From positions 1 through 57,585 of the forward strand of contig CAILCX010000091.1 in the NCBI GenBank assembly GCA_903832775.1: DNA of 57,585 nt. The letters are read 5' to 3'. The translations under genes were made by a program, and so were the position numbers. A model generated the notes under the pieces. That model searched no databases and had not been told where the DNA came from. It worked only from the letters and a program-made list of their open reading frames with translations. Shown here in pieces: positions 1-57,585 of the stretch; the first letter of the stretch is position 1; every line of letters begins with the position of its first letter. This stretch comes from an uncultured Methylobacter sp. (GTDB lineage Bacteria > Pseudomonadota > Gammaproteobacteria > Methylococcales > Methylomonadaceae).

Positions 1-75
1 AATTAAATGAGATCATAGAATTGTTTCTCGGAAAACTCTCTACCCTCCTAATTTTTGTGTTTTAAAGGTGATTTT

Positions 76-930
76 ATGAAAAATTTAACTAAATTAGCTG
101 CAGCAGTATCGTTAGTACTGGCTGCTGGTAATGCTTCTGCTTCGTGGATTGATGGCAATACTGTTGGCGCTCCGTCTTCAGTAGCATTTCAAATCGGTTC
201 TGGCACCAATACTTTTGTATTGGATTTGGCACAAGGCCATACAGGTCTTAACTACGCCTCGTTTCAAAATGGAACCGAAGGTGTGGCAAGCGGCTTGTCA
301 TGGAATCTCGGTGCTTTAGGTGGTGCATTTTTTAGCGCAATAGCCGCAAATACAGCCAATTTCAAATGGTCAGTAATATCCGGTTACCAATTTGATGCTG
401 ACGCAGGAACGAATCTTGATAAAACCAACACTAATTCATTTGGTGCAACTTTTAGCGATCCAAACAACGCCCAGTGGGGTGCCCAGTCTACTGCTCATGC
501 GACAACTGATTTTGTTCAGCAAGGTTATTCCGGTATTAAAGATGAAGTTTCAACTACCGGAAAAATCGGTAGCTGGATTGCAGCTCTGAATGCTTCTTAT
601 AATGGTGGCGGTGCGCCAGTTGAGGCTTTGGCTGCAGAGGGTACTTCATCTTATTATGATGTACATCTTGCCAGTTTGGATACTTTAGGTGGTAACCAAT
701 CATTTACAGGTGCGGTATCTGCAGATTACTTTGGTATTTCCAATAACCAACTGGATGGACTAAACAACCAAATTACAAAACTGGGCACTTTCAGTCTGAG
801 CGCAAATAATGTATTGAGCTATAGCGTCGCTGCTGTGCCTGTTCCTGCAGCGGTCTGGCTGTTCGGCTCTGCATTGCTAGGCATGCTGGGTTTTACCCGT
901 CGCGATACAGCTAAAGGCTTGGCAGCTTAA
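76..930 (+). CDS. PEP-CTERM-sorted secreted protein
   Basis: The protein has 284 residues. An N-terminal signal peptide (MKNLTKLAAAVSLVLAAGNASA) is followed by a serine/asparagine/glycine-rich body. The C-terminus has a Pro motif (VPVPAAVW), a hydrophobic helix (LFGSALLGMLGF) and an RR pair, which is the layout of exosortase-sorted PEP-CTERM proteins that are exported and processed at the inner membrane. I chose ATG 76 because AAAGGTG lies 5 bp upstream and the signal peptide starts there; the frame is open from 55, but those codons look non-coding. The body matches no family I recognise, so its function is unknown. No exosortase gene is in the window. A hairpin follows the stop and another secreted protein starts 63 bp later. 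Confidence 0.8.
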   Translation: MKNLTKLAAAVSLVLAAGNASASWIDGNTVGAPSSVAFQIGSGTNTFVLDLAQGHTGLNYASFQNGTEGVASGLSWNLGALGGAFFSAIAANTANFKWSVISGYQFDADAGTNLDKTNTNSFGATFSDPNNAQWGAQSTAHATTDFVQQGYSGIKDEVSTTGKIGSWIAALNASYNGGGAPVEALAAEGTSSYYDVHLASLDTLGGNQSFTGAVSADYFGISNNQLDGLNNQITKLGTFSLSANNVLSYSVAAVPVPAAVWLFGSALLGMLGFTRRDTAKGLAA

Positions 931-939
931 TCCTCCTTG

Positions 940-963
940 CGCCTCTTAAAAATTTAAGAGGCG
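940..963 (+). terminator. Hairpin between two secreted-protein genes
   Basis: This is a perfect inverted repeat: CGCCTCTTAAA, a two-base loop, then TTTAAGAGGCG. It lies 10 bp after the stop of the PEP-CTERM gene. It lacks a strong T tract, so it may stabilise the 3' end or only partly terminate transcription. Confidence 0.5.
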
Positions 964-993
964 TGAATTTAATATATATCTCAGGAATTTATC

Positions 994-2745
994 ATGAAAA
1001 CATCATTTAAACTTAAAGCGCTGGCGGTTGCCATTGCAGCGCTGGCCGGTACGCAATCGGCGCATGCTATCACACCTTGGCAAACAGGTACACTGACTGC
1101 CGCCGACGCTTCAGTAACCCAAAACTTTGGAACTCCGGATATTAAAATCTACACTTCTGGCGGCGCCGCACAAGATAAGGCATATGCCTCTGCGGTTATC
1201 AACGTACTGGCTGAACCGGGTACAGTGGACAGTTTTGAAGACGATAATGCAGGCACTGTAGGCGGACGTTTTGCTGGCTATTACTTTGTCGGCAGAACAA
1301 CAGCTGGACCTGGCGGTATTCCTGCTGCACTGCCAACAGGCCTGGCCGGTAAAAAGATTTATCTGGAAAAACGCTCTTTAGGTGCTGCTGGTTACGGCGT
1401 AGTGCCCTTGGCAGGCAATATTGCGCTGGATCATCTGGATATATTCCTGGCCAGCAGCAACGGCTTAAATGGTTCCGGCTCTGCTGCTGCCTGGACAGCA
1501 AACGGCACCAACAAATATAAAGCATCGATTGTCACCGGCACCGCAACCCAAGCTGCCTGGGGCAACTATTTGATCTCTACAGCTTCCGATGGCGGGTTTA
1601 TTGGTGTTGATGCCGAAGCCTTGCTGTTACCGGGCACTCAAAATTACCCTGCACCAGTTAAGGAAGTAAGCACTAACGTCGCTACATCACCCTGGAATTT
1701 AAATTATAAAATAACTGATTTGGCCGCAACTCGTATACCTACCGGCGGTTTAGTTTATGGTATCGGTGTGACGCTGGATCTTTACAAAGCCTTACAGATT
1801 GCCCAGTGGAAAACCGGCCAGTTACCAGCCGATACCGGCACAAAAATTGGCGAATATACTGACGCAAAATATATCCCCAGTCTGAGTAGAAATTTCCTTG
1901 CTTCATTACTATCCGGTCAAGTCACCAACTGGGCCAATGTACAGTTTAGAGACATTGTCACTAATCCATCCACTCCAGCGGTTTATTCCTTGAGCCAAAT
2001 TCCTACAATTGCTGGCTACCCTGCTTTAGCTGCACCAACCAAATACACGGTCGGTGTAGGCAGACGTAATACCGGTGCGGCGATAGGCGCGGTAGGTTAT
2101 GCGAAACTATTGAATTATCCGTTTACGCCTAGCAGCTTCGCTCCAGCTAGTGATACCGCTGCCTTATCAAAAGCATCTGCCGAACCTTATGTCGCTTCGC
2201 CAGGTGGCGCTTCTGCTACTGATAACCTGCTAAAAGACTGGCAGGCTGGTACTAATGTCAGCACGCTTAACTATTCGGCAACCGGCAAGTTATGGGGCTT
2301 TGCTTTGCACAGTGGTGATCGTAATGCTGCTGCTGCGGGTGTTACACCGTCACAAAACTGGCGTTATATCAAGATAGACGGTTACACCGGTACTATTGAT
2401 AACGTTGCATCGGGCAATTATCCGTACTGGGCTGAAGGTGAAGTATTGATTCAACCAACAATCGGTACTGACAAGACTAACTTGTTGACTGCGTTTGCCA
2501 ATGCGTTGCATAGCACAGCAGTAGCTGCAGATATTAATCCAACATTGGTACAGCCTTACGGCCAGTCTGGTGTCTTCGCAACCAGCAAGACTGATAACAT
2601 TAATACTACTGCCAATGTTCCGTTTAATGTTGCAGATCCAGTAGTCAATCTGACTCATTTCAATGGTACCAGCACTCATTTGGGAGTCGTGCCTAGACCT
2701 TTTAAGAATGCGGCTTCTATTGCCGTGGTGCTTGAACTCCAGTAA
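994..2745 (+). CDS. Secreted PstS-like (periplasmic-binding fold) protein
   Basis: The product has 583 residues with a clear signal peptide (MKTSFKLKALAVAIAALAGTQSAHA). AGGA about 7 bp upstream of ATG 994 supports the start. Around residues 300-315 the stretch LSRNFLASLLSGQVTNW resembles the signature of phosphate-binding PstS proteins (a helix, then GKxTNW). A following GVGRRNTGAA element recalls the PstS segment with Arg and Ser/Thr ligands. The match is partial and the rest is unlike a normal PstS, which has about 330 residues. I infer a diverged binding-protein-like exported protein. It sits between a PEP-CTERM protein and a giant exoprotein, so a cell-surface role is possible. Function is not established. 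Confidence 0.6.
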   Translation: MKTSFKLKALAVAIAALAGTQSAHAITPWQTGTLTAADASVTQNFGTPDIKIYTSGGAAQDKAYASAVINVLAEPGTVDSFEDDNAGTVGGRFAGYYFVGRTTAGPGGIPAALPTGLAGKKIYLEKRSLGAAGYGVVPLAGNIALDHLDIFLASSNGLNGSGSAAAWTANGTNKYKASIVTGTATQAAWGNYLISTASDGGFIGVDAEALLLPGTQNYPAPVKEVSTNVATSPWNLNYKITDLAATRIPTGGLVYGIGVTLDLYKALQIAQWKTGQLPADTGTKIGEYTDAKYIPSLSRNFLASLLSGQVTNWANVQFRDIVTNPSTPAVYSLSQIPTIAGYPALAAPTKYTVGVGRRNTGAAIGAVGYAKLLNYPFTPSSFAPASDTAALSKASAEPYVASPGGASATDNLLKDWQAGTNVSTLNYSATGKLWGFALHSGDRNAAAAGVTPSQNWRYIKIDGYTGTIDNVASGNYPYWAEGEVLIQPTIGTDKTNLLTAFANALHSTAVAADINPTLVQPYGQSGVFATSKTDNINTTANVPFNVADPVVNLTHFNGTSTHLGVVPRPFKNAASIAVVLELQ

Positions 2746-2867
2746 GACCTTAACAATAAACTTAGGTGTCATGGACGACGCCCTCTTGCTAACTTGATGA
2801 AATATCAGGCAGGAGTTTGGCCAGATCAAAAGAAGTTTAACCGTTGCAATAACGGCATCAGGATTGA

Positions 2868-2895
2868 TTGACAATTCATAGCATTGAACTAAAAG
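2868..2895 (+). promoter_or_regulatory. Candidate promoter of the structured RNA/exoprotein leader
   Basis: A perfect -35 hexamer TTGACA (2868-2873) is followed after 16 bp by TAAAAG (2890-2895), a 4/6 match to the -10 consensus. Transcription would start near 2902, upstream of the structured segment. The -35 is convincing and the -10 is weak. Confidence 0.35.
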
Positions 2896-2901
2896 GGATT
2901 T

Positions 2902-3195
2902 TATAAGGGATGGTCAAAATGGAGATGAGGAGTAGACCAGGAGATTTGGACAAAATCAAGAACTCTGGGTAAATGGGGCAGTCCGGCCAAGCCGGGATTC
3001 GGGTTGGGTTGTAAGTCAACCTGAACGGGTTTACTCAGAGCATTCTTTACAGTTGCGGGGTATGTCGTAAAAACGAATTGGTATTAGTTTTACGAGATGT
3101 TCCGATTTTTTAAGCATTGCATTTGCAAGAAGGCTTGAAATGAATACATCAGTATTATTTTTTAATAAAGCTCCGTTTACCAACGGGGCTTTTTT
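2902..3195 (+). ncRNA. Candidate structured RNA (three-way junction) with terminator
   Basis: This gene-free spacer folds on paper into a compact element. A closing stem of 11 bp joins 2963-2973 to 3030-3040 (one G-U pair). Inside it are a CCGGC/GCCGG hairpin (2983-2995) and a 9-bp hairpin (2998-3006 with 3017-3025, one G-U pair). An 8-bp stem TCGTAAAA/TTTTACGA (3065-3072 with 3088-3095) follows, then an intrinsic terminator at 3169-3195. It could be a free-standing small RNA or a riboswitch-like leader controlling the giant exoprotein gene at 3301. It does not match the c-di-GMP, SRP, 6S or tmRNA patterns I know. The 5' end is inferred from a candidate promoter. Confidence 0.4.
3169..3195 (+). 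terminator. Intrinsic terminator upstream of the giant exoprotein gene
   Basis: The stem AGCTCCGTT / AACGGGGCT (one wobble pair) has a four-base loop and runs directly into six Ts. It is a textbook rho-independent terminator lying 105 bp before ATG 3301. It either ends a small RNA or acts as an attenuator for the gene downstream. Confidence 0.75.
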
Positions 3196-3216
3196 GCGTT
3201 TAGGCTTTGATCAGTT

Positions 3217-3264
3217 CTATAGCGTTTAGCTTCAGGGTTGCCTGGTTGAAGCCAGGCGCTATAG
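3217..3264 (+). repeat. Long imperfect inverted repeat before the exoprotein gene
   Basis: CTATAGCG at 3217-3224 is mirrored by CGCTATAG at 3257-3264. The pairing continues inward through GCTTCAG/TTGAAGC with mostly G-U exchanges, giving an RNA-foldable arm of about 19 bp. It ends 36 bp before the start codon of the giant gene, so it would lie in its 5' leader. Confidence 0.5.
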
Positions 3265-3300
3265 GTCTGAATAATTATTTTTTAATTTGGAAAATTTATT

Positions 3301-6300
3301 ATGGTTACTCTTTATCATCCGTTGCCTGATCTTCCTGTCAGCAAACAAAAGCCGCTAGTCCTGGCGATACGTACCTTGATTGCCAGTGGCTTTGTGTTAG
3401 GTACGGGTGTTACTCCGGCAAACGCGGAGTTGCCGGTTCCCACTGCGGCTGTCACACTGACACCAACGCCGGTTGATATTGCCATACCAACAATACCAAG
3501 CTTACCAGTTCAACCGCAAGCAAGTGTGTCCGGCCAGGCAACGGTGGCTGTATCCGGTCACGCAATGACCATTAATCAGATCACCGACAAGGCAACCCTG
3601 GATTGGAAAAGCTTTAATATTGATAAAGGCTACAGTGTTGAGTTCATTCAGCCCTCGGCAAGCTCAGTGGCGCTTAACAATATACATCAGACCGATGCCA
3701 GCAGGATCTTGGGTTCCTTGACCGCCAATGGCCAGGTTTATCTGATTAACCAGAACGGCTTTCTATTTGGCAAAGATTCACAAGTTAATGTTAATTCACT
3801 GGTAGCTTCCACCTTAGGTATCAGTGACACAGATTTTAAAACCGGCATTACCAAGGTCTTCGATCTTAACAAGAACAATAGCGACTACCTAACTAAAGCA
3901 GCAGCCTTGAAAGGTAACGGGGAAATTTATCTTAAGAACGCCCAAGGACATTTTGTGCTGGATGAGGCAGGGCAGAAAGTCAAAATTCAGGTTTTTCTGG
4001 AAGCGGGTGCCAGCATCAAAACCAATGCCCCAGGAGGAAGAGTAATTATTGCTGCACCTACCATCACTAATCAGGGCACCATAGAAACGCCAGACGGACA
4101 AACGATTCTGGCGGGAGCAACGGATAAGGTTTATCTTCAAGAAGCCGGCGTCGACTCGGATATACGTGGTTTACTGGTAGAAGTTGGTACAGGCGGTGAT
4201 GTCAATAATGTGGGCAAGGTCCTCGCCGAACGGGGCAACGCGAGCTTGCTTGGTTTTGCAGTCAATCAACAAGGTATAGCTTCGGCAACGACTTCAGTGC
4301 AATTAAATGGTTCAGTCCGCTTGCTGGCACATGAAGGCATACTTAATCCCAGTGCCAACGGCCTGAAATATAAATCCACACAGCGAGCAGATGGAAGCAC
4401 TGCAACAGTTACACTACTCGGCGGTAGTTTGACCAGCGTTGATCTGGATAGTGATAAAACAGCAACAGCAATAGATGCACAAGGGCAAACACGCTCTAAA
4501 ATTGATATCAGCGGTCATAAAATTGTGTTGCGTAATGGCTCGTTAGTTCAAGCGCATGCCGGTGATGTAACCTTGACAGCAGTTGATGATATACAAGGTA
4601 AACATGATGCGCGTATTTATCTTGAAGCAGGTAGTAAGGTTGACGTCTCTGGTGTTAAAAACGTTGAGGTTTCTGCGCAACGCAATGTGTTAAACGTGGA
4701 ATTACGCAAAAACGAATTACGCGACTCACCACTACAAAGAGATGGCGTGTTATATGGAAAAACCGTTGCCGTCGATATACGTGATACCAAGCTTGGCTAT
4801 ACGAATGACGGGACTTTGGCCACGGCCACTATACCTATTGCTGACGTTAAAGGTGCCGTAGACCGGATTGCCCGCAATATTGATGAACGCAGCACGTCGG
4901 GCGGCAGTATCACCCTTAATTCCAGTGGTGACGTGATCGCCAAGGCCGGCAGTAACCTTGATATCTCTGGCGGCTCGGTGGCTTATAAGGCTGGAATTAT
5001 TTCGACCAGTAAACTTGTGTCCGGGGGACAGGTTTATGATATTGCAACCGCTGACCCAAACCGTAGCTACGACAGCATCATCACGCAATCTCATTATGAC
5101 CCGGGTTATGTAACAGGTAAGGCCGGCGGTTCGCTAGCCATTACCAGTTACGAAGCAGTACTGGATGGCAATCTACAGGCGCAAACCCTGGCCGGGGCAT
5201 TGCAACGCTTGCCTGAGACACGGGCAGTCGGCAGTACGTTAAATCTTGAGTTAAGTAGTCTGGGCAGTTTCAGTGGCCAGGGTGTTGTTTTTGATGACAA
5301 TGCCATTGCCAAGTCTCTGGGTGTTAATGATCAATTGGCCAGACAAAATGGCGGTACGCCTGGACAACCTGCAGCACTCTTGACTATCAATACCGGCTTG
5401 CTGAGAAATTCAGGGATTAACAATGTTAATGTCAAGACCAGTGGCTCGGTTACAGTTACCAAAGATACGAAGCTTAAGCTTCCGGCACTGGGCCACTTGG
5501 GCTTGACGGCAAAAAACTTTGATATACAAGGTGCTATCATCTCGCCTTCAGGTACTGTCGATTTACAGTCAATTGTTGTTAATAATATTTCCCAGCCCAG
5601 CGCCATAACACTTGGATCATCTGCATTGATAGATGTTAGCGGACTATGGATTAATGATCCGCAGGATATACGACTAGGTCATGGCTTAAGTGCGATAAAT
5701 ATCAAGGGTGGTTCTGTCAATCTGGCTGCTGAACAACTGGATCTGACTTTGGAAAAAGGAAGTCGGATAAATGCAAGTGGCGGTGCCTGGCAACAAAGCA
5801 ATGCCAAGATAACGGCAGGAAATGGTGGTTCAATAAAATTATCTGCCACCAGTCACGATGCACAACAAAAGCCGGGGAGCCTGGTTATAAATGGAGATTT
5901 GTCGGCCTGGGGTTTACAGCAAGGTGGCAATCTTTCTTTAACGACCAATGAGGTTATTATTGGGCCGAATAGTGCAGTTCCAGTCCATAGCGGCTCAACG
6001 TTAAAACCGTTAATATTGGCACCCGATTTTTTTAAGCAGGGAGGTTTTTCAAACTACGATATTACTTCCAATTTTTATGGTTTAAAAGTTGCCGATAACG
6101 TTCAGTTAAGTCTGCAACAGCATAATTTGCAATTGACTTCCGCATCCACATTAGCTGCTTCGGGCAACAGCCTACTTGATATCAGTAAACAGGAGACCTT
6201 GCCTGATTATTTGCGTAATCCACTAAATCTGAAGCTGTCATTTATTGAGTTAAACGCCCAAAATACTCAGGAAGCTCTGACTATAGGTAAAGGAGCGCTC

Positions 6301-9300
6301 ATTCAAACAGATAGTCTTGGCAGTGTTGAATTAACGTCCGATACCTCTATTTTCGTCGACGGCACAATTAATACGCCCGCCGGAAAAATTGCACTTACTA
6401 TCAACCCTACAACTTTTGCGGCTGGTTATCTGGCTTCGCAGGGAATTTGGCTGGGAGCGGATAGCAAATTATTGGCGCAGGGGGCATTTGACCGTCAAAT
6501 TAGTATCAACGGCTTGAAAACTGGCGATGTTTTATCCGGCGGCACCGTTCAATTAGCCGCCAAACGGGGTTATATCGTTACTCGTGCGGGTTCTTTGATT
6601 GATGTTTCAGGCACTACAGAAAAATTGGATTTCCTTGAGACCGGCACTTCCGGCGGCGGAGTGCCGCTTGTTAAAAGAGATATTGCCTCTGATGCAGGTA
6701 GTATAAACTTCACAACCGGCGAAGGTATTTTGGCCGATGGTAATTTTAAGGCTACAGCCCTAGGAACTGGAGCTCTTGGAGGCAGCTTTACAGTAGCAAT
6801 CGATCGGAATTTACGGGTAAAACCAGATTATTTATTAACACATACCAACAAATTTCCTGACGATATCCTTGCTACACAGCCTCATAGAATTGAATTAACA
6901 ACTAATGACAGTAATGTTCTTGCAGATAGCTTTCTTCAAGGTGGGGCTATCAATGACTATAGTGGACGTGCTTTGCTTAAAAGCTCCCGGATTAATGAAG
7001 CAGGTTTTGATTCACTGTTATTTAATACTGACGTAGTTACCGTTAATGGACAATACACCAGCGGCGTATTGTTCAATGGCGATGTAGAGTTGAATGCGGG
7101 ACGGCAAATTGTTTTCGATACGCCGAGTTTGCAAGCCACGAATGGCCATATCACTTTAAATACGGCTTATGCCGAGCTGGGATCGACACAAAGCCAGGGA
7201 AATATCACTATCGCACCGCCTGCGACCACAGGTTCCGGGCAATTAGATGTTAATGCCCAGGCTATTGAGCTGGTTGGTGGTTTAGGTTTTAATGGCTTTA
7301 ACAAGGTCAATCTTGGTTTTGCCAGTACCGACCCCAAATATCCAGGTACAGGTGATCTCCGTTTTCGCGGGATTTTAAACACTACGAACAAAACCTATCG
7401 CGGGCAAGTAAATTTAAACGGTAGTTTAACACTTCAGGCTGCACAAATTTATCCGGGTACTTTGACCGACTATACTATCAATGTGACGGGTACCGGCAAT
7501 GATTCGGTGACGATTCTTAATAGTGGTGCTCAGGCATTACCTGTTTATTCCGCTGGTGGCAAACTGACAATTAATGCACCTAATATTTATCAGAAAGGTA
7601 CACTTAAAGCACCTTTCGGAATACTCTCGCTAAATGCCTACAAAGAACTACAACTCGCTGCAGGGAGTTTAACATCAGTTTCCGGCGCCGGTATAACAGT
7701 TCCGTTTGGACGGGTTTCTGGCAGTACGACTTGGGTCTATCCATTGGATAACTTGGGCAACAGTAATATTGTTATCGATACTCCGCCTGAAAAACGCCTG
7801 GAATTGAATGGCAAAGATGTTAATTTACAAGCTGGAGCTACCATTGATTTGTCCGGCGGCGGCGACCTTTATGCCTATGAGTTTATTACCGGTGCCGGTG
7901 GCAGCAATGATGTCCTGGATCCTGGTACGGCCGGCTATAGTCAAAAATTTGCGGTTTTGCCTGGTTTTAATAGCGCACTTACTCCCTATGACCCACTGGA
8001 GTCAGCCTCTTCCGGTTTAGCCAATGGAACCAGTGCTTATCTTAATGCAGGAGCAGGTTTGGCTGCCGGCTGGTATACACTGTTACCTGCGCATTATGCA
8101 TTGTTGCCCGGTGCTTATTTGGTCACTCCGAAAGCGGGCACTCAGGATCAATACCAAACCAGGAATGATCTTGCCGGAACAGCTATTGTTTCCGGTCATT
8201 ATGGCGTAGCCGGAACCGATTTCCAGAAAGCTCGCACCCAGGGTTTTGCAATAGAGCCGGGAACAATCGCGCGAACGCGCTCACAATATACTGACTATAC
8301 AGCCAATCAATTTTTTGCCAACAAAGCAGTAACAGCTGGTACAGCTCTCCCCCAATTGCCTTGGGATGCCGGCAGCCTGGTTATTAATGCTAAAACCAGT
8401 CTGTCTCTGGCTGCTGACCTGATTGCCAATCCCGTTGGCAAAGGTTTGGGTGGGCAGGTTGACATCAGCGCTGATCGTTTGGAGATAGTCAATCGCAGCG
8501 AGGATTTATCTTCAGTTGCTTCGGGAACAGTCGGGTTGCTGGCTGGCGATCTGAACAAACTGAATGCGCCAAGTCTGCTGTTGGGCGGCAAGCGTACCAA
8601 AGATGTAAAGGGACAGCGAGTAACCGCATATGCTGACAAAGTCCAAATTGACAGTGGTGTCAATTTGAAAGGTCAGGAAATTTTGCTTACGGCCATCAAT
8701 GAAGTGAAGGTTGTTGGTAATGCTGTAGTGGAAAGTATTGGTAAATCCGATGTGAGTGGAGGCACACTGCTACTGGATAACAAGAACGGAACTAGCGATA
8801 GTGCTTTATTGAGAGTGTCCGCCTTGGGGCAGGTCGATGTGCTGCGGGACAAGGCTATTAATGGCAATGGCGGAATCCTGACGGTTGAGTCCGGTGCGCG
8901 GTTGAAGGCAAAGGGTTCGATGTTACTGGATTCAAGCAAGAATACAATTTTCGATGGCATTATCGATATGCAAGGCGGTTCATTGGCATTAAATTCTAGC
9001 CGTATCAGTGTCGGCGCGGCTCCCGTCAATACACCGGGATTGGTTTTGGCTAATACCCAATTTCATCTGGATGACCTGCGCTTGAAAAGCGCTCATGATT
9101 TTGATATTTATGGCGCGGCCAGTTTCGACAGTAAACAAGTATCAATCTCTGCGGCAACTATAAACGGTTTTAATAATACGGGGGCCTTGTCCTCGATTAC
9201 TGCTTTTGATCTGATTAAATTTTCCAATCAAGGTGCAACGACTGAACATACTGGAACAGGCAATGGTGAACTTGCCTTTAATGCCCGTGAAATCGAGTTG

Positions 9301-12300
9301 GGTAGCGGTCAGTATGCACTGAATGGATTCAACAAAGTCAGTTTTAATGCTACCGAAGGTATTAATGGCATAGGCCAACTTATTGACCCGATAACCGGTA
9401 ATAGTTCAGTTACGGCAGCCGGTACATTAACTGTGGCTGGCGATATTTTAATGAACGCCGGTTATTTTAGTGGTGGTAATGGATCAACTACCAGTATTGA
9501 CGCAACCGGTCATAAGGTAACCTTGACTTCTCCCGTTGCAGTACCCGCCAATCCTAACATCGGCTTGGGTGTACGTTGGTCGGTAATTGGCGATAGTATT
9601 ACTAGTAACGCACGATTCGAGTTATCTTCCGGGATACTTGATCTTAATGCACTTAACGGCGACATAAATCTGAATAGCCTCAGCAATATCGATTTGTCTG
9701 GCAAGGTTGTCGCTTTTACCGAGACTTATAAGGCTTCTGGGGCTGGAAGTTTGGCGCTTTCGGCTGCCCAGGGGGATATTAACCTTGCTGCTGGCGCCAA
9801 AATCAATCTGGCGGGTGCTACTTACAATGGTCATCAAGTCAGTAATGCCGGTTTGTTGACAGTTAAGGCCGGTAACGGTCAATTTAACTGGGATGGGGTA
9901 ATAGACGCGAAAGGTACTGCTACCAAGACAAGCGATTTGCTTCAAGGCCGCTTTCGACTTGATGTTAAAAGCTTTGGAGCCAGTGCCGGTGCTTTCACGG
10001 CGCTGAATAATAAGTTGGTAACAGCCGGTTTTAGTGAAGAGCAGACTCTCGAACAACATAGCGGCGATGTATCGATAGCCTCAGGTGATAACATCAAGGC
10101 ACATCAGTTTCAATTAGCGGCGGACCAGGGGGCAGTGTCAATTGCGGGTGCTATCGATGCCTCAGGGTCGAAAGCAGGTAGCGTTTCTATTTATGGCAGA
10201 AATGGCATTACGCTGGCTTCAACCGGTAAAATTACCGCAACTGCAACAACGTCGGGTAGCGCCGGCGGCTCAGTAACTCTGGATACCGTACATCAGGATG
10301 ATACTGGCACAGGACTATTGGATCTGTATGATGCACGCGGTTTGATTGATGTTTCTCCGGGAACAGCCGGACTGGGAGGTACTGTACATTTTCGTGCAGG
10401 TCGTGATGACACGGCTCATACTGTTGCGGTAACAGTAATTAACAGTCAAATCAAAGGCGCAGATCCGTTGCGAACTGCACTGGAGGCTACCCGTATTTAT
10501 TATCCAGCCGATCAGGGCACGATTACCACCACCGATATTGCTGCTTGGCAAGGGAATACCACTGCTTTTATGAATGCTAAGCCGGTTCTATTCAATCATT
10601 CAGGTAGCACCATAAATTTCTTACCCGGTATTGAAGTTCGCAGCCAAAACAATCTATCGCTAAATAACGTTTGGGATTTTATGGATGGCGCTTGGGATAC
10701 TTCAACCGCTTCCTGGAATTCAAACTGGCATTATATCGATTCTGCGGGCAACAAGTCCTTGCCCGGTTTCCTAACATTGAGAGCAACGGGAGATTTAAAT
10801 ATTAACGCAACCCTGACCGATGCCTTTGCCAATGCGCCGACTCCAGGACAAGACAATATAATCGATGGAAATGGTGATCCGGAGCCTTATATTTATCACG
10901 ACCTGATCCAACCAGGACGGTCGTGGAGCTATAATCTGATTGCCGGAAATAATGTCAACCTGGCTAATTCTTATGACTTTGGTCAATCTCAAGTCATGGT
11001 CAGGACGGGAACGGGAAATATTCAAATAGCAGCCGGCGGGGATATCCATTTTCTTAAGGATGTTAGTAATTCTAAGGCTGCAGCGGCCATTTATACGATG
11101 GGTACTCCGGCCAGTTATACCAGAGGCCAGCTGCTGGCAGGTACTATTCTGGGAGTTCCGGTTAGGCTGAATGGGGAAACAGACCAAGATTATCTTAATC
11201 GTTTGGATAGTACACAACTTAATGCGTTGCTGCGTTATGGTTATTTAGACGAGATGCAAATGGGCTTTGGCTATATGTTTGCCGAGTATCCAACTCAGGG
11301 TGGCAATATAAATATTAGTGCCGCAGGGAATATCCAGGGCATACAAACCGGCCAGCAAATCAGCGATTGGCAAGTGCGCGGTGGTTTTTGGAATAATGGC
11401 AGAACCGACAACAGACCCACAGCTTGGGGTATTGACGTTAGTGGTGACGTAAATCTGGATGGCTTAACTATAGATGCCAATGGCAATTCATATCACATTC
11501 GTTATTTCAACCAGAATATTGGAGCTCTTGGTGGGGGCAATGTCAATGTGCAAGCAGGTGCTGATGTGCGAGACCTTTCTGTGATGCTACCTACTACCGG
11601 CAAGCCTTTTGGCGGGATGAGCAATCTTGACCAATGGAATGTCAATGGAGCCATTATTAATGGCGGTGGTGATTTGCAAGTAACTGCGGGGAACGATATC
11701 GTTGGCGGCGAATATTATGTAGGTTTGGGGAGGGGTAGTTTAATTGCCGGAGGCAGTATTGCCAAAGGCACTATTCCTAGATCAACGTCAACAATAGGGG
11801 GTATTCTTGATGTTGGCGATGCGAAATTCGACGTTCAAGCGCGTAAGGATTTAAATCTGGCCACCGCGATGAATCCGACCATGATAGAACAGACTGTCCT
11901 TCCGGATAAAGGTTCACAATACGATACCCGGTTTTTTAGTTATGGTCCGAATAGCGGTATCAATTTAATATCGACTGCCGGTAATGTGGCACTGGAAAAT
12001 GATTTTAATGCTATCAAAACCTTGAAAAATATGGCTATTTCGACGCCGAGCAAATTCGAATATACGCTTTATCCGGGCACAGTCAAGGCGGCAGCCTTGT
12101 CCGGTGATATACGCATTAATAATTCTATGACGTTATTCCCTTCTTCCGTAGGCGACTTGGCGTTTCTGGCAAATGGCAACATAGGTTCGGATAAGACCTC
12201 CGGTAATAATCACCTTTATATTAATATGTCTGATACCGATCCTGCCAACTTGCCCGGTATTAGCAATCCTGCAACTGAAGTGGAAGGCTCAGGAATAAAC

Positions 12301-13779
12301 TATTTGGCCCAAGAGTTGCTTAATCCTGCATCATCGGTTTCAGCGAAACTTCATGCCGCTAACCCGCTACATCAAGGCGATCAATCTTTACCATTGATTG
12401 AGGCAAAATATGGCAATATTGCGTTTCCGGCCAATTTACTGGCAACTTTCTATTTGCCACAGGCTTCAACTTTTAGAGCAGGAAAAGATATTTCCAATCT
12501 GAGTATCTTGGCGCAAAACCTGTCAGCTAGTGATGTAACCCTCATCAATGCTGGCAGGGATATAGGTTTTACAACAGACCGCGATTCAAATGGTAAAATC
12601 ATTACCTCAACTTCAACATCCCAATATTTCAAATTGGCCGGACCTGGGCAGTTACAGGTTTTAGCTGGACGTAATATTAGTCTCGGTGGTTCTGATGGTA
12701 TCCAGACGATAGGCAACTTGCTGAATCAGGCATTGGCCGGTAACGGAGCAAGTATCAATGTGCTCGCAGGCTTGGCTGATAAGGTCGATTATGCAGGTTT
12801 TATCAACAAGTATCAGGCAACTTATGGTGTTCAATTACAGGGGCTTTCAAGCTTAAGCGTTGATCAACAGCGCAAACATCTGTCTGTATTACTGACGATT
12901 CTATTTCAGGAAATCAAACAGTCTGCAGCCGCCGCAGCCGCTGCACCAGAAAATCAAAGGGCAGCTCTTTATAAGCGTGGTTTTGATGCGATTCAGGCAA
13001 TGTTTCCTGGACAAGATTATGCCGGAAATCTTAGTTTGGTTTTCAGTCAGATCAAAACTTTGGCTGGAGGTGATATCAATCTGGCTGTACCGGGCGGTAA
13101 GATTGATGTGGGTCTGGCCGGAAAACAAGGCGGTGTTAGTAAGGGTGCTGATCAGCTAGGTATTGTTGTCCAGCAGCAAGGGGATCTTAATATTCTTACC
13201 TCAGGTGATGTTAACGTTAACCAATCGAGGGTCTTTACGATGGGAGGTGGAAATATCGCAGCCTGGTCTTCCAAGGGGAGTATTGATGCAGGTAAAGGGG
13301 CAAAGTCGGCAATTTCAGCACCGAAGCCGGTTACGACCATTGATCCCAATGGCAATATTACAACCAGGTTTCCTAAAATATTTTCCGGTAGCGGCATTCA
13401 GGCAATTGGTGGCGGTAACGTAACCCTGGCCGCACCAGTAGGTGTAGTTGATGCCGGTGAAGCGGGAATTAGCGGTGGCCAGATTGTAATTGCGGCTACG
13501 GCAGTAATTGGCGCATCTAATATTCAGTCCAGTGGCGGTACTGTAGGTGTTCCGGCCACCGTTTCGGCGCCTGTGGGTTTAAGTGGCGGTGACAGCGCTG
13601 CAACCAGCGCCTCAAAGACCGCAACTCAATCATCATCTGACAACAATAGCAACAGCAGTGATAATGCCAAGGATAAGCAAAAATCGACCGTGAGCATTCT
13701 GAGCGCCGATGTTGTTGGTTTTGGTGACTGTAGCGTCAGCGATGTTAAAGATGCCACGACTAAATGTGGCGGTGGCTAG
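3301..13779 (+). CDS. Giant TpsA/filamentous-haemagglutinin-type exoprotein
   Basis: The protein has 3,492 residues. A signal region ends near residue 42 (GVTPANA). Residues 70-330 form a TPS secretion domain, including ITDKATLDWKSFNI and NGQVYLINQNGFLFGKDSQV. The long middle is a repetitive beta-helix built of Gly/Asn/Ser-rich turns such as GGxVxL and ANGxIxL. Near residue 3200 is an Ala-rich helix, followed by a DUF3739-like tail and a low-complexity Ser/Asn/Asp stretch. It is expected to be an adhesin or surface fibre secreted by a two-partner system. The last residues carry two cysteines 11 apart (GDC...KCGGG), like the C-terminal disulfide anchor known for HMW1-type adhesins. No TpsB transporter gene is in the window. 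The ribosome-binding site is weak (GGAAAA about 8 bp upstream). Confidence 0.9.
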   Translation: MVTLYHPLPDLPVSKQKPLVLAIRTLIASGFVLGTGVTPANAELPVPTAAVTLTPTPVDIAIPTIPSLPVQPQASVSGQATVAVSGHAMTINQITDKATLDWKSFNIDKGYSVEFIQPSASSVALNNIHQTDASRILGSLTANGQVYLINQNGFLFGKDSQVNVNSLVASTLGISDTDFKTGITKVFDLNKNNSDYLTKAAALKGNGEIYLKNAQGHFVLDEAGQKVKIQVFLEAGASIKTNAPGGRVIIAAPTITNQGTIETPDGQTILAGATDKVYLQEAGVDSDIRGLLVEVGTGGDVNNVGKVLAERGNASLLGFAVNQQGIASATTSVQLNGSVRLLAHEGILNPSANGLKYKSTQRADGSTATVTLLGGSLTSVDLDSDKTATAIDAQGQTRSKIDISGHKIVLRNGSLVQAHAGDVTLTAVDDIQGKHDARIYLEAGSKVDVSGVKNVEVSAQRNVLNVELRKNELRDSPLQRDGVLYGKTVAVDIRDTKLGYTNDGTLATATIPIADVKGAVDRIARNIDERSTSGGSITLNSSGDVIAKAGSNLDISGGSVAYKAGIISTSKLVSGGQVYDIATADPNRSYDSIITQSHYDPGYVTGKAGGSLAITSYEAVLDGNLQAQTLAGALQRLPETRAVGSTLNLELSSLGSFSGQGVVFDDNAIAKSLGVNDQLARQNGGTPGQPAALLTINTGLLRNSGINNVNVKTSGSVTVTKDTKLKLPALGHLGLTAKNFDIQGAIISPSGTVDLQSIVVNNISQPSAITLGSSALIDVSGLWINDPQDIRLGHGLSAINIKGGSVNLAAEQLDLTLEKGSRINASGGAWQQSNAKITAGNGGSIKLSATSHDAQQKPGSLVINGDLSAWGLQQGGNLSLTTNEVIIGPNSAVPVHSGSTLKPLILAPDFFKQGGFSNYDITSNFYGLKVADNVQLSLQQHNLQLTSASTLAASGNSLLDISKQETLPDYLRNPLNLKLSFIELNAQNTQEALTIGKGALIQTDSLGSVELTSDTSIFVDGTINTPAGKIALTINPTTFAAGYLASQGIWLGADSKLLAQGAFDRQISINGLKTGDVLSGGTVQLAAKRGYIVTRAGSLIDVSGTTEKLDFLETGTSGGGVPLVKRDIASDAGSINFTTGEGILADGNFKATALGTGALGGSFTVAIDRNLRVKPDYLLTHTNKFPDDILATQPHRIELTTNDSNVLADSFLQGGAINDYSGRALLKSSRINEAGFDSLLFNTDVVTVNGQYTSGVLFNGDVELNAGRQIVFDTPSLQATNGHITLNTAYAELGSTQSQGNITIAPPATTGSGQLDVNAQAIELVGGLGFNGFNKVNLGFASTDPKYPGTGDLRFRGILNTTNKTYRGQVNLNGSLTLQAAQIYPGTLTDYTINVTGTGNDSVTILNSGAQALPVYSAGGKLTINAPNIYQKGTLKAPFGILSLNAYKELQLAAGSLTSVSGAGITVPFGRVSGSTTWVYPLDNLGNSNIVIDTPPEKRLELNGKDVNLQAGATIDLSGGGDLYAYEFITGAGGSNDVLDPGTAGYSQKFAVLPGFNSALTPYDPLESASSGLANGTSAYLNAGAGLAAGWYTLLPAHYALLPGAYLVTPKAGTQDQYQTRNDLAGTAIVSGHYGVAGTDFQKARTQGFAIEPGTIARTRSQYTDYTANQFFANKAVTAGTALPQLPWDAGSLVINAKTSLSLAADLIANPVGKGLGGQVDISADRLEIVNRSEDLSSVASGTVGLLAGDLNKLNAPSLLLGGKRTKDVKGQRVTAYADKVQIDSGVNLKGQEILLTAINEVKVVGNAVVESIGKSDVSGGTLLLDNKNGTSDSALLRVSALGQVDVLRDKAINGNGGILTVESGARLKAKGSMLLDSSKNTIFDGIIDMQGGSLALNSSRISVGAAPVNTPGLVLANTQFHLDDLRLKSAHDFDIYGAASFDSKQVSISAATINGFNNTGALSSITAFDLIKFSNQGATTEHTGTGNGELAFNAREIELGSGQYALNGFNKVSFNATEGINGIGQLIDPITGNSSVTAAGTLTVAGDILMNAGYFSGGNGSTTSIDATGHKVTLTSPVAVPANPNIGLGVRWSVIGDSITSNARFELSSGILDLNALNGDINLNSLSNIDLSGKVVAFTETYKASGAGSLALSAAQGDINLAAGAKINLAGATYNGHQVSNAGLLTVKAGNGQFNWDGVIDAKGTATKTSDLLQGRFRLDVKSFGASAGAFTALNNKLVTAGFSEEQTLEQHSGDVSIASGDNIKAHQFQLAADQGAVSIAGAIDASGSKAGSVSIYGRNGITLASTGKITATATTSGSAGGSVTLDTVHQDDTGTGLLDLYDARGLIDVSPGTAGLGGTVHFRAGRDDTAHTVAVTVINSQIKGADPLRTALEATRIYYPADQGTITTTDIAAWQGNTTAFMNAKPVLFNHSGSTINFLPGIEVRSQNNLSLNNVWDFMDGAWDTSTASWNSNWHYIDSAGNKSLPGFLTLRATGDLNINATLTDAFANAPTPGQDNIIDGNGDPEPYIYHDLIQPGRSWSYNLIAGNNVNLANSYDFGQSQVMVRTGTGNIQIAAGGDIHFLKDVSNSKAAAAIYTMGTPASYTRGQLLAGTILGVPVRLNGETDQDYLNRLDSTQLNALLRYGYLDEMQMGFGYMFAEYPTQGGNINISAAGNIQGIQTGQQISDWQVRGGFWNNGRTDNRPTAWGIDVSGDVNLDGLTIDANGNSYHIRYFNQNIGALGGGNVNVQAGADVRDLSVMLPTTGKPFGGMSNLDQWNVNGAIINGGGDLQVTAGNDIVGGEYYVGLGRGSLIAGGSIAKGTIPRSTSTIGGILDVGDAKFDVQARKDLNLATAMNPTMIEQTVLPDKGSQYDTRFFSYGPNSGINLISTAGNVALENDFNAIKTLKNMAISTPSKFEYTLYPGTVKAAALSGDIRINNSMTLFPSSVGDLAFLANGNIGSDKTSGNNHLYINMSDTDPANLPGISNPATEVEGSGINYLAQELLNPASSVSAKLHAANPLHQGDQSLPLIEAKYGNIAFPANLLATFYLPQASTFRAGKDISNLSILAQNLSASDVTLINAGRDIGFTTDRDSNGKIITSTSTSQYFKLAGPGQLQVLAGRNISLGGSDGIQTIGNLLNQALAGNGASINVLAGLADKVDYAGFINKYQATYGVQLQGLSSLSVDQQRKHLSVLLTILFQEIKQSAAAAAAAPENQRAALYKRGFDAIQAMFPGQDYAGNLSLVFSQIKTLAGGDINLAVPGGKIDVGLAGKQGGVSKGADQLGIVVQQQGDLNILTSGDVNVNQSRVFTMGGGNIAAWSSKGSIDAGKGAKSAISAPKPVTTIDPNGNITTRFPKIFSGSGIQAIGGGNVTLAAPVGVVDAGEAGISGGQIVIAATAVIGASNIQSSGGTVGVPATVSAPVGLSGGDSAATSASKTATQSSSDNNSNSSDNAKDKQKSTVSILSADVVGFGDCSVSDVKDATTKCGGG

Positions 13780-13857
13780 CGATGACCATATATTACTGAT
13801 TGCCGGTTTACTGGGATAGCTATAAACTGGTTTTGAAAGTTTTTTAGCTAAGCAAAT

Positions 13858-13898
13858 ACTTCCCCAATGCATATAAATATACGTTGGGGAAGTTTTTT
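13858..13898 (+). terminator. Terminator of the giant exoprotein gene
   Basis: ACTTCCCCAA (13858-13867) and TTGGGGAAGT (13884-13893) form a perfect 10-bp stem, followed by a run of Ts. It lies about 80 bp after the stop codon. The AT-rich 16-base loop is long for a terminator, but the stem and T run are strong. Confidence 0.75.
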
Positions 13899-14004
13899 AT
13901 GTTTATAAATCAATAGGACTTGCTGTTTACATCTGACTTTAATTGGCGCAAAAATCGGTTATGACCGACGCCAAGTCAAGTCAGTTCATCACCGGTCATT
14001 GTTT

Positions 14005-14030
14005 CTGAATCAGGACTGGCGCTGATTCAG
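14005..14030 (-). terminator. Hairpin at the stop codon of the RHH gene
   Basis: CTGAATCAG and CTGATTCAG form a perfect 9-bp inverted repeat around an 8-base loop, overlapping the TGA stop of the small antitoxin-like gene. No T tract follows on the minus strand, so termination is uncertain. Confidence 0.35.
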
Positions 14031-14215
14031 GTCTCAAAAGCATTGAGTTCACCCCGAGCTTGCCGCTCTCGAAAATAGGTCTCGGCTTTCAATGCGGAAA
14101 CCTTTTTGGCAATAGCCATAACGAAAAATTGGTTCATTGATACCTGCTCTTCCTCCGCAACTTTGCGAGCGTAAGTAAACAGAGATTCAGGGACATGCAA
14201 CGCATAGTTGGTCAT
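14027..14215 (-). CDS. Ribbon-helix-helix (HicB/Arc-like) antitoxin-type protein
   Basis: The protein has 62 residues. It starts MTNYALHVPESLFTYARK and contains AEEEQVSMNQFFVMAIAKKV, the layout of a short beta strand then two helices found in Arc/HicB-type DNA-binding antitoxins. The start at 14215 is chosen by family resemblance; an in-frame ATG at 14266 would add 17 residues, and neither has a strong ribosome-binding site. No toxin gene is recognisable beside it: the 650 bp upstream has no ORF and the exoprotein ends 250 bp away. It is either an orphan antitoxin or a small transcription regulator. A perfect 9-bp hairpin (14005-14030) overlaps its stop codon. Confidence 0.65.
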   Translation of the reverse strand: MTNYALHVPESLFTYARKVAEEEQVSMNQFFVMAIAKKVSALKAETYFRERQARGELNAFET

Positions 14216-14864
14216 CAGGTATTCTGCTTTTGCAGTTGGCGTAAAAAAAGCACCTGGGCTTAACATGTTTGATTATTGCTTTAACGGATTGGCATTGCTG
14301 GTTTTTGTAAGGACAATGGTAACCTAATCTTTCTTAAAAATTGCTTGGGAACCTGTATGAAACAGTATGATCAACAGGCATTTTTGAAGCACCCGCTAAA
14401 ATCACATACGCAAAAATGCTAAGGTTAGCCCGGTCAAGGCTAAACTTAAAGGGGCTTAAAACGCAACCAGTATCAAAAATGCTTACCACAACTACCGGAA
14501 CGATAATTTAGAGCGGTTGAGCCTTCAAAGCGTATGATTCAAAGGTTAGGTGGAGAACGTTGCAGGCGAGGCTAGATAAGGCCTGCAGTCAATGATAATT
14601 TGGGTAATGATTTTTACATACGCTGGAACTCCTCAAGCGTACGATGGAACGCTGGAAACACGCGAGAAAAGCCTAAAAGTAAGCCGGTACAAATCTCTAC
14701 CGCTGGCTCAATGGCTTACATGGCTTTTTCTTATCACTATTTCACTAAAGCTTATTTTGTAGACTTGTGAAGTAGTATCTAGCATTTATAAGCAGCTGCC
14801 GGGCAGCGTTGCGCTAACCCGACATTCATGTTGTTTACTTTATTAAAAATCCGTAAGCTGAGAT
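14216..14864. other. Gene-free 650-bp spacer rich in inverted repeats
   Basis: No convincing ORF was found. The spacer holds AAGGTTAGCC/GGCTAAACTT (14421-14430 with 14438-14447) and a TGCAGGC/GCCTGCA hairpin near 14561-14587. The 7-mer CATACGC occurs at 14405 and 14617, with its complement GCGTATG at 14530 and a near-copy at 14637. It could be a decayed mobile element or an unrecognised structured RNA. I cannot assign it. Confidence 0.4.
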
Positions 14865-15875
14865 TTATTTTCCCGGCCCGTAAATCTGGTCAAATACACC
14901 GTCATCGGCAAAATGTTTTTTCTGCGCTTCATCCCAACCGCCAAACTTGGCAATGCTTACCAACTCTAAAGGTTTAAATTGTTTGGCGTATTTAGCGGCA
15001 ATTTCAGTGTCAGTAGGACGGTAAAAGTTTTTACCTATAATTTCCTGACCTTCCTTGCTGTATAAATATTTCAGATATTCGGTCGCCACTTCAGTCGTAC
15101 CGTGTTTACGGGAAACATCTTCAACCACAGCGACTGGAGGCTCTGCCAATACACTTAAAGAAGGCGTAACAATTTCAAATTTTTCCGGGCCAAACTCTTT
15201 CAAGGCCAAATAGGCTTCATTTTCCCAGGCAATTAACACATCGCCAATTTCACGTTCGATAAAAGTAGTGGTCGATCCACGCGCACCGGTGTCCAACACG
15301 GCAGCATTCTTGAACAACTGTCCGACAAATACTTTAGCTGCCGCTTCGTCATTATTGTTGGCTTTAAGTGCATAAGCCCAGGCACCCAAATAGTTCCAAC
15401 GCGCACCACCAGAAGTTTTCGGATTTGGCGTTACGATACTGACACCCGGTTTGACAAGATCATTCCAATCTTTAATTTTTAACGGATTGCCTTTGCGCAC
15501 CAAAAATACGATGGTTGAAGTATAGGGCGAGCTGTTGTTAGGCAGCTGACTTTGCCAGTTTTCCGAAATCAGTTTGCGTTTTTGGTACAACTGATCAACG
15601 TCATAGCCTAAAGCCAGCGTCACCACATCGGCTTCAAGACCTTCCAATACTGAACGCGCCTGCTTTCCTGATCCACCGTGAGACTGATTGATAGTCACGT
15701 TATCGCCGGTTTTGGCTTTCCAGTATTTGGCGAAAGCGGTGTTGTACTCTTTGTACAGTTCCCGGGTTGGGTCATAAGAAACATTAAGTAATGTAACATC
15801 TGCCGCCCTAACTTCGCTGGCTGCCAGTACAACTAATACAGCCGCAAAGACGATATTGATAAAATTTTTATTCAT
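14865..15875 (-). CDS. sbp: Sulfate ABC transporter substrate-binding protein
   Basis: The protein has 336 residues, the usual length for Sbp/CysP. A signal peptide (to EVRAA) is followed by the family start [16 protein letters not shown]. Other hallmarks are [42 protein letters not shown] and [11 protein letters not shown], which line the sulfate or thiosulfate site. It should capture sulfate in the periplasm for an ABC permease. No cysTWA genes are nearby, so the membrane components must be encoded elsewhere. It lies 24 bp downstream of the porin and is probably co-transcribed with the porin and YezD. Confidence 0.93.
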
Positions 15876-15899
15876 AAATAAATCCTGGGATGAGGTTGT

Positions 15900-17465
15900 T
15901 TAAAACGATAATTGGAAACGTGTGGCGAAAATTTGCTCGTTAGGTCGATCAGTTACTTTGGTGCTTGATGTTCCAGCACCTCCACTGAAAGAAACGTTCT
16001 CGTAATCGGCCCGAATGATGGCATTGCTGTTTAAATACCAGTTGGCACCCACAGTCCAGGCTCTGGCTTTGGTAGCTGATTTGCTAGGATCAAGGATTAC
16101 AAATGTAGAATTATCGACATCCAGTTCGCTATAGCGTGCGGCTAACTGTAAAGCCCCCCACGTACCTTTTAAAGGATCGAAATTTTGTATCGGTTTAACA
16201 CCGGCAAAGGTATTATCTTCGCCAGTAACGACATAAGAACCCAAAATCTGCCAGGCTTTGTTTTCCTGCTTAACATTTGTGCTAGCCCTTGTATTAATGG
16301 AAGTTCCGGAAAGATGCTGCGTAGAAATGACATACTCGCCCATGGCACCAAACGGCCCAGAAAACCAGTAAGCCTGGGGGTAAATACGCGAGGCTGTTCC
16401 ATCTGATGTTGGCGCAGCATATGCGACGGCAGCAGCAGCCCCAACAGGTAGCGCTTTATGGGTGCTTGCATAATCAATATACTTGCTTCTACCCAACGGA
16501 GTAGACTGATTATTGAGAGCCTGTTTATCCGGATTGCCAACAGAACCGGCCACACCCAAACCAAATCCTTCTAACCAAGAGTAGCCGGTATGCTGAAACG
16601 GATGAGCAAATACTCGCCCGTTAATTTCCTTGTTGTCAGCAGTACCCGCTGAACTTTTATCAATACTGCCGTCATCTCCAGAACCATTGGTGACACCAAT
16701 CTGATAAGTAAACGTGTTTTTAGTATCGATAGGTCCAGCGACGGTATCGGTCTTATAGCCAGGTTTGGAAAACGCGCCATGCAACTGTATACCTACGTCA
16801 CGGTTACTGGCCAAATAAGACGGAAAGGCTCGCTCAAGAAAAGTGCCATCCGCATCGCCCTGTAATCGCTCAAGACTGAGCGGAGATTTATATTTACCAA
16901 CTAACAAACTCGCCGCAGGATGATAGGCATAGTCTAGATAAGCATCCGGAAGAATGTTGGTCGCCGCAAAATCAGGCATGATTTTAAAGTAAATATTTTT
17001 AAAGAAATAACCTTCCAGCCACACTCGCGCTTGTTTGAGTTCGAATCTGTCAGTTGCGGTAAAACTGTTATCATCAATAAAGAAACGTCCATCGGTTTGC
17101 ACCGCGCCGCGTATTCTTACTTGATGTTTTTTGTCTGAAGAAGAAATCTTGAAGCCATTTTCACCTGCTTCAAATACCGGCAACTTTTGGAAAGTTCCGG
17201 CAGTCACTTCATCCTGCACTTCCAGCTTACGCTCCAGGGTATTAACTTTACGAGTCAGCTTTTCTACTTCGGGAGCCGCTGCGACTGGCGCTGGGGCAGG
17301 AGTGGGTTTATTGGCTAGCGCCGCCGCCTGATCCAGTTTTTCAAGCCGGGTTTCCAGTTCGCGAATACGCCGCTCAAGGGCTGCAGTATCAGCATGAGCG
17401 TCAGGAATACCGAATAAGGCCAGGTTAATTACGCCGGCTAAAGCGGTACGTTTGAAATTTTTCAT
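15900..17465 (-). CDS. OprO/OprP-type outer-membrane porin
   Basis: The protein has 521 residues: a signal peptide, a coiled-coil (ALERRIRELETRLEKLDQ, residues about 28-45), a Pro/Ala linker, a second short coiled coil (VEKLTRKVNTLERKLEV), then a beta-barrel with alternating strands ending in Phe (ATRFQLSF). This is the phosphate-selective porin O/P family layout with a trimer-forming N-terminal coil. Placed between yezD and sbp, it most likely admits sulfate or another oxyanion rather than phosphate; this is inference from context. Start 17465 has AAGGA 7 bp upstream. A longer in-frame reading to 17630 would run over the yezD gene, so I rejected it. Confidence 0.88.
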   Translation of the reverse strand: MKNFKRTALAGVINLALFGIPDAHADTAALERRIRELETRLEKLDQAAALANKPTPAPAPVAAAPEVEKLTRKVNTLERKLEVQDEVTAGTFQKLPVFEAGENGFKISSSDKKHQVRIRGAVQTDGRFFIDDNSFTATDRFELKQARVWLEGYFFKNIYFKIMPDFAATNILPDAYLDYAYHPAASLLVGKYKSPLSLERLQGDADGTFLERAFPSYLASNRDVGIQLHGAFSKPGYKTDTVAGPIDTKNTFTYQIGVTNGSGDDGSIDKSSAGTADNKEINGRVFAHPFQHTGYSWLEGFGLGVAGSVGNPDKQALNNQSTPLGRSKYIDYASTHKALPVGAAAAVAYAAPTSDGTASRIYPQAYWFSGPFGAMGEYVISTQHLSGTSINTRASTNVKQENKAWQILGSYVVTGEDNTFAGVKPIQNFDPLKGTWGALQLAARYSELDVDNSTFVILDPSKSATKARAWTVGANWYLNSNAIIRADYENVSFSGGAGTSSTKVTDRPNEQIFATRFQLSF

Positions 17466-17568
17466 AGACTTAGTCCTTAAATAGATCTTGACCATCCGGT
17501 AGTCCGGTAAGCCTGCTATCTTTTGTAATATTTTCATTCGCCGATTTTTACGGTAGAAAGGGGGGTAA

Positions 17569-17742
17569 TTATTTTTTATTGTCGAAGCGTAATTTTTCTT
17601 TGCGCTCGATTTGCACGACTTTGCCTTCATGAATGGTTATTTCAATCGAACCGAATCTAATCTCTTGTAAAATATCAGCAATCTGAGTTGCAACTTCAGA
17701 CAGTCGAGGTTCGCTTTGAGAGCTTTCCAATTTAAGTGCCAT
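17569..17742 (-). CDS. YezD family (DUF2292) small protein
   Basis: This is a 57-residue protein. Its core, residues 20-52, contains QIADILQEIRFGSIEITIHE and GKVVQIERKEKLR, which is the DUF2292/YezD pattern. These short proteins recur beside sulfur-assimilation and sulfate or thiosulfate transport genes, matching the porin and Sbp genes that follow. The molecular role is unknown. ATG 17742 has GGAG about 8 bp upstream. The porin start lies about 100 bp downstream, so it is probably the first gene of the operon. The inverted repeats at 17774 and 17846 are candidate operators for the unit. Confidence 0.8.
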   Translation of the reverse strand: MALKLESSQSEPRLSEVATQIADILQEIRFGSIEITIHEGKVVQIERKEKLRFDNKK

Positions 17743-17773
17743 AAATACGCTCCGAATAAAATCTTGTTAATTA

Positions 17774-17793
17774 CGACAGGAAAAAATCTGTCG
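17774..17793. promoter_or_regulatory. Inverted repeat CGACAG-N8-CTGTCG upstream of yezD
   Basis: Perfect 6-bp arms separated by 8 bp lie 32 bp before the yezD start codon. Position and symmetry fit an operator or a leader hairpin. The regulator is unknown. Confidence 0.35.
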
Positions 17794-17845
17794 TTTACGT
17801 TAGGAGTAAGTGTAAAGAGAATTTGATGGTTAATAAAACGACTAT

Positions 17846-17865
17846 ATTAGATGCACTCATCTAAT
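17846..17865. promoter_or_regulatory. Perfect palindrome ATTAGATG-N4-CATCTAAT
   Basis: Eight-base arms flank CACT, about 100 bp upstream of yezD. This is the size and shape of a dimeric transcription-factor site (LysR or TetR type). It may control the yezD-porin-sbp unit. No regulator gene sits beside it. Confidence 0.4.
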
Positions 17866-18000
17866 TTGGTGATATACCCTGCCAAGCAGCAGAATATCCG
17901 ATTGAATAATACGTGGGATTTAAATTATTTATTGGGGCGGGCAACCCTGTCCCGGCGATCTGTTATCGCGAAACCGGCAAGGAAATGTTATGGATAGTAT

Positions 18001-18321
18001 TTATGTTATTGCATCACACGACAAAGGCATCGACTTGCCTACGCTATCAATATGCTGAATGAGCGACTGATTATCCAGAGACTCATAATGAACCACATCG
18101 AAAAAGTAAGGCAAAGGCAATTCTTCATTAAGCAAAAAATTTAATCGTTGAACAATTTCAGGAGTGACTGCACTCCCCTTGATCGCAAGATCAACATTGG
18201 ACGCTTTTTTATACGTTCCTTTTGCACGGGAACCAAAAATCACGGTTCGCTCAATTTCAGAAAAATGGCTGATTGCAGTCGTGATACGACGTAAATCAAG
18301 CTCGGTTAATCCGGTTTGCAT
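18001..18321 (-). CDS. MntA-like minimal nucleotidyltransferase with altered metal site
   Basis: The product has 106 residues and the minimal nucleotidyltransferase fold: IERTVIFGSRAKG (residues 25-35), then a segment that normally reads SDxD but here reads SNVD (41-44), and a third acidic strand FFDVVHY (Asp75). In active MntA antitoxins the GS...SDxD Asp pair binds the metal used to AMPylate HepT. Here the first Asp is Asn42, so catalysis is doubtful. Its ATG overlaps the TGA of the HEPN gene by one base (TGATG), so the two are translationally coupled as a toxin-antitoxin pair would be. Confidence 0.85.
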   Translation of the reverse strand: MQTGLTELDLRRITTAISHFSEIERTVIFGSRAKGTYKKASNVDLAIKGSAVTPEIVQRLNFLLNEELPLPYFFDVVHYESLDNQSLIQHIDSVGKSMPLSCDAIT

Positions 18322-18719
18322 CAATTTAATTCTGCACTCATACGCTTGTACAACTGCTGTAAAACGGGAAAATAATGGGATTTGATTTTTGCTGTAACTT
18401 CAATCACCTTATTTTCATCATAAGTTTGAGTGGTCTGGTTTCGATCGCTTAACGCATCCATCCAGAGTTGACCTTCCTCCAAAATAGTAGCCTGAAAAGC
18501 TTGTTTTATGGCATCCTTGGGTGAACTCACAGTATAGCCCTGCAGTTCCAGATAATCCTTCATCAGCTTCCATGCCAGCTCAAAAGTCATTTCGTAAAAC
18601 TGGATAATGCCACCTCGTTCAACTTCGGAGGGCGCTGTTATGGACAACGCGCGTTCCAGCAGTAGAAAGGCCTTTTCATAATTCTGAAAACGTTGCCGCG
18701 AGCGAATATCGTGAGCCAT
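18321..18719 (-). CDS. HepT-like HEPN protein lacking the catalytic histidine
   Basis: The product has 132 residues and belongs to the HI0074/HEPN family. It starts MAHDIRSRQRFQNYEKAFLL, as is typical, and has the conserved FYEMTFELAWKLMKDYLE helix. The family's R-x4-H-x-Y ribonuclease motif is present as RNQTTQTY: Arg93 and Tyr100 remain but the His is Gln98. The RNase activity of HEPN toxins needs this His, so the protein is probably inactive or altered. Start 18719 (ATG) is preferred over an in-frame GTG at 18731. It lies 18 bp after hemL and may share its transcript. Confidence 0.85.
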   Translation of the reverse strand: MAHDIRSRQRFQNYEKAFLLLERALSITAPSEVERGGIIQFYEMTFELAWKLMKDYLELQGYTVSSPKDAIKQAFQATILEEGQLWMDALSDRNQTTQTYDENKVIEVTAKIKSHYFPVLQQLYKRMSAELN

Positions 18720-18737
18720 AGCGAAACTCACTCATGC

Positions 18738-20018
18738 CTATAAGCTCTTAAAAACCAGGGCTGCACACTCCAGCGTTTTATCCAGATCGTCATCAGTATG
18801 TGCGGCTGAAACAAATCCGGCTTCAAATGCAGACGGCGCCAAATAAACACCCTGCTCCAACATCGCATGGAAAAACTGTTTGAATAGATTCTGATCGCAC
18901 TGCATAACTTGGGAAAAGCGGGATATTTGTTGTTCCTCGCTAAAAAACAGCCCGAACATGCCACCAACGCTGTTCGTCGTCAGCGCAATCCCCGCCTGAC
19001 TTGCACTCGCTTTTAACCCTGAAGTCAGTTTTTCAGTTTTGTCAGCCAAAGTCTGATAAAAGTCGGGTTGGGCAATCAATTCCAGTGTTTTTAATCCGGC
19101 GGCCATGGCAACCGGATTACCGGAGAGCGTGCCAGCTTGATACACTGGTCCCAAGGGCGCAAGACATTCCATGATTTTACGCGAACCACCGAAAGCGCCG
19201 ACCGGCATGCCGCCACCAATGATTTTGCCCAGCGTGGTTAAATCCGGTTTCACATTATAAAATCCCTGTGCGCCATTTAAGGCAACTCTAAAACCGGTCA
19301 TTACTTCATCAAAAATCAACACACTGTCATATTGATCGCAGACCTGACGCAGGGTTTCAAGAAAATCGGGCTCAGGAGGAATACAGTTCATGTTACCGGC
19401 GACCGGTTCCACAATAATACAGGCAACTTGTTCGCCGATTTCTGCAAACAGTTTTTTGACTGCATCACTATCATTGTAAGTCAAAGTAATAGTGTTTTCA
19501 GCGACGCTTGCGGGCACGCCCGGCGAACTCGGCACACCAAAAGTTAATGCGCCGGAACCGGCCTTGACCAATAAAGAATCGGAATGGCCATGATAACAGC
19601 CTTCGAACTTAACGATCTTATCGCGTCCGGTATAACCTCTGGCCAAACGAATGGCACTCATGGTCGCCTCGGTGCCGGAACTGACCATTCTGACCAGTTC
19701 AATAGACGGCATCAGCTCGCAAACCCGTTGCGCCATCAACGTTTCGATTTCGGTTGGCGCACCAAAACTCAGACCTTTTTCAGCAGCCAGTTTGACCGCC
19801 GCAATAACTTCCGGATGCGCATGGCCTAAAATCATCGGTCCCCAAGAGCCGACATAGTCGATATAACGTTTTCCGAAGTTATCGTAAATATAAGCACCAC
19901 TGGCATGATCGATAAAAACCGGTGTGCCGCCCACACCACTAAAAGATCGAACCGGCGAATTAACGCCACCAGGAATTACAGATTTTGCTTCGGAAAATAA
20001 CGCGGTTGCTTCAGTCAT
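18738..20018 (-). CDS. hemL: Glutamate-1-semialdehyde 2,1-aminomutase
   Basis: The protein has 426 residues, the standard HemL length. It converts glutamate-1-semialdehyde to 5-aminolevulinate with PLP, an early step of tetrapyrrole synthesis in the cytoplasm. Family hallmarks are [17 protein letters not shown] at the start, [16 protein letters not shown] (cofactor phosphate pocket), [11 protein letters not shown], and [16 protein letters not shown], whose Lys265 is the PLP Schiff-base lysine. The frame is open to 20165, but [12 protein letters not shown] at 20018 is the family start. The ribosome-binding site is weak. The HepT/MntA pair follows closely on the same strand. Confidence 0.97.
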
Positions 20019-20251
20019 AGTGATTTTTATCGCCCAATTTGATGGATATAACCTTGGTCTAAAGGCTACAGGTTCAGTGAAGTATGAATTAATAATGTAA
20101 AGGATAAGATAAGTTTGCAATGATTCAAAGTTTATTGCTTTAGGGATCATCATCAGCCCCGCCATGCATCCTTCAATTTGCCAGTCTTGCCAATAATTGT
20201 GGCTGTGTTATGGTGTTTCAACTTTATCATTATCAAAAATGAGATCATAGA

Positions 20252-21016
20252 ATGAATGTGTTAGCTGTCTACAGCATCAAGGGCGGGGTTGGAAAAACCT
20301 CAAGCGCGGTTAATCTTGCACACACAGCGGCCCGCAACGGTTACCGCACGCTGGTTTGGGATCTTGATCCGCAAGGTGCCAGCAGCTATTACTTTCGCAT
20401 CAAACCAAAAATCAAAGGGGGAAGCAAAGACTTGATTGCCGGAAAACGCGAGTTGGATGATCTAATTAAAGGTACGGACTTTGAAAATCTGGATTTATTA
20501 CCGGCTGATTTTTCTTTCAGAAATCTGGATCTGGTTTTGGATACCAAGAAAAAACCGACTCATCAAATTAAAAAACTGCTTAAGCCGTTGGCTGAAGACT
20601 ACGATTTTATTTTTCTGGATTGTCCGCCCAATATTTCGCTGTTGTCTGAAGCCGTTTTTGAAGCCGCCGATATTCTGTTATCGCCGATTATTCCGACCAC
20701 GTTATCCTTAAGAACACTTGAACAACTCAAAAAATTTATTGATGAAAATAATTTAACTAAACTGGCGCTGGTGCCTTTTTTCTCTATGGCCGACCGTCGT
20801 AAAAAAATGCACAAAGATATCATGACGAATATGGCCGAAAGTCATGCCGAGATATTAGCGACCGCCATTCCCTATGCCAGTGATATCGAACGCATGGGAC
20901 TGGAGCGTATGCCATTGAATGGCTATGTCAAAAAAAGTCAGTCTACAATTGCTTATGATGCTTTGTGGCAAGAAATTCTTGTCCGCATTGCTGATATCGA
21001 AAAAAAGACTATTTAA
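20252..21016 (+). CDS. ParA-family ATPase
   Basis: This is a 254-residue ParA/MinD-type P-loop ATPase. A deviant Walker A (IKGGVGKTSSAVNLA, residues 9-23) is followed by switch I (WDLDPQGASS) and Walker B (YDFIFLDCPPNISLLSEA). There is no ParB gene or parS-like site nearby, so this is an orphan and not the chromosome partition operon. Such orphans position or regulate other cellular machinery; the cargo cannot be told. The methyltransferase gene starts 15 bp after its stop, so the two probably form an operon. Confidence 0.88.
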   Translation: MNVLAVYSIKGGVGKTSSAVNLAHTAARNGYRTLVWDLDPQGASSYYFRIKPKIKGGSKDLIAGKRELDDLIKGTDFENLDLLPADFSFRNLDLVLDTKKKPTHQIKKLLKPLAEDYDFIFLDCPPNISLLSEAVFEAADILLSPIIPTTLSLRTLEQLKKFIDENNLTKLALVPFFSMADRRKKMHKDIMTNMAESHAEILATAIPYASDIERMGLERMPLNGYVKKSQSTIAYDALWQEILVRIADIEKKTI

Positions 21017-21031
21017 TTTATCGAGGCCATT

Positions 21032-21649
21032 ATGAAGCCAGATAGCAAGACGATTGAAAAACGCTATGACCGGATTGCGCCTTATTTTGAGGGCATGGAA
21101 GCAGTGATGGAAGGTCTGTTTTTTAAAAACTGGCGAAAAAGATGCTGGGCGAAGGTTGAGGGTCATCATATTCTTGAAGTTGGTGTTGGAACAGGCAAAA
21201 ATTTCGACTATTACCCCAAGGATGCAAGAGTTACCGCAATTGATTTTAGTGCGCAGATGCTGAAACAGGCAGTAAAGAAAAGAGACCGAAAACAGGTCAA
21301 CGTTGATCTGGAGTTGATGGATGTTGAGTCATTATGGTTTGCAGACAATAGTTTTGACACGGTTGTAAGCACCTTCGTTTTTTGTTCCGTACCTTCAGCA
21401 ATAAAGGGCTTGAAAGAACTTAAGCGGGTTTGCAAACCGGGTGGGCAGGTGTTATTGCTTGAGCATGTGTTAAGTGCGAACCGTGTACTTGCCGCCGTGA
21501 TGAATCTGCTAAACCCTGTCGTTGTGGGTTTGCTTGGCGCCAACATCAACAGAAATACGGTTAAAAATGTAAAAGCTTGCTCTTTTACCTATGTAAATGT
21601 CGACGAACGTAGCGGTGATATTATCAAACTGATTGAAGCCAGAAAGTAA
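21032..21649 (+). CDS. Class I SAM-dependent methyltransferase (UbiE/PmtA-like)
   Basis: The protein has 205 residues. Motif I is HILEVGVGTGKNFDYYP (residues about 46-62), followed by the acidic Asp of motif II (VTAIDFSAQML), then FDTVVSTFVFCSVPSA and the motif-III region KRVCKPGGQVLLLEH. The sequence resembles UbiE-like and phospholipid N-methyltransferases with a C-terminal hydrophobic stretch (residues about 150-170) that could contact membrane lipids. The substrate is unknown. It is coupled closely to the ParA gene upstream. Confidence 0.85.
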   Translation: MKPDSKTIEKRYDRIAPYFEGMEAVMEGLFFKNWRKRCWAKVEGHHILEVGVGTGKNFDYYPKDARVTAIDFSAQMLKQAVKKRDRKQVNVDLELMDVESLWFADNSFDTVVSTFVFCSVPSAIKGLKELKRVCKPGGQVLLLEHVLSANRVLAAVMNLLNPVVVGLLGANINRNTVKNVKACSFTYVNVDERSGDIIKLIEARK

Positions 21650-21724
21650 CGCAGTAAAACTTTTTAACTGAATGCCCGTTGAATTAGGTAAAATAGACTA
21701 AATTTTTGGAAATTAGTTATATAC

Positions 21725-22333
21725 GTGAAGCCACAATTAGAAAATCTGGTACAAACGCCAATTCCGACCAAACACGGCGAATTTATCCTACATTACTTCA
21801 GCAACACCATTGATGACAAGGAGCATGTTGCCCTGGTTAAAGGTGATGTCGTTAACAAAGAACATGTTCCTGTGCGCATTCATTCAGAATGTTTTACCGG
21901 TGACGTATTGGGTTCAAGGCGTTGTGATTGTGGTGAACAGCTGGATATGGCCTTACAGCTCATTGATCAGGCCGGATTTGGAGTTCTGATTTATCTGCGT
22001 CAGGAAGGTCGGGGCATCGGTTTATTGAAAAAACTGCAGGCTTATAATCTTCAGGATCAGGGCATGGATACGGTTGATGCCAACATCCATCTGGGTCATC
22101 TGGCCGATGAACGCGAATATAGCGTCGCAGCGTTAATTCTGGAAAACCTGAAAATAAACTCCATCGAATTGCTGACCAATAACCCCGACAAAATAGACGG
22201 CCTTATTAAGCTGGGTATTAACGTCGCAGGTCGCATTCCCGTAGAATCCGTGGCTAATGATGACAATGTCGGTTATTTGAAAACCAAAGCAAAAAAAATG
22301 GCGCACCTGCTGTTCGAACCCAAGAAAAGTTAA
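21725..22333 (+). CDS. ribA: GTP cyclohydrolase II
   Basis: The protein has 202 residues, typical of stand-alone RibA. It opens GTP to 2,5-diamino-6-ribosylamino-pyrimidinone phosphate, the first committed step of riboflavin synthesis. It shows RIHSECFTGDVLGSRRCDCG with the three zinc cysteines, LIYLRQEGRGIGL (the catalytic Arg/Glu region), and LTNNPDKIDGL. The only start consistent with the family N-terminus is GTG 21725. The final Lys/Ser-rich tail is short. The gene stands alone between the methyltransferase and DUF2782. Confidence 0.96.
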   Translation: MKPQLENLVQTPIPTKHGEFILHYFSNTIDDKEHVALVKGDVVNKEHVPVRIHSECFTGDVLGSRRCDCGEQLDMALQLIDQAGFGVLIYLRQEGRGIGLLKKLQAYNLQDQGMDTVDANIHLGHLADEREYSVAALILENLKINSIELLTNNPDKIDGLIKLGINVAGRIPVESVANDDNVGYLKTKAKKMAHLLFEPKKS

Positions 22334-22474
22334 GGCGGTCGTCTTTCATCGTTTCAGCCGATATCAATAGCGGCTAACATTTAGCAGTTCCTTTTCTGAC
22401 GGTCATGTGGAATAGGTGTTTTAGTTAAAACTGTAATAAGATAGCAATAGTTTCTACTTTAAAAGAGTTAGTCG

Positions 22475-22813
22475 ATGCGACGTTTTATTCTACTGAGTTT
22501 GCTTGCCTTCCCGGCCTATGCTGTCGATGAGCAGCCACCACCTGTGCTTGAGGCGTTGCCAGAGGCGCCGGAACCACCTTTGCCGGTGCGGAACGGTGAA
22601 ACCATGGAGCCTGACATTACTATTATTCGTAAAGCCAAGGAGACAATTCAGGAATACCGTCGTAACGGCAAACTTTATATGATTAAAGTCATACCGGTAG
22701 TAGGCCCTCCTTATTATTTTCTTGATACCAACGGCGATGGCAAAATGGATGTCCGTCGTAGCGATCTGGATAGAGGTTCTGACGTTCAGATGTGGAAATT
22801 ACTGGAATGGTAG
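22475..22813 (+). CDS. DUF2782 family periplasmic protein
   Basis: This is a small 112-residue protein with a signal peptide (MRRFILLSLLAFPAYA), a Pro/Glu-rich linker and a conserved module holding EYRRNGKLYMIKVIPVVGPP and YYFLDTNGDGKMD. This is the DUF2782 pattern seen in gammaproteobacteria just upstream of genes such as thrB or polA. The role is unknown. The homoserine kinase gene starts 11 bp after its stop, so co-expression is likely. Confidence 0.85.
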   Translation: MRRFILLSLLAFPAYAVDEQPPPVLEALPEAPEPPLPVRNGETMEPDITIIRKAKETIQEYRRNGKLYMIKVIPVVGPPYYFLDTNGDGKMDVRRSDLDRGSDVQMWKLLEW

Positions 22814-22824
22814 TCGCTTAAGCA

Positions 22825-23790
22825 GTGTCAGTTTTTACTTGCATTACACGTCCGCAACTCGATCAATTCTTAAATCCTTATGCCCTGGGCGCAGTCCTCA
22901 GTTTAGAGGGCATAAAGGACGGCATCGACAATACCAATTATTTTGTAACTACCGAGCAAGGCCGCTTTGTCTTGACTTTGTTCGAGTCGCTGACTGTCAA
23001 TGAAGTCCCTCATTTTCTCAAGTTATTATCGCATCTAGGCAAAAACGGTCTTTTATGCCCCTGCCCTTTTAGCGATCTGCACACAAATCTGCTGGGTGAG
23101 GTAAACGGGAAACCGGCAGTGCTATTTAAACAATTATCCGGCGCAGCCATCGAAGTGCCATCAATCGTTCAATGCCAGGAAATCGGCTTGCAACTTGCGA
23201 GTTTGCACCGTTGCACGGAGGGCTATGATTTTGCTGTAAAAAATAGCAATGATTTAGCTTGGTGCAAAGCAGTGCAAATTAAAATTGGCGACCATTTATC
23301 CACTGAAGAACGTGAACTGATTGATGATGAACTGGCTTTTCAAACTGGACACAACCCGGTCAATTTACCTCGGGGCGTCATTCACGCGGACTTGTTCAGA
23401 GATAATGTGTTGTTTGATGGAGATCGGCTCAGCGGCTTACTGGATTTTTACAGTGCCTGCACCGATACCTTATTGCTTGATATTGCCATAACGGCAAACG
23501 ACTGGTGCTGTGATCATGGCAAGATTAACCCCTTAAAATTTAAGGCGCTTTTTGCTGCGTATCAAACGCTTAGGCCTCTGGAACTCCTGGAAAAACAACA
23601 TTGGCCAATTATGCTCAGGGCTGCAGCATTACGTTTTTGGCTATCCCGGCTTCAACACCAATACTACCCTCGTCCTGGCGATATAACCCAGCAAAAAGAT
23701 CCGCTGGTTTTTAAGCGACTATTGCTGCAACATAGACAGGCGTCATTATTATCTGATAACACTATTTTCAACCTCAGGAGTACAGCATGA
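22825..23790 (+). CDS. thrB: Homoserine kinase (ThrB type II, APH fold)
   Basis: The protein has 321 residues. It phosphorylates homoserine in threonine biosynthesis but uses the aminoglycoside-phosphotransferase fold (pseudomonad type) rather than the GHMP fold. It shows GIKDGIDNTNYFVTTEQGRF at the N-lobe, the catalytic loop VIHADLFRDNVLF, and the metal-binding GLLDFYSACTD. Start GTG 22825 gives MSVFTCITRPQLDQFL, matching known family starts. Its stop overlaps the next start by four bases (ATGA). Confidence 0.93.
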   Translation: MSVFTCITRPQLDQFLNPYALGAVLSLEGIKDGIDNTNYFVTTEQGRFVLTLFESLTVNEVPHFLKLLSHLGKNGLLCPCPFSDLHTNLLGEVNGKPAVLFKQLSGAAIEVPSIVQCQEIGLQLASLHRCTEGYDFAVKNSNDLAWCKAVQIKIGDHLSTEERELIDDELAFQTGHNPVNLPRGVIHADLFRDNVLFDGDRLSGLLDFYSACTDTLLLDIAITANDWCCDHGKINPLKFKALFAAYQTLRPLELLEKQHWPIMLRAAALRFWLSRLQHQYYPRPGDITQQKDPLVFKRLLLQHRQASLLSDNTIFNLRSTA

Positions 23791-24149
23791 TTAAAATGTT
23801 ACACCTTACTTTTGTTTTATTATCTATTGTCAGCTTTGTCGGCAGAGTCTTTCTGGCGCAAAGCCGCCCAGAGATGCTGGAGATAAAATGGATAAAAATC
23901 GGGCCACATATTGTCAATACGATATTGCTGATTACCGGTTTTACTTTGGTTTTTCAGGGCTCATGGTTATCAGGCGAGTATGGCTGGATTGTCGCCAAGT
24001 TAGTCGTTTTATTGGGCTATGTCGGTCTGGGAACTTTGGCTATCAAAAGCCAGGGCACTTTGCGTTGGCAAGCTTTCGCCGGGGCTGTTGCCTGTTTTAT
24101 TTATATTGCGATTGTCGCAGTCAGTAAACATGCGTTGTTCTTTTTATAA
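23787..24149 (+). CDS. SirB2-like membrane protein
   Basis: The product has 120 residues and four predicted membrane helices, with the SirB2 features MLHLTFVLLSIVSFVGR, RPEMLEIKWIKIGPHIVNTI and the final HALFFL. The family was named from invasion-gene regulation in Salmonella, but its biochemical role is unknown. The start codon overlaps the thrB stop (ATGA), so it is translationally coupled. A terminator follows. Confidence 0.85.
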   Translation: MIKMLHLTFVLLSIVSFVGRVFLAQSRPEMLEIKWIKIGPHIVNTILLITGFTLVFQGSWLSGEYGWIVAKLVVLLGYVGLGTLAIKSQGTLRWQAFAGAVACFIYIAIVAVSKHALFFL

Positions 24150-24153
24150 GTAG

Positions 24154-24177
24154 TGTCGCTATCGCGACGGATTTTTT
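24154..24177 (+). terminator. Terminator after the thrB-SirB2 unit
   Basis: GTCGC and GCGAC form a short stem with a four-base loop, followed by GGA and six Ts. It sits five bases after the SirB2 stop. Confidence 0.5.
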
Positions 24178-24180
24178 AAT

Positions 24181-24400
24181 CGGGTTCTCGCACCCGAAGG
24201 CGAGATACTTTTCTTTGCATGGCCAAAGAAAAGTATCCAAAAGAAAGGCCACCCGGTTACCGCTTCATCCTGCGCGCCTCACTTTTATCAGGGGCTGTCA
24301 AAAGGGACTCCTGTCCCTTTGTCAACGCGCGACATCCCTGCCGCGCCCCTGACGGGCTTATCCTGTTAAAAGCTCCGGTGCTCGGCGCGGTAAACGGGAT
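24181..24400. repeat. Dispersed palindromic repeat element
   Basis: This non-coding 220-bp stretch shows nested inverted repeats: GATACTTTTCTTTG/CAAAGAAAAGTATC (24204-24217 with 24224-24237), AAAGGGAC/GTCCCTTT (24301-24320) and an enclosing CAGGGGC/GCCCCTG (24289-24351). Its GC content and its ACTTTTCTTTG...CAAAGAAAAGT core resemble a repeat scattered in many proteobacterial genomes. A small ORF crossing it is probably spurious. Only one copy is in the window. Confidence 0.5.
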
Positions 24401-24458
24401 TTCAACCTGCCTACCAATTAACATCAGCTAAAAACAGATAAGCCAGATTAACTGCTAG

Positions 24459-25280
24459 CTACAAAAAACATTCAACTTCATCAAGTTGCTGATCAAACCA
24501 AACTAAAAAATCTTTACCTTTTCGAAATTGACTTTCCTCAAACTCAGGAATGTTAGCTTGGGTTAACACCTCCCAGCGAGACAACCGATTTTTTAACTGC
24601 CCCTGTTCGCTGGACGTAAAGTGATACTGCCGAATCAGTTGACCAAAAGACTTCAACTCCGGCTCAGTGATCAATTTTGCCAAAGCGCCTAACTCTTTCA
24701 TTAGTACTTCAAGCGTTGCGACATGCGGAATAATTAATGCCGTAACCTGTTTTGGCAGAATATTTTCGGCCGGTGATAATTCATTGTCAGAAACAACTTT
24801 AAGACAGTGAATTAATTCACCCGAAGAGAAACGTATTGCCGTTTCATAAAACGCCGAGGCCTCCATATCGCAAAGTGCCAGCGGATCATAAACAAGCTGC
24901 GGTCTTGAGGAAGTTTGAATGCTGGCCGTGGTACAAGGCGACTCAAAAACCATCGACGGATAATGGCTCTTGTAACTGTCAACATCGGTAATTTTGTCGA
25001 TTAAAAACAGACTGCCCAGAGCATGATGCTTGTGTCCGGCAATGCCAATATTAATCAAAACCGGATGATCAACAGAACCTAACAAAGCCTGTGAATAAGC
25101 CACACCGGCAGCCATCGAAGTTTTGCCCAAGCCGGTAACCGTAAGACAAATATCCGCATTAACATAAACCGCAAACGGCTGAATGGTGGTTATTTTTTTT
25201 AAATTGAAATAATCAACCACCGACTTGGCTTCACAAGGCAAGGCGGCGTAAATAAAAATGCGAGGCTTGTTTTGTTGCAT
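24459..25280 (-). CDS. Nucleoside phosphorylase/nucleosidase family protein
   Basis: The protein has 273 residues. The first 190 look like the PNP/MTAN fold: FIYAALPCEAKSVV at the start, VTGLGKTSMAAGVAYSQAL, INIGIAGHK, and DMEASAFYETA, where the ME(A/G)xA motif places the ribose and Glu. A later KVVSDN element carries the usual catalytic Asp. The last 80 residues (SSEQGQLKNRL...) are extra and family-specific. It may cleave a nucleoside, perhaps a methylthioadenosine-like one, but the substrate is not deducible. It follows the NfeD gene with a 2-bp gap. Confidence 0.75.
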   Translation of the reverse strand: MQQNKPRIFIYAALPCEAKSVVDYFNLKKITTIQPFAVYVNADICLTVTGLGKTSMAAGVAYSQALLGSVDHPVLINIGIAGHKHHALGSLFLIDKITDVDSYKSHYPSMVFESPCTTASIQTSSRPQLVYDPLALCDMEASAFYETAIRFSSGELIHCLKVVSDNELSPAENILPKQVTALIIPHVATLEVLMKELGALAKLITEPELKSFGQLIRQYHFTSSEQGQLKNRLSRWEVLTQANIPEFEESQFRKGKDFLVWFDQQLDEVECFL

Positions 25281-25282
25281 GG

Positions 25283-25726
25283 TTAATCAACTATTTCCAC
25301 ATCAAAAACAGTGCCACAAATTGCGACGACCTTTACTTTGGTATTAATACTGCAATCCGGCCCCTGTACTTTCCAAATTGAATCATCGACCTTTATTTTG
25401 CCCTCGCCATTTTCTATGGGTTGATACAAACTAAAAGTCCTGCCGATATATTGAGCTCCGCGTTTATTCAATAAAGGATGATCCGTTTCAATAACATGCT
25501 TCTTGCCATAAATCTTCCAGGCTGAAATTGCGGCAACCGATAGCACTGAGAAAACCGATACCTGCACTTCGATACTAATTCCTGGGATTACTAACAGCAA
25601 AAGCCCGGTTATAAAACCGGAAGTTGCCATCCACAGACAGAAAAAACCGGGCGCCAGCAGTTCTATTACTAACAGAACCAGCGCCAGCACCCACCAATTC
25701 CAAAAAACAATCGTTAGTTCAGTCAT
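25283..25726 (-). CDS. NfeD family membrane protein
   Basis: This is a 147-residue short NfeD. Two or three N-terminal membrane helices (residues about 8-75, with LLVIELLAPGFFCLWMA) are followed by a C-terminal OB-fold domain (GRTFSLYQPIENGEGKIKVD...VKVVAICGTVFDVE). These proteins partner with SPFH-domain membrane proteins, and that gene lies 1 bp upstream here. The pair is thought to organise membrane microdomains or quality control. Confidence 0.92.
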   Translation of the reverse strand: MTELTIVFWNWWVLALVLLVIELLAPGFFCLWMATSGFITGLLLLVIPGISIEVQVSVFSVLSVAAISAWKIYGKKHVIETDHPLLNKRGAQYIGRTFSLYQPIENGEGKIKVDDSIWKVQGPDCSINTKVKVVAICGTVFDVEIVD

Positions 25727-25727
25727 A

Positions 25728-26639
25728 TCAACTTTTTTTGGTCATTGCTTCTTTGGCCAGTTCGCCAATGCCACCCAGGGCACCGATGACACTTGAGGCC
25801 TCCAAAGGCATAAATACCAATTTACTGTTGTTGGCGGAGGCGATATCTTTTAAAGCTTCGATGTATTTTTGCGCGACAAAGTAATTAATGGCCTGAACAT
25901 CACCTTTACTGATCGCATCCGAAACCATTAACGTAGCCCTGGCTTCTGCCTGAGCAAGACGTTCACGGGCATCCGCATCACGATACGACGCTTCTTTTCG
26001 GCCTTCGGCCTCTAGAATGGCGGCCTGTTGCGCACCTTCTGCACGTAAAATCTCGGATTGCCTCAAGCCTTCAGCCTCAAGGATGGAGGCGCGCTTCAGT
26101 CGCTCGGCTTTCATTTGTCTTCCCATGGCTTCGACTAAATCCTTGGGTGGGGCGATATCTTTTATTTCAATACGGGTCACTTTAATGCCCCACGGAGTCG
26201 TTGCATCGTCCACAACGCTGAGCAATCTTGCATTGATGTCATCACGACGCGACAATAATTCGTCCAGATCCATTGAGCCCATAACGGTACGAATATTCGT
26301 CATCACCAGATTAAGAATAGCCCAACCCAGCTGGCTAACTTCATAAGCCGCTTTAGCGGCATCCATCACCTGATAAAAAATGACGCCATCCACAGTCACC
26401 ATCGCATTATCTTTGGTAATGACCTCCTGGGATGGCACGTCCATCACCTGTTCCATCATCACCATCTTTTTACCGATGCGATCAATAACCGGCACGATGA
26501 TATTTAAACCGGGCGTCAGCGTATTGGTATATTTACCAAAACGTTCGACGGTGTATTCCATGCCCTGAGGCACTGACTTGACACTCAAAAACACTATCAA
26601 GACTGCAAAAACCAATAATGCCAAAACAAAACCACCCAT
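25728..26639 (-). CDS. SPFH/Band 7 membrane protein (QmcA-like)
   Basis: The protein has 303 residues. One N-terminal membrane helix (residues 2-22) is followed by the SPFH domain ([51 protein letters not shown]). Next come an Ala/Glu-rich coiled coil ([13 protein letters not shown]...[14 protein letters not shown]) and a C-terminal oligomerisation region ([15 protein letters not shown]). Stomatin/QmcA relatives form ring-like membrane scaffolds. ATG 26639 has AGGGGG about 5 bp upstream, and a TTG 27 bp earlier is less likely. It is probably co-transcribed with the NfeD and nucleosidase genes. Confidence 0.92.
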
Positions 26640-26874
26640 AAAACCCCCTGATTGTTTTTTACACAAAATGTGTCGAACTTCAATTGGCGTGCGTTTAATT
26701 CACCTCTTTTCCAAAAAGCGAAACTGAATAATTACATTTTTTCAGCGGTCTCAAATCTCTATTGTTAACAATTCAGACCGTGGTAAATTAAAAACCGTTA
26801 AAATAGCATTGTGGCGTGTTGCAAACCGCCACATAACTAATAATAATATAACTTTACGTTAACGAGTAATTATA

Positions 26875-27177
26875 ATGCTGATAACCGCCGCTATTGACAC
26901 CGGTCTTTTGACCCTGCTTTTTTTTATTGTTGGAATGATTAAGCCTGGCTGGGCTCTGTTTTTTATGGCAAAACCGGACAGATTTTTAATTCTGATTATA
27001 TCGACCGTTTTATTTATGGTTTGTGCCACGCTGTTTGGTGAAGGAAACCGGCAAAAAGCTGTCGAAGAACAAGCCCCTAAAGAAATTGTCTCTAAAATAC
27101 TGTCACCTGCTTCGGCTCCAGTTCCTGTGCCCGCAGCAGATGTTCCTGCCGCTCAACCAAGTTCTCCCAAGAATTAA
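26875..27177 (+). CDS. Small membrane protein of unknown function
   Basis: The protein has 100 residues. Two hydrophobic helices (residues 4-20 and 38-53) enclose a polar loop (KPGWALFFMAKPDRF), followed by an Ala/Pro/Ser-rich tail. I recognise no family. The frame is clean, and the ATG follows an AT-rich spacer with a weak AACGAG ribosome-binding site. The next gene's frame opens 10 bp after the stop. Confidence 0.6.
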   Translation: MLITAAIDTGLLTLLFFIVGMIKPGWALFFMAKPDRFLILIISTVLFMVCATLFGEGNRQKAVEEQAPKEIVSKILSPASAPVPVPAADVPAAQPSSPKN

Positions 27178-27192
27178 CAGCGGTAAACAAAC

Positions 27193-27933
27193 CTGACAAC
27201 ACTATTAAAAGCGCTTGCCGCACAAGCGCTAGGATTAACCGCAACAATCTGTCTGACTTGGCTTTCACCTGCATTTTTTCACTGTGCTGTATTTTTAGTC
27301 GTACTCCAAGGTGCAATAGCTGCCTTGTGCTGTCAAATTCTGCGCCAACCGTACTGGTGGATTGCCATTCATGTATTTTTCCTGCCGACAGCTCTTACTC
27401 TACTTACACTGCAACTGCCGTCCTGGCTATATTTACTGGCAGCGTTACTGATGGCCTTGGTGTTCTGGGGCACCGTCAAGGGTGATGTGCCGCTGTTCTT
27501 ATCTTCTACCGCAGTAGCAACAGCCGTAGCCGACATCGTTGACCGTGAAAAGGCAACTGCATTTGCTGATCTCGGTGCGGGAGTTGGCTCTGTTGCGGTA
27601 CCCCTTGCGCAGCATCGACGGTTAATCGTAGATGCCTGGGAGTATGCGCCGCTACCCTGGTTAATTACCGCTTGGCGCTGTCGTAAACTGCCCAATGCCA
27701 CAGTTAAACGTGCAAGCTTATGGAACTGTAATCTTGCACGTTATGAGGTGGTGTTTGCTTTTCTTTCGCCGTTGGTCATGGTGAAGTTAGGCGAAAAAAT
27801 CATTGATGAAATGCCCAGTGGCAGTTTATTTATCTCATCATCTTTTCCGATTCCGAATTGGGAGCCTGAATCGATAGTCAATATTAAAGATCGACGTAAG
27901 ACAATTCTTTTTTGTTATCGCATAAGATTTTAG
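27193..27933 (+). CDS. Membrane-anchored SAM methyltransferase-like protein
   Basis: The C-terminal 130 residues show methyltransferase motif I (FADLGAGVGSVAVPLA) and a motif-II-like acidic strand (VDAWEYAPLPWL). The N-terminal part is hydrophobic with about three membrane helices. The start is unusual: there is no ATG, GTG or TTG between the in-frame stop at 27184-27186 and a TTG at 27325, yet this 132-bp stretch reads as natural protein (LTTLLKALAAQALGLTATIC). I therefore give a tentative CTG start at 27193. The conservative annotation is 27325-27933 (202 residues). The substrate is unknown. Confidence 0.6.
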   Translation: MTTLLKALAAQALGLTATICLTWLSPAFFHCAVFLVVLQGAIAALCCQILRQPYWWIAIHVFFLPTALTLLTLQLPSWLYLLAALLMALVFWGTVKGDVPLFLSSTAVATAVADIVDREKATAFADLGAGVGSVAVPLAQHRRLIVDAWEYAPLPWLITAWRCRKLPNATVKRASLWNCNLARYEVVFAFLSPLVMVKLGEKIIDEMPSGSLFISSSFPIPNWEPESIVNIKDRRKTILFCYRIRF

Positions 27934-28082
27934 ATGCTTTTCTTGATAGCAATGAGTTGAATCTAAAAAACTTGAAATATAATTTCCTGGAAAATACAAA
28001 GCACAAAAACAGATTATGCTCCGTATCTTTGTGACAGAATGTATAAGCATGTTTAGAAAACCAAAGTCAATTTTGAGAAATC

Positions 28083-28511
28083 TTAAACCCCTGCAATAAA
28101 TCCAACCGCTTCAATCCCGGCAATCGCGCAACGTTCGTCCTGATCAGAAATATCGCCGCTAATCCCCACAGCGCCAATTAGATTATTTTTCGTATCGCGA
28201 ATCAAAACGCCACCTGGTACAGGCATAATTTTTCCGTCAGTCATGCTCATCAAGGCCGTCATAAAATCAGGTCGCTCTACCGCTACACTTGCCAGACTTC
28301 GTGAAGAAATACCCATACTGACGGCTCCCCAGGCTTTTGCTGTGGCTATCTGCTGTCTGATCATGGTTGATCCATCTTCCCTTTGCATGGCTTTTAAATG
28401 TCCTGAAGCATCCAAAACGACCACGGTAACCGGCTCCATATTTAATTTTCGGGCTTTGCTGATCGCTGTATGAATAATAATGTTGGCTTTTTCGAGTGTT
28501 AATAATTTCAT
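28083..28511 (-). CDS. GlcG/HbpS family (DUF336) protein
   Basis: The protein has 142 residues, with LTLEKANIIIHTAISKARKL, VVVLDASGHLKAMQREDGS, a Lys/Ala-rich helix, VPGGVLIRD and GAVGISGDISDQDERCAIAG. This is the GlcG/HbpS fold known for haem or corrinoid binding and for operons of glycolate or diol use. No such pathway genes are nearby, so the role is open. ATG 28511 is preferred over longer in-frame starts because the family begins at this point. It runs in the same direction as tesA, 29 bp downstream of it. Confidence 0.85.
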   Translation of the reverse strand: MKLLTLEKANIIIHTAISKARKLNMEPVTVVVLDASGHLKAMQREDGSTMIRQQIATAKAWGAVSMGISSRSLASVAVERPDFMTALMSMTDGKIMPVPGGVLIRDTKNNLIGAVGISGDISDQDERCAIAGIEAVGFIAGV

Positions 28512-28540
28512 TTCAAGGTCTCTTGTAGTTCTAGTATTAT

Positions 28541-29143
28541 TTATTTCAAAAGTGGTAGCAGTTGCGGCCATACTTTATCTGCTATGACCGGTTGTCCTTT
28601 GGCATTGGGGTGCAGACCATCCGGTTGCATCAGTTCCGAGCTCAAAGCCACATCTTCCATGATAAACGGCACATAAGGCGCATTCAATTCCTTGGCTAAT
28701 TGGGGGTAAATCGAATAAAACTGCGTAGTATAGCGCTGACCATAATTAGGCGGAATTTTCATGGCCAGGAACAACACCTTTGCACCGCTTTGTCGGGCAC
28801 GATTTGCAAGCTCGGCAAGATTATTTTTAATCAAGGTCGTTGGCAAACCACGCAGTCCGTCATTGGCACCCAACTCAATAATAACGACTTGCGGCTTGTG
28901 CAAAGTCAGGGCTTGATCAATTCTCGCCAAACCACCGGACGTTGTATCGCCGCTAATACTCTCATTATGAATAAGATGACCTGTGGTTTGCTCGTCGAGT
29001 TTTTGTTGCAATAACGTCACCCAACCCTGTGAAACTTCAATTCCATAGCTGGCACTGATACTATCTCCCAATACTACAATAGATTTGGCCGCAGCGGTCA
29101 TCGATAATAACGAAAAAATCACGACAAATAAAAAACGGGACAT
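28541..29143 (-). CDS. tesA: TesA-like SGNH esterase/lysophospholipase (thioesterase I)
   Basis: The protein has 200 residues. A signal peptide (MSRFLFVVIFSLLSMTAAA) is followed by the SGNH blocks VVLGDSISASYG (catalytic Ser), SGDTTSGGL (Gly), ELGANDGLRGL (Asn) and PDGLHPNAKG (Asp and His). It should hydrolyse acyl esters or thioesters in the periplasm. It is divergent from the ybbA-ybbP transporter genes, an arrangement conserved in Gammaproteobacteria. The two ATG codons are separated by a single base here. Confidence 0.95.
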   Translation of the reverse strand: MSRFLFVVIFSLLSMTAAAKSIVVLGDSISASYGIEVSQGWVTLLQQKLDEQTTGHLIHNESISGDTTSGGLARIDQALTLHKPQVVIIELGANDGLRGLPTTLIKNNLAELANRARQSGAKVLFLAMKIPPNYGQRYTTQFYSIYPQLAKELNAPYVPFIMEDVALSSELMQPDGLHPNAKGQPVIADKVWPQLLPLLK

Positions 29144-29144
29144 T

Positions 29145-29828
29145 ATGCAAACTCAGTCAATAAAAAACATCATAGTAACCGAAAATCTGGGTAAATCGGT
29201 TACTACCTCCGATGGAATACTGTATATCTTGTCATCCATAGATTTGATAATCAAATCTGGTGAGAGTATTGCAATCATTGGCGAGTCCGGTTCAGGAAAA
29301 TCAACCCTGATTAGCTTGCTCGCCGGTTTGGATACGCCGTCATCCGGAGCCATTATTGTAAATGAAAAACAGATTTCCGCGATGAGCGAAGATGGCAGGG
29401 CAACACTTCGTAATGAATTGATAGGCTTTGTATTTCAGTCCTTTCAGTTACTGCAAGGTTTAACCGCACTGGAAAATGTCATGCTGCCTTTAGAGTTGTG
29501 TGGCAATAAAAACGCCAAACAGCTTGCGACCGCGCTGTTAAACAGAGTCGGTCTTGCGCACCGCTTAACCCATACGCCACAAAAACTTTCTGGTGGCGAA
29601 CAACAGCGCGTAGCGCTGGCACGAGCCTTTGTCACCAAACCCGCGATTTTATTTGCCGATGAACCGACCGGCAATCTGGACAGTAAAACCGGAGCGCATA
29701 TCATTGATTTGCTGTTTGAACTTAATCATGAAAACAAGACTACCTTAATTTTAGTGACCCATGATCCATCCCTAGCTGCTCGCTGCCAACGTATCATTAA
29801 ACTGGATTCCGGGCGGATTGTTACTTAG
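29145..29828 (+). CDS. ybbA: ABC transporter ATP-binding protein (YbbA/LolD-like)
   Basis: The product has 227 residues, with a Walker A (GESGSGKST), Q-loop (FVFQSFQLLQGL), signature (LSGGEQQRVALARAF), Walker B (ILFADEPTG) and H-loop (LVTHD). It is the ATPase of the MacB/LolD-like family that pairs with the FtsX-type permease that follows. In E. coli ybbA-ybbP sits divergent to tesA as here, and a role in lipid or lipoprotein handling is suspected. The start MQTQSIKN at 29145 is preferred; an upstream in-frame start would overlap tesA. Confidence 0.94.
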   Translation: MQTQSIKNIIVTENLGKSVTTSDGILYILSSIDLIIKSGESIAIIGESGSGKSTLISLLAGLDTPSSGAIIVNEKQISAMSEDGRATLRNELIGFVFQSFQLLQGLTALENVMLPLELCGNKNAKQLATALLNRVGLAHRLTHTPQKLSGGEQQRVALARAFVTKPAILFADEPTGNLDSKTGAHIIDLLFELNHENKTTLILVTHDPSLAARCQRIIKLDSGRIVT

Positions 29829-29899
29829 AAATGAACCTGAAAGACAGTAAATCGCCCTTCTCTTGGGTAAATTCAAGACTAAACACTATGGACAAACTG

Positions 29900-32383
29900 A
29901 TGACACGTTTTAATTTAGCCTTAAGACTCTTATGGCGCGACAGCCGTTCCGGTGAATTGACGCTTCTGTTATTGGCACTGATTATTGCTGTCACCAGTTC
30001 AACGGCCATATCACTGTTTGCAGACCGCCTGCAACGCACCATGACCTCACAGGCCGCAGAATTTATGGCTGCTGATTTGGTCATTTCAAGCACCAGCTTG
30101 ATTCCTGAGGCATGGCTGGAAAAAGCGGCTCAACTTAAACTAGCCAAAGCACAAACCATTGAATTCTCAAGCGTGTTAATCGAACATGAGGAACTGTTAC
30201 TAGCTAGCATAAAAGCCGTTAGCTCCACTTACCCATTGCGCGGTTCTTTAAAAACCACCAGCACTGATTATTTGACTGAATCCACCGTCTATAACGGCCC
30301 AAAACCAGGAACGGTATGGGTTGAAAAGCGTATTCTGTCGACACTTAAACTCAATGTGGGTGATTTTTTACAGGTCGGAGAAAAACAACTTAGCATTAAC
30401 CAAATCCTGACTTACGAACCTGACAAGCGAGGTGACTTTTATAGTTTCTCGCCGCGCGTGATGATGAATGCCGATGATTTGCAGGCCACCGGTGTATTGC
30501 AACCCGGCAGTCAGGTGCATTATTTCTTTCAATTTGCAGGCGAAACCCAAGCCTTAACGGAATTTAATCACTGGATAAAACCGCAATTAAATCCATCGCA
30601 GCGCCTTATGGATATTCAGGAAGACCGTCCTGAACTGGGTTCCGCGCTGGAAAGAGCCGAACGCTATTTGGGTTTAGCCAGCATTGTTGTTATTTTAATT
30701 TCCGGTGTTGCGATTGCGATGGCGACACGACGCTATACCGAACGGCACTATAACGCCACGGCCATCTTGGGGTGTTTAGGTTGTAAACAAAACGAAATCC
30801 TTTGGCTGTATGGTAGCCAGTTTGTGGTTTTGGGTTTATTAGGTAGCGCCCTGGGTTGTTTGCTGGGCTGGTTTGCCCAGCAAGGACTGTTTTATCTATT
30901 AAAATCGTTGCTACCGCAACAGCTTGCAGACCCGGGTTTATTGGCAATTTTATTCGGATTTATTATTGGCATGGCTGTTTTGTTGGGGTTTGCGTTACCG
31001 CCTTTATTACGATTAAAACAAGTTTCACCGTTGCGCGTCTTGCGCCGCGAACTTGATCCCTTGCCAAGCAGTGCCTGGCTGATTTACGGTTTAGCTATCA
31101 TTATTATTGGTGTCCTAATCTGGCGCTATACCAATGAATTGAAAATGACCGTGACTATTATCGGTATCGGTTTGATCAGTTTTTTACTGCTGGGTTCTGC
31201 GATTTATTATTTACTGCGCTTTAGCCGAAAATTATTACCCTATTTAAGTCTGAGCTGGCGCTTTGGTTTAAAGGGCTTATTAATAAACAGCCGGGCCAGC
31301 GTCATTCAAATACTGGCTTTCAGCCTTACTTTAGTGGCTATGGTTCTGACCTTCACGGTACGCACTGACCTTATTAATGACTGGCAAAAGCAACTACCCA
31401 AAAACGCGCCCAATCATTTTGCTTTAAACATTTTTCCCGAACAACAACAAAAATTTCAACTAGACCTGCAACAACAGAAAATAGCCGGCAGTCAGTTTTA
31501 TCCGGTCATTCGAGGCCGTCTGGTCGCAATCAATACCGTGCCTGTTCAGCAAATAGTCAGCAAGGACACACAAGGCGAAAGCGCCACGCACCGTGAACTG
31601 AGTCTTACCTGGACACAAACATTACCTGAAGACAATAAAATTACCGACGGAAACTGGTGGCAGAATCAACAAAGCGGCCTGGTTTCTGTCGAACAAAAGC
31701 TGGCCAGCAGCCTGAAAATAAAATTAGGCGACGCGCTAACTTTTACCGTTGGCAGTCAGCAGTTTATAGCGACCGTTACCAGCATACGTGACCTGCGCTG
31801 GGACACTATGAAACCAAACTTTTACATGATTTTTTCGCCGGGTACGCTGGATACTTTTCCCAGTACTTTCATCACCAGCTTTTATTTACCCGAAAACCAA
31901 AAAGACTTTTTAAATGCGCTGGTCAAAAAATATCCCGGTACCACTGTTTTGGAAGTCGATTTAATTTTAAAGCAATTTAAAACCATACTCGTGCAATTGA
32001 CCGAAGCGATTAATTACCTGCTTTATTTTGCGCTACTTGCCGGATTTACCGTCTTGTTTGCCTCCGTTTATACCACTTTGGACAGTCGGATTCATGAGGG
32101 AGCATTAATGAGAACGCTGGGCGCAAATCGGGCCTTTTTAAGAAAAGCCCATCTTATTGAATTTAGTTTACTGGGATTTATTTCCGGTTTAATCGCGGTG
32201 TTTATCTCAGAGGCTATACTTTACGCTTTATACACACAAGTCATGCATATCGACTATCACGCTAACTTTATTTTGTGGTTTGGAGTGCCGTTAACCGGGG
32301 CCTTAGTGGTCGGACTTGCCGGTTGTTGGGGCTTACGAAAAGTCGTTACCAAGCCTCCACTTGAGGTCTTAAGGGAACTCTAA
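29900..32383 (+). CDS. ybbP: FtsX-like ABC permease (YbbP)
   Basis: The product has 827 residues and two FtsX/MacB permease halves: an N-terminal helix (residues 20-37), a periplasmic domain, helices near 260-410, four more helices near 400-520, a second periplasmic domain, and a terminal helix trio ending VVTKPPLEVLREL. This is the ten-helix YbbP layout. I start at ATG 29900 (MTRFNLALRLLWRDSRSGE), with GGA 7 bp upstream; in-frame ATGs at 29831 and 29888 are alternatives. It pairs with the YbbA ATPase for export or extraction of a lipophilic substrate. It converges with algC. Confidence 0.92.
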   Translation: MTRFNLALRLLWRDSRSGELTLLLLALIIAVTSSTAISLFADRLQRTMTSQAAEFMAADLVISSTSLIPEAWLEKAAQLKLAKAQTIEFSSVLIEHEELLLASIKAVSSTYPLRGSLKTTSTDYLTESTVYNGPKPGTVWVEKRILSTLKLNVGDFLQVGEKQLSINQILTYEPDKRGDFYSFSPRVMMNADDLQATGVLQPGSQVHYFFQFAGETQALTEFNHWIKPQLNPSQRLMDIQEDRPELGSALERAERYLGLASIVVILISGVAIAMATRRYTERHYNATAILGCLGCKQNEILWLYGSQFVVLGLLGSALGCLLGWFAQQGLFYLLKSLLPQQLADPGLLAILFGFIIGMAVLLGFALPPLLRLKQVSPLRVLRRELDPLPSSAWLIYGLAIIIIGVLIWRYTNELKMTVTIIGIGLISFLLLGSAIYYLLRFSRKLLPYLSLSWRFGLKGLLINSRASVIQILAFSLTLVAMVLTFTVRTDLINDWQKQLPKNAPNHFALNIFPEQQQKFQLDLQQQKIAGSQFYPVIRGRLVAINTVPVQQIVSKDTQGESATHRELSLTWTQTLPEDNKITDGNWWQNQQSGLVSVEQKLASSLKIKLGDALTFTVGSQQFIATVTSIRDLRWDTMKPNFYMIFSPGTLDTFPSTFITSFYLPENQKDFLNALVKKYPGTTVLEVDLILKQFKTILVQLTEAINYLLYFALLAGFTVLFASVYTTLDSRIHEGALMRTLGANRAFLRKAHLIEFSLLGFISGLIAVFISEAILYALYTQVMHIDYHANFILWFGVPLTGALVVGLAGCWGLRKVVTKPPLEVLREL

Positions 32384-32405
32384 CGCATCAATCAAAAGCT
32401 CAATA

Positions 32406-35000
32406 CTAAAAGGGCAGAGCAATATCAGGCTTGATGTTTTTTAACAGTCGCTTAAACAGCTCTTGAATCCTGGACATTGCTGCGTCCGTATCCGCTTCAA
32501 AACGAATCACTAATGATGGCGTCGTATTTGACGCTCTGACTACCCCCCAGCCATCCGCGAAATCGACACGCATTCCATCAATTTCCGTCATTTTGCCGTC
32601 AGTGAAATGAGCGATCTTAAGCAACTCGTCCATAACGCTGAAATTTTCACCTTCTTCCATCATAACAACTAACTCAGGGGTGTTGATACTGTCGGGAAAA
32701 TCGGCAAAGACCTCAGCGCTGCTTCGAGAATCCCTGGACAAAATATCAAGTAAACGAGCTGCAGCATACAAGGCATCATCAAAACCAAACCAGCGATCAT
32801 TAAAGAATATATGCCCGCTCATTTCACCAGCGAGTTTGGCACCGGTTTCTTTGATCTTTGCTTTCATTAAGGAATGCCCGGTTTTCCACATCAGCGGTCT
32901 GCCTCCAAACTTGATTATCTGCTCTGTCAAATGGCGCGAGCACTTCACATCGTAAATAATTTCCGCGCCCGGATTGCCAGCTAACACATTTTTGGCAAAC
33001 AGCATCATTTGCCGATCCGGCCAGATAATTTTTCCGTTTGAATCGACAACTCCCAAGCGGTCACCATCACCATCAAAAGCCAGTCCGATATCAGCATTAT
33101 AATGTTTTACGGTTGCAATCAATTCAGTCAGGTTTTTTGGGTTACTGGGGTCTGGATGATGGTTAGGAAAGCTGCCATCAATATCGCAGAATAGTTCAAT
33201 GACTTCACAACCCAGAGACTTCAGGAGCATAGGTCCCAGCTCGCCGGCAACGCCATTTCCACAATCCAATACTACCGTCATCGGGCGTTTGATTTGGATA
33301 TATTCAGAAATAATGCCTATATATTCATTATGATACTGGGTATTGAGTTCGATGTTCCCGGCCGGACCTGTAGCAAAGTCCTCTTTTTCTATACAAGCTT
33401 TAAGTTGTTGAATACCTTCACCGGCCAGCGTTACGTCGTTGATGATCATCTTCAAGCCATTATATTCCGGCGGATTATGACTGCCTGTAATCATCACTCC
33501 GGAACGCCCTTCGGTGTGCTTTGCCACAAAATAGAGTATCGGCGTTGGTACCATGCCAATATCAAGCACATCAAGCCCGGTTGAAATAAGACCTTTGACC
33601 AAGGCTTCTGCAAGTGCAGGACTAGAGATTCTTCCATCCCGTCCGACGACAATAGTTTTACACTTGTGCTGTATAGCTTGTGTTCCGAGCGCGCGGCCAA
33701 TGTCGTAAATTATTTCTTTGGTTAAGGTTTTACCAACAACACCTCGAATATCGTAAGCCTTGAAAATAGTTCCGGCGTCAGCTTTTTTTTTTAAGGAGCC
33801 GGGCATTTCAAAAAAATCAGGCACTGTATTTTCAGGTGTTTTGGGTGTGGCAGTTGGAGAGGGTCTAAGCTCGACCATTTCATTAATTTGCTGAATAAAG
33901 TAATCGTCATCAATTATGTTGTCCGCCAGATCTTTGGAAGCTGGCGCCGATTCCTCGCCCATCCATGAAGTTGTGCCGCCGGCAACGATAGGATCATCGA
34001 AATCATCGAAAAAACCACTCATTTCCATATCAACAAAGTCACTGTTGCTATCGGTGGCAACATCAGCATCCTGAGTATCCAAAACTCTTTTAAATTGGAC
34101 CAATGTTGAAACAATGGCATTCATCTCAGGCAACGCAACAGGATAATTACCTTGTACTTTATTGGTCATCATATCTTTATAGGCTTTTAAGACAGTACCA
34201 AGATCTTGCCTCAATAACGCTGACAATCTCCTGTAACCGATAAAAAAAACTAAAAGGGCAAGCGTGGCAACAATCACGATTATGCCAATAATAAAATCCG
34301 ATCCGGAAAAGGTAACATCCTCTGCATAGTGATAATGTAAATCCCAGCTGGTATTGGCGACTTCTATCTGCGCATCATCACTTTGCTCTTCATTGCCTTG
34401 AACACCCGCACTGCCTAATACCAAAGATGCTTGCCTCAACTCAAGATGCCCTCCTTTTAATTCGACTGAGGCCATACTCTTGGTAATGAAGTCGTAATTC
34501 AAACTAGCCAGAATTACGCCTACCACCTGATTATTTTGTGTAATCTGACGTGTTATAGCCAGATGTCGATCAGCTCCGATGTCTCCTTGTATTGCAGGTA
34601 ACTGATTTTTAGTAAACGTTTCGCGCACCATATCCAAATCGGCATAACCCATTTTTGGGACACTTTTATCATCAAGCTCACTAATTCCAGGCAACAAAAT
34701 CCTTACTTTCAAGATACCCGGCAAATATCGTTCGAGTTTTGCGGCTACCGTATTTAACTGAGACAGGTCTGAACTAGTAACAGCCGCCAATACCTCAGAA
34801 TCTTGCGCCATCTTTTGTAACGCGTCAGTCAACAAATTGACTTGTCCTGTAATTCCCAGTGCAGCACTTTTTGCAACGGAAATGGCAGAGTCCTGCTTGG
34901 CTTGCGCAATTTGAACCGAACTAATCCGGTAAATACTTGCACCTACAAATACAATCATTAATACAGCAATTGCTGACAAGAAGGAAAAAAGTCGGGCCAT
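32406..35000 (-). CDS. algC: Phosphomannomutase/phosphoglucomutase with membrane sensor-like extension
   Basis: The protein has 864 residues. The C-terminal 460 form the AlgC alpha-phosphohexomutase: FKAYDIRGVVG, the phosphoserine loop MITGSHNPPEYNG, metal loop AFDGDGDRLG, sugar loop GEMSGH and phosphate loop RASNTTPSLVIRFEA. It makes mannose-1-P and glucose-1-P for exopolysaccharide and LPS. The first 270 residues hold two membrane helices (6-26 and about 235-258) around a CHASE/dCache-like periplasmic domain; an acidic linker follows. Pseudomonas algC loci also encode such an extension. A coaBC-dut-algC order is conserved in pseudomonads. Confidence 0.94.
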   Translation of the reverse strand: MARLFSFLSAIAVLMIVFVGASIYRISSVQIAQAKQDSAISVAKSAALGITGQVNLLTDALQKMAQDSEVLAAVTSSDLSQLNTVAAKLERYLPGILKVRILLPGISELDDKSVPKMGYADLDMVRETFTKNQLPAIQGDIGADRHLAITRQITQNNQVVGVILASLNYDFITKSMASVELKGGHLELRQASLVLGSAGVQGNEEQSDDAQIEVANTSWDLHYHYAEDVTFSGSDFIIGIIVIVATLALLVFFIGYRRLSALLRQDLGTVLKAYKDMMTNKVQGNYPVALPEMNAIVSTLVQFKRVLDTQDADVATDSNSDFVDMEMSGFFDDFDDPIVAGGTTSWMGEESAPASKDLADNIIDDDYFIQQINEMVELRPSPTATPKTPENTVPDFFEMPGSLKKKADAGTIFKAYDIRGVVGKTLTKEIIYDIGRALGTQAIQHKCKTIVVGRDGRISSPALAEALVKGLISTGLDVLDIGMVPTPILYFVAKHTEGRSGVMITGSHNPPEYNGLKMIINDVTLAGEGIQQLKACIEKEDFATGPAGNIELNTQYHNEYIGIISEYIQIKRPMTVVLDCGNGVAGELGPMLLKSLGCEVIELFCDIDGSFPNHHPDPSNPKNLTELIATVKHYNADIGLAFDGDGDRLGVVDSNGKIIWPDRQMMLFAKNVLAGNPGAEIIYDVKCSRHLTEQIIKFGGRPLMWKTGHSLMKAKIKETGAKLAGEMSGHIFFNDRWFGFDDALYAAARLLDILSRDSRSSAEVFADFPDSINTPELVVMMEEGENFSVMDELLKIAHFTDGKMTEIDGMRVDFADGWGVVRASNTTPSLVIRFEADTDAAMSRIQELFKRLLKNIKPDIALPF

Positions 35001-35104
35001 ATTTTTTTTAATACCTTTTTGAAAAAGTTGTCACCAGTTTACAGACCTGTATTGGGTCCTACATGAGGCAGTAGTGAGATATCTTATAACTTTATCATTG
35101 CCGT

Positions 35105-35560
35105 TTAATGACGACCGGTATGACCAAATCCGCCTGAACCTCTGGTACTTTGATCAAACTCCGTTACATGCTCAAACTCAACTTGCACCACAGGAACAAA
35201 AACCATTTGAGCAATGCGCTCACCAATATTGATGGTGAACGATGTATCGCCACGATTCCAGCAAGACACAAAAACTTGTCCCTGGTAATCGGAATCTATC
35301 AATCCCACCAGATTTCCTAAAACAATGCCATGTTTATGGCCCAGTCCGGAGCGAGGCAATAAAACGGCTGCCAATTGATGGTCGTTAATATAGATAGCCA
35401 GTCCGGTAGGAATTAATAAAGTTTGACCGGGCGCTATGTCGACCGGTTCATCGAGACAGGCGCGCAAATCCAGGCCGGCAGATCCAGAAGTCGCATAGTC
35501 CGGCAACGGAATGTCTTTGCCCAGACGATCATCCAAAATTTTAAGCTGTATTTTTTTCAT
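35105..35560 (-). CDS. dut: dUTP diphosphatase
   Basis: The protein has 151 residues, typical of trimeric Dut. Five family motifs are visible: [13 protein letters not shown] (1), [11 protein letters not shown] (2), [13 protein letters not shown] (3), [11 protein letters not shown] (4) and the flexible tail [12 protein letters not shown] (5) that closes over the nucleotide. It hydrolyses dUTP to keep uracil out of DNA and to supply dUMP. Its ATG overlaps the coaBC stop by four bases (ATGA), showing coupling. Confidence 0.98.
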
Positions 35561-36795
35561 TTACTTTTAAGTTCCATTCTTTCTGCGATTAAACCAATGA
35601 GTTGTTCTGCCAAATTATTTTTGTCCGTCATAGCCAGGCTTTTTTGACCTTCGTTCCAAAAAACCTGTAAAGCATTTTGATCGCTGTCAAAGCCTCCCAA
35701 GCTTTCATTATGCAATGCATTAGAAGAATCTTGTCCAACCCAGTTTGCCGCAATCATATCCAGATTTTTTTTGATTAACTTATCTTGAGCATAGCGTTCA
35801 AGATCGTGGGTTTCAGCTGCAAATCCGACCGTAAATGGACGATTACTGGAAAGCATTGCAACATCGGCCAAAATATCGTGATTTTTTTGCAATGTTAATG
35901 TAGTTTGCTCTAAACTCTTTTTTATTTTATGAGTTTCAAGAAAGACAGGCCGGTAATCCGCAACCGCTGCGGCACCAATGTATATATCATGTTCTACGGC
36001 TTTGGTAATAACCACTTCGTACATTTGTTCAGCCGTTTCTATCTTGAATACATCTGCTTGTTCCGGAGGTGTTAGTGATACTGGCCCACTAACCAGCGTG
36101 ACTTTGGCGCCCGCTTTTAAAGCGGCTTTAGCCAGTGCATAACCCATTTTTCCTGAACTTCGATTGGTCAGATAACGGACCGGGTCTAAAGGTTCGCGAG
36201 TAGGACCGGCACTGATTAAAACGCTAAGCCCTTTTAAACATTGAGATGTGGATTCTGCGAGCAAAAGTCGGCAAATTTCTGCGGGCTCGGACATTCTACC
36301 CATACCGGTTTCTCCGCAAGCTTGTTCTCCTGGCTCGGGACCTATCATTGTGACCCCATGGCCAATCAATCTTTGAATGTTTTCCTGAGTGACCGGCTTA
36401 TTCCACATAGCCTGGTTCATGGCTGGTGCCATAAAAACAGGGCAAGTTGCTGCCAGATAAAGCGTTGAAACCAAGTTATCAGCCAAACCATGACTGCATT
36501 TTGCCATCGTGTTTGCTGTTGCCGGTGCAATAATCAACACATCAGCCCAACGCGCCAGTGTAATATGCTCCATCGCATTTTCTTCGTCCACATCAAGTAA
36601 CTCAGTATGCACAGGATTACCGGAAAGCGCCTGAAAAGTAAGCATTCCTACAAACTGCAGGGCCGAATGGGTCATAACCACTCGCACCGTTGCGCCTTGC
36701 TTGCGTAATAACCTGACCAGTTCGGCTGATTTGTAAGCTGCAATGCCGCCACTCACAGCCAATAAAATATGCTTGTTATTGATAATAATATCCAA
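35557..36795 (-). CDS. coaBC: Bifunctional phosphopantothenoylcysteine decarboxylase/synthase
   Basis: The protein has 412 residues and makes 4'-phosphopantetheine from phosphopantothenate and cysteine for CoA. The CoaC half has [18 protein letters not shown], the catalytic His in [19 protein letters not shown] and [10 protein letters not shown] with its substrate-binding Cys. The CoaB half has [20 protein letters not shown] and AAVADYRP followed by the KIKK lysines. No ATG fits: the frame starts at TTG 36795, which gives the family N-terminus ([15 protein letters not shown]). Weak initiation is therefore likely. It is divergent from radC. Confidence 0.96.
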
Positions 36796-36873
36796 AATGT
36801 GAACAAAGTCGATATTATGGCAAGGTTAATGAAAATCTTCTATGCTTAAGTTCAATCAGAGAAGGAGAGCACC

Positions 36874-37548
36874 ATGTCCATTAAAGATTGGTCGGCAGAC
36901 GACCGCCCCAGAGAAAAATTATTGCGTCGTGGTTCTGCGGCTTTAACTGATGCTGAATTGTTGGCCATTTTTTTGCGGACTGGTTCACCCGGCAAATCAG
37001 CGGTTGACCTTGCCCGTGAGCTATTGGTCGAATTTGGTTCACTAAAAGCCTTGTTAAGCGCTGATCAGAAACGTTTTTGCGAAGGCAAAGGCTTGGGCGA
37101 TGCCACTTATGCCCAACTCCAGGCCGTCATGGAAATGGCCAGACGACATTTTGAAGAATCCTTGCAACGCGGCGATGCGCTCACCAGCCCAGAGATTACC
37201 CGCGCCTATCTTAGCGCAAAACTCCGCGGCTACAGCTACGAAGTATTCGCTTGTTTGTTTCTTGATAATCAACATCGAATCATAAAACTGGATGAATTGT
37301 TCCGGGGTACCATTGATGGCGCAAGCGTTTATCCAAGAGAAGTCGCCAAACAGGCATTACACTATAATGCAGCGGCGGTCATTTTTGCCCATAATCACCC
37401 TTCCGGTATTTCCGAACCCAGCCAGGCCGACAAACAAATCACCGAAAAACTTAAGCAGGCCCTAGCTTTGTTTGACATACGCGTACTGGATCATTTTATT
37501 ATCGGTGATGGCCAGCCTTATTCATTTGCTGAACATGGCTTGTTGTGA
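36874..37548 (+). CDS. radC: RadC family JAB/MPN-domain protein
   Basis: The protein has 224 residues: an N-terminal helix-hairpin-helix part ([33 protein letters not shown]) and a C-terminal JAB domain with the metalloprotease-like motif [18 protein letters not shown] strong AGAAGGAGAG ribosome-binding site precedes the ATG. The historical link to DNA repair is weak and the biochemical role is unresolved. The gene is divergent from coaBC, as in most Gammaproteobacteria. Confidence 0.96.
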
Positions 37549-37627
37549 CTTTTTAAAATGAAGTGTAATTCTGTTACTATTAAAAAAACCCATATTAAGC
37601 TTTTCTTTATACCCAGCGTGAAAAGGT

Positions 37628-37656
37628 TTGACAAAAACAGCGCATCTCATGATAAT
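37628..37656 (+). promoter_or_regulatory. Sigma-70 promoter of rpsT
   Basis: TTGACA (37628-37633), a 17-bp spacer and GATAAT (37651-37656) match consensus in 11 of 12 positions. Transcription would start about 35 bp before the rpsT ATG. Confidence 0.75.
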
Positions 37657-37696
37657 ACACGGTTTAATTCACTTAGATACAAAGAATCGAGACACT

Positions 37697-37960
37697 ATGG
37701 CTAATACAGCACAAGCTAAAAAGCGTGCGCGACAAGCGGAAAAAAGCCGTATTCGCAACGCAGGACAAAGAAGCAACCTACGTACTTTCATCAAAAAAAT
37801 AATTGCCGCCGTCAAACTGGGCGACAAAGAGAAAGCGCAAGCTGCCTATAACACTGCGGTGCCGATTATTGATTCTGCAGTTACCAAAGGCATTATTCAT
37901 AAAAATAAGGCCGCACGCGGTAAAAGCAGACTAAATGCAAAAGTAAAAGCTATAGCTTAA
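37697..37960 (+). CDS. rpsT: 30S ribosomal protein S20
   Basis: This is an 87-residue Lys/Arg/Ala-rich helical protein starting [16 protein letters not shown] and containing [16 protein letters not shown] and [20 protein letters not shown], as in all S20 proteins. It binds 16S rRNA early in 30S assembly. The frame is open to 37628, but ATG 37697 is the family start. A strong promoter and a terminator make it monocistronic. Confidence 0.98.
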
Positions 37961-37981
37961 TTGCGTTAGCTTTAGCTAAAT

Positions 37982-38015
37982 AAAAAGGCCGATCTCATTA
38001 AGTTTCGGCCTTTTT
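37982..38015. terminator. Bidirectional terminator between rpsT and proB
   Basis: AAAAAGGCCGA and TCGGCCTTTTT form an 11-bp stem with a 12-base loop. The A run on one side and T run on the other let it end both rpsT (+) and proB (-). Confidence 0.85.
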
Positions 38016-38026
38016 ATTATCTAAAA

Positions 38027-40172
<2,146 letters not shown>

Positions 40173-40210
40173 TCACATGCCGCCAAACTTAAAACTCAAT
40201 CGATAAAAAC

Positions 40211-40243
40211 AAAAAAAGCCCCGCCATGATGGAGGAGCTTTTT
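40211..40243 (-). terminator. Terminator after rpmA
   Basis: On the minus strand AAAAAGCTCC and GGGGCTTTTTTT bracket a CCATCATGG core, giving a GC-rich hairpin followed by seven Ts. It lies between rpmA and obgE and would limit read-through, giving the ribosomal genes higher expression than obgE-proB. Confidence 0.8.
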
Positions 40244-40317
40244 AAAGTTGTCGAACTAGATCATGCTAATTCAACTTGTCAATTTCGGCGCTCTATGGCG
40301 CGAAACTGCCGTACGTC

Positions 40318-40575
40318 TTATGCCGCAACAATACTGATAAATCTGCGGTTATTAGGACCCTTAACCTGAAACTGCACTTTTCCGTCAGCTGTTGCAAATA
40401 AAGTATGATCCTTACCACATCCAACGTTGTCGCCAGGATGAAACTGTGTTCCACGTTGACGTACGATAATGTTACCTGCTGTTACACTCTCACCACCGTA
40501 ACGCTTAACACCTAATCTTTTCGCATTAGAGTCGCGTCCGTTACGGGTACTACCACCAGCTTTCTTATGAGCCAT
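40318..40575 (-). CDS. rpmA: 50S ribosomal protein L27
   Basis: The 85-residue protein starts [20 protein letters not shown], the universal L27 N-terminus whose tail reaches the peptidyl-transferase centre. It continues with [20 protein letters not shown] and [12 protein letters not shown]. It lies 17 bp after rplU. Confidence 0.99.
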
Positions 40576-40592
40576 TTGTAATTCCTTATGTC

Positions 40593-40904
40593 TTAAGCAG
40601 AAATTCCAGTAATCTGGATTTCCGTATAGTACTGACGATGCCCCATTTGTTTCATATGGTGCTTACGTCTTCTGAATTTAATAATTTTTACTTTTTTATG
40701 TCTGCCTTGTGACAGAACAGTAGCAGTAACTTTTCCGCCTTCAATAAAAGGCATACCTACTTTAGTATCGCCGTCGGACTGAATCATCAGCACTTTATCG
40801 AACTCGATGCTATCGCCGGTGCCTAGCTCCAGTTTCTCTATTTTTAAGAAAGTACCTTCTTCTACGCGGTACTGTTTACCACCTGTTTGAATTACCGCAT
40901 ACAT
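40593..40904 (-). CDS. rplU: 50S ribosomal protein L21
   Basis: The protein has 103 residues: [20 protein letters not shown] at the start, and the C-terminal RNA-binding segment [20 protein letters not shown]. It binds 23S rRNA with L20. ATG 40904 has GGAG about 9 bp upstream; ATGs at 40919 and 40922 would lie before that site and are rejected. It is the first gene of the rplU-rpmA unit. Confidence 0.98.
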
Positions 40905-40950
40905 CGGCGCAAGCTCCATCAAGCATTAATCTGTTTATAATGAACAGAAA

Positions 40951-40979
40951 ATTATATTTTTAAATCAAAGGCAAGTCAA
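40951..40979 (-). promoter_or_regulatory. Sigma-70 promoter of rplU-rpmA
   Basis: Read on the minus strand, TTGACT, a 17-bp spacer and TATAAT match consensus in 11 of 12 positions, about 50 bp before the rplU start. This fits a strongly expressed ribosomal-protein unit. Confidence 0.75.
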
Positions 40980-41161
40980 TCTAAATTAATTTAACAGCCA
41001 AAACATGTCACCGTAACAGCACAAATAATCTTGTAATTTTTCTTGCCTAATCAATCTGAATGGGCGATTAATGCTCTATTAAGTTATAATAGTCTAGCAG
41101 ACTTTGATTTTCATAGCTATCATCATGAAAAATAACCCAAACTTACAAGCAGCACTTTATA

Positions 41162-42172
41162 ATGGCATCGCACTTACAATCTTCCGCTAACATTCCTGCC
41201 TCCATTGATTTTGATTCAATCAAGAAATTGACTACAGCTGAGGCTAAAACCGTTGATCAGCTTATTATTAGCGAGTTAAGTTCTGATGTTGTCCTTATTA
41301 ATCAAATGGGCCACTATATCGTCGGCAGTGGTGGCAAACGCTTGCGCCCAATGCTGCTTTTACTTGCCGCAAAGGCTCTTGGAGGAGTTAGTGACAATCA
41401 CTTGCTTCTTGCCGCAGTAATTGAGTTCATCCATACCGCAACACTACTGCATGATGATGTTGTTGATGACTCTGACCTCAGACGAGGAAAAGAATCTGCA
41501 AATGCCGTATGGGGTAATGCTGCCAGCATCTTGGTTGGTGATTATCTTTATTCCAGCGCCTTTGAAATGATGGTCCGTACCGGCAATATGCGGGTCATGG
41601 AAATCCTGTCAAAAACCACCACAGCTATAGCGGAAGGTGAGGTCTTACAACTTCTAAATTGCAACAACCCTGAAACGACAGAAGAAAAATATCTTGAAGT
41701 CATTGCCAGAAAAACAGCAATTTTATTTAGCGCAGCAACTAAATTGGCCGCAGTGGTTGCCGACGCATCGATCGAAATCGAACAAGGACTTGCGCAATAT
41801 GGCCAACATTTGGGTATTGCCTTTCAACTTATTGATGACGCCCTGGATTACAAAGCAAGCAAAGAAGAATTAGGGAAAAATCTGGGGGATGATCTTGCCG
41901 AAGGCAAGCCAACATTACCACTGATTTACGCCATTCAAAACGGCAATCAAAACGAAGCAAAAATTATTATTGATGCGATAAAAAATGGTGACCGCGAAGC
42001 TTTCAACGAAGTCTATGCCGTCGTACAAAGCACCAAAGCTATTGATTATACAGAGCAACGTGCTCATGAAGAGGCGGAAAAAGCAATAACCGCCTTAAAT
42101 ATTCTTCCTGAATCAGAATTTAAAGAAGCCTTGGTTTTATTGGCAAAATTTTCTGTGCAACGTAATTATTAA
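41162..42172 (+). CDS. ispB: Octaprenyl diphosphate synthase
   Basis: The product has 336 residues and is a trans-polyprenyl synthase. The first Asp-rich motif is LLHDDVVDDSDLRRGK and the second is AFQLIDDALDYKA. GGKRLRPMLLLLAAKA and GKNLGDDLAEGKPTLPLIYA are also present. It makes the C40 side chain for ubiquinone from FPP and IPP. It is divergent from rplU, a conserved neighbourhood. A TATAAT lies at 41085-41090 but without a good -35. Confidence 0.95.
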   Translation: MASHLQSSANIPASIDFDSIKKLTTAEAKTVDQLIISELSSDVVLINQMGHYIVGSGGKRLRPMLLLLAAKALGGVSDNHLLLAAVIEFIHTATLLHDDVVDDSDLRRGKESANAVWGNAASILVGDYLYSSAFEMMVRTGNMRVMEILSKTTTAIAEGEVLQLLNCNNPETTEEKYLEVIARKTAILFSAATKLAAVVADASIEIEQGLAQYGQHLGIAFQLIDDALDYKASKEELGKNLGDDLAEGKPTLPLIYAIQNGNQNEAKIIIDAIKNGDREAFNEVYAVVQSTKAIDYTEQRAHEEAEKAITALNILPESEFKEALVLLAKFSVQRNY

Positions 42173-42203
42173 GCGCTTTTGACGTCATATAAAACAGAGC
42201 AGC

Positions 42204-42611
42204 CTAGCCTATAAGCAATGCATTATAGGCATGCACTTTTTCTAGTAGTCGATTGTATTTTAACTCAACCCTATCCATCATCTCGGTTAAAAAAATCGAT
42301 ATCTCAGCATCTTCAATATTTTCTGCCGCTGACAATATATAGCCTTCAAGGTTACTCATCGCATCGGCATCGACAATCTCATCAAAGAAAATCAGCGCAA
42401 CGGATGAATTGATAGCTTTAACCAGTTCATCATCAGACAAACGCTGTTCTAGCAACTGTTGCAGTGTATTAACCGCTTGAACCGTTTCTTGCGCTTTTAT
42501 ATTGATCGTTTGAAGCAGGCTAAAATTTTCGGTGAACTCTATAAATTCGTTGGCTGCCTTTTTAAGCTCATACAAGCGTAGCTCATGCTTTGTCTTTAAT
42601 GCTTGTTGCAT
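42204..42611 (-). CDS. Unrecognised helical protein
   Basis: The 135-residue protein lacks a signal peptide and is predicted almost wholly alpha-helical, with heptad-like Leu spacing (ELRLYELKKAANEFIEF, VNTLQQLLEQRL). It is acidic in the C-terminal half (ADAMSNLEG...AENIEDAE). I recognise no family. It converges with ispB and lies just downstream of the SulP gene on the same strand, though a hairpin lies between them. Confidence 0.65.
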   Translation of the reverse strand: MQQALKTKHELRLYELKKAANEFIEFTENFSLLQTINIKAQETVQAVNTLQQLLEQRLSDDELVKAINSSVALIFFDEIVDADAMSNLEGYILSAAENIEDAEISIFLTEMMDRVELKYNRLLEKVHAYNALLIG

Positions 42612-42686
42612 TGTTATATCCCGCTCACCATAAGTTATCTTTATTATAATTCAGATTTGTCTTTTCCGGTGAGCGAGGTTCTTATT

Positions 42687-42713
42687 ATCAGGCTCTTCAC
42701 TTAGAAGCCTGAT
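42687..42713 (-). terminator. Hairpin downstream of the SulP gene
   Basis: ATCAGGCT and AGCCTGAT form a perfect 8-bp stem with an 11-base loop, 21 bp after the SulP stop. There is no clear T tract, so it may be a weak terminator or 3'-end stabiliser. Confidence 0.4.
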
Positions 42714-42733
42714 GTTGGGTTTATATAGCTACA

Positions 42734-44326
42734 TTAGCTTTTTACCCGTTCATTTAGCACCACTAAAGACTCATGTTTCTTGATTTTTTCCTTACCATAT
42801 AAATCGATAACCTCAACCTTAATATTGTCATCTGGCGCAGTAGACAAAAAGTCTTCAATTGTTTCCAGTATGTCATGATCGATAAAATTGGCTTTGCTGG
42901 CATCAATAGTTACGCTGCTATTTTCTTTAATACGCAGGATAAATTTTCTCAGCAGCGCCTTGTTCAGGAAAGAAACATCTTTGTTGAATGACAACACATA
43001 ATGCGCGCCGTCCTGAATCAAGGTAATCGCCGCTGAATAATTGGCCTTGATCACAAAAAATATTCCAATAAACATACCAATTGCCATACCTTTTAATAAA
43101 TCAGTCAACAGAATGGCAAGCACAGTAAACACAAACGGGAGAAATTGGCTCATGCCTTTTTGGTAGAATTTTTTGAATATGGCCGGGTTGGCCAACTTGT
43201 AACCGGTATGCAATAAAATGGCTGATAAGCATGCCAGAGGAATGTAGTTAAGGTAATGTGCCAGAAACATCACGCTGAGCAACAAAAGCAGGCCATGCGT
43301 GAAACAGGCAATCCGGGTTTGTCCGCCCGCATTGATATTTGCCGCACTGCGCACGATAACTGCGGTGATGGGAAGTCCTCCGAGTAAACCACTGAGGATA
43401 TTACCCACTCCTTGAGCCTTTAATTCCCGGTTGGTCGGTGCGATACGCTTTAACGGATCAAGTTTATCTGTCGCCTCAAGGCTTAACAGCGTTTCCAGGC
43501 TCGCGATTATCGCAATTGTCACCGCAACCACATACACCTGCGGATTGGCAAGATAGCTAAAGTCTGGATACATGAAGTTTTTGAAAAAATCAGTAGTTTG
43601 TTCCGAGATAGGCAAACTGACCAGATGTTCGGAACTGACCGTCCAGGCAGGCGCAAATTGTGTCGCGACCAGATTATAGCCAACGCCCCACAGCACGGCG
43701 ATTAACGGGCCAGGAATCAGCTTGAGCAGTTTTTGTTTTTTTAACCATGCCGTGCTCCAGATAATCAACAGCAACAAGGCCACCCCGCTGATAATAATCG
43801 AACCTGGTGAAATAATGCCTAATGCATTAACCAGTTCGATAAAGCTTGAGCCCGCTGTTTCTTTCATATAGCTTTCGTCGCCTTCATAACTGCTATGGTA
43901 ACCGGTGGCATGGGGAATCTGCTTGATAATCAGAATTAAACCGATGGCCGCCAACATACCCTCAATTACGGCAGACGGAAAAAAAGCACCGATAATCCCT
44001 GCCCGCAGGTAACCCAACACAAGTTGTAAGATGCCCGCTAACACACAGGCAACCAGCAATCCCTGAAAACTGCCGAGTGTTTCAATGGCATTGAATACAA
44101 TCACGGTAAGACCTGCAGCAGGACCAGAGACACAAAGTTGCGACCCGCTTAACCAGGAGACGACTAGTCCACCGACCAAGCCGGCAATCAGCCCGGAAAA
44201 TAGAGGAGCTCCCGAGGCCAAGGCGATACCAAGACATAACGGTAAAGCGACCAGAAAGACCACCATACCGGCAGGTAAATCGTCTTTAAAATGGCGTAAA
44301 TAAAATTGAGTATGTTTTTGTATCAT
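42734..44326 (-). CDS. SulP family anion transporter, probable bicarbonate transporter
   Basis: The protein has 530 residues, with about 11-14 membrane helices. The SulP signature lies near the N-terminus (AGMVVFLVALPLCLGIALASG, SGPAAGLTVIV), followed by LGGLPITAVIVRSAANINAGG, and a reduced C-terminal STAS domain (residues about 445-520, VTIDASKANFIDHDILE). The family carries sulfate, bicarbonate or other anions. A beta-carbonic anhydrase gene lies 98 bp upstream on the same strand and a DAB-type locus is opposite, so bicarbonate is the likely substrate; this is inference. AGGA precedes ATG 44326. Confidence 0.9.
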   Translation of the reverse strand: MIQKHTQFYLRHFKDDLPAGMVVFLVALPLCLGIALASGAPLFSGLIAGLVGGLVVSWLSGSQLCVSGPAAGLTVIVFNAIETLGSFQGLLVACVLAGILQLVLGYLRAGIIGAFFPSAVIEGMLAAIGLILIIKQIPHATGYHSSYEGDESYMKETAGSSFIELVNALGIISPGSIIISGVALLLLIIWSTAWLKKQKLLKLIPGPLIAVLWGVGYNLVATQFAPAWTVSSEHLVSLPISEQTTDFFKNFMYPDFSYLANPQVYVVAVTIAIIASLETLLSLEATDKLDPLKRIAPTNRELKAQGVGNILSGLLGGLPITAVIVRSAANINAGGQTRIACFTHGLLLLLSVMFLAHYLNYIPLACLSAILLHTGYKLANPAIFKKFYQKGMSQFLPFVFTVLAILLTDLLKGMAIGMFIGIFFVIKANYSAAITLIQDGAHYVLSFNKDVSFLNKALLRKFILRIKENSSVTIDASKANFIDHDILETIEDFLSTAPDDNIKVEVIDLYGKEKIKKHESLVVLNERVKS

Positions 44327-44424
44327 GCTGATTATCCTAAGCTTCGATAAAGAGGGTGTATATAGACGCCCGTCTTGTTATTGTTTAAAATTACTATTGA
44401 AGAATGGCGTTGGCGGTTTTTACC

Positions 44425-45093
44425 TCAACGCGCAAGTGCGCTTAACTTAGGATGGTTAATCATTAAAGTATCCTCATAAAAGCTGACTTCACCGGTTTTA
44501 ATGTCGTGATTGCCGCCTACAATGCCAATCTCACCCGTTGCAATCATTTCCTTTAAAATAGGGCTACGCTCCAGAATGGCATGCACTGTTCTTTTTACAT
44601 TAAGTGTGGCTACTTTTTCCACAAACGCATCGTTACTTGAGTTACGGTTTTCTGTTTCGGTTTTTTCGTCATAAACCGCAGGCTGTATTTTGCTTAATAG
44701 GGCCGTCAGGTTGCCCATTTCCAAATGGTCGCAAGCGCCTTTTATCGCGCCGCATTTGCTATGGCCTAGAACCACGATTATTTTAGCGCCGGCCACCTTG
44801 CAACCAAATTCCATGCTGCCTAGAATATCTTCGTTAATAATATTGCCCGCAATACGAACACTAAAAACATCGCCCAAACCCTGGTCAAAAACCAGCTCAA
44901 CTGAAGTACGGGAATCTATGCAGCTTAAAATGACCGCAAAAGGATGTTGGCCATCGGATGTTTCATTCGCCTGTTGCAGCAGGTTACGGTTTACTTTAAG
45001 GTTATTTCCGAAGCGTTTATTGCCATCCTTTAATAAGTCCAATGCCATTGCCGGTGTAATGGTGGCTTGCATTTCTTTAGTTAATGTTTTCAT
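44425..45093 (-). CDS. Beta-carbonic anhydrase
   Basis: The protein has 222 residues. The zinc ligands are Cys58 in ILSCIDSRTS (with the Asp60-Arg62 dyad) and His111/Cys114 in VLGHSKCGAIKG, the beta-class pattern. It interconverts CO2 and bicarbonate. There is no signal peptide, so it should be cytoplasmic. It would convert bicarbonate imported by the SulP protein encoded next to it. The gene is divergent from the response-regulator gene, sharing a 101-bp control region. Confidence 0.96.
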   Translation of the reverse strand: MKTLTKEMQATITPAMALDLLKDGNKRFGNNLKVNRNLLQQANETSDGQHPFAVILSCIDSRTSVELVFDQGLGDVFSVRIAGNIINEDILGSMEFGCKVAGAKIIVVLGHSKCGAIKGACDHLEMGNLTALLSKIQPAVYDEKTETENRNSSNDAFVEKVATLNVKRTVHAILERSPILKEMIATGEIGIVGGNHDIKTGEVSFYEDTLMINHPKLSALAR

Positions 45094-45159
45094 TTTTAGT
45101 GGTTTTTGAGTTTAAGTTGCTTACGCTGTATAACTTGGTAGCACTTATCCTAGCCCCTT

Positions 45160-45178
45160 AACCTTTCAATAACCTTTC
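45160..45178 (+). promoter_or_regulatory. Candidate OmpR-type binding site (11-bp direct repeat)
   Basis: AACCTTTC-AAT-AACCTTTC is an exact direct repeat of 8 bp with an 11-bp period, the head-to-tail geometry bound by OmpR/PhoB-type dimers. It ends 16 bp before the response-regulator ATG, in the region shared with the divergent carbonic anhydrase gene. A single 7/8 half-site lies at 47320-47327 before the next operon. Confidence 0.45.
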
Positions 45179-45194
45179 GCAACACCCGGAGTTC

Positions 45195-45869
45195 ATGAAT
45201 ATTTTATTAATAGAAGATGATGCCGTTCTGGCCGATGGTTTGACTCACACCCTAAGCTCTAGCGGCTATTTGGTGACAGGTGCAACGTCCGGTCGTTACG
45301 CGGAACAGCTACTTCTGGCGCAAGATTTTGATTTGATCATACTGGATTTAGGGCTACCCGATATGGACGGCCTGGAATGGTTACGCAAACTGCGTAGCCG
45401 GAAAATTCCATTACCTATTTTAATTCTGACTGCGCGTGACGGTGTTAACGACAGAATCAACGGCATTGAGCAGGGTGCCGATGACTATATGACCAAACCA
45501 TTTGAACTTAGAGAATTGGAAGCTCGGGTCCATGCTTTGATTCGGCGTTGTTACGGCGGATTTAGTAACGATATTGTGAACGGTCGTTTGGCGCTGGATA
45601 GTCAAAACCATCAAGTCTTGGTGGATGACCAGACGATTAATCTGTCTGCGAGGGAATATGGCGTATTGGAAATACTACTGCTGCAAGCAGGGAAAGTCGT
45701 CAGCAAGGACCGCATCGCGCAACGTCTTGCCGTGGATGGGGATGCGTTGACCGATAATGCTGTGGAAATCTATGTGCATCGCTTGCGCAAGCGTATAGAA
45801 CCCTACGGCGCAGTGATCCGAACGGTGCGCGGACTCGGTTATTTACTGGAGCGGTCAGCTGATGAATAA
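45195..45869 (+). CDS. OmpR/TctD-family response regulator
   Basis: The protein has 224 residues. The receiver domain has acidic pocket Glu7-Asp8-Asp9, phosphoacceptor Asp51 (ILDLGLPDMDG), Thr79 and Lys101 (MTKPF). The C-terminal winged helix (residues 125-220, INLSAREYGVLEILL, VEIYVHRLRKRI, RTVRGLGYLL) binds direct repeats. It overlaps the kinase gene by 8 bp. Placed between the SulP/carbonic anhydrase genes and the DabA operon, it is the obvious candidate regulator of both. The signal is unknown. Confidence 0.93.
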   Translation: MNILLIEDDAVLADGLTHTLSSSGYLVTGATSGRYAEQLLLAQDFDLIILDLGLPDMDGLEWLRKLRSRKIPLPILILTARDGVNDRINGIEQGADDYMTKPFELRELEARVHALIRRCYGGFSNDIVNGRLALDSQNHQVLVDDQTINLSAREYGVLEILLLQAGKVVSKDRIAQRLAVDGDALTDNAVEIYVHRLRKRIEPYGAVIRTVRGLGYLLERSADE

Positions 45870-47235
45870 ACAGCGCAGCCTTAAGACAGACATTCTTTTG
45901 CGCCTGGCCGTGCCGCTGATTTTGTTCATCAGTTGTGAATCAGTGCTGTCCTATTTTGTCACCTTGCATCATGTAGACGTGGCTTATGATCGCTGGCTGC
46001 TCGATTCCGCAAGGTCATTAACCCAGGAAATCAAGGTGCGTGATGGCAAGATAGTTGTGGAATTGCCTCCCGCCGCCTTGGAAATTTTCAAATGGGATGA
46101 CGCAGACAAAACCTATTTCAAGATAATCTCGGCACAACAGGGCATGATAGCGGGCGATAAATTCGTTCCTGAACCTACTGATGTTGAAACCGAATGGGCT
46201 CACCCCGTCTATTTTGATGACGAGATGGCTGGCGAACCGGTCAGGGTGGTTTCGATGATGATTGCTCGTGAAAACAGCTCGGACAAGATTTTTGTTCATG
46301 TTGCCGAAACCCTGAATAAACGCCGCAGCATGATGATGGATATTTTGCTGGCCGATCTTGTGCCGCAGGTAGCTCTGGTTTTGCTTGTCGGCATTTATCT
46401 GGTGATCGGCGTAAAACGAGGCTTGCAACCGCTGCATGTCTTGGCCGATGAAATTGCCCGGCGCTCATCGCGTGATTTGCGGCCCATTCCTGAGCAGCAT
46501 GTTTTTTTGGAAGTGCGTACGCTGACCGACACCATCAATGATTTACTGGATCGGCTGTCCTCGGCCATCGCTACCCAACAACGTTTTATTGCCAATGCCG
46601 CGCATCAATTGCGCACCCCGCTGGCAGGCTTAAAACTGCAAGTAGAACGCGCAGTACGTGAGCAGGATTTTTCGGCAATGAAACCGGCCCTGATGCACAT
46701 TCAGGATTGCGCCGACCGTATGTCGCATTTGACCACGCAATTATTGATCTTAGCCAGATCGGACCCCATCAATGGCGATTATGAACTACGGCCGGTAGAT
46801 CTGTGTAAACTGGCTAAAGAAACCAGTATGGACTGGGTACCTAAAGCGCTGCAGCGACACATCGAAATCAGTTTTGAAGGCTTAATGCAGCCGCTGTACG
46901 TTCAGGGCGATGCAGTTTTGTTGCGGGAATTACTGGCAAATTTACTGGATAATGCCATTTGTTACGGTCATGAACGAGGTAACATTATCGTTAAAGTCGA
47001 GTGCCAGCCCACGCCTCGCCTAAGTGTTGAAGATGATGGTCCGGGCATACCCGAGTATGAAATAGACAAGGTTTTCGAGCGCTTTTATCGTATCCCCGGC
47101 AGCCCCGGAGATGGTTGTGGCTTGGGGCTGGCAATCGTCAAGGAGTTGGCTGATCTGCATAAAGCACGATTAGCGTTAAGCCGTTGCAATGCAGCAGGCG
47201 GAACTCGTTTTGTTCTGGTTTTTAAAGAATCGTAG
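45862..47235 (+). CDS. Sensor histidine kinase (TctE/QseC-like)
   Basis: The protein has 457 residues. Two membrane helices (about 12-32 and 168-186) bracket a 2CSK_N-type periplasmic domain (YDRWLLDSARSLTQEI at its start). The H-box NAAHQLRTPLAGL carries phospho-acceptor His248. The ATPase domain has the N-box LLANLLDNAICYGH, G1 VEDDGPGIP and G2 GDGCGLGLAIV. TctE/QseC relatives sense small ligands, often carboxylates. It probably phosphorylates the regulator encoded just upstream (8-bp overlap). Confidence 0.93.
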   Translation: MNKQRSLKTDILLRLAVPLILFISCESVLSYFVTLHHVDVAYDRWLLDSARSLTQEIKVRDGKIVVELPPAALEIFKWDDADKTYFKIISAQQGMIAGDKFVPEPTDVETEWAHPVYFDDEMAGEPVRVVSMMIARENSSDKIFVHVAETLNKRRSMMMDILLADLVPQVALVLLVGIYLVIGVKRGLQPLHVLADEIARRSSRDLRPIPEQHVFLEVRTLTDTINDLLDRLSSAIATQQRFIANAAHQLRTPLAGLKLQVERAVREQDFSAMKPALMHIQDCADRMSHLTTQLLILARSDPINGDYELRPVDLCKLAKETSMDWVPKALQRHIEISFEGLMQPLYVQGDAVLLRELLANLLDNAICYGHERGNIIVKVECQPTPRLSVEDDGPGIPEYEIDKVFERFYRIPGSPGDGCGLGLAIVKELADLHKARLALSRCNAAGGTRFVLVFKES

Positions 47236-47423
47236 TAAAGACTCAGTAGATAGACAATTGTGGACGACATTGATTTTGAAAGGCTGTTGAAAGCTTGCAA
47301 TGTTAAACTTGTCCCTAGAAACCTTTTAACAGTTAACGGTTAATGCTTGCTCTGACTCGACCTTAACGTACAATTGCTTTCCCTTGAAACTACCCGACTA
47401 TCGAGCATAAGGAACATAAAATC

Positions 47424-48944
47424 ATGGGGATACTCAGCATACTGCTCTGGACTCCGGCTGTGGGGGCCTTGCTGCTGGCTTCAGTGCCAGGCAAGAACAT
47501 ACGGCTAATCCGTTACATCGCCAATTTGTTTGCTGCTATCGCTTTCCTATTAGTTTGTTGGCTGCTGAGCAACTATAACGCCCACGATGCTGAATTACAG
47601 TTTAATGAATATTTTCCGCTGAATCCACGATTAGGCAGCGCTTATGCGTTGGGCGTAGATGGTTTATCCATGCCGATGCTGGTGCTGGCGACCTTGTTGA
47701 CGGCTATGGCCTTGCTAGCCTCCTTCACCGTGTCCAGCAGCGTCAAGGGTTATCATGTTTGTATATTGTTGCTTGAGTTCGGCATGTTAGGGGTGTTTTT
47801 GGCTCAGGACTGGGCCTTATTTTATATCTTCTGGGAAGTGACATTAATCCCGCTGTTCTTTCTGATTGGTCGTTGGGGCGGTAAAAGACGGCACACGGCC
47901 AGTCTTAATTTCGTGCTGTACACGATGGGCGGCTCGGTATTTATGCTGATTAGTTTATTGGCAATCAGTCAGTATGATCTTGAACACGGTGGTTCCTTAA
48001 TGTCTTCGATGCATCAGGCGGCGCAAGACATGCCCAGATTTGAGCAGGTTTTAGTGCTGTTGGGTTTTGTGATCGGTTTTGGCGTTAAAATGCCGATTTT
48101 TCCGCTGCACGGCTGGTTGCCGCTGGCTCATGTCGAAGCGCCCAGTCCGGTCAGTATTTTACTGTCCGGTATTTTGCTGAAAATGGGCGCTTACGGTTTG
48201 ATCAGGGCGGTGGTGATGCTGCCGGAGGCCGCCAAGTTGTTGCAACCCTACCTGATTTTCCTGGGACTGTTCGGTATGCTTTATGGCGGTTTACTGGCCT
48301 GGCGGCAAAGCGATCTTAAAGCCATGATTGCCTATTCTTCGATCAGCCACATGGGCATAGTCTTGTTGGGTATTGCGACCTTGAATGAGATTGGCATTAC
48401 CGGCGCGGTGTTGCAAATGAGCGCTCACGGCCTGATTGCCGGTGCGCTGTTTCTGCTGGTGGGGTTGTTGTATGAGCGCACGCATACCCGCAACATCCAG
48501 GATTACCGTTCACTGATTCAGGTGATGCCGCGTTTTACATTGTTCATGACCTTAACCTTGCTGGCGGCGATGGGGCTGCCAGGTTCGGTGGGCTTTATTG
48601 CCGAGTTGCATACCTTGATTGGCGGCTTCAGTGCATTTGCCAGTCTTGGCTTAGGCCTAGTCGTGATGGTTTTCTTTAGCGTGAGTATGTTAATCGGCGC
48701 CGCTTACGCGATACGCACGATCAGCCTGCTCTTTACCGGGCCTAAATCCCCCCTCCCCCCCCTTTTTCAAAAGGGGGCGAGGGGGGATTTTCAGCTTGAA
48801 GACTTGAAAACGCCAGAACTATTGGCGGCCGGAATTCTGGTTGCGGGCATTGTGTTATTTGGCCTAGTGCCTGCGCCGCTGTTGGCTTTGTCCTCAGCCA
48901 CCATCAGTCAGATGAACACCGTCATCAGTCAGCGAATTTTATAA
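47424..48944 (+). CDS. NuoM-like proton-translocating subunit of a DAB-type system
   Basis: The protein has 506 residues and about 14 membrane helices. All key ionisable residues of the NuoM/Mrp antiporter family are present: Glu in FYIFWEVTLIPLFFLIG, Lys in FGVKMPIFPLHGWLP, Lys in ILLKMGAYGLIR and Glu in GSVGFIAELHTLIGG. It probably conducts protons to energise the DabA protein encoded next. Oddity: a 47-bp palindromic repeat (48744-48790) is read in frame and adds about 16 residues (441-456) before the last helix. This is not complex I itself, because no other nuo genes are present. Confidence 0.9.
   Translation: MGILSILLWTPAVGALLLASVPGKNIRLIRYIANLFAAIAFLLVCWLLSNYNAHDAELQFNEYFPLNPRLGSAYALGVDGLSMPMLVLATLLTAMALLASFTVSSSVKGYHVCILLLEFGMLGVFLAQDWALFYIFWEVTLIPLFFLIGRWGGKRRHTASLNFVLYTMGGSVFMLISLLAISQYDLEHGGSLMSSMHQAAQDMPRFEQVLVLLGFVIGFGVKMPIFPLHGWLPLAHVEAPSPVSILLSGILLKMGAYGLIRAVVMLPEAAKLLQPYLIFLGLFGMLYGGLLAWRQSDLKAMIAYSSISHMGIVLLGIATLNEIGITGAVLQMSAHGLIAGALFLLVGLLYERTHTRNIQDYRSLIQVMPRFTLFMTLTLLAAMGLPGSVGFIAELHTLIGGFSAFASLGLGLVVMVFFSVSMLIGAAYAIRTISLLFTGPKSPLPPLFQKGARGDFQLEDLKTPELLAAGILVAGIVLFGLVPAPLLALSSATISQMNTVISQRIL
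48744..48790. repeat. Intragenic 47-bp palindromic repeat
   Basis: AAATCCCCCC (48744-48753) is mirrored by GGGGGGATTT (48781-48790). Pairing continues inward through C-runs to a TTTTTCAAAA loop with two mismatches. It encodes KSPLPPLFQKGARGDF in frame. The C-run, TTTTTCAAAA, G-run layout resembles short palindromic repeats dispersed in many bacterial genomes. Confidence 0.75.
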
Positions 48945-48952
48945 TATTGACC

Positions 48953-51900
48953 ATGCAAGACTCTCCTTTAAAATTACGTGAACACATCATCACCGCGCTA
49001 AATCATCTGGATCATGTTCTGCCTGGGCAGGCGCCTATCCTGGATTTCGTTCATCACAACACTTTGCATGGTTTTCAGCAGCTGCCGTTTGACCAGGCGT
49101 TGGCTGAATTCGAAGCCTTAACCGGTATTTGCTGTTATCTTTCTGAACAGAAAAACCGGGATTTTTACCAGCAGGGGCGCATTGACGACAATGATTTGTC
49201 CGCTGCGTTTGCTCAGTGCCGGAACTTGCAGGCTGAGCAAAATGTGTGCGTTTTAAAAGATCGGACAATTACCCGGGAGGCTGTTTATCGCATTGCGCTG
49301 TTGTTTGATTTGCAGGCCGTCAGCGTCAGTCATTTGAACTGGCAGATAGAGGAATTGGCTGTCCTGGAGTCTGTGCAGAGTGATGTGCCAGAGCCGGTAC
49401 GTCTGCAATTGCTTAACGAGGATAGCCAGTTTATCCGTGAGTTATGGGCAGGCATTTTAACCAAGCTTGGCCTGGAGCAGGCGGCTTTACACCCGGAAAC
49501 TATGTTGGATTTGTCGCTGGAACAGGCCGAAGAATGGCTTTCGCCATCCGACTACGCTCAGGATAGGCCTGACGGATCCGCGCATCTGCAAATGCGCGAA
49601 CAGGCAGGTGCAGCACTGGATGAGCTGCTCGGTGAAATAGGTAACATCAGCTTACGCGGAGTCATACTGGCCTTGACCGGTACAGATATTCTCGAGGCTA
49701 TTCGTGCTCAACTGATACGCTATTGCGCCTCAGGACTGGATGAAGGCGTGGCAGCATGGCAGTTGCCTCAGCGCAGTAATTTAGGTCTTTATGCGGCCTG
49801 GCGGGCAACGGCTAGCTATGACGCCAATCCCTTTTTGCATGAGTTGCAAGACTGGCAGCAGATTATCGCCGAATTGCCAGAAGATGCAGTCGATACCATC
49901 ATCCTGCAACTGATACATTTAGACATTCCGCAAACGCGATGGGCCGATTATCTTCGCCGCCTGGCGCTGGAAATACCCGGCTGGTCGGGGCTGATCAACT
50001 GGCGGCAACATCATCCGAACTATCAAACCGATAATGACGCTAAGCCGACGCTGGCCGATTATCTGGCGATACGCCTGACGCTGGACAGGCTGTGGCTGAA
50101 TCAGGTCTGCCGCGACACCTGGAAAATCGAAGCTAAACTCAGTGCCATTCAGGGTTATTTCCGTAAAAATCTTTCGGAATTTATGGTGCGCAGCCGTTTG
50201 TATCAGGGCGATTTGCCGGAATATCTGATCCACAGGGCCGAATCTCTGTCCCTGCATGCCGGTTCAGAGCGCTATGACCGCAGCGATTGGCAACAACTTG
50301 CCGATCTGATCTGGACCTGGCAGTGTAGTCAGAGAACAGAAGACAAAAGACAGAAAACAGAAAACGAACATCGGACAGAGGATAGAAGACAGAATCCGCA
50401 GCTCGACTTCCTTCAGCTGCCGACGCTTACACCTCAGAACAGCGGCTGGCGTTTATTTCGCTTATGCCAGCACCTGGGACTTAAGGCCTCTGAGCTACAA
50501 CTGTTGGACAGCGAAAATCTGCAAGCCCTGTTGCTTGTACTGGATGGGTTCACCCAAAGTGAACGCAGTAAAGTCTGGCTGCTGGCTTACGAGCATCATT
50601 ATCGGAAAGACTTTTTTCAGGCGCTGCACGCCAATCATCAACGCGGTCGATGGGCTAAACGCGGGCAACGTCCCGATGCGCAAATCATTTTCTGTATGGA
50701 TGACAGGGAAGAAGGCTTCCGCCGCCATCTCGAAGAGCTTAATCCCGGCATCGAAACCCTGGGCGCGGCCGGTTTTTTTGGCGTTGCGATGAGCTACCAG
50801 GGCTTGGACGATGTCAAGGTAACGCCGCTGTGTCCTATCGTGGTAACGCCAACGCATGAAGTCAAGGAAAGGGTCAGGCCGGGTAGCGAAACGCAGCTGC
50901 TCAAGCATAACCGGGGGCGTAAGCTGAAGCATTTTCTGGGCAAACAGTTACATCAAGGCTTGCGCCGCAACCTATTGCTGTCGCTGCCGCTTATTAATGC
51001 GCTTGCGCCGCTTAGCCTTGCCGGGTTATTGGCAAAAACCCTGTTCCCCAAAGCCCAGCAAAGCCTGGTTTCCGGTATCTCGCGATGGGCCTCGCCTGAA
51101 GTTACAACGCAATTGCAATTTACGTCTACGGATCAAACAGTGGCAAGCCCGGAGCGCCCCAAGCAGGGTTTTACCGATAGCGAACAGGCAGACCGGGTTG
51201 CTGGTTTTCTACGCAATATTGGCCTGAGCTACGGATTTTCGGAACTGGTCGTGTTAATGGGGCACGGCTCTGGCAGTCAAAATAACCCGCATTTGGCGGC
51301 TTACGATTGCGGCGCCTGTAGCGGGCGACATGGCGGGCCGAATGCACGGGTGTTTGCGGCTATGGTTAATCGCGCTGACATACGCCAACTTTTGGCCGAG
51401 CGAGGCATAACTATCCCGTCCGACACCTGGTTTATCGGTGCGGAACATAACACCTGTAATGAAGCAATCAGCTGGTACGACCTTGATGATCTTCCGCCCG
51501 AGCGACGCTCCGGGCTGGAGACATTACAGCAGGAATTGCGCCATGCCCAGCGTATGTCCGCGCACGAACGCTGCCGACGACTGGCTTCGGCGCCGCGCAA
51601 CCCGTCACCAGAACAGGCCTTAAGCCATATCAAAGAACGCGCGGCCGATTTCTCCCAGGTTAGACCGGAACTGGGGCATGCGACCAATGCTGCGGCGGTA
51701 GTGGGCCGTCGTTCATTAACTCAAGGTGTATTTTTTGACCGGCGGGTATTTCTGATTTCTTATGACCCGACGCAAGATGCTGACGGCAAGGTGCTGGAAG
51801 GGATTTTACTGGCGGTGACTCCGGTGGGCGCAGGCATTAATCTGGAATATTATTTTTCTACGGTTAATAACGAACGCTTTGGTTGCGGCTCTAAAGTGCC

Positions 51901-52312
51901 ACATAACGTCACTGGTTTTTTTGGCGTCATGGAAGGCGCCAGCAGTGATTTACGTACCGGCTTGCCCCAGCAAATGGTTGAGATTCACGAACCGATGCGC
52001 TTGCAGATTCTGGTTGAGGCCAAAACAGCGGTGTTGGAACACATTTATCAGCGTCAGGAAAGCATACGGGAATTGGTGGCGGGCGGTTGGGTGCATTTAA
52101 GCGCTAAAGACCCGGATAGCGGCGATATTTTCATCTTCGAGTGCGGTACCGGCTTTGTGCTGTGGCAAGCCGAGGCTAAAGATCTGCCGATTCGCGATAA
52201 TTCACCGGAATGTTACCAGGGTCAAGTCCTGCCGGTAGCGCCTATCCTAATTAAACAACTTGATCTGAAGATGGGCATGAATAACCCTCTCCAAAGGGAG
52301 AGGGTTGGGTGA
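48953..52312 (+). CDS. dabA: DabA, DUF2309 carbonic-anhydrase-like subunit
   Basis: The protein has 1,119 residues and belongs to the DUF2309 (PF10070) family. DabA proteins use a beta-carbonic-anhydrase-like zinc site to trap CO2 as bicarbonate, energised by a membrane partner. The site is intact: Cys581-x-Asp583 (IIFCMDDREEG), then His771 (LMGHGSGS) and Cys786 (YDCGACSGRHG); the 15-residue His-Cys spacing equals that of the characterised DabA2. The N-terminal part (FVHHNTLHGFQ) is longer than in DabA2. Oddities: a heptanucleotide repeat (50336-50395) adds a polar insert at residues 462-481, and the final nine residues come from the inserted DUF559 cassette. Start ATG 48953 has no clear ribosome-binding site, so coupling to the upstream gene is likely. 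Confidence 0.93.
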   Translation: MQDSPLKLREHIITALNHLDHVLPGQAPILDFVHHNTLHGFQQLPFDQALAEFEALTGICCYLSEQKNRDFYQQGRIDDNDLSAAFAQCRNLQAEQNVCVLKDRTITREAVYRIALLFDLQAVSVSHLNWQIEELAVLESVQSDVPEPVRLQLLNEDSQFIRELWAGILTKLGLEQAALHPETMLDLSLEQAEEWLSPSDYAQDRPDGSAHLQMREQAGAALDELLGEIGNISLRGVILALTGTDILEAIRAQLIRYCASGLDEGVAAWQLPQRSNLGLYAAWRATASYDANPFLHELQDWQQIIAELPEDAVDTIILQLIHLDIPQTRWADYLRRLALEIPGWSGLINWRQHHPNYQTDNDAKPTLADYLAIRLTLDRLWLNQVCRDTWKIEAKLSAIQGYFRKNLSEFMVRSRLYQGDLPEYLIHRAESLSLHAGSERYDRSDWQQLADLIWTWQCSQRTEDKRQKTENEHRTEDRRQNPQLDFLQLPTLTPQNSGWRLFRLCQHLGLKASELQLLDSENLQALLLVLDGFTQSERSKVWLLAYEHHYRKDFFQALHANHQRGRWAKRGQRPDAQIIFCMDDREEGFRRHLEELNPGIETLGAAGFFGVAMSYQGLDDVKVTPLCPIVVTPTHEVKERVRPGSETQLLKHNRGRKLKHFLGKQLHQGLRRNLLLSLPLINALAPLSLAGLLAKTLFPKAQQSLVSGISRWASPEVTTQLQFTSTDQTVASPERPKQGFTDSEQADRVAGFLRNIGLSYGFSELVVLMGHGSGSQNNPHLAAYDCGACSGRHGGPNARVFAAMVNRADIRQLLAERGITIPSDTWFIGAEHNTCNEAISWYDLDDLPPERRSGLETLQQELRHAQRMSAHERCRRLASAPRNPSPEQALSHIKERAADFSQVRPELGHATNAAAVVGRRSLTQGVFFDRRVFLISYDPTQDADGKVLEGILLAVTPVGAGINLEYYFSTVNNERFGCGSKVPHNVTGFFGVMEGASSDLRTGLPQQMVEIHEPMRLQILVEAKTAVLEHIYQRQESIRELVAGGWVHLSAKDPDSGDIFIFECGTGFVLWQAEAKDLPIRDNSPECYQGQVLPVAPILIKQLDLKMGMNNPLQRERVG
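50336..50395 (+). repeat. Heptanucleotide tandem repeat inside dabA
   Basis: Seven imperfect copies of ACAGAAG are present: four in tandem (50336-50363), an 11-base interruption, then three more (50375-50395). They encode a charged Arg/Thr/Glu/Asp/Lys/Gln insert. A unit of seven is not a multiple of three, so loss or gain of one copy would shift the frame. Confidence 0.75.
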
Positions 52313-52319
52313 GGGGAAA
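52284..52319 (+). repeat. Left inverted repeat of the DUF559 cassette
   Basis: The repeat contains CCCTCTCCAAAGGGAGAGGG, itself a perfect hairpin, then TTGGGTGAGGGGAAA. It encodes the last nine codons and the TGA stop of dabA, and its GAGGGG serves as the ribosome-binding site for the DUF559 ATG at 52320. Confidence 0.8.
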
Positions 52320-52670
52320 ATGAAATTAACCATCAAAGCAAGGTCATTAAGACGAAACCAAACCCCTTTTGAGCGTTTATTATGGCAAAAACTAAGAAAT
52401 AAGCAGATATTAAGCTTCAAATTTCGGCGACAGTTTCCTATTGCCCCTTTTATTGTTGATTTTTGTTGTCTTGAATTAAGGTTAATTATTGAACTGGATG
52501 GTTCACAACATTTTGAACAGGCAAGCTATGATGAAGAAAGAAGTTTGTATCTCGCACAACCTGGATTTAAATTGATTCGTTTCTGGAACAATGAAATTAT
52601 TGAAAATACTGAAGCCGTTTTAGAGAAAATTTATTTGGTTATTTTAGCGATTACAGGTAAGGAAATATGA
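52320..52670 (+). CDS. DUF559 (Vsr/PD-(D/E)XK-like) endonuclease-domain protein
   Basis: The 116-residue protein has the family order LRRNQTPFERLLWQKLRN, FKFRRQFPIAPFIVDF, IIELDGSQH (Asp...Glu-x-Asp nuclease core) and GFKLIRFWNNEI. It resembles very-short-patch repair endonucleases and stand-alone DUF559 proteins, whose roles are largely unknown. ATG 52320 follows GAGGGGAAA supplied by the left inverted repeat; an upstream TTG at 52305 overlaps dabA and is rejected. The base composition is more A/T-rich than the neighbouring dab genes, consistent with acquisition. Function in transposition or repair is inference. Confidence 0.9.
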   Translation: MKLTIKARSLRRNQTPFERLLWQKLRNKQILSFKFRRQFPIAPFIVDFCCLELRLIIELDGSQHFEQASYDEERSLYLAQPGFKLIRFWNNEIIENTEAVLEKIYLVILAITGKEI

Positions 52671-52678
52671 TTATATTA

Positions 52679-52714
52679 TTTCCCCTCGCCCAGCCCTCTC
52701 TCTTTGGAGAGGGC
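52679..52714 (+). terminator. Right inverted repeat acting as intrinsic terminator
   Basis: GCCCTCTC and GAGAGGGC pair around TCTTTG and run into TTTTTCTTT, a rho-independent terminator. The same bases are the right end of the DUF559 cassette. It would cut transcription between dabA and the three downstream NuoL/M-like genes unless it is read through. Confidence 0.65.
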
Positions 52715-52773
52715 TTTTTCTTTGTTCTAGATAAATCTGTGCTTAGCCTCATAAATTGCAGGGAGTTTAATAA

Positions 52774-54330
52774 ATGGATGCCTTAGTCATTTTAATTCCG
52801 TTAATGCCGCTAGTCGCGGCTATGGTTATCGGCCTTGGGCATTTGTTTGGTGCGATCGACGGTGAAGCCGGTGAAAGCCTATCTGCCGATATTGCAAGCT
52901 GGGCTATCAGCATGTCTTGCCTGCTGTCCTTGGCTCTATTGGGCGCCGATTTCCTGGGTAAAAATGCCGGGTCCTATATGATTGGGCATTGGTTAAACAG
53001 CGACACCTTGGATATACCGTTTAGCTTTATCACCAGCGGCTTTAATGTCCACTTGGCTGCGCTGTTTTCAGTGTTGCTAGCCATCATCATCCGCTTTTCA
53101 ATCAATTACATGCACCGGGAAGCGGGTTATCATCGGTTCTTTTTTATTCTGAGTTTGTTTTCATCAGCCATGCTGTTGCTGGTGTTATCGGGTAACGTTG
53201 TGCTGACCTTTGTCGGCTGGGAAGTTGCGGGATTGTGTTCCTACTTTTTAATCGCCTACGCTTATGATCGACCTGTTGCTGTCCTCAATGCAACGCGGGT
53301 CTTTGTGACCAATCGCATCGGTGATGCCGGTCTTATGTTAGGCGCGGGGTTTAGTTTCGCCTGGGTTGGTAGCGTCAACTGGAATACGATTAACGCTGCA
53401 GCTGCGCAATTGACTTCTGGTGAAGCAACCTCGCTGGCGCTGTGTTTTGCTGTCGCCGCCTTTGCCAAGTCGGCGCAACTCCCGTTTACACCCTGGTTGG
53501 CGCGCGCAATGGAAGGGCCTACGCCGTCGAGTGCGGTATTTTACGGCGCGGTCATGGTTCATGCCGGAGTGTTTCTGGTTATTTTGCTCAGGCCGATTTT
53601 TGAACAGGCGCCGCTGGCAATGGCATTGGTCGCTCTAGTGGGCTTGCTGACAGCTGTTTATAGTTTTGTGATTGGTTTGACTCAGACCGATGTTAAAAGC
53701 TCGCTGATTTTTGCGACCTCAGGTCAATTGGGCTTGATGTATCTGGAATGCGGCTTGGGTTTTTGGCAGCTGGCCGGTTGGCATCTTTGCGCGCATGCTG
53801 CGGTGCGCAGCTATCAATTTTTGACTGCGCCATCGCTGATGCATAATGAGCGGTGCCTTAATTCAGAATTCCCAACGCGCAACATCCCTGCCTGGCTTTA
53901 TGTAGCCTCTTTGCAACGTTTTTGGCTGGACCCTATTGTCGACTGGGCTTTGGTCAAACCAGTGCGCGGTCTGGCGCACGATCTAAGTTATTTTGATGAC
54001 CATGTTATCGATTGCATGATGGGGGCTCCCGCTCCCGCTATCCGAGCCATTTCGTCATTGGCGCAACTGGAAGAACAGCGGATAGGCGCACAACTGGATA
54101 ATGACTCCGATCAATTCGCCCAAGGCAGTGGTCTGGCAGGAAAAATCACACAATGGATGGCGGCAATTCTGCACTGGTTTGAAGAACGTTTTGTATTGCG
54201 AGGTATCGGCAAAGATGCAATCAATTACGGTCGCGATCTCGGCCATATCGCTAATAAATTTGAACAAGCAGTGCTCAGACCCCGCTATCTGGTGTTGTTT
54301 GTGTTGATAACCTTGCTCGTTGCATTCTGA
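52774..54330 (+). CDS. NuoL-like subunit lacking the distal channel segment
   Basis: The protein has 518 residues. The first 330 follow NuoL/DabB closely: Glu in LTFVGWEVAGLCSYFLIAY, Lys in AAFAKSAQLPFTPWLARAME and His in GAVMVHAGVFLVI. After HLCAHAAVRSYQFL the usual helices with the conserved FSKDE lysine are missing. The sequence jumps to the C-terminal NuoL elements (RFWLDPIVDWALVKPVRGLA, YFDDHVID) and a final anchor helix. NuoL normally has over 600 residues. It may be the DabA-docking subunit rather than a full pump. AGGGAG precedes the ATG. Confidence 0.88.
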   Translation: MDALVILIPLMPLVAAMVIGLGHLFGAIDGEAGESLSADIASWAISMSCLLSLALLGADFLGKNAGSYMIGHWLNSDTLDIPFSFITSGFNVHLAALFSVLLAIIIRFSINYMHREAGYHRFFFILSLFSSAMLLLVLSGNVVLTFVGWEVAGLCSYFLIAYAYDRPVAVLNATRVFVTNRIGDAGLMLGAGFSFAWVGSVNWNTINAAAAQLTSGEATSLALCFAVAAFAKSAQLPFTPWLARAMEGPTPSSAVFYGAVMVHAGVFLVILLRPIFEQAPLAMALVALVGLLTAVYSFVIGLTQTDVKSSLIFATSGQLGLMYLECGLGFWQLAGWHLCAHAAVRSYQFLTAPSLMHNERCLNSEFPTRNIPAWLYVASLQRFWLDPIVDWALVKPVRGLAHDLSYFDDHVIDCMMGAPAPAIRAISSLAQLEEQRIGAQLDNDSDQFAQGSGLAGKITQWMAAILHWFEERFVLRGIGKDAINYGRDLGHIANKFEQAVLRPRYLVLFVLITLLVAF

Positions 54331-54337
54331 GGCCTTG

Positions 54338-55885
54338 ATGGATATTACTGTTACTACTTGGTCGGAATCGGCGGCCTTTCCGCTGCTCACTACCCTGACC
54401 CTGGTTCCGCTGGCGGCGATGGTCGCTATCTTGTTGTCCCGGTCGGCGAAGATTGCCCTGTATTTTGGCTTTGCCGGAGCGCTGTTGACCTTAGTGTTGA
54501 GTATTTATTTGTTGACGGTTTTTGACGCAGGCCACCCCGGCATCCATCTTGTTGAACAGGCGCATTTTTTGGGGCTCAGTTACCGTGTCGGCGTTGATGG
54601 CACGAATATTTTATTTGTCCCGCTGGCCGCTGTTTTAACGGTGCTGGCGCTGATTTATACGCTGATTACCCGGCATGTGGCCGACCGGCTGTTTATCGCC
54701 TGCCTGTTGGGCTATGAAACCATCCTGATCGGCGCTTTTGTCGCGTTGAACGCGCTGCAATTCTGGTTCTGGTGTGTGCTGGAATTGATTCCGGTGGCCT
54801 TGTTGACGATTCATGCAGGAACCGGACAAAACCGGCGTTGGGTCGTCGTACTGCTATTGCAATATTGGGTCAGCGGCTTATTGATGACCTTGGCTGGCTT
54901 TTTGTTGCTGGCTTTTGGCTTAATCGATGCCGAACATGCACTGACTTTCGACTGGCAAACATTAAAAGAAAATAATGCCTATTTGCACGATGAGGTGTTG
55001 ATTTTTGTGCTGCTGTTTTTCGGCTTTGCTATCCGTATGCCGCTATTTCCGTTTCACGGCTGGTTGCCTGTATTAGCCGAACAAGGTACGGTGGCCAGCG
55101 CGGTGATTTTTCTGGTCGGCTTGAAACTGGGGATTTATGCAGTCATACGGTTCATTTTGCCGATGGTGCCCGGGGTTGCCGAACAATGGGCAGGATTTGT
55201 GGTGACCTTGTGCGTCATCAGCATTTTTTATGGCGCACTGCTGGCGCTGATGCAAATCAATATCCGTCGCTTGCTGGCTTTTGCTGTGGTCAGTCAAACC
55301 GGCATGCTGGTCATAGGCATCTTCTGTTTTAACGAGAACGGGCTTGAAGGCAGTCTGTTGCTGTCTGTCGCCTATGGCCTGGCGATGGCCGGTATGCTGT
55401 TCAGTGTCGGGCTGATTTATGAACGTACCCGCACTGCATATCTGCCGCGTCTGGGCGGACTGTTTGATACTAATGATACGCTGGCTTTGCTGTTTTTGAT
55501 TTCCGCGTTGAGCACGATGATGATGCCCGGTACACCGGGGTTTGATGCAGCGCATTTACTGGTTGAAGGGATTATTGATGAGGACGGCTGGCTGCTTGCA
55601 ATCGCCATTTTGGTCGGTAATGTGATGTCGGCTGCATTCTTGTTATGGGCTTTCCAGCGGATATTTATGGCGACGCCCAAGCGGGCCGAGCAACCCTACA
55701 GCTGCTCCCATCACCCGGTTTGGAAAGAGCGTTTTATTACCGTGGTGATTTGCCTATTGCTGATAGGCACCGGCTTTTACACGACGCCGTGGTTAAATTT
55801 TATCGATCAGGATGCTGCGGCAATTAAAGCACAATATCCGATGCATGGCGTCGAGACCGGCACTAAGGACGACGCACATGAGTAA
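54338..55885 (+). CDS. NuoM-like subunit with altered channel residues
   Basis: The protein has 515 residues and about 14 helices. The Glu of the first half-channel is present (CVLELIPVALL) and the Lys in GLKLGIYAVIRF is kept. However, the central Lys of FxVKxPLFPFH is Arg (FAIRMPLFPFHGWLP), and the distal Glu of GFxxE is replaced (TPGFDAAHLL). Proton conduction may therefore differ or be lost. ATG 54338 has TGAGG overlapping the upstream stop. It overlaps the next gene by 8 bp, so it is tightly coupled. Confidence 0.88.
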   Translation: MDITVTTWSESAAFPLLTTLTLVPLAAMVAILLSRSAKIALYFGFAGALLTLVLSIYLLTVFDAGHPGIHLVEQAHFLGLSYRVGVDGTNILFVPLAAVLTVLALIYTLITRHVADRLFIACLLGYETILIGAFVALNALQFWFWCVLELIPVALLTIHAGTGQNRRWVVVLLLQYWVSGLLMTLAGFLLLAFGLIDAEHALTFDWQTLKENNAYLHDEVLIFVLLFFGFAIRMPLFPFHGWLPVLAEQGTVASAVIFLVGLKLGIYAVIRFILPMVPGVAEQWAGFVVTLCVISIFYGALLALMQINIRRLLAFAVVSQTGMLVIGIFCFNENGLEGSLLLSVAYGLAMAGMLFSVGLIYERTRTAYLPRLGGLFDTNDTLALLFLISALSTMMMPGTPGFDAAHLLVEGIIDEDGWLLAIAILVGNVMSAAFLLWAFQRIFMATPKRAEQPYSCSHHPVWKERFITVVICLLLIGTGFYTTPWLNFIDQDAAAIKAQYPMHGVETGTKDDAHE

Positions 55886-57422
55886 TGCCCATTTTCCTGT
55901 TTTAAGTCTGATTATTTTTCTGCCTTTATTGGGTGCGATTGCGGTAGCCCTTAGCCGCAACATCCGTCTGGCCAAAAGCCTGACGCTGTTATTTGCGGCC
56001 TTGGAATTAATCGCAACGCTGGTGGTCGTTCAGTTATTTAATGCCGAGGGCAATGGCTTTCAACTGGTCGAACAGCAGCAGTGGATACCCAGTCTGAATA
56101 TTGCCTACCTGCTAGGCATAGATGGCATTTCGGTGCTGTTTTTGCCGATGTCGGCGCTGTTGACCTTGATGGCTATCATTGCAACTTGGAATTCGGTGCA
56201 GCAGCTGACCCGCTTTCATTTCGCTTTATTACTGGCATTGGAAGGCATCACGATAGGCGTGTTTGTGGCGTTGGACATGGTGCTGTTTTTGTTGTTCTGG
56301 GAACTGACCCTGCCGCCGATTTTCTTTTTAATCGGCTTATGGGGCATAGGATCGGCGCGGCGTAGCGCGGCGATAAAGTACACGATGTTCATGCTGTTTG
56401 GTGGCGTGCCTATCTTATTTGCTATCATTCTGCTGGCGGTCAACCACGCTAGCGTAACAGGCGGCAGTATTCCTCAGGATCTGGCTTTCAGTCTACCGGT
56501 GTTATTGGCAACGACAGTACCTGACAGCCTGCAGGCGCTGGTGTTTTTATTATTGCTGCTGGGTTTTGCGGTTAAAGCGCCGCTGGTGCCGTTCCATACC
56601 TGGCTACCCACCGTCGCCATGGAAGGTCCGACGCAGTTAACTGCGCTTTTGACCGGCTTGAAACTGGGCGCTTTCGGCATCATTCGTTTTGCAATGCCGC
56701 TGGCGCCTTCCGCTGCGGTTCAGTATAGCTGGGTGCTGGGCATATTCGGTGCTATCACGCTGGTGTACAGCGCACTGATTGCCTTGCAGCAAACCAATTT
56801 GCGTCGGCTGCTGGCTTATGCCAGCGTTAGTCATGTGGGACTGGTGATCGTCGGTATCGCGTCCCTGAATATGCAGGGGATACAAGGGGCTATTTTTCAA
56901 CTGCTGAATTTTACGATGATTTCCGGCTCCCTGATGCTGGTGGCCGGTTTTATCCAGCATAGACTTGGCAGTACCGAAGTGATCCATCTGGGCGGTCTGG
57001 CTAAAGTGATGCCGCGTCTCGGCTGTTTTTACTTTTTATTTATGCTGGCCAGCATAGGGCTACCAGGAACCAGCGGCTTTCCAGCCGAACTCTTGCTGCT
57101 AGTCAGCACCCTGTTGGCGCATCCCAGCATCAGTATTGCCGTCTTGATTGGCGCTATCCTGGGCGCCGCTTATATGCTGTCTTTTACCCGACGCGCTTTT
57201 TTTGGCCCTATCACCCAGGCCAGTGTCCAACAGATACAGGATTTGCGTCCCAGAGAACTGACGCTTTTGTGTGTGTCGGCATTGATCATCCTGGGCGTTG
57301 GGTTTTTTCCAAATAGCGTGCTAAGAACCAATCAAGTAGCAGCAGAGGCCTGGTTGAATCGGCTAATGGATCAGTCAGTATTGGAAAACAAAAAACTTGC
57401 TGAGCCACTTCAGCAACAATAG
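55878..57422 (+). CDS. NuoM-like proton-translocating subunit
   Basis: The protein has 514 residues and about 14 helices, with the full NuoM set: Glu in LFLLFWELTLPPIFFLIG, Lys in GFAVKAPLVPFHTWLP, Lys in GLKLGAFGIIRF and Glu in GTSGFPAELLLL. It is the fourth antiporter-like protein of the operon. ATG 55878 lies inside the end of the previous gene (ATGAGTAA overlap), with AAGGA upstream. It probably works with DabA and the other membrane subunits. Confidence 0.9.
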   Translation: MSNAHFPVLSLIIFLPLLGAIAVALSRNIRLAKSLTLLFAALELIATLVVVQLFNAEGNGFQLVEQQQWIPSLNIAYLLGIDGISVLFLPMSALLTLMAIIATWNSVQQLTRFHFALLLALEGITIGVFVALDMVLFLLFWELTLPPIFFLIGLWGIGSARRSAAIKYTMFMLFGGVPILFAIILLAVNHASVTGGSIPQDLAFSLPVLLATTVPDSLQALVFLLLLLGFAVKAPLVPFHTWLPTVAMEGPTQLTALLTGLKLGAFGIIRFAMPLAPSAAVQYSWVLGIFGAITLVYSALIALQQTNLRRLLAYASVSHVGLVIVGIASLNMQGIQGAIFQLLNFTMISGSLMLVAGFIQHRLGSTEVIHLGGLAKVMPRLGCFYFLFMLASIGLPGTSGFPAELLLLVSTLLAHPSISIAVLIGAILGAAYMLSFTRRAFFGPITQASVQQIQDLRPRELTLLCVSALIILGVGFFPNSVLRTNQVAAEAWLNRLMDQSVLENKKLAEPLQQQ

Positions 57423-57506
57423 CTAAAAATATTTTCTAAATGACGGCAAAAAAACATGCAGTACCTTTGTCTTCTAGCCCATCCAATCACCTTAACAGGA
57501 ATAAAA

Positions 57507-57585
57507 ATGAAGACCCCGCTCAACGACCAACATTTAAAATCAGACCTAATTTTTTCTTGGGTCATAGTCGGTGTAATGTTCACCA
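57507..57585 (+). CDS. Partial gene continuing past the window end
   Basis: ATG 57507 is preceded by AGGA at 7 bp and opens a frame that runs to the window edge (26 codons, MKTPLNDQHLK then a hydrophobic start FSWVIVGVMFT). It is likely the N-terminus of another membrane protein of the dab operon. Too little is present to identify it. Confidence 0.5.
   Translation, partial: MKTPLNDQHLKSDLIFSWVIVGVMFT

Follow-up and report, generated by a model that had tools for sequence, protein, structure and literature searches.

Among described bacterial repeat systems, REP/RAYT (REPIN) comes closest in organisation to the unit reported here. In the accessible text of its description, a single small nuclease gene stands between two palindromes in inverted orientation, inverted pairs of these repeats without the gene are scattered in genomes, and no target duplication is reported at the palindrome boundaries (Nunvar et al., 2010; PMC2817692). 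The REP/RAYT enzyme is a Y1 transposase, and a GTAG/GTGG head stands by the palindrome. MITEs and insertion sequences are likewise short units with inverted repeats, some containing a gene and others none.

A second group, the boxC/PIT/TMECO "intrastrand triplex" repeats, is laid out as a C-rich arm, a loop, a G-rich arm, a short gap and a third G-rich strand, and occurs in more than 260 genomes according to the accessible parts of Holder et al. (2015; PMC4666352). The same parts of that study count 23 copies of the motif in E. coli K-12, with five pairs inverted and some pairs cut down to one hairpin, show in vitro that the E. coli motif adopts a stable triplex, and give no mobility function near the repeats (PMC4666352). 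DUF559 proteins, which have the family and fold of the protein described below, include YcjD, NGO0050 (3hrl) and Caulobacter VsrA; the accessible text of their sources describes them as uncharacterised or as repair nucleases and leaves flanking repeats unmentioned, VsrA being read there as a mismatch-repair enzyme (PMC12907096). Within the literature in reach, which lies mostly outside the subscription journals, no paper was found that joins DUF559 to repeats, the repeat sequence CCCTCTCCC included.

The unit studied here lies in a window of 57,585 nt, the whole stretch of DNA analysed, from an uncultured Methylobacter sp. (GenBank assembly GCA_903832775.1, contig CAILCX010000091.1). As in REP/RAYT, its gene is flanked by two inverted palindromes; the enzyme, however, is of the DUF559 PD-(D/E)XK/EDxHD type, and the ends lack the GTAG/GTGG head and have a mirror-image third strand. 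With boxC/PIT/TMECO these ends share the stem, the loop, the third strand and the arrangement in inverted pairs, but whereas the accessible text of PMC4666352 associates no mobility gene with the repeats, here a DUF559 gene lies between two copies. Unlike MITEs and insertion sequences, the unit is without a transposase, and target duplication was seen only around the outer element of one other genome (G090). The unit is probably, at a likelihood that we put at roughly 55%, a member of a widespread two-part selfish system that resembles REP/RAYT, employs an unrelated nuclease, and whose movement we infer.

The unit at the 3' end of dabA

The two 36-nt inverted arms (Table 1) are identical at 32 of 36 positions, with the mismatches A/G, G/A, T/C and T/C all being transitions, and were returned by an inverted-repeat search of the window as arms of 40 nt with an 88% match. 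Each folds into a hairpin of 9-10 bp (minimum free energies of -16.5 and -17.7 kcal/mol, z -2.2 and -3.1), followed by a G-rich tail that points to the DUF559 gene; no other open reading frame between the ends reaches 80 aa, and no transposase gene lies inside the unit. The layout of the end is CCCTCTCC...GGAGAGGG + GGGTGAGG, and the pattern GGAGAGGG-NN-GGGTGAGG, with up to three mismatches, has two matches in the window, both of them the arms, where 0.09 are expected. The third strand of the left end, GGGTGAGG, is the mirror of GGAGAGGG except for one A to T, and this end shows the purine-rich stem arm and mirror third strand by which boxC/PIT/TMECO repeats are recognised. Judged by sequence, the arms are copies of this known intrastrand triplex repeat, where the initial annotation had taken them to be the unit's own.

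Table 1. Positions of the dabA-linked unit and neighbouring features in the window
Feature	Position	Strand	Description
Gene-less copy of second end type (CCCCCCCTTT..AAAGGGGG..GGGGGGATTT)	48744..48790	+	In frame within a NuoM-like gene; translated as KSPLPPLFQKGARGDF
dabA (PF10070)	48947..52312	+	Pfam E 3.5e-259; last codons and stop come from the element; junction compared with 21 other genus genomes
Left end	52284..52319	+	Predicted triplex-type hairpin ACCCTCTCC-AAAG-GGAGAGGGT plus tail GGGTGAGGGG; dabA stop and ribosome-binding site; like TMECO/boxC sequences in the accessible part of PMC4666352
DUF559 (PF04480) nuclease gene	52320..52670	+	116 aa from ATG; 121 aa from alternative TTG at 52305
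Right end	52679..52714	-	Inverted copy of left end; also intrinsic terminator of the nuclease gene
DNA from right hairpin to next gene	52715..52773	+	Mostly missing at empty sites

The dabA stop codon, TGA at 52310-52312, lies within the left arm, a Shine-Dalgarno-like GGTGAGGGG ends 3 nt 5' of the ATG at 52320, and intrinsic-terminator scoring picks out the right arm, with its 10-pair stem followed by TTTTCTTT. Arm comparison and folding bear out the initial description of hairpin ends inverted at 32/36 positions by transitions only, and these signals lie where it had placed the dabA stop, the ribosome-binding site of the nuclease and the terminator. The start-signal role of the end is not general across loci, an in-frame start 2-13 nt past the tail being found by a crude regular expression at 30 of 82 comparable loci. 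Elsewhere in dabA, an in-frame low-complexity stretch at 50330-50401 encodes QRTEDKRQKTENEHRTEDRRQNPQ.

The genome of the window contains one DUF559 gene, and a search of that genome gave no copy of this end type beyond the unit's own two; the unit is resident there once, at dabA, and its own end type is not dispersed. Dispersed gene-less copies of the kind known from REP/RAYT are many in relatives, and the window holds one of a second end type (the AAATCCCCCC type), whose hairpin CCCCCCTTT..AAAGGGGGG followed by GGGGGGATTT is found on both sides of DUF559 genes in five relatives (L021, L023, L024, L025 and L034). The window copy aligns with this second type at scores of 21.5-26.5, against shuffle maxima of 8.5-10.5.

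The 116-aa protein matches PF04480 with an E-value of 5.9e-41 (139.2 bits against a cut-off of 20.6), its other Pfam match, to MTES_1575, is sub-threshold, and the same scan found no Y1 transposase domain; a PADLOC search returned a weak DpdF match (E 0.016). Its predicted structure (pLDDT 86.5) is closest to 3hrl, another DUF559 protein, and next to the catalytic domain of the homing endonuclease I-Bth0305I (3r3p; E 3e-4, TM 0.60/0.69), which shares its conserved acidic and histidine residues and matches it weakly in sequence (E 0.0096), but at only 15-16% identity. To our knowledge, I-Bth0305I has no hairpin ends. Across 48 sequences, E18, D47 and H64 are invariant and D71 is at least 90% conserved, residues that we take to be catalytic. 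Fold and conserved residues, as judged from the predicted structure and these sequences, are those of an EDxHD, Vsr-like nuclease; the label "Vsr-like" in the initial annotation is right in this broad sense only, since I-Bth0305I is the closer match and Vsr itself follows at E 0.11-0.35, ranked behind some mitoribosomal proteins as well as PvuRts1I and AbaSI. The DUF559 gene is under purifying selection: dN/dS is 0.07 and 0.11 between the window gene and two same-site congeneric copies, and 0.07-0.18 in 13 of 15 pairs where it was computable, with dS near saturation in most.

Pairing of DUF559 genes with triplex repeats across loci and genomes

The named DUF559 loci, which are the best 80 of at least 578 confirmed relatives, bear titles that include Proteobacteria, Chloroflexi, the Cyanobacteria-related Gastranaerophilales, Nitrospirae and Spirochaetes. 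When their two 300-nt flanks were compared, inverted arms exceeded shuffled controls at 65 of these best 80, one of them (L088) consisting just of runs of N. With L088 and one locus with a short flank left out, 61 of the remaining 78 were framed by arms that passed a fixed threshold, which was passed by 9 of 1361 mock positions taken from these loci and by 132 of 765 pairings of flanks from different loci. Inverted arms also surround 22 of 29 scored DUF559 loci in relatives (30 less L029, which has a short flank) and 10 of a further 20 that were chosen partly because their genomes lacked the pattern; no arms above the cut were found at 17, 7 and 10 loci of these three sets, respectively. The framed loci of the named and relative sets thus dispose of the objection, foreseen in the initial annotation, that the repeats might never be found around other DUF559 copies, and the gene-repeat association is solid. 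Protein and end distances correlate over 83 loci (Mantel r 0.29, p 0.0005), a co-variation that may be partly due to shared ancestry.

Ends were parsed at 70 loci, 133 in all; their third strands match the mirror image of their own stem more closely than that of stems swapped in from other ends (0.85 vs 0.75, p 1e-14), perfectly so in 83, so that the three-strand design is conserved while the letters change. Matching in the direct sense, without mirroring, reaches 0.80, which leaves a mirror signal that is genuine but of limited size. Loci with an inverted-arm score below 18 were left out of this analysis, as well as of the Mantel and target-duplication analyses.

At 60 sampled loci in three genomes, no gene other than DUF559 was found between adjacent inverted hairpins 250-1600 bp apart; for the DUF559-less genomes G006 and G040, viewed over +/-1500 nt, the figure is none in 30 loci. 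Several individual loci show further arrangements. In L007, L032, L013 and L017, DUF559 units lie in frame within reading frames for a type I specificity subunit or a DNA methyltransferase, with the hairpins translated, and on a Synechocystis plasmid (L268) a pglX reading frame follows immediately after the DUF559 gene, which appears to interrupt a methyltransferase gene. The unit of Legionella anisa (L104) has nearly identical inverted ends of ~147 nt, and in L199 and L213 of genome G001 the hairpin is part of a larger palindrome ending AAGTTATTTCATGCGCGTTCC, a composite element. Phages and plasmids were rejected as vectors of DUF559, which is rare in them: tblastn with the window protein had matches in 2 phage records (of 50,697) and 45 plasmid records (of 72,556), several of these records being chromosome-sized. 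Local comparison gave clean framing arms at none of five inspected phage or plasmid loci, and in viral contigs the single-protein query had no match and an alignment query had 29 loci.

Gene and repeat also co-occur at the level of whole genomes. A strict DUF559 match (E<=1e-15) was present in 60 of 276 genomes of the class, and at least one repeat copy in 48 of these 60 against 36 of the 216 others (p 8e-20). Because the counts take in the unit's own ends, a cut of at least five copies is also reported, which was reached by 31 of 60 genomes with DUF559 and 13 of 216 without (odds ratio 17). With one genome per family (140), the corresponding figures are 23/27 vs 19/113 for at least one copy and 14/27 vs 8/113 for at least five. 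The Y1 transposase (PF01797), used as a control, gave odds ratios of 2.0 and 2.3 for any and at least five copies across all 276 genomes (p 0.02 and 0.05) and of 2.0 and 3.4 with one per family (p 0.11 and 0.08), and had no link to the repeats once DUF559 was held fixed (p 0.5). Within the order (61 genomes, the window's and 60 relatives), the median is 12 copies in the 25 genomes with DUF559 against 0 in the 36 without (p 7e-4), and at least five copies occur in 16/25 and 8/36, respectively. The initial annotation had proposed a search for the ends elsewhere in the host and its relatives, and it is in the relatives that they are found, with 132 copies in G001; the window's genome has no further ones.

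The correspondence has exceptions on both sides. Thirteen of the 276 genomes have at least five copies and no strict DUF559 match, three of them having weaker matches, and in the order-level set the DUF559-less G006 carries 77 copies. Conversely, type-1/2 repeat copies are absent from 12 of the 60 DUF559 genomes; among DUF559 loci from nine of these 12, those of G090, G178, G239 and G246 are framed by arms that had escaped the pattern, G156 has a weaker arm pair, and G149, G225, G255 and G280 have none. A pattern for CCCTCCCC-type ends over the 61 genomes gave no informative signal of end-type specificity: G057 has 18 copies and arms of that type at a DUF559 gene, G049 one copy at the DUF559 locus itself, G023 two near one DUF559 gene with arms below the score cut, G042 four with its DUF559 unframed, and G009 one, while four DUF559-less genomes also carry such copies, G058 having 21.

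Occupied, empty and gene-less sites

At the best dabA match in 22 genomes of the genus (the window's included), the gene is present in three (G000, G001 and G012), a single hairpin that looks like a collapse of two arms in one (G010), and neither in 18. The initial annotation had conceded that its view would suffer if the gene lay at this place in all relatives without repeats, which is not the case, and the dab loci lacking the insertion that it had suggested looking for are these 18 of 22. In empty genus members, dabA reads almost directly into the next gene, for example through GGAGTTTAATAAATGG; the segment between the right hairpin and the next gene in the window may be an outer part of the insertion or a degraded flank. 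In two of the 18 (L038 and L040, from G011 and G019), the gap after dabA holds a GTAGGCCGG REP-like repeat, and the locus has no hairpin of the unit's type. G046, which belongs to another family, also has a DUF559 unit immediately downstream of dabA (L009); its tail is of a different variant, and the insertion seems to have been independent.

Gene-less pairs have the same orientation as the gene units. Of the 12 pairs of neighbouring copies no more than 150 bp apart in G057, 11 are inverted, have their tails inward and are separated by 71-74 bp, and in G046 all five neighbouring pairs among the 23 copies listed of 76 are arranged tails-inward. In E. coli, three states of the hairpin pair (full, collapsed, absent) occur at hrpB-mrcB and two (full, collapsed) at alx-sstT, with inexact junctions where the pair is missing or reduced. 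No target duplications were detected at hairpin boundaries, the 57 units scored being equal to the control.

The E. coli K-12 DUF559 gene, ycjD, has its 3' end 168 bp from TMECO copy 9, with a degenerate hairpin directly at that 3' end and an unrelated palindrome upstream of the gene. No boxC arm was seen upstream of ycjD at the K-12 locus, and this best-studied DUF559 gene is therefore not cleanly framed. The E. coli control genome gave no PF04480 match although K-12 has ycjD; since 2,096 of 5,426 E. coli genomes show no stretch that spans 80% of the ycjD region, the control may belong to these.

In G090, three DUF559 copies that closely resemble one another (L245, L246 and L247) are nested in a larger element, whose outer terminal repeats are long and inverted, with the ends CAAAGGTATC...GATACCTTTG. 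This outer element is bordered by 9-bp duplications, GTGCAGATT and GTTTGTAAC, with one mismatch at the third copy, and the flanks of two of the three are related repeats. Duplications of 9 bp are made by some DDE transposases. Given these outer ends and duplications, a conventional transposon may carry the DUF559 unit in G090.

A probable two-part element and its alternatives

The initial annotation had likened the unit to REP/RAYT, and the likeness holds for the framing by inverted palindromes and withstood both objections that it had raised against itself, but not for the enzyme or the ends, which differ. What favours a two-part element is the ends themselves, their repeated linkage to the gene, the way in which gene and ends co-occur and co-vary, the orientation that gene-less pairs have in common with gene units, the occupied and empty sites and the purifying selection; weighing it down are the lack of target duplications, the repeat-rich genomes without DUF559, the absence of dispersed own-type copies and the lack of clean framing at ycjD. 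Its autonomous part would be the DUF559 gene between two inverted, predicted triplex-capable hairpins, while boxC/PIT/TMECO pairs that lack the gene, and single hairpins of that kind, would be its non-autonomous parts. The nuclease would recognise the stem and mirror-image third strand of its own ends, single-stranded or extruded, as for instance at a replication fork, and would nick or cut there, after which host repair or replication would copy the hairpin-bounded segment to a new place. RAYTs are thought to copy REPs in such a way. DUF559 is a strong candidate for the spreading agent of the repeat family, and a causal direction from nuclease to repeat spread is the best-supported reading, though unproven. 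More tentatively, and at somewhat less than even odds, DUF559 proteins at large could be mobilisers of boxC/PIT triplex repeats and define a new element class, in which a PD-(D/E)XK/EDxHD nuclease acts alone, with neither transposase nor recombinase, recognising hairpin ends that form a triplex and spreading both these ends and its own gene in chromosomes of many bacterial phyla.

The main rival to this two-part reading derives from Caulobacter VsrA and casts DUF559 as a host or defence-type repair nuclease, Vsr-like in mismatch recognition or structure-specific, that is kept in hairpin-rich genomes to resolve or repair and not to disperse. Purifying selection on the gene and the location of some units within restriction-modification genes would agree with it, as would the requirement of VsrA for the SOS response of cells without a cytosine methyltransferase and the detection of Vsr by profile comparison with YcjD, in the accessible texts of PMC12907096 and PMC1189080, respectively. 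Yet a host gene would not need matched inverted ends, which frame 61 of 78 named loci (from the best 80 of at least 578), and the distribution is patchy, with a strict match in 60 of 276 genomes and sites without the unit, so that we regard a repair role as unlikely. It is decidedly unlikely, too, that the hairpins are a safe landing site and DUF559 a gene captured between existing boxC pairs that were moved otherwise, by slippage during replication, by a transposase acting in trans or by IS-like carriers. Genomes with many copies and no DUF559, the G090 unit inside its larger element with outer terminal repeats and 9-bp duplications, and the collapse of E. coli pairs to a single hairpin all speak for such capture; against it, no other gene was found between adjacent inverted hairpins (60 sampled loci, three genomes), and the genome-level link is with DUF559, not with the Y1 transposase.

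The fold and weak sequence match to I-Bth0305I, together with in-frame insertions in conserved genes, would suit a homing-endonuclease-like gene whose product cuts empty sites and is copied by recombination, the hairpins being accessory terminators; homing does not predict that gene-less hairpin pairs also multiply, which makes it highly improbable. That ordinary terminators flank an ordinary gene by coincidence is scarcely credible: the right arm is a plausible intrinsic terminator, but the left arm lies upstream and is inverted, and chance is refuted by the 61 of 78 named loci (best 80 of at least 578) against 9 of 1361 mock positions together with the class-level co-occurrence.

If the two-part reading is true, the REP/RAYT way of life would have a second, unrelated enzyme, and the DUF559 family would gain a suggested role. 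With a nuclease gene that lies between triplex repeats and is present where they abound, the origin of these repeats becomes a testable question, for example at ycjD in E. coli K-12.
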